A stretch of DNA of 33,756 nt from contig JAITMV010000243.1 of NCBI GenBank assembly GCA_031277295.1, forward strand, positions 1 to 33,756. The letters are read 5' to 3'. The notes beneath the pieces are model-generated. The model saw nothing but the letters and a program-made list of their open reading frames with translations, had not been told where the DNA came from and made no database searches. Source of the DNA: Burkholderiaceae bacterium (GTDB lineage: Bacteria > Pseudomonadota > Gammaproteobacteria > Burkholderiales > Burkholderiaceae_C). Of this stretch, positions 1 through 33,756 are shown piece by piece. Each line of letters opens with the position of its first letter. Position 1 is the first letter of the stretch. Made by a program: the position numbers and the translations under genes.

Positions 1-124
1 CGGCCATCGACCAGGGCGTGTCGAGCCACGAGTGCGCAAACGACGGCCCAAACCATATCCTTGGCTCAAAGTGCCACGCGCTCATGCTCGCCAGCTAAAG
101 TAAGTGCCATTCGCCTTAATCCGT
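1..124. other. Window edge without a confident gene
   Basis: This stretch lies beyond the 3' end of dnaE and is cut by the window edge. On the minus strand an ATG at 56-54, preceded by an AAGGA-like sequence, opens a frame that runs off the edge. It begins Met-Val-Trp-Ala-Val-Val-Cys-Ala-Leu and could be the start of a membrane protein. On the plus strand a frame closed by TAA at 96-98 could equally be the tail of an upstream gene. Too few codons are visible to choose between them. Confidence 0.2.
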
Positions 125-3100
125 TCACTCATACACCACCACGGCCCGCCCTTCGTCGGCCTGCGCCGCCCAACCGGCGAGGGCGGCGTCGCTAGGATAA
201 AAGCGCGCTTGCTCGCTCAACTCGATTTGCGCCATAACGCCGCCCTCGTCGGCACCGCGCTCGATCAGCAGGCGCACCGGCAACCCGCGTAGCAACTGGC
301 CGTATTCGGTGTCTTCGGCCTGCGGCGGATACTCGGCCAGCAGGCGTTTGACGGCGGGCGGCTGAGTACCGACGGCCACGCGCAGAAACTTGCCGAAGCG
401 GCAGCGCGCCGAAGGCAAATCCCACGCCTGCTGCACGCTCAGGCGCGGCTCGAAGCCGCCCCGTCCGGGTTGCAGCTTGCCGCTTGCGATGAGCAGTTCA
501 TCGTCCTTGAGCAAGTTGCGGTGCGCGTTGTAAAACGACTCGTCGGCAGTGGCTTCGATGGCGGCCGATTTATCGTCCAGCCGGAAAATCGCCATCCGTC
601 CGCGCGTACCGTTGACCAGGCGCAAGTCGGTGACGATGCCGGCCACCAGTTGCGACTCGCGGCTGTCGGCCAACTCAGCAATGTGGCGCCGCACGAATTG
701 GCGCACCTCGCGCTCGACCTCGTCGAACAAATGGCCCGACAGATAAAAACCGATGGCGGTTTTTTCCAGCGACAAGCGCTCGCGCGTACTCCAGGCCATA
801 ACACGCGGTAACTCCGGCTCCTGCGTGCTAGAGCCGTGGCCGTCATCACTCAGATCAAACAGGCCGCCTTGCAAGGCATTGATTTCGGCGGCGGCGGCAA
901 AGTCGAACGCCAGATCAATTGATGCCGCCAACGCGGCGCGGTCGCGCTGCAAGGCGTCAAACGCGCCAGCGCGGATCAACGCTTCCACAGTGCGCTTGTT
1001 GACCCGTGCGCGGTCAACGCGGCGGCAGAAGTCAAACAGGCTGGCAAACGGCCCGCTTTCACTTCCGGCGGGGCCGCTGCCGCGCCCTTCTCGGGCGGCG
1101 ACGATGGCCTCAATGGCCTGCTCGCCAGTACCCTTTATGGCGCCCAGACCATAGCGAATCAGGGTGTCGCCAACCGGCTCAAAGCGATAGCCGCCGCGGT
1201 TCACGTCGGGCGGCTCGAAGTTGATGCCCTCGCGCCGCGCGTCCTCGTACAGCGCCTTGAGTTTGTCCGTGTCGTCCATCTCCACCGTCATGTTGGCGCA
1301 ATAAAACTCGGCGGTGTAATGCACCTTGAGCCAAGCGGTGTGATAGGCCAGCAGCGCGTAGGCAGCGGCGTGGCTTTTGTTGAAGCCGTAGCCGGCGAAC
1401 TTTTCCATCAAATCGAAAATTTCGTCGGCCTTGCGCTTGTCGATGCCGTTCTTGGCGGCGCCGACGCGAAATATCTCGCGGTGCTGGGCCATCTCCTCGG
1501 GTTTTTTCTTGCCCATCGCGCGGCGCAGCAAGTCGGCGCCACCCAGCGAGTAGCCGCCCAGAATCTGCGCAACCTGCATGACCTGTTCCTGATAGACCAT
1601 GATGCCGTAGGTTTCCGACAACAGGCTTTCCACCAGCGGGTGCGGATACTCCACCGGCTCGCGCCCGTGTTTGCGCGCAGTGAAGCTGGGAATGTTGTCC
1701 ATCGGGCCAGGGCGAAACAGCGCGTTGAGGGCAATCAAGTCTTCCAGCCGCGTCGGTTTGGCGTCGCGCAGCGTGCCCTGCATACCGCGGCTTTCAAACT
1801 GGAACACGGCCTCTGTGCGGGCTTGCTGAAACAGCTTGTAGGTGGGAGCGTCGTCTAGCCGGATGTGTTCAAAGGCAAAGTTTTCCTGTCCCGGATGGCG
1901 CTGGCGAATCAACGTTTTGGCCAACTCCAGAATGGTCAGCGTGGCCAGCCCCAGAAAGTCGAACTTGACCAGGCCAACCGCCTCTACATCGTCCTTGTCG
2001 TACTGGCTCACCGCGGCGTCGCTGCCGGGTTGCTGGTACAGCGGGCAGAAGTCGGTCAGCTTACCCGGCGCAATCAGCACGCCGCCGGCGTGCATGCCGA
2101 CATTGCGCGTCAGACCTTCCAGCTTTTGCGCCAGCGCCAGCAGAGTCTTCACCTCGTCTTCTTTCGCCTGCCGCTCGGCCAGTAGCGGCTCAGCCTTCAG
2201 CGCGCCCTCGATGGTGATGTGCTGGCCCGGCTTATTGGGAATCAGCTTGCTGATGCCATCGCAAAAGGTGTAGCTCATGTCCAGCACCCGGCCCACGTCG
2301 CGGATGGCGGCGCGCGCAGCCATGGTGCCGAAAGTGGCGATCTGGCTGACCGCGTCCTTGCCGTACTTGCCCTTCACGTAGTCGATAACGCGGTCGCGGT
2401 TGACCTGGCAGAAGTCGATGTCGAAATCGGGCATCGACACCCGTTCCGGGTTCAGGAAACGCTCGAACAGCAGTTGGTATTGCAGCGGGTCCAGATCGGT
2501 GATCTTCAGCGCATACGCCACCAGCGACCCGGCACCCGAGCCACGCCCCGGCCCGACCGGGCAGCCGTTGTTCTTGGCCCAATTAATGAAGTCGCCAACG
2601 ATCAGGAAGTACCCCGGAAAGCCCATCTCCAGAATGGTGTCGATCTCGAACTCCAGCCGTTGCAGATAGCGCGGGCGCTCGGCCTCGCGCCGTGCCGCAT
2701 CGGGAAACAACTGCGCCAGCCGCTCGTGCAGGCCGTCGATAGACGCTTGGCGAAAATAGCTTTCGATGGTGTGACCCTCGGGCACCGGAAAATCCGGCAG
2801 GCGCGGCTTGCCCAACGTCAGCGTCAAATTGCAGCGGCGCGCGATCTCCACCGCGTTGGCCAGCGCCGAGGGCACATCGGCAAACGCTCGCTGCATCTCG
2901 GCGCCGGATTTGAAATATTGCTCGGGCGTGAAGCGCCGCACCCGCCGCGGGTTACCCAGCATCTCACCCTCGGCGATACACACGCGCGCCTCGTGCGCCT
3001 CGTAGTCATCGGCGGTGGCAAACTGCACCGGATGCGTGGCCACCACCGGCAACTTCAGGCGCGCGGCCAGTTGCACCGTGGCAACGACATGCGCCTCGTC

Positions 3101-3622
3101 ATCGACACGGCCCGCCCGTTGCAGCTCCAGATAAAAGCGCCGCGGAAACGCCGCCGCCAACTGCTGCGCCAACTCACCCGCCAGTGCCATATTGCCCTGC
3201 ACCAGCGCTTGTCCCACCGGCCCGGCCTGCGCGCCCGACAGCACAATCAACCCATCGGCCAACTCGCACAGCCACTCCCAACGCACCAGCGCCTGCGCCT
3301 TGACCACCCCCCGCGTCCAGGCACGCGCCAGCAACTCACATAAGTTGAGATAGCCCTGCTGGTCACGCACCAACAACAACAGACGGCCCGCCGCGCCAGA
3401 TACGGCGCCCAGGCCCGCCAGCGCCACCTCGGCGCCAATGATCGGCTTAACCCCCGCCGCGCGCGCCGCGCGGTAGAACTTTATGGCGCCGAACAGATTG
3501 CCCAGATCAGTGACCGCCAGCGCGGGTTGAGCATCGGCCACGGCAACGCGCAGCGCATCGTCGATCCGCATGGCACCGTCAACGACGGAAAATTCGGTAT
3601 GTTGGCGCAGGTGAACGAACAT
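125..3622 (-). CDS. dnaE: DNA polymerase III subunit alpha
   Basis: This is the catalytic alpha subunit of the replicative DNA polymerase III holoenzyme, which extends DNA from dNTPs in the cytoplasm. The 1165-residue product matches the usual DnaE length of about 1160. An N-terminal PHP domain starts at once, with HLRQHTEFS near residue 4. The polymerase core follows, with the finger motif GRGSGAGS near residue 355 and the catalytic aspartate motif PDFDIDF near residue 400, then VGMHAGGVLI and the KSHAAAYA region. An OB-fold and a C-terminal domain finish the protein. The ATG at 3622 puts the PHP motif at the N-terminus as expected; no strong ribosome binding site is visible. It is divergent from the oxidoreductase gene at 3710, with 87 bp between them. 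A TATGAT hexamer on the minus strand at 3659-3654 could be its -10 element. The identification is secure. Confidence 0.98.
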   Translation of the reverse strand: MFVHLRQHTEFSVVDGAMRIDDALRVAVADAQPALAVTDLGNLFGAIKFYRAARAAGVKPIIGAEVALAGLGAVSGAAGRLLLLVRDQQGYLNLCELLARAWTRGVVKAQALVRWEWLCELADGLIVLSGAQAGPVGQALVQGNMALAGELAQQLAAAFPRRFYLELQRAGRVDDEAHVVATVQLAARLKLPVVATHPVQFATADDYEAHEARVCIAEGEMLGNPRRVRRFTPEQYFKSGAEMQRAFADVPSALANAVEIARRCNLTLTLGKPRLPDFPVPEGHTIESYFRQASIDGLHERLAQLFPDAARREAERPRYLQRLEFEIDTILEMGFPGYFLIVGDFINWAKNNGCPVGPGRGSGAGSLVAYALKITDLDPLQYQLLFERFLNPERVSMPDFDIDFCQVNRDRVIDYVKGKYGKDAVSQIATFGTMAARAAIRDVGRVLDMSYTFCDGISKLIPNKPGQHITIEGALKAEPLLAERQAKEDEVKTLLALAQKLEGLTRNVGMHAGGVLIAPGKLTDFCPLYQQPGSDAAVSQYDKDDVEAVGLVKFDFLGLATLTILELAKTLIRQRHPGQENFAFEHIRLDDAPTYKLFQQARTEAVFQFESRGMQGTLRDAKPTRLEDLIALNALFRPGPMDNIPSFTARKHGREPVEYPHPLVESLLSETYGIMVYQEQVMQVAQILGGYSLGGADLLRRAMGKKKPEEMAQHREIFRVGAAKNGIDKRKADEIFDLMEKFAGYGFNKSHAAAYALLAYHTAWLKVHYTAEFYCANMTVEMDDTDKLKALYEDARREGINFEPPDVNRGGYRFEPVGDTLIRYGLGAIKGTGEQAIEAIVAAREGRGSGPAGSESGPFASLFDFCRRVDRARVNKRTVEALIRAGAFDALQRDRAALAASIDLAFDFAAAAEINALQGGLFDLSDDGHGSSTQEPELPRVMAWSTRERLSLEKTAIGFYLSGHLFDEVEREVRQFVRRHIAELADSRESQLVAGIVTDLRLVNGTRGRMAIFRLDDKSAAIEATADESFYNAHRNLLKDDELLIASGKLQPGRGGFEPRLSVQQAWDLPSARCRFGKFLRVAVGTQPPAVKRLLAEYPPQAEDTEYGQLLRGLPVRLLIERGADEGGVMAQIELSEQARFYPSDAALAGWAAQADEGRAVVVYE

Positions 3623-3709
3623 CGATCAGCAAATATGAGACAGCCCGCCTAGGATCATAGGCTGCTCGCGCCGCCTGCCGCACCCTGAGAGTACGTGTAG
3701 AGTGCGCGC

Positions 3710-4789
3710 ATGAACGCCGCCGCCCGCCCAAAAAACCGTCCGCTTTGCCGCATCGCCGTCATTGGCGCTGGCATCGCCGGGTTGGCCTGCGCGCGCACGC
3801 TGCGGCAAGCAGGCAAGCAAGTGAGCGTATTTGAGGCCAATGCGCAGACCGGCGGGCGCATGGCGACGATAGAGTCACCCTTCGGGAGCTTCGATGTCGG
3901 AGCGCAATACTTCACCGTGCGCGACGAGCGGTTTCAGCGCGCACTAGAAGCCGCCGCTGCCGGTACAGCCCGGCGCTGGAGCGCGAACGCGGTGCGCGTG
4001 CTCGATCAGCATGGCCGGACTGTCGACGCCGCCATGCCAGCGCGCGAGTCGCACTGGGTGGCCGTACCCCGCATGAACGCCATCGCCCAACGCTGGGCCG
4101 AGCCGCTGGCCGCCGATGGAGCGTTGCACTTGGGAGCGCGCGTGCGGGGCATTGAGCGCGACGCGCTGGACGCCGGGCGTTGGCAACTACACGTGCAAGG
4201 CGACGGCGACGATCACCCAGTACACGCAGGGTTCGACGCCGTGCTGCTGGCCGTTGCGGCGCAACCGGCGCGCACGCTGCTGTCCGTCTCCTCATTGGCG
4301 CAGCCGTTGACCAAGGCAATGGCCGGCGTCCAGACCACGCCCTGCTGGACGCTGCTATTGGCCTTTCCGCAGGCGGCTCAGCCGGGACTGATTACGCTCG
4401 GGCCGCAGTGGAACGCGGCGCGCAGCAGTCACCACCGCATCGCCTGGCTGGCGCGCGAATCCTCCAAGCCGGGCCGCGCTCCCATAGAGCGCTGGACGGT
4501 GCAAGCCAGCAACGACTGGTCGCGCGAGCACCAAGGCGACGACCCGGCGCGCGTGACAGCCAAGCTGCTGAAAGCGTTTGCCGAAATTACCGGCATCCGC
4601 GCCGCGCCAAGCTGGACGCACTCCATGTTATGGCGCGATGCGCGCACGACAACCCCGCTCGGTCGCCCGTTTCTGTGGCACGCGAAGCTACGGCTAGGCG
4701 CGTGTGGCGACTGGTGCTTGGGACATCGGGTAGAAGACGCTTTTGTGTCCGGACTAGAGCTAGCGCTGACGCTGGCAAGGGACGTTTAG
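3710..4789 (+). CDS. FAD-dependent amine-oxidase/renalase-like oxidoreductase
   Basis: The product is a 359-residue flavoprotein of the NAD(P)/FAD-dependent oxidoreductase superfamily. The N-terminus carries a Rossmann dinucleotide-binding motif, VIGAGIAGLACA (about residues 16-27), followed by an acidic FEAN strand end. Next comes GGRMAT, the conserved arginine-containing motif of amine oxidases and renalases, and then FDVGAQYF. Near the C-terminus, LGACGDWC resembles the second FAD-contacting motif of these enzymes. No signal peptide is evident, so it is probably cytoplasmic. The substrate cannot be told from sequence. Bacterial renalase-like proteins oxidise reduced pyridine nucleotide isomers, but that role is only a suggestion here. 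It is divergent from dnaE and followed by gluQ on the same strand after 81 bp. The ATG at 3710 is close to the FAD motif and is a reasonable start. Confidence 0.85.
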   Translation: MNAAARPKNRPLCRIAVIGAGIAGLACARTLRQAGKQVSVFEANAQTGGRMATIESPFGSFDVGAQYFTVRDERFQRALEAAAAGTARRWSANAVRVLDQHGRTVDAAMPARESHWVAVPRMNAIAQRWAEPLAADGALHLGARVRGIERDALDAGRWQLHVQGDGDDHPVHAGFDAVLLAVAAQPARTLLSVSSLAQPLTKAMAGVQTTPCWTLLLAFPQAAQPGLITLGPQWNAARSSHHRIAWLARESSKPGRAPIERWTVQASNDWSREHQGDDPARVTAKLLKAFAEITGIRAAPSWTHSMLWRDARTTTPLGRPFLWHAKLRLGACGDWCLGHRVEDAFVSGLELALTLARDV

Positions 4790-4870
4790 CGTTTGGCATT
4801 TGGCGTGAATATCTCTTCGGGACGTAGCGCATCCGCCACAAACGGCCCACGCCAGCCGCTCAACGCCAAC

Positions 4871-5788
4871 ATGTACATCGGCCGCTTCGCCCCCTCGCCC
4901 ACCGGCTTGCTGCACGCCGGCTCGCTGGTGGCGGCGCTGGCCAGTTGGCTGGACGCCCGCGCGCACGGCGGGCGATGGCTGATACGCATCGAAGACATCG
5001 ACACCCCGCGCTGCGTACCCACAGCCACCGATCTGATCCTGCGCCAACTGGCCGCCTGCGGGCTAACGCCCGATGAGCCGCCAGCCTGTCAATCGCGGCG
5101 CGGCGCGCGCTATCAGCGGGCGCTGGATCAATTGACCGCCGCTGGCTGGGCCTACCCCTGCGCCTGCTCGCGCCAGCGCATTGAAGCCGAACAAGCAGCG
5201 CGCGGATTGCGGCGCGAGCGCGGGGTTGAACTACCCTACCCCGGCACTTGCCGCCCGGAGCGCGGCGGACTGCGCGGCCAGCCCGCGCGAGCATGGCGGC
5301 TGCACACCGGACAAGCTCCGAGCAGCCGAATTGATTGGCAAGACCGCCGCTTGGGCGCGCAATCGCAAGACGTGAAGCACGCCGTGGGCGACTTTGTACT
5401 GCGCCGCGCCGACGGTCTATGGGCCTATCAGTTGGCCGTCGTCGTTGACGACGCTGCCCAAGGCGTGACCCACGTGGTCCGCGGCGAGGACCTGGCCGAC
5501 AACACGCCGCGCCAAATCCTGCTGCAACGCGCGCTCGGCGCCCCCACGCCCAGCTACCTCCACACCCCGCTGGTGCTGGCCGCCGATGGCCGCAAACTCA
5601 GCAAACAGAACGACGCACGGGCTGTTGATGTAAGCGACCCCATTGCCGCATTGACTCAGGCCGCGGCTACACTCGGCTTGCCCGCGCCTGCTGGCCATCC
5701 AAACATCGGCGCTCTGCTGGCTTACTGGAGCGCTGCGTGGCGTGTGCTCTGGCCAGCGGCTGATGCAATATCTCCGTCTCAACCATGA
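4871..5788 (+). CDS. gluQ: Glutamyl-Q tRNA(Asp) synthetase
   Basis: GluQ (YadB) activates glutamate and attaches it to the queuosine base at the wobble position of tRNA-Asp. It is a paralogue of the catalytic half of glutamyl-tRNA synthetase without the anticodon-binding domain. From the ATG at 4871 the product has 305 residues, the normal family length, and begins [12 protein letters not shown]. The HIGH-type motif ([11 protein letters not shown]) and the KMSKS-type motif (KLSKQ) are both present. The zinc ligands are visible as CAC followed by YPGTC, the arrangement that distinguishes GluQ from GltX. An upstream in-frame start at 4793 would add 26 residues before the conserved N-terminus and is rejected. 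The gene follows the FAD oxidoreductase and precedes the PHA-synthase-like gene on the same strand. Confidence 0.95.
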
Positions 5789-5824
5789 GTTGGCGCACCT
5801 GCCCCACCTCGTTCAACAACACGC

Positions 5825-6937
5825 ATGACTACACATACCAAATCCGCCACTCCCGCCCTGCCACTGTTCTGGCCATTGATAGCGGCCGCCGGCATGGCCG
5901 AAGCCGGCGCCGAGTTGTCCGCGCACAACCTGCGCTTTCTGGCCGAAGACGAAAAACTGCACCACGAACTCAAGCCCACGCTGGCGACGTCGAGCCGGCC
6001 CTTGCTCGACCTACGCACCATGACGCTGCGTGACTATTCGAGCGCCAAGGCGCATACCACGCTGCCCACCATCGTCGATGCGCCATATGCGGGTCACTCC
6101 GCGGTCATTGCCGACTACCACCGTGGACAAAGCCTGATGGAAACCCTGCTCGCGCATGGCGTGACGCATTTGTTTCTGACCGATTGGAAATCCGCCACCC
6201 CGGACATGAAGGATCTCGAAATCGATCAGTACCTGGCCGAGTTGAACGTCTGCGTCGACGAACTCGGCGGGCGGGTCAACTTGGTCGGCCTGTGTCAGGG
6301 CGGCTGGATGTCGGCCATGTACGCGGCGCGCTTTCCGCACAAGGTCGCCAGCCTGGTACTGGCCGGCTCGCCAATCGATACCGACGCCGGCGACGGGCCG
6401 ATCAAGCGCATGGCACAGTCCAGCCCAACCTCGTTTTATGAAGATCTGGTGTCAATGGGCAAAGGCTTGATGCTCGGCCGCTTCATGCTGATGGGCTGGA
6501 AAAACATGCACCCGGTGGAACATTACTTCACCGAGCACGTCGATCTGTACGAACATATCGATGATCCGGCCTACGTGCGCAAAGAAGAAGCGTTTGCCAG
6601 TTGGTACGAAAACCCGATCAACCTGCCGGGACGCTGGTACATGCAAGCCATCGTCCAACTGTTCAAGGAAAACCGGCTCGCCAAGGGCCAGTTCGTCGCG
6701 CTCGGACGCAAGCTCGACCTCAAGGCCATCACCTGCCCGGCCTACCTGCTGGCGGGCGAATCCGACGACATCACGACGCCCGAGCAAGTGCTGAACGCGC
6801 GCAAGTACCTGGGCACCCCCGCCGCGCACATCACCAGCCGCACCGTGCCCGGCGGCCACATCGGCCTATTCATGGGCGCCCGCACGTTAAAAAACGCCTG
6901 GCCGGAAATCGCGCAATGGGTCGCGCGGCAAAAGTGA
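5825..6937 (+). CDS. Short polyhydroxyalkanoate-synthase-like alpha/beta hydrolase
   Basis: The product is a 370-residue alpha/beta-hydrolase-fold protein related to PhaC. The nucleophile elbow reads GLCQGG with cysteine at about residue 157. A Cys nucleophile in this lipase-like box is typical of PHA synthases and not of ordinary esterases. A candidate acid lies in ESDDITTPEQ and the catalytic histidine in PGGHIGLF near the C-terminus, so the triad looks complete. The strand before the elbow (TDWKSATPDMKD) also resembles PhaC. The length is close to class III PhaC (about 355) and far from class I (about 590). No PhaE partner, phaA/phaB or phasin gene is visible here. Membership in the PhaC/PhaZ-like superfamily is well supported; actual polymer synthesis is not. 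The DUF192 gene starts 7 bp after its stop, which suggests co-transcription. Confidence 0.75.
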   Translation: MTTHTKSATPALPLFWPLIAAAGMAEAGAELSAHNLRFLAEDEKLHHELKPTLATSSRPLLDLRTMTLRDYSSAKAHTTLPTIVDAPYAGHSAVIADYHRGQSLMETLLAHGVTHLFLTDWKSATPDMKDLEIDQYLAELNVCVDELGGRVNLVGLCQGGWMSAMYAARFPHKVASLVLAGSPIDTDAGDGPIKRMAQSSPTSFYEDLVSMGKGLMLGRFMLMGWKNMHPVEHYFTEHVDLYEHIDDPAYVRKEEAFASWYENPINLPGRWYMQAIVQLFKENRLAKGQFVALGRKLDLKAITCPAYLLAGESDDITTPEQVLNARKYLGTPAAHITSRTVPGGHIGLFMGARTLKNAWPEIAQWVARQK

Positions 6938-6944
6938 CGTTGGA

Positions 6945-7454
6945 ATGCATGCTTTGATCCATCACGCTCTGAGAGGCTTGCTAGCGACCTTCGCGTTGGC
7001 GGCGCCAGCGCTGGCGCAACCGGCTGCGGACGACCAGCCCCAAACCGATCTGCCGCGCGCCGCCATCAGCGCCGGCATGCACCGCATAGACGCGCAGGTA
7101 GCAGCCACGCCGATGCAGCGCCAGATCGGGCTGATGCATCGCAAAGACATGCCGCAGCACGAAGGCATGTTGTTCGTGTTTGAGCAACCCGGCGTGCAGT
7201 GCTTCTGGATGAGAAACACCCTGATCCCGCTGACCGCCGCCTTCGTCGACGACGACGGACGCATCGTCAATCTGGCCGACATGAAGCCGCTGGACGAAAC
7301 CGGCCATTGCTCGGCGCAGCCGGTACGCTACGTGCTTGAAATGAACCAGGGCTGGTTCGCCCAGCGTCACCTCGGCGCTGGCGCGCGTTTGAGCGGCCCG
7401 ATGTTTAAGGCGACGCGACGGGTAAACGTCAGCCCCGCACCACCAGCGTCGTGA
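6945..7454 (+). CDS. Secreted DUF192 family protein
   Basis: The 169-residue product belongs to the DUF192 family (PF02643). Residues 1-24 form a signal peptide with a hydrophobic core and an APALA processing site, so export to the periplasm is expected. The mature domain shows the family pattern: a strand ending in TPMQRQIGLMHR, then MLFVFEQPG, FWMRNTLIPL and a C-terminal YVLEMNQGWF segment. No biochemical function is established for the family. It begins 7 bp after the PHA-synthase-like gene. Its last 26 bp overlap the 3' end of the convergent universal stress protein gene. The ATG at 6945 gives the signal peptide directly and is preferred. Confidence 0.85.
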   Translation: MHALIHHALRGLLATFALAAPALAQPAADDQPQTDLPRAAISAGMHRIDAQVAATPMQRQIGLMHRKDMPQHEGMLFVFEQPGVQCFWMRNTLIPLTAAFVDDDGRIVNLADMKPLDETGHCSAQPVRYVLEMNQGWFAQRHLGAGARLSGPMFKATRRVNVSPAPPAS

Positions 7455-7866
7455 TCTTGGTGTGAGACAGCACGCTTTGGGTAACGCTGCCCAGTACCAG
7501 TTTTTCCAAGCCACGCCGGCCATGCGAACCCATGATGAGCAAATCTGCCCCCAGACGCTCGGCGGCCTCCAGAATGCCACGCCAAACGGCATGCGCCTCG
7601 ACCACGCTGGTCTCCGCCGTCACACCGGCTGTCTTCAGGCGCTCGCTGGCGGCATCCATGGCGGCGCTGGCCTCGGCCCTGGCGGCGCCGAGGTACTGGT
7701 CTTGCCCCAGCGCAAAATCAGCTCCGACTCCGGTGAACGGGTAGGGATCAATAACATAAATAGCCGTTACCTTGCTGCCAAAGGCCTTGGCCAAGCCTGA
7801 TGCCTTATCGATAGCCTGTAGGGAGGTAGACGAACCATCGATAGGAACTAGGATATGCTTGAACAT
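7429..7866 (-). CDS. Universal stress protein, UspA family
   Basis: This is a single-domain universal stress protein of 145 residues. It begins FKHILVPIDGSSTS after the start methionine and ends with the nucleotide-binding signature GSHG-x9-GS followed by a short strand (TLVVRG), so ATP binding is likely. Such proteins are cytoplasmic dimers linked to starvation, redox or low-oxygen survival. The ATG at 7866 is chosen because AAGGAG lies 8 bp upstream and because the conserved first strand starts there; the open frame continues upstream to 7995 without homology. It is convergent with and overlaps the DUF192 gene by 26 bp. It is divergent from the hemerythrin gene across a 220-bp region that could hold a shared regulatory site. 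Confidence 0.92.
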   Translation of the reverse strand: MFKHILVPIDGSSTSLQAIDKASGLAKAFGSKVTAIYVIDPYPFTGVGADFALGQDQYLGAARAEASAAMDAASERLKTAGVTAETSVVEAHAVWRGILEAAERLGADLLIMGSHGRRGLEKLVLGSVTQSVLSHTKITTLVVRG

Positions 7867-8086
7867 AATGTGCTCCTTGCAGTCTCTTTTGAGTGTGCCG
7901 CGCAGTTCGAGGTCTCGCTTGCCGGCGTCGGAATCGTTGATCTTAATGGCGATCCGAATCCCGGCGTAAGACAAAATCCACGCTTGGGGCACCAAGCAAC
8001 GTCTTGACTGGAGTCAGGGTCACGGCAAGTGAACCGCAATCTGCCTTCACTATTTTCGGTCTTATTTTTTGAAAAAGGATACCGCC
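7867..8086. promoter_or_regulatory. Divergent uspA/hemerythrin intergenic region with a degenerate FNR-like site
   Basis: This 220-bp gap separates two divergent genes and must hold both promoters. At 7937-7950 it contains TTGATCTTAATGGC, which matches one perfect half and part of the other half of the FNR/ANR consensus (TTGAT-N4-ATCAA; 7 of 10). A loose -10-like CAAAAT lies at 7972-7977 on the plus strand, about the distance expected for FNR activation of the hemerythrin gene. The match is weak and the assignment is tentative. Confidence 0.25.
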
Positions 8087-8581
8087 ATGCCCACTTTGGC
8101 CTGGTCCTCTGAATTGATGCTCGGCGTACCGGCGATGGACGCCACACACCAGGAATTCGTCGCGCTATTGGCGGCGGCAGAGCAAGCGCCCGACGACGCC
8201 GTGCTGTCCGCCTGGTCCGCGCTGATTGAGCACACGCAGCAACACTTCGACAACGAGGACCGCTACATGCAAGCCACCGGCTTTGCCTCCACCAACTGCC
8301 ACAGCACACACCACGCGATGGTGCTGGAAGTCATGCGCAACGGCCTGCTCATGGGTAAAGCGGGCGAGTTGGAGCCGATTCGGCAGATGACGCGCGAGTT
8401 GGCGACTTGGTTTGTGCATCACGCCGACACCATGGACGCGGCGCTGGCCGCGCACTTGCAGCATGTCGGATTCGACCCGACCAGCGGCGCGATTGCGCAT
8501 CAGGACGCGCTACCCGTCGAAGCAATCCACGGCTGCGGTGGCGCCGTGTGCAGCAGTTCCGAAGCCGAAGCTACCGCGTAA
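8087..8581 (+). CDS. Bacteriohemerythrin with a cysteine-containing C-terminal tail
   Basis: The 164-residue protein has a hemerythrin four-helix domain that binds O2 at a non-heme di-iron site. Ligand motifs are in order: a first-helix His near residue 21 (THQEF), HFDNE (His53, Glu57), HSTHH (His72 and His76) and HHADTMD (His112, Asp117). Single-domain bacterial hemerythrins usually stop near 130-140 residues. Here a tail of about 30 residues continues and carries CGGAVC (Cys150, Cys155). Likely roles are oxygen storage, sensing or delivery to oxidases, inferred from the family. The ATG at 8087 is preferred because AAAGGA at 8074-8079 is correctly spaced; a TTG at 8069 lies upstream of that site. 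Divergent from the universal stress protein gene and followed after 47 bp by a membrane protein gene. Confidence 0.93.
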   Translation: MPTLAWSSELMLGVPAMDATHQEFVALLAAAEQAPDDAVLSAWSALIEHTQQHFDNEDRYMQATGFASTNCHSTHHAMVLEVMRNGLLMGKAGELEPIRQMTRELATWFVHHADTMDAALAAHLQHVGFDPTSGAIAHQDALPVEAIHGCGGAVCSSSEAEATA

Positions 8582-8628
8582 ACAAACACCGGCCGTCACG
8601 CCGCCGCCGACTCACCTCGGGCGCCCAC

Positions 8629-9267
8629 ATGGACTGGCTTGCACCCACCGTCATCGCGCTGGCCCTGGCGGTTGCGCTGGCCTTCAGGCCCTGGCGGTTG
8701 CTCGCCCAAGCGAGACTGATTTCGCCACTACTGGCCACATTGGTCATCACGCCCTGGCTGTGGGCATTACCGTGGCTGCACCGTATGCCGGTGCAGTTGC
8801 AGCTTTCAGGCGCCTGCCTGATCGGTCTGGCGCTGGGCTGGCCGCTGGCGGTGCCGACGCTGTGCCTGGTGGCGTTGGAAGTAGGACTGATCGCCCCGGT
8901 TACCTGGCAACAACAAGCAGACATGGCGATGTGGCTGGGCATCGTGCCGGTCACGCTGTCGTTTCTGCTCGGCATGGCGCTGCGACACTGGGTCTGGCGC
9001 AACCTGTTCGTCTACATCCTGGGCCGGGGCTTTCTAGGCACGGTACTGTGCATGTTCGCCGCTGGCGCGCTAGCGCAGTGGAGCGGACATAACCTGGCTG
9101 CCGCGATTGATCCCGACTTGGCAATGGTAGCGCGCTGGCTGATCGCCTGGGGCGACGGCTTTCTGACCGGCATGATGGCCGCCATCTGCGTCGCCTTTCG
9201 CCCACACTGGCTGGCTACCTGGTCAGACCATATCTACATCTCGCCGCCACCTGCCCGCTTGCACTGA
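8629..9267 (+). CDS. Polytopic membrane protein, COG3235-like (ECF-transporter-permease-like)
   Basis: The 212-residue product is almost entirely hydrophobic, with about six predicted membrane segments. The first (residues 4-20) starts right after the methionine, and others lie near residues 28-45, 60-85, 100-120, 125-150 and 165-185. The C-terminal pattern WGDGFLTGMMAAICVAFRPHW followed within a few residues by WSDHIYI resembles an uncharacterised proteobacterial membrane family (COG3235). Databases sometimes label it an energy-coupling-factor permease. No ECF ATPase or S component is adjacent, so transport is unproven. The ATG at 8629 is chosen because it begins the first membrane segment; the frame is open further upstream but overlaps the hemerythrin gene. 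Family recall is from memory and moderately sure. Confidence 0.6.
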   Translation: MDWLAPTVIALALAVALAFRPWRLLAQARLISPLLATLVITPWLWALPWLHRMPVQLQLSGACLIGLALGWPLAVPTLCLVALEVGLIAPVTWQQQADMAMWLGIVPVTLSFLLGMALRHWVWRNLFVYILGRGFLGTVLCMFAAGALAQWSGHNLAAAIDPDLAMVARWLIAWGDGFLTGMMAAICVAFRPHWLATWSDHIYISPPPARLH

Positions 9268-9291
9268 GAGGGTGCATGGGCTGTCATAATT

Positions 9292-9305
9292 TTGATTTGA
9301 ATCAA
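9292..9305. promoter_or_regulatory. Perfect FNR/ANR-type palindrome upstream of the DUF3149 gene
   Basis: TTGATTTGAATCAA is an exact match to the consensus TTGAT-N4-ATCAA bound by FNR-family oxygen sensors. It lies 123 bp before the ATG at 9429 in a non-coding gap, and no gene starts leftward from it. A second degenerate copy (TTGAT half, poor second half) sits at 9343-9356. No -10 element at the ideal class II distance is evident, so activation could use the second site or a class I geometry. Confidence 0.6.
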
Positions 9306-9428
9306 ATATTGTGCCTTGGCATACCGCAACGCGGCGGATTGGTTGATTTAGCGCAATCCATTCACCGTCGGCAGAGCGCAAAGTTTCCCCGACTCTTCAC
9401 CACGCAACCTGCGAAAAGGACTCAAGCG

Positions 9429-9566
9429 ATGAAACTCTGGCAAGACTTACTCTCCACGGACTATGGCCTGCTCAGCTTGGGCGTAATAGTATTCATGCTG
9501 GTCATGGCAGTGTGGTACGTCATCTTTTTCATGCGCAAGATGACGCTGCCGCCGGGCGAGAAATAA
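9429..9566 (+). CDS. DUF3149 single-span membrane microprotein
   Basis: The 45-residue protein begins MKLWQDLLSTDYGLLSLGV and has one hydrophobic helix (about residues 14-33), followed by a basic juxtamembrane RKM and a short polar tail. The N-terminal DL-TDYGL-SL pattern is that of DUF3149 (PF11346), a small family common in Betaproteobacteria with no known function. The frame is open upstream to 9276, but that part is unlike the family and overlaps the regulatory palindrome, so the ATG at 9429 is preferred. AAAGGA at 9415-9420 serves as ribosome binding site. The gene ends 41 bp before the convergent acyl-CoA ligase stop. The upstream FNR-type site suggests expression under low oxygen. Confidence 0.82.
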   Translation: MKLWQDLLSTDYGLLSLGVIVFMLVMAVWYVIFFMRKMTLPPGEK

Positions 9567-9607
9567 TCGCCAGGATCAGTGAGTATTTGCTTGACCAGGA
9601 TCGGTGG

Positions 9608-11293
9608 TCAGGTCTCGGCTTCTTGTAGTGCGCGCCACATGACCTTGCCGCTGCCGCTCTTAGGCAACGCATCGACGAATTCCACCACGCGCGGCACCTT
9701 GTAGACCGCCATGTGGTCGCGGCACCAGTCGATAATGTCCCGCTCACTGACCTTGCCGCGCTGCTCGAGCCGCAGTACCACCACGGCTTTGGCCGATTCA
9801 CCGCGGTAGGCATCGCGGGTAGCGATGATGCACACCTCTTGAATCGCCGGATGGCGAAACATGAGTGATTCCACCTCCGCCGGCCATATCTTGAAACCGC
9901 TGGCGTTTATCATGCGCTTGAGACGGTCGGTGATGAAAAAATAGCCTTCCTCGTCCATGCGGCCCAAGTCGCCGGTACGAAAGAACTTTTTGCCTTCCAG
10001 CTCGAAAAACGCTGCCGCCGTGGCGTCGGGGCGCTTCCAGTAGCCGCTGAACACCTGCGGGCCATGAACGACGATTTCGCCTTGCTCGCCCGGCGGCACT
10101 TCTTGCAGCGTATCGGGATCGACGATGCGGGCATCGACGCTGATAAACGGCACGCCCAGGCACTGCTGCTTGCTGCGGTCGACCGGATTCTGATGTGAAG
10201 GCGCAGCGGTCTCGGTCAAACCATAGCCCTCGGTGTAGCGCAGGCCATAAGTCTCCAACAGCCGCTGCGCCACCGCCTGTGGCATGGCCGCGCCGCCGCC
10301 GCTGATGAGCTTGAGACTGCTTAAGTCAAACTGGGCCAGGTTAGGGCTGGCCATCAGGTCGATAATCATGGTTGGAATGTTGGGAAAGCTAGTCACCTTC
10401 CAGCGCGAAATCAACCGTCCGGCCAACTCGCGGTCCCAGCGCGGCATCATGATCATCGTCGCCCCGGCATAAATGTTGGAGTGCATTACCGACACCATGC
10501 CAGTGATGTGAAACATCGGTACCACCACCAACACCACTGACTCAGCCGTGGCGCCTGCCCACAGGCCGGAGGCGACAGCGTTATGCATGATGCTGGCATG
10601 TGTGTGCATGCAACCCTTGGGTAGCCCCGTGGTGCCACTGGTGTAGGGCAGCACGCTCAGATCAGACGGGCCGGCGGTACTGTCGGCCAACGGCTCTGAT
10701 GCGGCCAGCGCGTCTTTCCATGCATGCACCTGAGCGCCGGCCAGCACGGGCGGTGCGTGGTGGGTCAGCAACCAGTCGCGCCATGCCGACGGCGGCGCGT
10801 CATCGCCCACCGCATTGCCGTCGAACGCATCGGTAAATTGGGTCACGATCAAGTGCCGAAGCCCCTGCCCCGGCGGCAGCGCCCCGCTTGCCGCCGCCAG
10901 TTCGCCCGCCAGATCGGCGGAGGTAATGGCCACCTTGGCGTCAGGGTCGGCAATGTAGTGCTTCAACTCTTCGGCCCGGTTCATCGGGTTGACCGGCACC
11001 ACCACCGCATCGGCACGCAAAACGGCAAAGTACGCAATGACGAACTGCGGCGTATTCTGCAAATTCAGCACCACACGGTCGCCCTTATGCACCCCAAACG
11101 CCTGCAACCGTGCAGCCAGCCGCTCAGCAGCCTGCTTGAGCGCGGCATAGGTCAGCACGCGGCCAAAAAAAACTATCGCCGGCTTGTCCGGATACCGTCT
11201 GGCGCTGATCGCCAGGTTATCCCACAAACTGGTGGCCGGTGGAGTAATGGCATACGGCAGGCGCGCAGGCCAGAACTTGTGGTGTGGGGGCAT
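9608..11293 (-). CDS. AMP-dependent acyl-CoA synthetase (fatty-acid-CoA ligase type)
   Basis: The product (561 residues from this start) is an ANL-superfamily adenylate-forming enzyme that activates a carboxylic acid with ATP and transfers it to CoA. The motifs are complete: the P-loop-like YTSGTTGLPKG, then YGLTETAAPSH, GEIVVHGPQVFSGYW, FFRTGDLG, the hinge region ITDRLKRMINASGFKI, and PKSGSGKVMWR with the catalytic lysine. Overall style suggests medium- or long-chain fatty acids, but chain length cannot be read from sequence. The start is uncertain: ATG at 11293 or GTG at 11338, neither with a clear ribosome binding site. A second, different family member (matB) lies at 30785. The gene is convergent with DUF3149 and downstream of glnB on the same strand. 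Confidence 0.9.
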   Translation of the reverse strand: MPPHHKFWPARLPYAITPPATSLWDNLAISARRYPDKPAIVFFGRVLTYAALKQAAERLAARLQAFGVHKGDRVVLNLQNTPQFVIAYFAVLRADAVVVPVNPMNRAEELKHYIADPDAKVAITSADLAGELAAASGALPPGQGLRHLIVTQFTDAFDGNAVGDDAPPSAWRDWLLTHHAPPVLAGAQVHAWKDALAASEPLADSTAGPSDLSVLPYTSGTTGLPKGCMHTHASIMHNAVASGLWAGATAESVVLVVVPMFHITGMVSVMHSNIYAGATMIMMPRWDRELAGRLISRWKVTSFPNIPTMIIDLMASPNLAQFDLSSLKLISGGGAAMPQAVAQRLLETYGLRYTEGYGLTETAAPSHQNPVDRSKQQCLGVPFISVDARIVDPDTLQEVPPGEQGEIVVHGPQVFSGYWKRPDATAAAFFELEGKKFFRTGDLGRMDEEGYFFITDRLKRMINASGFKIWPAEVESLMFRHPAIQEVCIIATRDAYRGESAKAVVVLRLEQRGKVSERDIIDWCRDHMAVYKVPRVVEFVDALPKSGSGKVMWRALQEAET

Positions 11294-11402
11294 GGTGGGA
11301 GAGTCTCTGCGTCGGGTGTGCGAGTGCGACGGTGTCACGCGGCAGTTTATCGCTGCGGCAATGTTTCACCCTGGAAACAAAACGTATCGAAGTTCCAAAA
11401 TG

Positions 11403-11425
11403 AAAAAACAAGCCGCTCTTGCCGC
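11403..11425 (-). terminator. Weak candidate terminator after nadE-glnB
   Basis: On the minus strand, beginning about 55 bp past the glnB stop, a short hairpin (CAAG-AGCGG-CTTG, possibly extended by one G-U pair) is followed by a run of six T. The stem is short, so this is only a candidate rho-independent terminator. Confidence 0.3.
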
Positions 11426-11480
11426 CTTGCCCGATTGCGCGAAAGCACCAAGGCGCAAGCAGCGCAAGGAGACACGCGCT

Positions 11481-11861
<381 letters not shown>

Positions 11862-13499
11862 TCATGCTCTGAATTTGCTGGCGATAGGATAACGCCAGTC
11901 GCCGCCGAAGCCGCGCCGCGTAACCCGCGTGCCTGGAGCCGATTGTCGGCGCTTGTATTCGCTGGCTTTGAGCAGGCGCGCGACCTGCTCCACGTCGGCT
12001 TGGCCGAAGCCCGCCGCAATCAGTTCGGCGCTGCTGGCGTCGTTTTCGACGTAGCGCTCGATGATCGCGTCCAACACTTCGTAAGGCGGCAGGCTGTCCT
12101 GGTCGGTTTGGTCGGGGCGCAGTTCAGCGCTGGGCGCTCGGGTGATGATGCGCTCGGGGATAGGATTGGCGCCGCTGCCGTATGGGTCGTGCGCGTTGCG
12201 CCAGCGCGCCAGCCTAAACACCGCCGTTTTCAGCACGTCCTTGATCGGCGCAAAGCCGCCGCACATGTCGCCGTACAGTGTGCAGTAGCCGGTGGCGTAT
12301 TCGCTTTTGTTGCCGGTGGTCAGCAGCAAGTGGCCGTGCTTGTTGGACAGCGCCATCAACAGTACGCCGCGGATGCGGGCTTGCAGGTTTTCTTCCGTCG
12401 CGTCCTCGGTCTTGCCGCCGAACAAGGGGTGAAGCGACTGCCGCAAGCGCTCGAACAGCGGCTGGATGTCGATATCGTCCAGCCGCACACCGAGCCGCCG
12501 CGCCATGTCGCGCGCATCCTCCAGGCTGATGGCGGCGGTGTAGGGGCTGGGCATCGTTACCGTGCTGACGCGCTCGCGGCCCAGCGCATCGACGGCCAGG
12601 GCCAACACCAGCGCCGAATCGATACCGCCCGACAGGCCCAGCACGGCGGACTGAAAGCCGCTCTTGCCGGCGTAGTCGCGCAGGCCCATGACCAGCGCGT
12701 CCCACAGGTCGGCGTCGGCCTCGCGCGTGGGCGCTATGTCGGCGGCCAGCCGCAAAGCCGCGCCAGCGCGCGTCACGCCGATCACCGCCAACTGCTCGGC
12801 AAAGCTGGGCGCGCGCCCGACCAGCCGCCCGTCAGCAGCGACGGCAAACGAGCGGCCCGCAAACACCACCTCGTCCTGCCCGCCAACCGGGCAGACGCAG
12901 ACCAGCGGCAGGCCGCGGGCTCTGGCGCGCTCGGCCATCAGCGCCTCGCGCTCGCTGCCTTGGCCGGCGTAATACGGCGCAGCGCTGATCGCCGCCAGCA
13001 ACTCGGCTCCGGCTTGCCTGGCCTGCTGCATGGAGGGTTCCAACTCAGCGTCCTGGCCGATCAGCAGGCCGACGCGAAAGTCTTGGACTTCAAACACGCC
13101 AGCGCCCTGCCCCGGCGCGAACCAGCGCCGCTCGCCACACATTCGATCATCGAGCGCGCGCTTGGCATACACGCCGATCACGCGCCCGTCGCGGATCACG
13201 CTGGCGGCGTTGCACAAGCCTTGAGCAGCGCTGGCCGGATGGCCGATGACCAGCGTCAGGCCGGCCAACCCGGCTGTCTGGCCGGCAATCGTTGCCACGG
13301 CTTCATCGCAGGCGACAATGAACGACGGGCGCAGCAGCAAATCGCTGGCAGAGCATCCGCAAATCGACAGTTCTGGGGTCAGCAGCAAGTGCGCGCCTTG
13401 CGCATGTGCGGTACTGGCCGCCCAGGCGATGCGGCGAGCGTTACCGGTGATGTCGCCGACAGTGAAATTCAACTGCGCGACGGCAATTTTGAGAGTCAT
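11862..13499 (-). CDS. nadE: NAD+ synthetase with degenerate glutaminase domain
   Basis: This two-domain enzyme of 545 residues has the architecture of glutamine-dependent NAD+ synthetase, the last step of NAD+ biosynthesis. The C-terminal half is intact: the P-loop LSGGIDSALVLA, PSPYT, TEENLQARIRG, TTGNKSEYATGY and LYGDMCGGFAPIKD. The N-terminal half is a nitrilase-fold glutaminase. Two of its triad residues are visible, Glu43 (TPELS) and Lys113 (YAKRAL), but the nucleophile motif usually reading ICED is IGQD, with Gly148 instead of Cys (codon GGC at 13058-13056). The usual LPNY and VFDE stretch after the lysine is also altered (LDDR, MCGE). The enzyme may therefore depend on free ammonia. 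The ATG at 13499 is chosen over a TTG just upstream. It is followed by glnB and lies only 5 bp from the divergent start of the next gene. Confidence 0.93.
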   Translation of the reverse strand: MTLKIAVAQLNFTVGDITGNARRIAWAASTAHAQGAHLLLTPELSICGCSASDLLLRPSFIVACDEAVATIAGQTAGLAGLTLVIGHPASAAQGLCNAASVIRDGRVIGVYAKRALDDRMCGERRWFAPGQGAGVFEVQDFRVGLLIGQDAELEPSMQQARQAGAELLAAISAAPYYAGQGSEREALMAERARARGLPLVCVCPVGGQDEVVFAGRSFAVAADGRLVGRAPSFAEQLAVIGVTRAGAALRLAADIAPTREADADLWDALVMGLRDYAGKSGFQSAVLGLSGGIDSALVLALAVDALGRERVSTVTMPSPYTAAISLEDARDMARRLGVRLDDIDIQPLFERLRQSLHPLFGGKTEDATEENLQARIRGVLLMALSNKHGHLLLTTGNKSEYATGYCTLYGDMCGGFAPIKDVLKTAVFRLARWRNAHDPYGSGANPIPERIITRAPSAELRPDQTDQDSLPPYEVLDAIIERYVENDASSAELIAAGFGQADVEQVARLLKASEYKRRQSAPGTRVTRRGFGGDWRYPIASKFRA

Positions 13500-13504
13500 C
13501 AACA

Positions 13505-14701
13505 GTGTCTGAAAACCGTTCCAGCAAGCATGGTAACGCCCCGCGCTTGCACGTCGCCGGCTCGCCGTTGGCCGTGGACGCGGCGGACTGGAACGCGCTG
13601 CTGGCTCGCCAGGCCGCGCCCACCCCCTTCATGCGGCACGAATACCTGGCCGCCCTGCACACCAGCGGCAGCGCCGTGCCCGATACCGGCTGGATGCCGC
13701 TGTTCATGCTGCTGCGCCAAGGCAGCGAACTCATCGCCGCCTGCCCGCTGTACCTCAAAAGCCACTCCTACGGTGAGTACGTGTTCGACTGGGCCTGGGC
13801 GCACGCCTACGACCAGCACGGACTGGCCTATTACCCCAAGGCGTTGATCGCCGTGCCCTTTACCCCCGTTCCCGGCTCGCGCTTACTGGCGCGCGACGCG
13901 GCAGCGCGCCGGGCGCTGATTAAAGCCGTTTGCCACTGGTGCCGGGCTGAACGGCTGTCGTCGCTGCACGTGCTGTTCGGCGACGCCGCCGATCAGGCTG
14001 CCTGCGCCGCCGTCGGCTTGATGCAGCGCGATCAGGTTCAGTTCCACTGGCACAACCAGCACCCGGCCCAGGATCGCCCTTTTGCCAGCTTTGACGAATT
14101 TCTGGCCTCACTGACGCAAGACAAGCGCAAAAAAATCCGCCAAGAACGCCGCCGTGTACGCGACGCGGGCGTCACCTTCCGCGCCCGCAATGGAGCCGAC
14201 ATGACGCCTGAAGACTGGGCGTTCTTTTATCGCTGCTACGAACGCACCTACCTGGAACACGCAAACCCGCCCTACCTCACCCCCGCCTTCTTCAACGCCA
14301 TCGCGCGCAGCCAGCCGGGACATTGGACGCTGTTCATTGCCGAGCAAGGCGGCGCCCAGATCGCGTCAAGTCTGATCGCCAGCGCCCAAAACGGGAATGA
14401 AACCGTGGCTTATGGCCGTTATTGGGGCGCGCTCGAACGAGTCGATTGCCTGCACTTCGAGGCTTGCTATTACCAGCCAATCGAATGGTGCATCGCGCGC
14501 GGCGTGACCCGCTTTGAAGGCGGCGCGCAAGGCGAACACAAAATGGCCCGCGCGTTGATGCCAACAACCCCGCACAGCGCCCACTGGCTGGCGCATCCGG
14601 CCTTCGCCGATGCGGTGCAACGCTTTTTAACGCGCGAGAGTGAAGGGATGCAAGACTATCTCGATCAACTGGCCGAGCATTCGCCGTTTCGGCGCCGGTG
14701 A
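13505..14701 (+). CDS. FemAB/GNAT-like acyltransferase family protein (DUF482, PF04339)
   Basis: The 398-residue product belongs to the PF04339 family, which has a double GNAT/FemAB-like fold and is often annotated as a putative acyltransferase. The N-terminal region has PTPFMRHEYLAALHTSGSA and a WMPLFML strand. The centre has TQDKRKKIRQERR and FYRCYERTY, and the C-terminal half has the pattern RYWGALE, HFEACYYQPIEWCI and FEGGAQGEHKMARAL. No signal peptide or membrane segment is seen. The enzymatic activity is not established for the family. The start is taken as GTG at 13505, with GAGAG about 11 bp upstream; no ATG exists before the conserved region. That start leaves only 5 bp to the nadE start codon on the opposite strand. 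It is convergent with lysS, with 32 bp between them. Confidence 0.8.
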   Translation: MSENRSSKHGNAPRLHVAGSPLAVDAADWNALLARQAAPTPFMRHEYLAALHTSGSAVPDTGWMPLFMLLRQGSELIAACPLYLKSHSYGEYVFDWAWAHAYDQHGLAYYPKALIAVPFTPVPGSRLLARDAAARRALIKAVCHWCRAERLSSLHVLFGDAADQAACAAVGLMQRDQVQFHWHNQHPAQDRPFASFDEFLASLTQDKRKKIRQERRRVRDAGVTFRARNGADMTPEDWAFFYRCYERTYLEHANPPYLTPAFFNAIARSQPGHWTLFIAEQGGAQIASSLIASAQNGNETVAYGRYWGALERVDCLHFEACYYQPIEWCIARGVTRFEGGAQGEHKMARALMPTTPHSAHWLAHPAFADAVQRFLTRESEGMQDYLDQLAEHSPFRRR

Positions 14702-14733
14702 GTCACCCGCCCACGTTGCCCCGATTGATTTCA

Positions 14734-16296
14734 TCACCCCTCGCGCCGCAGCGCCGGAAACAGGATCACGTCACGGATGCTGGGGCTGTCGGTCAGCAGC
14801 ATCAACAAGCGGTCGATGCCGACGCCGCAGCCGCCGGTGGGGGGCATACCGTATTCGAGCGCGCGCACGAAGTCGGCGTCGTAGAACATGGCTTCGTCGT
14901 CGCCGGCATCCTTGGCGTTGGCTTGGGACTGAAAGCGCGCGGCTTGATCCTCGGCGTCGTTGAGTTCGGAAAAGCCGTTGGCGATTTCGCGTCCAGTGAT
15001 GTATAGCTCAAACCGCTCGGTCACTTCGGGCCGCTGGTCGTTGGCGCGCGCCAGCGGGCTGATTTCGGTCGGGTGCTCCATGATGAAGGTGGGCTGCCAC
15101 AGGTGCTGCTCGACTTCTTCCTCGAAGACCATCACTTGCAGACTGGCCAGGCTGCGCTGGTGCAATTTGTCTTTGTCGTCGGTCAGACCGAGTTTTTTCA
15201 GCCGCCGGGTCAGTTCCGCCGCGTCATCGACGCCCGCGCCGATGTCGGTGTGGGCGTGCAGCGCCTCGCGGATGGTCAAGCGCGCGAACGGCTGGCTCAG
15301 ATCGACCGCGCGGCCCTGGTACGTGAGTTGCAGCGCGCCCACGGCTTGCCGCGCCACATCGCGCAGCAGCGCCTCGGTGAAGTCCATCAGGTCGCGGTAG
15401 TTCCAGTAGGCGGCGTAGAACTCCATCATGGTGAACTCAGGGTTGTGGCGCACGCTGATGCCTTCGTTGCGAAAGCTGCGGTTGATCTCGAACACGCGCT
15501 CGAAGCCGCCGACGATCAGGCGCTTCAAATACAGCTCAGGCGCGATGCGCAGGAACATTTGCTGATCCAGCGCGTTGTGGTGCGTGACGAAAGGCTTGGC
15601 GTTGGCGCCGCCGGGAATCGGGTGCAGCATGGGCGTTTCGACCTCCATGAAGCCGTGGCCGGTCATGAAGGCGCGCATGGCCGACAGCGTGGCGCTACGC
15701 GCGGCAAAGCGCTGGCGCGCGGCCTCGTCCATGATGAGATCGACGTAGCGCTGGCGGTACTTCAACTCTTGATCCTGCATACCGTGGAATTTGTCGGGCA
15801 GCGGACGCAGGCTTTTGGTCAGCAAGCGGATGCGGCTAGCGTGCAGCGACAACTCGCCGGTGCGGGTTTTGAACAGATGGCCTTCGGCGGCGACGATGTC
15901 GCCCAGATCCCAGTGCTTGAAGGCGTCGTAGGCGTCCTGGCCGACGTCGGCCTGCGCGACGTATATCTGCAAGCGCCCGGTGGCGTCTTGCAGCGTGGCG
16001 AAACTGGCCTTGCCCATGACGCGCTTGAGCATCATGCGACCGGCGATGCTGGCTTCGACCTTCTGGCCGGCGGCGATGGCGGCGTCAAAGGCTTCTTTCC
16101 CAGTCGCGCCATGTGTTCGATGCAAGGCCGCGGCGCGGTCCTTGGGCTTGAAGTCATTGGGAAAAGCGACGGCGCCGGTAGCCGCTTGCGCCGCGCGCAG
16201 AGCTTTCAACTTCTCGCGCCGCTCGGCGATGAGTTTGTTTTCGTCTTGTTCGGAGGAGGCGGCCACGGCTTGCGTGGCGGGCGCGTTCTGGCTCAT
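14734..16296 (-). CDS. lysS: Lysyl-tRNA synthetase, class II
   Basis: This enzyme charges tRNA-Lys with lysine in the cytoplasm. The 520-residue product has an N-terminal OB-fold anticodon-binding domain (around residues 75-190, beginning near [20 protein letters not shown]) and a class II catalytic core. Motif 2 is clear as [20 protein letters not shown], and motif 3 as [20 protein letters not shown] close to the C-terminus. The N-terminal extension is low in complexity, then runs into [16 protein letters not shown], as in other Burkholderiales LysS. The ATG at 16296 is the natural start. It is divergent from the flippase gene across 176 bp and convergent with the DUF482 gene. Confidence 0.98.
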
Positions 16297-16472
16297 GATG
16301 TCGTCAACGGGAAAGGACGCAAGCGGCCTTGCAAGAGGCCAGCGGGCGAGATAATCAGTTGGCCGCCTCTTGCCGATGGCGGAAAATTTTTAATTTTAGG
16401 CGTTCGCATGTTTTGCCCATCGGTCTCGACCGCTGCTCCGGCCCCCGCCTCGCAAGCAGGTGAGGGGAGAAC
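16297..16472. promoter_or_regulatory. Divergent lysS/flippase intergenic region
   Basis: This 176-bp gap must hold promoters for two divergent genes. An AT-rich block at 16383-16398 stands out in GC-rich surroundings; it reads TAAAAT on the minus strand at 16398-16393, a possible lysS -10 element. A 9-bp inverted repeat (GCAAGAGGC at 16331-16339 and GCCTCTTGC at 16365-16373) lies in the presumed lysS leader. A GAGGGGAG ribosome binding site for the flippase is at 16462-16469. Confidence 0.35.
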
Positions 16473-17759
16473 GTGCGTGTCGTGAAGGCGTCCACCACGC
16501 TGACACGCGCCACGCTCACGCTGCTGGCCGGCGGCGCGCTGGCGCAACTGGCTCCGTTGCTGCTCGGCCCCTTCATCGCGCGTTTGTTCACGCCCGAGGC
16601 GATGGGGCTGTACACCCAGTTCATCACCGTCGCCGCCGCGCTGGCGGTGGCCGCCAGCCTGCGTTACGAGCAGGCGCTGCCGCTGACGCGCGAGGATCGC
16701 CAAGCGCGCGCGCTGCTGGCGCTGTCGCTGCGGCTGCTGGCGCTGGCGGTGTGCATCAGCGCGCCGCTGGCGTGGGCGCTGCACGCGGCGGGTTGGCTGC
16801 CGCTGCCGGCGCTGCTGCCGCTGGCGGTGCTGACCATCGGTGTGTTGCAGGTGCTGACGCTATGGGCCAACCGCGCGCAATGCTTCAAGGCGCTGGCGGC
16901 CAGCCGCGTGATGCAGTTGGGCGGCGGCGCGGCGCTGCAACTGGCGCTGGGCTGGGCGCTGTGGCAAGGCGTTGCCGCCGGGCGCGAGGCGGCGTGGGCG
17001 CTGGCGCTGGCGCCGCTGCTGGCGCAAGCGCTGGCCTGCCTGTGGCTGCTGCGGCCGGCGCCTGCGGGAGGCTGGCTGGCAGCGCTCGGCGGCGGCGCGG
17101 TTGCGGGCCAAGAAATACGCGCGGCGGCGCGCGATCACAAGGACTTTGCCCTCATCAACACGCCGCACGCCTTTTTAAGCACCTTGCAGGACGCGCTGGC
17201 GGTGGCGCTGCTGGTGGCGTGGTCTGGCGAGGCGGCGGCCGGTTTTTGGGGGCTGGCGCTGCGCTACCTGAAAGCGCCGGCCACGCTGATCGGCGGCGCC
17301 GTGTCGCAGGCGCTGTATCCACGCCTGGCCGCCGCCAGTCCAGACGAGGGACGGCGCATGGTGCGCCAGGTGATGGGACTGCTGGGCATTGCCGGCCTAT
17401 GCCTGATGGCGCTGCTGCTGGCCGCTGGCCCGTGGCTGTTCGAGCATTTGTTCGGCCCGCCGTGGCGCGGCGCGGGCGAACTGGCGCGGGCGCTGGCGCC
17501 GTATATCGCGGCGCATCTGGTGGCGTCGCCGCTGGCGGTGGTGACAATGGCTTGGCGCGCGCAGGGCTGGGCGCTGCGGCTGGCGCTGGTGGGGCAAGCG
17601 GCGTTTATCGGCGCGCTGGCGCTGGGGCTTTGGCGCGGCGGTTTGCTGGGCGGGGCGTGGGCGGTGTCGGCGGTGATGGCGCCGTACTTCGGCTGGTACT
17701 TCTGGCGGCTGGCCCATTGGCGCGACGTTCCCCCACCGCCGCAAGGAGACACGGCATGA
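16473..17759 (+). CDS. Oligosaccharide flippase family membrane protein (Wzx-like)
   Basis: The 428-residue product is a polytopic inner-membrane protein with about 12 hydrophobic segments, in the style of the polysaccharide transport/MOP flippase superfamily. It would move lipid-linked glycan units across the inner membrane. The N-terminus is typical: a helix ending GGALAQLAPLLLGPFIARLF followed by TPEAMGLYTQF and a second helix, then LRYEQALPL with the conserved RYE of such proteins. A mid-protein segment INTPHAFLSTLQD also fits. The GTG at 16473 is preferred because GAGGGGAG lies 3 bp upstream; a second GTG at 16482 is possible. It heads a four-gene glycan cluster and overlaps the next gene by four bases (ATGA). 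The coding is rich in Ala-Leu repeats of GCGCTGGC type. Confidence 0.85.
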   Translation: MRVVKASTTLTRATLTLLAGGALAQLAPLLLGPFIARLFTPEAMGLYTQFITVAAALAVAASLRYEQALPLTREDRQARALLALSLRLLALAVCISAPLAWALHAAGWLPLPALLPLAVLTIGVLQVLTLWANRAQCFKALAASRVMQLGGGAALQLALGWALWQGVAAGREAAWALALAPLLAQALACLWLLRPAPAGGWLAALGGGAVAGQEIRAAARDHKDFALINTPHAFLSTLQDALAVALLVAWSGEAAAGFWGLALRYLKAPATLIGGAVSQALYPRLAAASPDEGRRMVRQVMGLLGIAGLCLMALLLAAGPWLFEHLFGPPWRGAGELARALAPYIAAHLVASPLAVVTMAWRAQGWALRLALVGQAAFIGALALGLWRGGLLGGAWAVSAVMAPYFGWYFWRLAHWRDVPPPPQGDTA

Positions 17760-18358
17760 ATGCCTGGCGCGCCGCCATCAACCGCCTGCGCCGCCGGCTG
17801 TGGCGGCTGCTGTTTTTTCGCATTCTGTTTGGCGAGCGCAGCCGGGGCGCACTGCGGCCGGCGACGCGGCTGTCGCCGACGGTGTGCATCGAGCACGAGG
17901 CCGGGCTGTCGCTGGGCGACGACGTCTTCATCGGCCACTTCTGCTACATCGAAGCTGGCGCGGGTGTGCGCATCGGGCGCGGCACGCAGATCACCAACTT
18001 TGTCAGCATCGTCAGCCACAGCACGCACCGCGCGGCGCGGGTGGCCGGTGGGCTGTCAGGGGCCGCGCTGGAGGCGGCGGTCATCCGCGCGCCGGTAACG
18101 ATAGGCGAACGCTGCTTCATCGGCCCGCACAGCACCATAGAGGCCGGCGCGACGCTCGGCCACGGTACGCTGGTAGCCGCGCACAGCCGCGTGCGCGGCG
18201 CGCATCCCGACTTTGCCGTGCTGGCCGGCAACCCGGCGCAAGTCGTCGGCGACACGCGCGAGGCCGACCAACGCTGGCTGGCCGATCACCCCGCGCTGCT
18301 GGCCGATTACCAGCGCTGGCGCGCGGCCATCGCGTCGGATCAAGGGAGCGCAACTTGA
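17756..18358 (+). CDS. Left-handed beta-helix (hexapeptide) acyltransferase
   Basis: The 200-residue product has an amphipathic, arginine-rich N-terminus (RRRLWRLLFFRILF) followed by hexapeptide-repeat coils from about residue 45 to 155. Examples are LSLGDDVFIGHFCYIEAGA, VRIGRGTQI, VTIGERCFIGPHSTIEAGA and TLGHGTLV, ending in the family-typical LAGNPAQVV. This is the fold of serine or sugar O-acetyltransferases such as the CysE/NodL/WbbJ type. In this cluster it probably adds acetyl groups to a surface glycan. The conserved His in SHSTH is a catalytic candidate. The start ATG at 17756 overlaps the flippase stop as ATGA and has AAGGAG upstream, so translation is coupled. Confidence 0.88.
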   Translation: MNAWRAAINRLRRRLWRLLFFRILFGERSRGALRPATRLSPTVCIEHEAGLSLGDDVFIGHFCYIEAGAGVRIGRGTQITNFVSIVSHSTHRAARVAGGLSGAALEAAVIRAPVTIGERCFIGPHSTIEAGATLGHGTLVAAHSRVRGAHPDFAVLAGNPAQVVGDTREADQRWLADHPALLADYQRWRAAIASDQGSAT

Positions 18359-19422
18359 CCGCCACCGCGCCGCATCTGTGCCTGCTCGGCGACGCCAGCA
18401 GCGTCCACGTGCAACGTTGGGGGCGCGAAATGCTGGCGCGCGGCTGGCGCGTTTCGCTGGTGACGGCCCGGCCCGCGCCTATTGAGGGCGTCGAACAAAT
18501 CGCGCTGCCGCCGGTGCGCCGCTCCAGCGACTGGCTGTGGCGCGCGGGGGCGGCGCGGCGGGCCATTGAACGCCTGCGGCCGGACATCGTTCACGCGCAC
18601 TACCTCACCTCTTACGGCTACTTGGCCGCACGCGCCGGCCAGCAGCCGCTGGTGATGACCGCCTGGGGCAGCGACCTACTCGTCACGCCTAAGCGCAGCG
18701 CGCCGCTGCGCTGGCTGACCGCATGGGCGCTGCGCCGCGCCCTACTAATAACAGGCGATTCGGCCGACCTGCTGGCGGCGGCGCGCGCGCTGGCTCCAGA
18801 CGTACCGGCGCGCCTGGTGCATTGGGGCGTCGAGCGCAGCCGCTTCGCGCCCGCGCCGTGGCCGGACAAACCCGCCGCCGAGGCGGTAAGCCTGCGCAGT
18901 TGGGAGCCGAATTACCGCATCAACGCCATCCTGCGCGCCTTCGCCCAAGTGCGCACGCGGCGACCCGAGGCGCGCCTGCATCTGCTCGGCGGTGGCGCTC
19001 AGGAGGCCGCTTTACGCGCGCTGGCAGCCGATCTTGGGCTGCGCGATTCAGTGCAATTCCACGGTCGATTGGACGACGCCGGCATGGCCGCCGTGCTGGC
19101 GCGCTGCAAGCTGTCGATCAGCGTGCCGCACAGCGACGCCACCTCCGTCTCGCTGCTTGAAAGCATGGCCTGCGGACTGGCCGTGATCGCCAGCGATCTG
19201 CCCGCCAATCGCGCCTGGCTGCCCGCCGAGGCGCTGGTACCCCTCAACGACTCAGACGCCTTGGCCGCGCGCTGGCTGGCGCTGCTGAATAACGATGCAC
19301 GGGCCGCCGCATTAGGCGCGCGCAATGCCGAGCGCATCGCCCGCGACGGCGACCGCCGGGTACAGATGGATGCGATGGATCAGCTCTATCGCGAACTGCT
19401 AGGCGGAGGCCAGGCGCATTGA
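18355..19422 (+). CDS. Glycosyltransferase family 4
   Basis: The 355-residue product is a GT-B-fold retaining glycosyltransferase. The acceptor domain has LCLLGDASSVHVQRWGREM and DIVHAHYLTSYGYLA. The donor-binding domain has VHWGVERSRFAP, LHLLGGGAQ and VQFHGRL, then the nucleotide-sugar region PHSDATSVSLLESMACGLAV with the glutamate typical of GT4. No membrane segment is seen, so it acts at the cytoplasmic face. The start is the TTG at 18355, which overlaps the preceding stop as TTGA and has GGGAG about 6 bp upstream. The frame is open far upstream, but that part is a shadow of the acyltransferase. It is tightly coupled to the two preceding genes and convergent with the Uma2 gene, with a 14-bp gap. 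Confidence 0.92.
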   Translation: MTATAPHLCLLGDASSVHVQRWGREMLARGWRVSLVTARPAPIEGVEQIALPPVRRSSDWLWRAGAARRAIERLRPDIVHAHYLTSYGYLAARAGQQPLVMTAWGSDLLVTPKRSAPLRWLTAWALRRALLITGDSADLLAAARALAPDVPARLVHWGVERSRFAPAPWPDKPAAEAVSLRSWEPNYRINAILRAFAQVRTRRPEARLHLLGGGAQEAALRALAADLGLRDSVQFHGRLDDAGMAAVLARCKLSISVPHSDATSVSLLESMACGLAVIASDLPANRAWLPAEALVPLNDSDALAARWLALLNNDARAAALGARNAERIARDGDRRVQMDAMDQLYRELLGGGQAH

Positions 19423-19436
19423 AATCAGAACGGCAA

Positions 19437-20021
19437 TCACGCCTGGAGTGCGCTGGGCACATCATCCACGTCGGCAAACAGCGCGGCAGCGGTGATCGTC
19501 AGATCGACCGAGGCGAATTGCACGTCCGCGCCTTTGCCGAACGAATGCAGCACCCACAAGCCGTCGGCGCCCTTGCGGTACACCTCGGTGCGACGGTCGT
19601 CCAGGTCGATGAAGGCGATTTCGCGCAGCGTCGTAATTTGCCGGTAATGCGCAAACTTGGTCCCTTGATCGTAGGCGGCGGTGCTGGGAGAAAGCACTTC
19701 GACGATCAACGTCGGCTCGCGTTTGACCAATGGGCTTTGACGGTCAACCAGGCTACAAGTGACGATAACGTCTGGATAGAAAAAGCTGCGATCATCGGCA
19801 GTGGCCACCTTCATATCGGTGATGAAAGCACGGCACGGCGTACCCGAGAGGTGCTGACGCAAGGCGATGTAGATATTGCCCGATACAGTAACGTGCCGGT
19901 CCTCGGCACCCGCCATTGCAAACACCTCGCCATCGACAAAATCGTGGCGCTCCGTCTGCCCGACTTCCCAAGCCAGAAATTCCTCTGCCGTCATTGCGGC
20001 CTGCTGTGCGGCGTATCCCAT
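19437..20021 (-). CDS. Uma2 family (DUF820) endonuclease-like protein
   Basis: The 194-residue product matches the Uma2/DUF820 family, which has a PD-(D/E)XK nuclease fold. Visible family motifs are MTAEEFLAWE near the start, RHDFVDGEVFAMAG, a core strand FFYPDVIVTC with the candidate Asp, LIVEVLSPSTAAYDQGTKFAHYR with the candidate Glu, and the C-terminal strand pair. Biological function is unknown; many copies occur in cyanobacteria and other lineages, often alone. The ATG at 20021 with GAGG upstream is preferred over a GTG at 20045. It sits antisense inside a glycan cluster and is less GC-rich than its neighbours, consistent with acquisition by transfer. The family call is firm and any role is open. 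Confidence 0.88.
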   Translation of the reverse strand: MGYAAQQAAMTAEEFLAWEVGQTERHDFVDGEVFAMAGAEDRHVTVSGNIYIALRQHLSGTPCRAFITDMKVATADDRSFFYPDVIVTCSLVDRQSPLVKREPTLIVEVLSPSTAAYDQGTKFAHYRQITTLREIAFIDLDDRRTEVYRKGADGLWVLHSFGKGADVQFASVDLTITAAALFADVDDVPSALQA

Positions 20022-20071
20022 GATGACCTCGTGCGTGGTATCCACAACCCAATTATGCGGGCAACGGCGTC

Positions 20072-21088
20072 ATGACGGCCCGCCTCATCACCCTCATCGC
20101 CCCCTGCCGCAACGAGCGCGCGGCCATCGATGCGTTTTGCGCCTCGGCGCTGGCGCAGCAATTGCCGCCCGGCTGGGCGATGGAGTTGCTCATCGCCGAC
20201 GGCATGAGTGATGACGACACGCGCGAGGCGCTCACCGCGTGGGCGGCGCGCGACGCGCGCTTGCGCATCATCGACAACCCCGGCCGCATCGTCTCCTGCG
20301 GCTTGAACGCGGCGCTGGGCGCGGCGCGCGGCGAAGTGATCGCGCGGCTGGACGTGCACACCGAATTCGCCGCCGATTACGTGGCCGAATGCCTGGCCGC
20401 GCTGGCGCGCACCGGGGCCGACAACGTCGGCGGCCCTTGGGTCGCGCGCGGGCAAAGCGCAATGGGGCGCGCCATCGCGGCGGCGTTTCAGTGCCGCTGG
20501 GTGACTGGCGGCGCGCGCTCGCGCCAACTCGATTACGAGGGGCCGGTCGATACCGTCTATCTCGGCTGCTGGCCGCGCGCCGTGTTCGAGCGCTTTGGCG
20601 GCTTCGACGAAACGCTGGCGCGCAATCAGGACGACGAACACAACCTGCGCCTGCGCCTGGGCGGCGCGCGGCTGTGGCAAAGCGCGCGCATCCACTCCAT
20701 TTATCAACCACGCGAGCGGCTGGCGCAACTGTTCAGCCAGCAACTGCAATACGGCTACTGGCGGCCTTACGTGATGAAAAAGCACGGCCAACCCGGTTCA
20801 CTGCGCCAACTGGTTCCCGCCTTGTTTTTGCTGGCGCTTGTCATCGGCACGCTCGCCCTGCCGTGGTTCGGCTGGCCGTTGGCGGCTTTGCTGTTCTCCT
20901 ATGGCGTGTATCTGGGCGCTGCCTCATGCGCGGCGGCGCGGCAAGCCAGACAGCAAGCTTTGCTGCCGCGGCTGCCGGCCGTCATCGCCGCCTATCACGC
21001 AAGCTATGGGCTGGGCGCATGGCTGGGATTGTTCGATTTACTGCGAAGCCGCCGAGGCGGTGAACAGCATACGCGCCTGACCCGCTGA
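20072..21088 (+). CDS. Glycosyltransferase family 2, ExoA-like
   Basis: The 338-residue product is a GT-A-fold inverting glycosyltransferase with a membrane-anchored C-terminus. The N-terminus has LITLIAPCRNERAAID and IADGMSDDDT, the first acidic motif. RLDVHTEF is the metal-binding D-x-H/D variant seen in ExoA-like enzymes. QDDEHNLRLRL gives the catalytic acidic motif, followed by a QLQYGYWRP element. Two or three hydrophobic helices lie at about residues 248-290 and near 305-325. ExoA-type enzymes extend lipid-linked exopolysaccharide repeat units at the inner membrane; the sugar is not predictable. The ATG at 20072 is preferred. It follows the antisense Uma2 gene and ends 44 bp before the convergent fixH stop. 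Confidence 0.9.
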   Translation: MTARLITLIAPCRNERAAIDAFCASALAQQLPPGWAMELLIADGMSDDDTREALTAWAARDARLRIIDNPGRIVSCGLNAALGAARGEVIARLDVHTEFAADYVAECLAALARTGADNVGGPWVARGQSAMGRAIAAAFQCRWVTGGARSRQLDYEGPVDTVYLGCWPRAVFERFGGFDETLARNQDDEHNLRLRLGGARLWQSARIHSIYQPRERLAQLFSQQLQYGYWRPYVMKKHGQPGSLRQLVPALFLLALVIGTLALPWFGWPLAALLFSYGVYLGAASCAAARQARQQALLPRLPAVIAAYHASYGLGAWLGLFDLLRSRRGGEQHTRLTR

Positions 21089-21132
21089 GAAGGCGTAACT
21101 CAATCCGCGCGCCCAGCCATCATCCTGGAAAA

Positions 21133-21414
21133 TCAGGGACGGGCTACCGCGGAGGAGGCGGAAGCAGGCGTCTGCTGTGCCACGCCGCCGGTCGCGGCGT
21201 GATTGCGCGCCTGCAAAGCAGGAGACAATCGCGCCGCCTCAGCCGCCGAGCGCCCGGTGGCCGAATCGCTGTACACCGGGTCGGGAGTACCAATCGCCAG
21301 CCATACGGTCACAAGCGACGCGATAACGACAATCAGTGGGCCGCCGACCACCAGCCACATATGGGGATATTTCCACCACGGTTGAGACGTTGCAACTACG
21401 GGTGATGCGTTCAT
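21133..21414 (-). CDS. fixH: FixH-like membrane protein
   Basis: The 93-residue product has a single membrane helix at about residues 21-41 (MWLVVGGPLIVVIASLVTVW) preceded by SQPWWKYPH. An alanine-rich periplasmic tail contains PDPVY, the FixH-type segment. It resembles the short FixH homologues found next to ccoG in Burkholderiales; classical FixH is longer (about 160). FixH is linked to cbb3 oxidase assembly or copper supply, with no precise biochemical role. The ATG at 21414 has GGAG about 9 bp upstream and is preferred over an in-frame start at 21459. It lies 93 bp downstream of ccoG on the same strand and is probably co-transcribed. Confidence 0.75.
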   Translation of the reverse strand: MNASPVVATSQPWWKYPHMWLVVGGPLIVVIASLVTVWLAIGTPDPVYSDSATGRSAAEAARLSPALQARNHAATGGVAQQTPASASSAVARP

Positions 21415-21507
21415 TTCAGTATTCTCCAGGTTCAACGGCTGGGCGCGTTCTGGCGGCATGAGCGGGCGAAAGCGGATCTTTTCACAGGCTCTCCGGGGGA
21501 CATGTCA

Positions 21508-22941
21508 TCACTTGGGAACCATGAAAACGGACTTTTCTTTCACCGCACCGCTGACCGAATGAACATGAAAGTGAATTCCGTGCGAGCCTGGCTTGTCCAC
21601 GCCGTAAGGCACTCGCAGGCGCACCGGAACCCATAGGGACTGCGCGGCGCCGACGGTGGCCTTGCCATCGGGCGTATCGACGATCAGCGTCAGGCCAGCC
21701 AAGCCCTCGGCCGACAGCGTGTAAGTCTGCTGCTGCTCGGTGGCGTTCATGATTTGCAGGCGATAGACGTTTTCGATTTTATTGCCCTCCACGATGCGCG
21801 CCAACGTCGCACGGTCGCGCACGATATCGACCTTGAAGGGCGTGCGCAAGAACAATCCGCTAATCAGCGCCAGCGTGACAATGCCCAAAATCGTCGAGTA
21901 GATCAGCACCCGCGGGCGCAATATCTGGCGCACGATCTGGCGACGGCCCCAGCCCTCAGCCATGGCGTGCTCGGTGGAATAGCGAACCAGGCCGCGCGGA
22001 TAGCCCACTTTGTCCATCACCTCATCGCAGACATCGATGCAGGCCGCGCAACTGATGCATTCGTACTGCAACCCATCGCGGATATCAATGCCGGTCGGGC
22101 AGACCTGCACGCACAGGGTGCAATTGACGCATTCGCCCAAGCCCAGCGCCTTGTAATCGGCCTTTCTGGAGCGCGCGCCGCGCGGTTCGCCGCGTTTGGC
22201 GTCGTAGGTGATGATGAGCGTGTCACGGTCGAACATCGCGCTCTGGAAACGCGCGTAGGGGCACATGTATTTGCACACCTGTTCGCGCATATAACCGGCG
22301 TTGCCGTAGGTAGCAAAGCCATAGAAAAAAGTCCAGAAAATCTCCCAACCGCTGAGCGACCAAGTGGCGACCTGCCCAATCAACTCGCGCATGGGCGTAA
22401 AGTAGCCAACCAAGGTCAGGCCAGTCCACAGCCCAAAGGCGATCCAGACCACCTGCTTGGCCGTCTTGCGCGCGAACTTGGCCATCGACATCGGCGCCGC
22501 GTCCAACCGCATACGAGCCGAGCGATCACCCTCTATCCTGCGTTCAATCCACAGATAAATCTCGGTATAGACGGTCTGCGGACACGCATAACCGCACCAC
22601 TGGCGCCCCGCCACCGCCGTGAACAAAAACAGCATCAGGGCCGAAATGATCAGCACCCCCGTCAGGTAAATCACGTCTTGCGGATACAGCACCAGCCCGA
22701 AAATGTAGAACCGGCGCGCGCCCAAATCGAACAACAGCGCCTGCCGCTCACCCCACTGCACCCACGGCATACCATAGAAAAAAAGCTGGGTGGCAAAGAC
22801 GAAAAACCAACGCCAGCGCGCAAACACGCCCGTGACGCTGCGGGGATAGATTTTTTTCTGTGCCGCGTACAGCGACACCATCTCTTCGCCTTCAGCAGCG
22901 CTGAGGGCACCGGTTTGCTTGGTGGGATTTTTTTGAGTCAC
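21508..22941 (-). CDS. ccoG: Cytochrome c oxidase accessory protein CcoG (RdxA/FixG)
   Basis: CcoG is an inner-membrane polyferredoxin that reduces copper for cbb3 oxidase maturation. The product has several membrane helices in its first 240 residues, with WCGYACPQTVY and CKYMCPYARFQ. A ferredoxin domain follows with two clusters, CVNCTLCVQVCP and CISCAACIDVCD. After a further membrane helix comes the C-terminal immunoglobulin-like FixG domain, rich in beta strands. The start is uncertain. GTG at 22941 (477 residues) is given; an ATG at 22881 would start MVSLYAAQKKIYP, close to the conserved region. The open frame runs to 23001. It is separated from ccoP by an unusually long gap of about 760 bp and presumably has its own promoter. 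Confidence 0.95.
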   Translation of the reverse strand: MTQKNPTKQTGALSAAEGEEMVSLYAAQKKIYPRSVTGVFARWRWFFVFATQLFFYGMPWVQWGERQALLFDLGARRFYIFGLVLYPQDVIYLTGVLIISALMLFLFTAVAGRQWCGYACPQTVYTEIYLWIERRIEGDRSARMRLDAAPMSMAKFARKTAKQVVWIAFGLWTGLTLVGYFTPMRELIGQVATWSLSGWEIFWTFFYGFATYGNAGYMREQVCKYMCPYARFQSAMFDRDTLIITYDAKRGEPRGARSRKADYKALGLGECVNCTLCVQVCPTGIDIRDGLQYECISCAACIDVCDEVMDKVGYPRGLVRYSTEHAMAEGWGRRQIVRQILRPRVLIYSTILGIVTLALISGLFLRTPFKVDIVRDRATLARIVEGNKIENVYRLQIMNATEQQQTYTLSAEGLAGLTLIVDTPDGKATVGAAQSLWVPVRLRVPYGVDKPGSHGIHFHVHSVSGAVKEKSVFMVPK

Positions 22942-23139
22942 TGCAATTAAGACTATTTCTATATAGATGACGGTTAACAGCCCGAGTCTAGTACATATCA
23001 CGTCCCGACCTGTAAATACTTACACGCAAATCCCCCCCTTCACGCCCACGGCCCCAAACGCAAGCTTTGCCAAACCGCGCTAAAACCAGAGGTCTTAGCG
23101 CCTGTTCATGGTCCCCCGCCACATAGACACCCACTGAAA

Positions 23140-23163
23140 GCCCCTCCTTCTTTGGGAGAGGGC
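23140..23163. repeat. Hairpin-forming sequence
   Basis: GCCCCTCC and GGAGAGGGC can pair over 8 bp with one bulged A around a 7-base loop. It is followed by AAAA on the plus side and preceded on that side by GAAA, so it could be a weak terminator or part of an intergenic repeat. Confidence 0.35.
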
Positions 23164-23238
23164 AAAACGACCCCCTGCCTCGCAATGCCACTTGGTACTG
23201 CCGTACTTTGCATCTTGCCGTGAACGCCGATCATTTCG

Positions 23239-23254
23239 ATATTTGCGCAAATAT
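23239..23254. repeat. Perfect 16-bp palindrome
   Basis: ATATTTGCGCAAATAT is a complete inverted repeat with no spacer, set in AT-rich sequence within a GC-rich genome. It looks like a binding site for a dimeric regulator, but no matching known operator is recognised and it lies about 300 bp upstream of the ccoG start. Confidence 0.4.
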
Positions 23255-23394
23255 AGAAATTATGGCAGTTCCAGTTCACATAGATTCATTTAAACAGACC
23301 CACATGGCAAAAACGCCCTCGGGCTTGTCAGTCATCCCTGCGCAACCCCATAGGCGTCAAGCTAAGGTTTTTTCGCCACAAAAAAACTATCCAT

Positions 23395-23422
23395 CGTCAT
23401 TCCTGCGAAGGCGGGAATGACG
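23395..23422. repeat. Dispersed palindromic repeat of the GTCATTCC type
   Basis: Twelve-base arms (CGTCATTCCTGC and GCGGGAATGACG, pairing apart from one G-T wobble) flank the loop GAAG. This is the widespread proteobacterial intergenic palindrome whose chance translation gives the peptide VIPAFAGMT. A partial related sequence (CAGTCATCCCTGCG) lies at about 23329-23342. Confidence 0.7.
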
Positions 23423-23565
23423 GAACTTAGGTTAGCGCCCATGCGCTCAAGCCCTTCGTCCGCACGGCGACAAGCAGACAAGACTCCGAAAATGACGAAG
23501 AAACTTTTGCGCAGTATCCTTACCTGAAGCCGTGAGCTGAAGAGGAACAACACGCCGCCTTGCGG

Positions 23566-23593
23566 GTGAGACCTTTACTTCTTGAGGTCTCAC
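23566..23593. repeat. Hairpin with 9-bp stem
   Basis: GTGAGACCT and AGGTCTCAC are perfect 9-bp arms around a 10-base loop. No T-run follows on either strand, so it is not a classical terminator. Confidence 0.4.
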
Positions 23594-23646
23594 GGATTCT
23601 GATCCTTATTTATTGGCTAATCGAGCGCCCACCTCATCAAACAACA

Positions 23647-23672
23647 GGGGCCGGGTTCTATGATCCGGCCCC
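23647..23672 (-). terminator. Rho-independent-type terminator after ccoP
   Basis: On the minus strand, 28 bp past the ccoP stop, GGGGCCGG and CCGGCCCC form a perfect 8-bp GC stem with a 10-base loop, followed by TGTTGTTT. It probably ends the ccoNOQP transcript, which separates it from ccoG. Confidence 0.6.
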
Positions 23673-23699
23673 TTGGTCATTTCTAAAAAACACGCCTCG

Positions 23700-24629
23700 T
23701 CAGTTGGCGGCAGCAGCCGGTTCACCGCCACCTTTACCCCAAACATAAGCGGCGAGCACCCTGAGCTGTCCCGGCGTAAACTTGCCTTCCCATGCGGGCA
23801 TGACACCTGTTTTGCCGTTGTTGATCTGGTCGATGATATGCGCTTCGGTCGCCGGCCCATGAACGAAGATTCCAGCGGCCAAATTAGCCGAGCCAAGCTC
23901 TTTCATGCCCTTGCCCTCGGGTCCGTGGCAAGCGGCGCAGAGCGCAAATTTCTCGCTCCCTAGCTTGGCACGCACCGGGTCAGCCGGTTTACCGGACAGG
24001 CTCAGCACATAGTTGGCCACGTTACGCACATCTTCAGGCGTACCGACGGCGGCGGCCATCGGCGTCATCACCCCGGTCCGTCCCTGTGTGATGGTAGTCA
24101 GAATGCTGTCCGGCGTGCCGCCCCAATTCCACTGCGTGTCGGTTAGATCGGGAAAGCCCTGAGGATTGGCGCCCCTGGCATCTGAACCGTGGCACTGTGA
24201 GCAGTTGTTCATGAAAAGACGGTCACCGATTGCCATGGCGCCCTGATCTTTCGACAGATCCTCAATGCTCTTGCCCGCAAACGCCTCATAAATCGGCGCT
24301 TCTCTGGCTTCACCTGCGGCGACCTCGCTGTCAAACTGCCCGTGCGACGACCATTTTAACGCGCCGTCATACGAACCAAGACCGGGATACAGGGCCAGAT
24401 AAACGCCCCCGAACAAGCAGGTAATGATAAATAACCCGACCCACCAGCGCGGCAACGGATTGTTCATTTCACGCAGGTCGCCATCCCAGACGTGACCCGT
24501 GCTGTTGTCCTTGGTAGTCATGGCCTGGGTTTTGCCGCTGATCCACAGCAACACCAGGCAGCCCAGGACGCCGACGGTCGTGATGACCGCCACGTAAATG
24601 GACCAGAAATTATTTGTAAAGTCACTCAT
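23700..24629 (-). CDS. ccoP: cbb3-type cytochrome c oxidase diheme subunit III
   Basis: CcoP is the membrane-anchored diheme cytochrome c that passes electrons towards the cbb3 oxidase core. The 309-residue product has an N-terminal membrane helix (about residues 8-30), the FixP-type WDGDLREMNNPLPRWW segment, and a second helix near residues 60-80. Two c-type heme domains follow, with CSQCH and CAACH. Axial methionines are available in VMTPMAA and VMPAWEG. The heme domains lie in the periplasm. The ATG at 24629 has AAGGAAC upstream. It is the last gene of the ccoNOQP unit, 40 bp after ccoQ, with a terminator-like hairpin beyond its stop. Confidence 0.97.
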   Translation of the reverse strand: MSDFTNNFWSIYVAVITTVGVLGCLVLLWISGKTQAMTTKDNSTGHVWDGDLREMNNPLPRWWVGLFIITCLFGGVYLALYPGLGSYDGALKWSSHGQFDSEVAAGEAREAPIYEAFAGKSIEDLSKDQGAMAIGDRLFMNNCSQCHGSDARGANPQGFPDLTDTQWNWGGTPDSILTTITQGRTGVMTPMAAAVGTPEDVRNVANYVLSLSGKPADPVRAKLGSEKFALCAACHGPEGKGMKELGSANLAAGIFVHGPATEAHIIDQINNGKTGVMPAWEGKFTPGQLRVLAAYVWGKGGGEPAAAAN

Positions 24630-24669
24630 GTTCGTTCCTTGCCAAGCCGCATGATCGAGGAAATGGGAC

Positions 24670-24807
24670 TCAATCCTGCTCGAACGGCAGGCGCGCCGCT
24701 TCGTCGAAGCGCGCCCGATTCCGGCTGGACCAAGCCCAGATCACAATGCCTATGAAGAAGATAAACATCACCACGGTCACGATACTGCGCAATAGATTGA
24801 TGTCCAT
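24670..24807 (-). CDS. ccoQ: cbb3-type cytochrome oxidase subunit CcoQ
   Basis: This small 45-residue protein begins MDINLLRSIVTVVMF, with one membrane helix (about residues 8-26) ending in IWAWSSRNRARFDEAARLPF. This is the typical CcoQ layout. CcoQ stabilises the cbb3 complex and is not catalytic. Its place between ccoO and ccoP confirms the call. An in-frame ATG at 24816 would add three residues and has GGAG 5 bp upstream, so the true start could be there; the ATG at 24807 has AAAGG at a wider spacing. Confidence 0.9.
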   Translation of the reverse strand: MDINLLRSIVTVVMFIFFIGIVIWAWSSRNRARFDEAARLPFEQD

Positions 24808-24831
24808 GATGTGCATCCTTTCTCCGGTTTT

Positions 24832-25449
24832 TTACTTGCGATGAATTCCCAAAACCTGAAGGTAGGCAATAACGGCATCGAGTTCCGTCTTGTCCTTGAG
24901 ATCTTCTGGGGCATTGGCGATTTCCTCATCCGTATAAGGAAGTCCCAGTGTACGCAGGCCGCGCATATGCGCCTGCACCGTACCGGCATTGGCCGCATTG
25001 CGCTCCAACCACGGATAGGCCGGCATGTTCGATTCCGGCACCACGTCACGCGGATTTATCAAGTGGGTACGATGCCAGTCGTCGCTGTAGCGACCACCCA
25101 CGCGCGCCAAGTCGGGACCCGTGCGCTTGCTGCCCCACTGGAACGGGTGGTCATAAACGAACTCGCCCGCCACCGAATAAGGGCCATAGCGCAGCGCCTC
25201 GGCCCGGAAAGGACGAACCATCTGCGAGTGGCAGTTGTAACAACCCTCGCGGCGATAGACATCACGTCCTACAACCTGAAGCGCGGTGTACGGTTTCAGT
25301 CCCTCGACAGGTTGGGTGGTGGAGCGCTGAAAAAACAGCGGGACGATTTCGACCAGACCGCCGATGGAAACGACGATCAGGATCAGCAACACCATCAGGA
25401 AGTTGCTGGTTTCGACCTTGGCGTGGCCGGAGATTTTTTCTTGTGCCAT
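24832..25449 (-). CDS. ccoO: cbb3-type cytochrome c oxidase monoheme subunit II
   Basis: CcoO is the monoheme cytochrome c subunit of the cbb3 oxidase. The 205-residue product has an N-terminal membrane anchor (about residues 18-40, [20 protein letters not shown]), then the heme-binding motif CYNCH in [15 protein letters not shown]. The periplasmic domain contains [15 protein letters not shown] and a methionine ligand candidate in ESNMPAYPW. The ATG at 25449 has a near-perfect AGGAGGT ribosome binding site that overlaps the ccoN stop region, so translation is closely coupled. The gap to ccoN is 17 bp. Confidence 0.97.
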
Positions 25450-25466
25450 GGCAATCTACCTCCTGA

Positions 25467-26903
25467 TCAGGCGTGAGCCGGCGCGACGCTCGGAATTTCA
25501 ACCGGCACGGCGCGCCCAGCCGTCGCGGTTTTGACTGTGTTCCATAGCATGACCAGCATGCCGACCAGGTACAACAAGCCTCCCAGCAAACGCAGCACAT
25601 AGAACGGGAAAGTAGCCTTGACCGATTCGACGAAGGTGTAAGTCAGCGTACCGTCGGCGTTGACGGCCCGCCACATCAAACCCTGCATCACGCCGGCAAT
25701 CCACATCGCGGCAATGTAGATCACAATGCCAATGGTGGCAATCCAGAAGTGCGCCTCAATAGCCTTGACGCTGAACATCTGCTTGCGGCCGAACAAGCGC
25801 GGGATCAGGTAATACATGGAACCCATCGTGATCAGACCCACCCAGCCGAGCGCGCCGGAGTGCACGTGGCCAACCGTCCAGTCGGTGTAGTGCGACAGCG
25901 CGTTGACCGTCTTGATGGACATCATCGGCCCTTCGAACGTGGACATGCCGTAGAACGACAGCGACACGATCAAAAACCGCAGAATCGGGTCGTCGCGCAG
26001 CTTGTACCAAGCGCCCGACAGCGTCATGATGCCGTTGATCATGCCGCCCCAACTCGGCGCCAGCAAAATCAGCGAAAACACCATGCCAAGCGACTGCGCC
26101 CAATCCGGCAAGGCGGTGTAGTGCAAATGGTGTGGGCCAGCCCACATGTAAGTAAATATTAACGCCCAGAAGTGAACGATGGACAGGCGGTAGCTGTAAA
26201 TCGGACGCTCAGCCTGCTTGGGAATGAAGTAATACATCATTCCCAGAAAGCCCGCCGTCAGGAAAAAGCCAACTGCGTTATGCCCGTACCACCACTGCAC
26301 CATGGCGTCTTGCACGCCGGCATAGGCGGAATAGGACATCAGCGGGCCGACCGGCAACTCGGCACTGTTGACGATGTGCAGCAACGCCACGGCCAAAATA
26401 AAACCGCCGTAGAACCAGTTAGCCACGTAAATGTGCTTGACCTTACGCGTGCCCACAGTGCCGAAAAACACCACCGCATACGCTACCCAGACCAAGGCAA
26501 TCAGGATATCGATGGGCCACTCCAGTTCGGCATATTCCTTGCCAGTGGTGAAACCCAGCGGCAAAGAAAGGGCGGCGCAAACAATCACCACCTGCCAGCC
26601 CCAGAACGTGAACGTCGCCAGCCCCTGCGCAAACAGCCGTACCTGACAGGTACGCTGTACGACGTAGTAGGACGTGGCGAACAGCGCGGAGCCGCCGAAC
26701 GCAAAAATCACCGCATTGGTGTGCAGCGGTCGCAATCGACCGTAACTGAGCCAGGGGCCCAAATTCAAATCTGGCCAGGCCAGTTGCGCGGCGACAATTA
26801 CGCCGACCAGCATACCGACCACGCCCCAGACCACAGTCATGATGGCGAACTGTCGGACCACTGTGTCGTTGTATACCGTGGCTTTCGTATTGGCAAATGT
26901 CAT
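25467..26903 (-). CDS. ccoN: cbb3-type cytochrome c oxidase catalytic subunit I
   Basis: CcoN is the heme-copper core subunit that reduces O2 to water with high affinity and pumps protons. The 478-residue product has about 12 membrane helices. Recognisable ligand regions are the low-spin heme His in [12 protein letters not shown], the CuB histidines in [11 protein letters not shown] and [10 protein letters not shown], and the heme ligand pair in [12 protein letters not shown]. The helix with [10 protein letters not shown] holds the tyrosine used by C-type oxidases. The ATG at 26903 is preferred over GTG at 26909 because GAGG lies just upstream. An FNR-type box and a well-spaced -10 hexamer precede it, marking it as the first gene of the ccoNOQP transcript. 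Confidence 0.98.
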
Positions 26904-26931
26904 TTCCACCTCTTCCTGATATGACTACGGC

Positions 26932-26937
26932 AGTATC
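26932..26937 (-). promoter_or_regulatory. Predicted -10 element of ccoN
   Basis: GATACT on the minus strand (26937 to 26932) resembles TATAAT. If it is the -10 hexamer, transcription would start near 26925 and the upstream FNR-type box would be centred exactly at -41.5. Confidence 0.55.
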
Positions 26938-26959
26938 CGGGAACCTGGTATGGCCATGA

Positions 26960-26973
26960 TTGACCTTAATCAA
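26960..26973. promoter_or_regulatory. FNR/ANR-type box upstream of ccoN
   Basis: TTGACCTTAATCAA matches TTGAT-N4-ATCAA at 9 of 10 positions. On the minus strand an overlapping sequence, TTGATTAAGATTTG, adds another half-site. The box lies between the ccoS stop and the ccoN start and is spaced at -41.5 from the predicted start site, the class II activator position. Anaerobic or microaerobic induction of the oxidase genes by FNR is expected. Confidence 0.75.
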
Positions 26974-26980
26974 ATCTTAA

Positions 26981-27118
26981 TCAATCATACTCGAGGATGC
27001 GTTCCCCCTCGCGCTCGACATCGTCGAACTGGCCACGGTGGATAGCCCACCACAGCGCCCCGAGGATGAAAAAAACCAGCACCACCGACAGCGGGATTAA
27101 CAAGTACAGAATATCCAC
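26981..27118 (-). CDS. ccoS: cbb3 oxidase maturation protein CcoS
   Basis: This 45-residue protein begins with GTG and reads as MDILYLLIPLSVVLVF, with one membrane helix followed by ALWWAIHRGQFDDVEREGERI. The GQFDD motif is the CcoS hallmark. CcoS is needed to insert heme and copper into cbb3 oxidase. The GTG at 27118 is chosen because GGAGA lies 7 bp upstream. Its start is 2 bp past the ccoI stop, so the pair is translationally linked. Confidence 0.92.
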   Translation of the reverse strand: MDILYLLIPLSVVLVFFILGALWWAIHRGQFDDVEREGERILEYD

Positions 27119-27120
27119 CG

Positions 27121-29466
27121 TCACTCTCCAGCCGCTGCGTCTCGCGAAGACGCCAGACGCAGCGCGTTCAACACCACCAGTAATGAACTGGCGGCCATGC
27201 CCAACCCGGCAGCCCAGGCCGGCATCCAGCCCACAATGGCCAGCGGCACGCCAATGACGTTGTACGCTGCTGCCCATCCCAGATTCTGACGGACGATACG
27301 CATTGTGTCACGCGCTTTGCAACAAGTTTGAAAAATTGTTACAAAACGTTCCGAAAGAACAACAAAATCGGCCCGTGCGCGCGCCAGCGGCACCGCGCGG
27401 CCAAAAGCAAACGATACGTCGGCGCCTGCCAACACCGGGCCGTCATTCAGACCGTCACCGACCATTGCCACGGCTGCGCCAGTCTGCTGCATCTGGCGCA
27501 TGACGTTCAATTTGTCGGCCGGCGAACAGCCGCCGCGCGTGTCCTGAATGCCTGCCAGCCGTCCCACGCGCTCCGCCGCTTGCGGGAGATCGCCCGACAG
27601 CAGCCGGACGTGCATGCCGCTGGACGCCAGCGACTCAACGGTTGAGCGAGCATCGGCACGCAAGTCCTCGCGCAGATAAAAGCTCGCCAGCCAGCCACTG
27701 GAATCGCACAAATAACTGCTCGGGCCTTCGTCCGCCGCCACCTCAGGCAAGCCGCAAAACGCCGCCGAGCCAAGCCGCAACTCGCGCGTATCGCCGATCA
27801 GCGCCGCAACGCCCTGTCCCGCCGTTTCGCGCAAGCCGGTCACCGGAATCGGCGCGGCGGCTTCGCCGCCCTCCTCTATCGCGCCTTGCACGATGGCACG
27901 CGATACCGGATGCAAGCTGCCTTGCGCCAGCGCGGCGGCCAGGTGCAGCGCCTGCGCGCGCGACATGCCGTCGCGCACCTCGAGCCGTTCCAGCACGAAG
28001 GCGTCGCGTGTCAGGGTACCGGTCTTGTCGAACACCATTTCCTTGACGCCAGCCAGCGTTTCCAGCGCCTGAAGACGTCGCACCAAAATGCCCTCGCGCG
28101 CCAGCGCGCCAGCGCTGGCCAGCATGGCCGTCGGCGTGGCCAGCGACAGCGCGCAGGGGCAAGTCACCACCAGGACGGCGACCGCGATCATCAGCGCCCG
28201 ACCCGGATCGGCCTGCCACCACCAGGCGCAGGTCAGCCCGGCAGCCAGCAGCACGAACACCAAAAACGGCTTGGCCAGCCGGTCAGCCAATTGCGCAATA
28301 TGCGGCTTGCTGGTCGAAGCCTGCTCCATCAGCGCTACGATCCGCGCGTAGCGCGTGTCGGCCCCCGCCTGATCGACGCGGACCACAACCGGCGCAATCA
28401 GGTTATGGCTGCCGGCGATCACCGTTTGACCCGCCTCACGCGCCAGCGGCGTCGATTCACCGGTCAGCAGCGCCTCATCGACCGACGTGCCGCCTTCCAA
28501 AATCGCGCCATCGGCGGGAAACACCTCGCCTGGCAAAACGCGGATCACGTCGCCTGCGCGCAGCCGCCGGATCGATACGCGCTGCCAGGCATCGTCTTGC
28601 CCACGCCGCTGGACGCTCTCCGGCAAGCGGTGCATCAACGCCTCCAGCGCGCCGGCAGTGCGGTCGCGCAGGCGCAATTCCAGCCAGCGCCCGGTCAGCA
28701 GGAAGAACACAAACATCGTCAGCGAGTCGAAGTACACCTCGTGGCCGAACACGCCATCCGGCTCGAATGTGCCCAAGCTGCTAACCACGAAAGTAATTAC
28801 CATGCCCAGCGCCACCGGCAAATCCATGCTCACGCGCCGCAGCCGCAAATCGCGCAGCGCGTTGTGAAAAAACGGCTGGCACGAAAACAGCACTACCGGA
28901 ATAGCCAACACCCACTGCGCCCAGCGCAGCAGGTGCACGATGTCCGCCTCGATCTCGCCCGGCGCAGTGAAGTACACCGGTGTGGCGTACATCATGACCT
29001 GCATCATGCACAAGCCGGCCACGCCCAGACGCCACATCATTCGGCGTGTTTCGGCCTGCCGCTGCGCGCTGGCCCCAGCGTCGTGCGCGAGCAGCGGGCG
29101 ATAACCGGCGCGCAGCGCCGCCTGCATCCAGGCTGAAGGCTTGGTCGCCCCTTCGTCCCACACCACCCGGCCGCGGTGGCTGGCGGCATTCACCTCGGCC
29201 TCAAGCACGCCCGGCGTGGCGCGCAACGCCTGCTCAATGGTCACGGCGCAAGCCGCGCAATACATGCCGTCGAAAACCACCGTCGATTCCCAGCGCGCGG
29301 AATCCGAGCCGGGGTGTGAATCGACCGGACGGCTGAACTCCAGCCATTCGTCGCGTTCATCCAACAACTCGAACGCCGCCGCTGCCTCCGATGAGGATGC
29401 GGCCACTGTCCCTGCCGCTTGCGCAACCGGGGCAGGCGATGACGACGGCGCGCTAACAGACTGCAT
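27121..29466 (-). CDS. ccoI: Copper-transporting P1B-type ATPase CcoI (FixI)
   Basis: CcoI is an inner-membrane P-type ATPase that exports copper for cbb3 oxidase assembly. The 781-residue product has an N-terminal heavy-metal domain with CAAC (Cys70, Cys73), then eight membrane helices. The translocation motif is TCPCALSLATPTAM, the phosphorylation site VFDKTGTLTRD, and the hinge motif MVGDGLNDGPVLAGADV. The first 60 residues before the metal domain are Ala/Ser/Pro-rich and then acidic; the CFHCG-type motif common in longer CcoI proteins is not seen. The start is the ATG at 29466. The frame runs open to 29673, but that part is unlike the family and overlaps the divergent promoter region. The ribosome binding site is weak. 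Confidence 0.95.
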   Translation of the reverse strand: MQSVSAPSSSPAPVAQAAGTVAASSSEAAAAFELLDERDEWLEFSRPVDSHPGSDSARWESTVVFDGMYCAACAVTIEQALRATPGVLEAEVNAASHRGRVVWDEGATKPSAWMQAALRAGYRPLLAHDAGASAQRQAETRRMMWRLGVAGLCMMQVMMYATPVYFTAPGEIEADIVHLLRWAQWVLAIPVVLFSCQPFFHNALRDLRLRRVSMDLPVALGMVITFVVSSLGTFEPDGVFGHEVYFDSLTMFVFFLLTGRWLELRLRDRTAGALEALMHRLPESVQRRGQDDAWQRVSIRRLRAGDVIRVLPGEVFPADGAILEGGTSVDEALLTGESTPLAREAGQTVIAGSHNLIAPVVVRVDQAGADTRYARIVALMEQASTSKPHIAQLADRLAKPFLVFVLLAAGLTCAWWWQADPGRALMIAVAVLVVTCPCALSLATPTAMLASAGALAREGILVRRLQALETLAGVKEMVFDKTGTLTRDAFVLERLEVRDGMSRAQALHLAAALAQGSLHPVSRAIVQGAIEEGGEAAAPIPVTGLRETAGQGVAALIGDTRELRLGSAAFCGLPEVAADEGPSSYLCDSSGWLASFYLREDLRADARSTVESLASSGMHVRLLSGDLPQAAERVGRLAGIQDTRGGCSPADKLNVMRQMQQTGAAVAMVGDGLNDGPVLAGADVSFAFGRAVPLARARADFVVLSERFVTIFQTCCKARDTMRIVRQNLGWAAAYNVIGVPLAIVGWMPAWAAGLGMAASSLLVVLNALRLASSRDAAAGE

Positions 29467-29503
29467 ATGCGCCGGGACTCTATCGGCTTTACCCGCAACA
29501 GGC

Positions 29504-29517
29504 TTGATGGCGGTCAA
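29504..29517. promoter_or_regulatory. FNR/ANR-type box between ccoI and uspA
   Basis: TTGATGGCGGTCAA matches the FNR consensus at 9 of 10 positions. For the plus-strand stress protein gene a TAAGCT hexamer at 29539-29544 would put the box near -40.5, close to the class II position. For ccoI the box is only about 44 bp from the start codon, so it would leave almost no leader. The stress protein gene is the more likely target. Confidence 0.6.
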
Positions 29518-29605
29518 TTCTTGAGTGCAAAGCGCAGTTAAGCTATGGTTCGGCGCTCGCAGGCAGCGAGTCCTGTTCAAACATTCATTTTTTGAGGAGA
29601 ACTTC

Positions 29606-30049
29606 ATGTACCAACGCATTCTCGTCGCCACCGACGGCTCCAAACTCTCCAACAAAGCGGTAAAGGACGCCATCGAACTGGCCGCAAGCGTGGGCGCCGA
29701 ACTGATTGCACTGAAGGTAGTGCCGCGCTATCCGCAGAGTTACTTCGAGGGATCGATCCCGCTGTCCTCGGACGACATGGCCCGGGTCGAAAAACAATGG
29801 ACCGACGAGGGGCAGCAAGTGGTCGAGGCAGTCAAGAATGCCGGAGCCGCCAAGGACGTCAAGGTCAAGCCCATCATCGCCAGATCGGACGTGGTGTCCG
29901 ACGCGCTGATCGCCGCGGCAAAAAAGCACAAGGCCGACCTGATCGTCATGGCGTCCCACGGACGCAAGGGCGTCAAGCGGCTGCTGCTCGGCAGCGAAAC
30001 CCAACAGGTGCTGACGCACTCGCAAATTCCGGTGCTGGTGCTGCGCTAA
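29606..30049 (+). CDS. Universal stress protein, UspA family (second copy)
   Basis: This is a 147-residue single-domain universal stress protein beginning YQRILVATDGSKLSNKAV after the start methionine. The nucleotide-binding loop reads ASHG-x9-GS, with Ala in place of the usual first Gly, and the protein ends with a QIPVLVLR strand. ATP binding is likely. The ATG at 29606 has GAGGAG at 29594-29599; the frame is open to 29525 without homology. It is divergent from ccoI, with an FNR-type box in the gap, which suggests induction at low oxygen together with the cbb3 oxidase. It differs clearly in sequence from the copy at 7429. Confidence 0.93.
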   Translation: MYQRILVATDGSKLSNKAVKDAIELAASVGAELIALKVVPRYPQSYFEGSIPLSSDDMARVEKQWTDEGQQVVEAVKNAGAAKDVKVKPIIARSDVVSDALIAAAKKHKADLIVMASHGRKGVKRLLLGSETQQVLTHSQIPVLVLR

Positions 30050-30151
30050 ATGACAATATGACCGCACCTGCGGCGTATGACGAGATGACTTGTTCAGTCA
30101 TGCGCCCGCTCTGAGAGCGTCATTGCAAGCGCAGCGAAGTCATTTCGTCAT
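30050..30151. repeat. Convergent gap with a nested inverted array of ATGAC/GTCAT
   Basis: This 102-bp gap between two gene ends contains four ATGAC (30050, 30058, 30077, 30085) followed by four GTCAT (30097, 30119, 30139, 30147). Three of the pairs are spaced by exactly 8 bases. The inner pair makes the hairpin ATGACT-TGTTC-AGTCAT. The right part (GTCATTGCAAGCGCAGCGAAG) resembles a dispersed intergenic repeat known from many proteobacteria. It may work as a bidirectional transcript end. Confidence 0.6.
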
Positions 30152-30742
30152 TCACAGGCTCTCAGCCGCGCCGCCCTTGGCGGCCGATGGCAAACTTGCA
30201 GGCCGCGCTGCCACCGGTGTACCAAGGTATCCCGCCAGACCTTCACGCAAACCCATTTCCAGGCGGTCCACCCGTGCGTGCAAATCGCGGTGCAGCGTCT
30301 CGACCGTCGCTACCAGGCGGGCCACGTCCGCATCCGCGGGGCGGTCACGCAGCCCTATCTCGGCGCGATCAACGCGCGCCAGCGTGTCGCGCGTATGGTT
30401 ATCGATTACACCGGACAACCGCCCCACCTCCTGATCCAGGTGCGAGCGCAATTCGGTAAAACGCGAAGCCTCGGCCTTGTCGGCCAGGTCACGCTGAATT
30501 GCCAGTTCCTTGGCATGACGCCGCGTTTCCATCAGCACGGACGCCTGCTGGTAAGCCACTAGCCCCACGAACACAATGGCCAGCACTGCCATCAAACCCA
30601 GCAGCGTCAACCCCAGCGGTGCATGAACCTCGGTAAACACCAACGACAGATCCGTCGGCCGCGTCATCTCGGCCCAGTTGACGCCGACGAAGGCTACAGT
30701 GGCCGCGCCCACCAGCAACAGGACAAGTGATCCCAGCGACAC
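30152..30742 (-). CDS. Membrane protein with coiled-coil tail, function unknown
   Basis: The 196-residue product has two membrane helices (about residues 5-22 and 44-65) with a short loop between them, then a charged, helical region (residues 70-165) with heptad-like spacing and a flexible Ala/Ser/Pro-rich end. The two-helix layout plus cytoplasmic tail resembles proteins annotated as LapA-like, but no family motif is certain. The GTG at 30742 is chosen because AAGGAG sits about 7 bp upstream. It follows matB by 42 bp on the same strand and may be part of the lgt-matB transcript. Its stop touches the repeat array at 30050-30151. Confidence 0.7.
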   Translation of the reverse strand: MSLGSLVLLLVGAATVAFVGVNWAEMTRPTDLSLVFTEVHAPLGLTLLGLMAVLAIVFVGLVAYQQASVLMETRRHAKELAIQRDLADKAEASRFTELRSHLDQEVGRLSGVIDNHTRDTLARVDRAEIGLRDRPADADVARLVATVETLHRDLHARVDRLEMGLREGLAGYLGTPVAARPASLPSAAKGGAAESL

Positions 30743-30784
30743 GAGTGACTCCTTTTGAATGGAATGTGACCAAGTTTAGCCGTG

Positions 30785-32359
30785 CTAAGCGGCCTGAAAC
30801 AGCCTCTGGTACTGCACGCGCAGCAGATTCTTCTGCACTTTGCCCATGGTGTTGCGCGGCAGTTCGCTGGCGATAAAACAGCGCTTGGGAATTTTAAAGT
30901 TGGCCAGCTTCGCTTTCAGTTGCGCAATCAAGCGGTCGGCGTCCAGGTGCGCGCCGGGTTTGGCGATGACCACGGCCACGCCGACTTCGCCGAAATCCGG
31001 GTGCGGCACGCCGACGATGGCGCTCTCCATCACGCCGGGCATCTCGTTCAGGTAGCCCTCGACCTCGGCCGGATAGACGTTGTAGCCGCCGCTGATGATG
31101 AGGTCTTTACTGCGCCCCACGATGGTGACGTAGCCGCGCTCGTCCAGTTTGCCGACGTCGCCGGTCTTGAAAAAACCATCGGCGGTGAATTCTTCGTGCG
31201 TCTTTTCCGGCATCTGCCAGTAACCCGAAAACACGTTCGGCCCCTTGACCTGGATGCCGCCGATCTCGTCCACGGGCAGCGGCTGGCCCCCTGTCCCGTC
31301 ATCCTCGCCGCGCACCCGCACGCTGACGCCGGGCAGCGCAAAACCCACCGTGCCGCCGCGCCGCTCGCTCTGGTTGCCGTAGCGCGCATCGGGAAAACAG
31401 GGATTACTGGTGAGCATGATGGTTTCGCTCATGCCGTAGCGCTCCAAAATGGTGTGGCCGGCGCGCGTGCGCCAGTCGTTGAAGATCTCGATCAACAACG
31501 GAGCCGAGCCGCTGATGAACAGCCGCATGTGCGCCGCCTGCGCTTGTGTCAGCCCCGGCTCGGCCAACATGCGCACGTACAGCGTCGGCACGCCCATGAA
31601 CACGGTGGCGCGCGGCAGATCGGCAATCACCCTCTTCGGGTCGAACTTGCCGTGCCATAGCATCTTGCTGCCGTTCAGCAGCGCGCCGTGGATCGCCACG
31701 AACAGCCCATGCACGTGAAAGATCGGCAGCGCGTGGATCAACACGTCGCCCGGCTGCCAGTCCCAATAGTCCTTCAGCACCGCCGCGTTTGAAAGCAGGT
31801 TGCCGTGCGACAGCATCGCGCCCTTGCTGCGCCCGGTGGTGCCGCTGGTGTAGACGATGGCGGCCAGATCATCCGCGCCCTTGTGCGCCGGGGTCTGCTG
31901 ATCGCCGTGGCGCGCGGCGCGTTCCAGCAGGCTGCCGGTGCGGTCGTCGTCCAGCGTGAACACGTGGCGCGTGCCGGCCCGGAAGGCGATTTTGCTGACC
32001 CAGTTGAAGTTCTTGCTGCCGCACACCACCACCGCCGGAGTGGCGTTACCGATGAAGTACTCGATCTCCGCGCTCTGGTAGGCCGTGTTCAGCGGCAGAA
32101 ACACGAAGCCGGCGCGCAGCGTCGCCAGGTACAGGATCATGGCCTCGACCGATTTTTCCACCTGCGCCGCCACACGCGGCGGCACGCCGTCAGCCGCTGG
32201 CGCAATGTCCAGCGACTGCAACAAATTGGCCACCATCGCGGTGGCGCGGTCGAGGTCACGCCACGAATAGCACAGGCCGTTGTCTGTCTCAACAGCGGTG
32301 GCATCCAGGTCGGCGGGAAAAGCCGCGCGCAAAGCGACGAACAGGTTTTGATTGCGCAT
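30785..32359 (-). CDS. matB: Malonyl-CoA synthetase (MatB-like)
   Basis: MatB joins malonate and CoA with ATP to give malonyl-CoA. The 524-residue ANL enzyme has the P-loop-like IVYTSGTTGRSKGAMLSHGN, HALPIFHVHGLF, ERYGMSETIMLTSNP, GPNVFSGYWQMPEKT, FFKTGDVGKLDERGYV, GRSKDLIISGGYNVYPAE and the catalytic lysine in LPRNTMGKVQKN. The SNP segment after the YGMSET motif and the GPNVF-GYW-MPEKT string are close to characterised MatB and set it apart from fatty-acid ligases. The start is the ATG at 32359; a TTG at 32371 is possible and neither has a strong ribosome binding site. No malonate transporter or decarboxylase gene is adjacent. It begins 25 bp after the lgt stop. Confidence 0.88.
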   Translation of the reverse strand: MRNQNLFVALRAAFPADLDATAVETDNGLCYSWRDLDRATAMVANLLQSLDIAPAADGVPPRVAAQVEKSVEAMILYLATLRAGFVFLPLNTAYQSAEIEYFIGNATPAVVVCGSKNFNWVSKIAFRAGTRHVFTLDDDRTGSLLERAARHGDQQTPAHKGADDLAAIVYTSGTTGRSKGAMLSHGNLLSNAAVLKDYWDWQPGDVLIHALPIFHVHGLFVAIHGALLNGSKMLWHGKFDPKRVIADLPRATVFMGVPTLYVRMLAEPGLTQAQAAHMRLFISGSAPLLIEIFNDWRTRAGHTILERYGMSETIMLTSNPCFPDARYGNQSERRGGTVGFALPGVSVRVRGEDDGTGGQPLPVDEIGGIQVKGPNVFSGYWQMPEKTHEEFTADGFFKTGDVGKLDERGYVTIVGRSKDLIISGGYNVYPAEVEGYLNEMPGVMESAIVGVPHPDFGEVGVAVVIAKPGAHLDADRLIAQLKAKLANFKIPKRCFIASELPRNTMGKVQKNLLRVQYQRLFQAA

Positions 32360-32384
32360 GGTCAGGTTCAAAATAAAAATGGAT

Positions 32385-33224
32385 TCATCCGCGTCGCGGT
32401 CCAGCCTCCGGCGCGCTGCGCCGACTGGCCCACCACCACAGACCGATGCCGGCGACGATCATCGGTATGGACAGCCATTGGCCCTGGCTCAAGCCAAGCG
32501 CTCGCAAACCGAGGAAGGCGTCCGGCTCGCGAAAGTATTCGGCGATGAAACGCTGCGCGCCGTAGCCGACAAAAAACGCGCCGCTAACCTGGCCCATGCG
32601 ACGCGGACGGCGTGCATACAGCCACAACAGCACGAACAGCACCACGCCTTCGAGCAAGAACTGGTAAATCTGCGACGGGTGCCGGGGCGCGTCGCCAGCG
32701 TCGCGAAACACCATCGCCCACGGCAGCGATGGATCGGCCACCCGACCCCACAACTCGCCATTGATGAAGTTGCCGATACGTCCCGACCCCAATCCGAGCG
32801 GCATGCACGGCGCCACCAGATCGGCCACTTGCAGCCACGGACGGCCGCGCACGCGCGCCCACGCCATTGCCGTCACGATCACGCCCAACATGCCGCCGTG
32901 AAAACTCATGCCGCCCTGCCAGATATAAAACACCTCCAGCGGATGGACAGCGTAGTACCCCGGCTTGTAGAACAGGCAGTAGCCCAGCCGTCCGCCGACA
33001 ATGACGCCGAACACGCCCCAGAACAGCATATCCTCAATGTCGGCGCGCCGCCAAGGCGCGGGTTGAGTCACGGAGGCAAAAGGTTCATGCCGCAGCCGCA
33101 GCGTCGCCAGCACGTAAAACAGCGCGAAGGCGACCAGATACGTGATGCCGTACCAATGCACCGCCAGCGGCCCCAGTTGGATGGCAATCGGGTCGATTTG
33201 AGGTTGAATCAACATGGGGTGCAT
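32385..33224 (-). CDS. lgt: Prolipoprotein diacylglyceryl transferase
   Basis: Lgt is the inner-membrane enzyme that transfers a diacylglyceryl group from phosphatidylglycerol to the lipobox cysteine, the first step of lipoprotein maturation. The 279-residue product has about seven membrane helices. The Lgt signature [14 protein letters not shown] is complete, with the essential Arg and Asn. HGGMLG gives the conserved histidine, and PRHPSQIYQ and FREPDAF also fit. The ATG at 33224 is taken; another in-frame ATG lies three codons later. It is divergent from ilvD across 62 bp and likely leads an operon with matB. Confidence 0.97.
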
Positions 33225-33286
33225 TGTGCCGCGTCACGGGCGGGCACAATGACGGACTTTCCCGTTCATATTGATCTTCCCGCACC

Positions 33287-33756
33287 ATGGAAACCAAGCC
33301 CATTCAGATCAACCGTCGCAGCGCCAACATTACCGAGGGCAAGGCGCGCGCCTCCAATCGCTCCATGTTCTACGCCATGGGCTACCAAGAGGGGGATTTC
33401 AAAAAACCGATGGTCGGCGTCGCCAACGGCCACAGCACCATCACGCCGTGCAACTCAGGCTTGCAGAAACTGGCCGACGCGGCGATTGCCGGCATTGAGG
33501 AGGCCGGCGGCAACGCACAAGTGTTCGGCACGCCGACCATATCGGACGGCATGGCGATGGGCACCGAGGGCATGAAGTACTCGCTGGTCAGCCGCGAGGT
33601 CATCAGCGACTGCATCGAGACCTGCGTGCAAGGCCAATGGATGGACGGCGTGCTGGTGGTCGGCGGCTGCGACAAGAACATGCCCGGCGGCATGATGGGC
33701 ATGTTGCGCGCCAACGTGCCGGCGATCTACGTCTATGGCGGCACCATCTTGCCGGG
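33287..33756 (+). CDS. ilvD: Dihydroxy-acid dehydratase, 5' part only
   Basis: IlvD dehydrates dihydroxy acids in valine, isoleucine and leucine synthesis and carries an iron-sulfur cluster. Only the first 156 or so codons are in the window; the gene runs off the edge. Visible family motifs are [20 protein letters not shown] near the start, [18 protein letters not shown] with a cluster-binding cysteine, [20 protein letters not shown], and the signature [16 protein letters not shown] with a second cluster cysteine. The ATG at 33287 matches the usual N-terminus. It is divergent from lgt. Confidence 0.96.

Follow-up and report, generated by a model that had tools for sequence, protein, structure and literature searches.

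The triad of glutamine-dependent NAD+ synthetase (NadE) comprises Cys, Glu and Lys, in addition to a second Glu (PMC6946656), and two-domain enzymes are taken as glutamine-dependent from their architecture (PMC3376133, PMC7196632). Ammonium can replace glutamine as the nitrogen donor of the dimeric NadE2-Gln enzymes (PMC7196632), and the single-domain NADS uses ammonia in vivo (PMC3376133). The binding of PII relieves the NAD+ feedback of dimeric NadE2-Gln enzymes other than the one described here; 1300 PII-nadE islands have been published, in which the adjacency of glnB is frequent and not obligatory (PMC7196632). The mosaic of single- and two-domain forms in the NADS family has been explained by transfer and gene loss, and the scenario as given in the available part of that paper does not list a reversion to ammonia by way of a dead active site (PMC3376133). 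Our literature search, with most subscription papers outside its scope, found no report of a two-domain NadE without the Cys.

Here we describe such a NadE, encoded in the window, namely the whole 33,756-nucleotide stretch of DNA that was analysed (Table 1). The reading frame, taken as the translation of 11862-13499 on the minus strand, is open and starts with ATG at 13499. The protein matches NF010588 (NAD+ synthase, two-domain type) over its full length (residues 2-544) at 699 bits against a cut-off of 479 and has conserved synthetase motifs, both of which identify it as a two-domain NAD synthetase by descent. With 50.8 bits against NF001979 (single-domain, E. coli type; cut-off 250) and a PF00795 domain present, it falls outside the ammonia-dependent single-domain class. 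The best match among solved structures is the glutamine-dependent NAD+ synthetase 4f4h (E 1.8e-169), which we take to be the Burkholderia thailandensis enzyme. Divergent from nadE, a FemAB-like protein (13505-14701; PF04339, E 5.9e-137) has an open frame that starts a few bases from the nadE start. Elsewhere, the window holds an ordinary cbb3-type cytochrome oxidase cluster (ccoN 25467-26909, ccoP 23700-24629, ccoG 21508-23001 and a heavy-metal P-type ATPase 27121-29673), and in the stretch 16473-21088 weak family matches point to a flippase-like gene and two glycosyltransferase-like ones, beside a gene without a match, perhaps a surface polysaccharide region.

Table 1. Features of the nadE-glnB locus in window coordinates
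Feature	Position	Strand	Basis and remarks
nadE, two-domain NAD+ synthetase with a glutaminase domain lacking the catalytic Cys, 545 aa	11862..13499	-	translation, NF010588, Pfam, alignment
N-terminal nitrilase-type (glutaminase) domain, residues 1-245	12765..13499	-	PF00795 residues 4-245, E 3.2e-24; 31/40 near-invariant residues kept
C-terminal NAD synthetase domain, residues 262-545	11865..12716	-	PF02540 residues 266-519, E 1.1e-72; 79/79 near-invariant residues kept
Glu43, catalytic Glu, kept	13371..13373	-	alignment
Lys113, catalytic Lys, kept	13161..13163	-	alignment
Loop after Lys113, LDDRMCGE instead of the LPNYxVFDE of relatives	13131..13154	-	alignment; of the near-invariant residues only the first Leu and the last Glu kept
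Gly148 (GGC) at the catalytic Cys position	13056..13058	-	translation, alignment
glnB, PII signal protein, 42 bases downstream of nadE	11481..11819	-	PF00543; NF008111 199.7 bits vs cut-off 202

An earlier note on this DNA had claimed that Gly148 replaces the catalytic Cys, that the next residue is changed from Glu to Gln, that the LPNY and VFDE stretch after Lys113 reads LDDR and MCGE, and that the synthetase half keeps its motifs. The alignment agrees. Near-invariant columns were defined as those with one residue in at least 97% of 131 aligned triad-bearing rows, a few of which are duplicates; in these 131 rows the column of Gly148 is Cys. Position 149 is Gln in the window NadE and Glu in close relatives, and the loop after Lys113 (LDD-RMCGE) is one residue shorter than LPNYxVFDE. 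Nine of the 40 near-invariant positions of the glutaminase half differ (Y49C, P117D, F121C, D122G, C148G, W152E, N172S, S174A and K180Q), against none of the 79 in the synthetase half. The glutaminase half keeps 78% of its near-invariant positions, compared to 82.5-100% (median 100%) in the triad-bearing rows. The Cys-Glu-Lys triad is therefore incomplete, with Glu43 and Lys113 present, as is the second Glu (E123), and Gly148 in place of the Cys. Having lost its nucleophilic Cys along with part of the glutamine pocket, the window NadE should not hydrolyse glutamine, and the alignments support the suggestion of the note that this is probably a glutaminase-dead form.

We consider it probable that the window encodes a pseudo-glutaminase NadE which is fed by free ammonia and keeps its dead domain as a scaffold, the loss having been repeated in ammonia-replete lineages. 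This NadE, the sole one found, would supply the cell with the essential cofactor NAD by joining free ammonia to deamido-NAD, and a Cys-less NadE should still work with ammonia, since NadE2-Gln accepts ammonium and single-domain NADS uses ammonia. The nitrilase-type domain, deprived of its nucleophile and of part of its pocket and thus probably inert towards glutamine, may be retained for its fold, as a scaffold that perhaps contributes to the dimer or to a target surface for PII (GlnB). The lineages concerned would be living with plentiful ammonia, many having either no GOGAT or no AmtB that could be found, together with GDH.

The catalytic Cys is absent from 17 distinct fetched NadE loci, the window included, a tally from selected genomes that is not a family frequency, since it leaves aside many genomes whose matches are very weak (E about 1e-8 to 1e-18), as well as six survey genomes with no match (G075, G120, G189, G316, G334 and G392). 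L111 (the same gene as L089) and L139 (which duplicates L133 within its genome) were excluded from it. The reading frames of the 17 loci span both domains, that of L017 ending ~20 residues short of the window protein. The 16 loci besides the window keep 50-78% of the 40 glutaminase positions and 94-100% of the 79 synthetase positions. Within the window's genus (29 genomes including its own), the Cys is gone in 7/30 fetched loci (L001, L017, L020, L023, L026, L027 and L028), counted without four further matches in G013, G015, G017 and G026. The best 80 named loci of a scan contain two Cys-less ones, from Melaminivora alkalimesophila CY1 (L089) and Comamonadaceae bacterium CD01 (L074).

The remaining cases came from a family survey, in which 399 genomes were compared with an intact glutaminase query, a procedure that flags strongly decayed cases only. 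Outside the window's genus, 54 survey genomes were followed up: 28 with weak or missing matches, then 26 made up of genomes with missing GOGAT and 15 hand-picked controls with GOGAT. The 28 yielded Cys-less loci in genus g95 (L114 and L115), in genus g86 (L119 and L123), which holds Lampropedia aestuarii (L094 and L122, of identical sequence), and in genus g72 (L131, L133, L134 and L135), the latter belonging to a NadE subfamily that is 40-42% identical to the window's. In g72, to which M. alkalimesophila belongs, the dead forms fall into two NadE subfamilies (L089/L111 and L131-L135). The triad is intact in 15/15 control genomes. Five of the 54 genomes have an unreadable Cys position (G046, G304, G343, G367 and G421), and three possess only a single-domain NadE (G122, G222 and G414). 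Three of the five sampled genomes of g95 carry only the single-domain E. coli-type NadE, and the other two the dead two-domain form, one of which (G357) has a second, weak NadE-like match. A decayed glutaminase piece in G387 (genus g26), with neither Glu nor Cys at the expected motifs, lies before a run of N and stands outside the 17.

A tree of the synthetase half (130 rows) requires at least six changes of the Cys state, four of them forced by well-supported branches, and a careful tree of the window's NadE subfamily (55 rows) needs five changes, all forced by starred branches. Related bacteria appear to have lost the glutaminase Cys on several independent occasions. Our own cautious tally gives a minimum of about five losses: in the window's genus, in the group of Melaminivora, CD01 and g95, in Lampropedia, in the second subfamily (g72) and in g26. 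A single origin of the 13 dead rows of the subfamily was rejected (p-AU 0.000565, with a tool warning on the two long rows L026 and L060), and a single origin of the seven dead rows within the window's genus was not (p-AU 0.21).

The Cys is replaced by Gly in 14/17 loci, by Asp in two (L027 and L028) and, by alignment, by Glu in one (L026). At the nucleophile of nitrilases, Gly would be the residue that best relaxes the strained turn. The chance of at least five Gly in seven losses is ~0.001, assuming that number of losses, that one in seven of the amino-acid changes open to a single base change is to Gly and that all are equally likely. In six loci from two NadE subfamilies (L114, L115, L131, L133, L134 and L135), the catalytic Glu is changed to Gln together with Lys to Arg.

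To describe selection on the dead domain, dN/dS was calculated by NG86 on pairs of our choosing, some of which are not independent and some of which give rough values owing to high dS; the mixed pair L023/L024 was put in neither group. The dead domain shows a dN/dS of 0.12-0.57 in eight dead/dead pairs, the synthetase domain of the same pairs 0.11-0.37, and the glutaminase domain of 13 intact/intact pairs 0.02-0.30. The dN ratio of the glutaminase to the synthetase domain ranges from 0.5 to 3.2 in dead pairs and from 0.9 to 3.3 in intact ones, so that the two overlap. The dead glutaminase domain is still under selection, relaxed at most and not free to drift. A domain that is merely decaying, under selection relaxed by a move to ammonia-rich places and with no role beyond folding or dimerisation, would fit the dN/dS values, which reach higher than those of the working domain, as well as the Lys113 loops of L001, L017 and L020, which lack residues; it sits less well with the persistence of long open frames, a dN/dS below 1 (0.12 in L114/L115), the overlapping dN ratios, the predominance of Gly among the replacements and the presence of glnB within 600 bases in 12/13 dead loci of the window's subfamily. 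We give mere decay slightly less than an even chance. It shares the ammonia part with the ammonia-fed scaffold that we prefer and differs only on a regulatory role, and our confidences in the two overlap.

The regulatory role leads to glnB, whose position just downstream of nadE had been put forward as a hint of a nitrogen link. The adjacency itself holds, with a gap of 42 bases on the same strand as in PII-regulated NadE, but it is nothing special, being shared by most NadE loci with a hit and by the published islands (PMC7196632). A glnB gene lies at most 600 bases downstream in 110/141 loci with a NadE hit, a few of which are duplicates and some of which have little downstream sequence. It is found just downstream in 12/17 dead loci, the one exception in the window's subfamily being L023, and is not within about 1500 bases downstream in L131, L133, L134 and L135. 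The glnB neighbour of the window nadE is thus ordinary, and since most intact relatives have glnB equally close, its adjacency is no evidence by itself. It would be compatible with PII control of an ammonia-fed NadE; control exerted through the dead glutaminase domain is speculative. We entertain only tentatively, and think rather doubtful, the fuller proposal that, in several lineages of this betaproteobacterial family, the NadE glutaminase has repeatedly been converted, by way of the same replacements (Cys to Gly, and in two NadE subfamilies Glu to Gln and Lys to Arg as well), to a pseudo-glutaminase kept for regulation, with PII and NAD+ feedback acting through the dead domain and free ammonia as the donor.

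The window's genome is a draft of 279 contigs with 90.8% completeness and 4.2% estimated contamination, and absences from it are provisional because of that completeness. No GOGAT and no AmtB were found in this draft, which has one GDH. We compared a chosen set of 41 genomes (29 of the window's genus and 12 from genera g72, g95 and g86), taking a PF01645 match above 400 bits as true GOGAT. GOGAT is missing in 8/16 genomes with a dead NadE (G000, G011, G026, G113, G281, G295, G345 and G402) and in 1/25 with an intact Cys (G003), the NadE read being a fragment in two of the 25 (G013 and G022). It is present despite a dead NadE in G007, G008, G009, G021 (partial match), G099, G204, G288 and G357. 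An ammonium transporter match is lacking in 8/16 dead-NadE genomes versus 5/25 intact ones, and GDH occurs in 39/41, the misses being G009 (62% complete) and G024 (84%).

Across the family, the GOGAT central domain (PF04898) is missing in 18/399 genomes, and in 7/350 of those with at least 90% completeness and at most 5% contamination. NadE is dead in six of the seven (G000, G113, G281, G295, G345 and G402) and has an intact triad in one (G364). The other 11, of lower quality, comprise six with an intact triad (G036, G067, G070, G129, G274 and G377), the decayed G387, and four that gave no NadE or a fragment (G304, G343, G367 and G421). Among 63 rows from genomes at least 80% complete, with both G017 loci also dropped, there are eight dead without GOGAT, seven dead with it, four intact without it and 44 intact with it (Fisher p 0.0005, inflated by related rows). 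An independent-pairs sign test of this link was not significant, with three pairs on well-supported branches and six on all branches. Because related rows inflate the table and this test was not significant, the link between a dead NadE and missing GOGAT is suggestive and not phylogenetically proven. Its exceptions are G003 of the window's genus, G364 and the six lower-quality genomes, which have an intact triad and no GOGAT, and also the eight dead-NadE genomes in which GOGAT is kept.

Several individual genomes add detail on nitrogen genes. G003 (L024) has an intact triad and no GOGAT or AmtB that could be found, and its tree neighbour L023 (G007) has GOGAT, a dead NadE and no AmtB, a contrast that reflects either a lag between losses or a counter-example. 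In G357, AmtB, GOGAT and the second NadE-like match lie within ~11 kb (G357:C1 1008380-1019393); in the related G295, no true GOGAT was found and AmtB is present only as the other type, as if a block had been lost or gained. G407 (genus g86) has six AmtB matches, three of them fragments that share a contig, one interrupted by an internal stop, and may hold a broken extra copy.

The earlier note had named free ammonia or a separate partner as the nitrogen source. The first part gains from the draft genome, in which no second NadE was found by protein search or PF02540, no GOGAT and no AmtB were found, and GDH is present; the second part loses, no NadE-type partner glutaminase having been found there. 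Two other PF02540 matches are weak (29.8 and 21.5 bits), one in the GuaA frame on contig C211 and the other on C118. A separate glutaminase subunit or another protein that hands ammonia to the window NadE, leaving glutamine as the real donor, has a precedent in the two-subunit NADS of Thermus thermophilus (PMC3376133), and the intact synthetase half and the 90.8% completeness leave it some space. There are only three CN-hydrolase matches in the genome, however, namely NadE, a Nit/omega-amidase-like protein and Lnt, the two besides NadE being best matched by other families, and a partner subunit would find its place already taken by the dead domain, which is retained. The window NadE does not fit the two-subunit (type C/R) NADS, and we judge such a partner improbable. 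The loss looks specific to NadE, because all five class-I GATase matches in the genome (TrpG/PabA-type, CarA, GuaA, HisH and one more) keep their Cys motif, and a general loss of glutaminases was rejected on the same 5/5 count.

The glutaminase might instead still be active with another nucleophile, or the domain might hydrolyse a different amide, which would accord with the retention of Glu43, Lys113 and E123, with the constraint seen in dN/dS and with the 5/17 dead loci that keep both catalytic Glu and Lys. In the other 12/17, however, the Glu or the Lys is lost too, and in the window NadE the pocket residues W152, N172, S174 and K180 are changed, which makes continued hydrolysis very improbable. 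Sequencing error, chimera or contamination, conceivable in a draft of this many contigs and this estimated contamination, can practically be dismissed and was rejected, because the same Cys loss occurs in 16 further distinct loci, including four in single-contig genomes (L114, L115, L131 and L135) and the named strain record L089, and because, as the earlier note had argued, the linked changes, nine in number, are confined to one domain of an open frame, with none at the near-invariant positions of the other.

If the fuller proposal of a pseudo-glutaminase kept for regulation is true, the NadE active site would mark, at the genome level, a nitrogen economy that is replete in ammonia and often without GOGAT, and the enzyme would be a bacterial counterpart of CPS1 and exemplify a route back to ammonia use that is absent from the NADS-family scenario as published in the available text (PMC3376133). 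Judged from the sequences, glutamine dependence assumed from two-domain architecture is very likely wrong for whole lineages. Because the loss recurs, nature has provided replicates in which to study under what conditions a cell can make do with free ammonia as donor for biosynthesis, what purpose a dead glutaminase domain serves, and whether the action of PII on NadE is separable from glutaminase activity.

Compared to the dimeric NadE2-Gln enzymes (NF010588, 4f4h, and NadE2 of Herbaspirillum and Azospirillum), the window NadE is alike in domain order, length and synthetase motifs, and like many of them has a glnB neighbour, but it lacks the catalytic Cys and part of the glutamine pocket and so should not use glutamine. 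With the single-domain ammonia-dependent NadE (E. coli type, NF001979) it shares free ammonia as the predicted donor; that enzyme belongs to a different NadE branch and has no glutaminase domain, whereas the window NadE keeps a dead one. In the two-subunit NADS of Thermus thermophilus, the glutaminase function is likewise apart from the synthetase chain (PMC3376133), but resides in a working separate glutaminase, of which none was found in the window's draft genome. The closest functional parallel that we draw is the vertebrate carbamoyl phosphate synthetase 1 (human CPS1), an amidotransferase which has Ser294 in place of the catalytic Cys of its glutaminase-like domain, uses free ammonia and retains the domain (PMC4655335). 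CPS1 differs in being eukaryotic, activated by N-acetylglutamate and built on another glutaminase type with a Cys-His-Glu triad, and is thus a functional parallel of the window NadE and not a relative.
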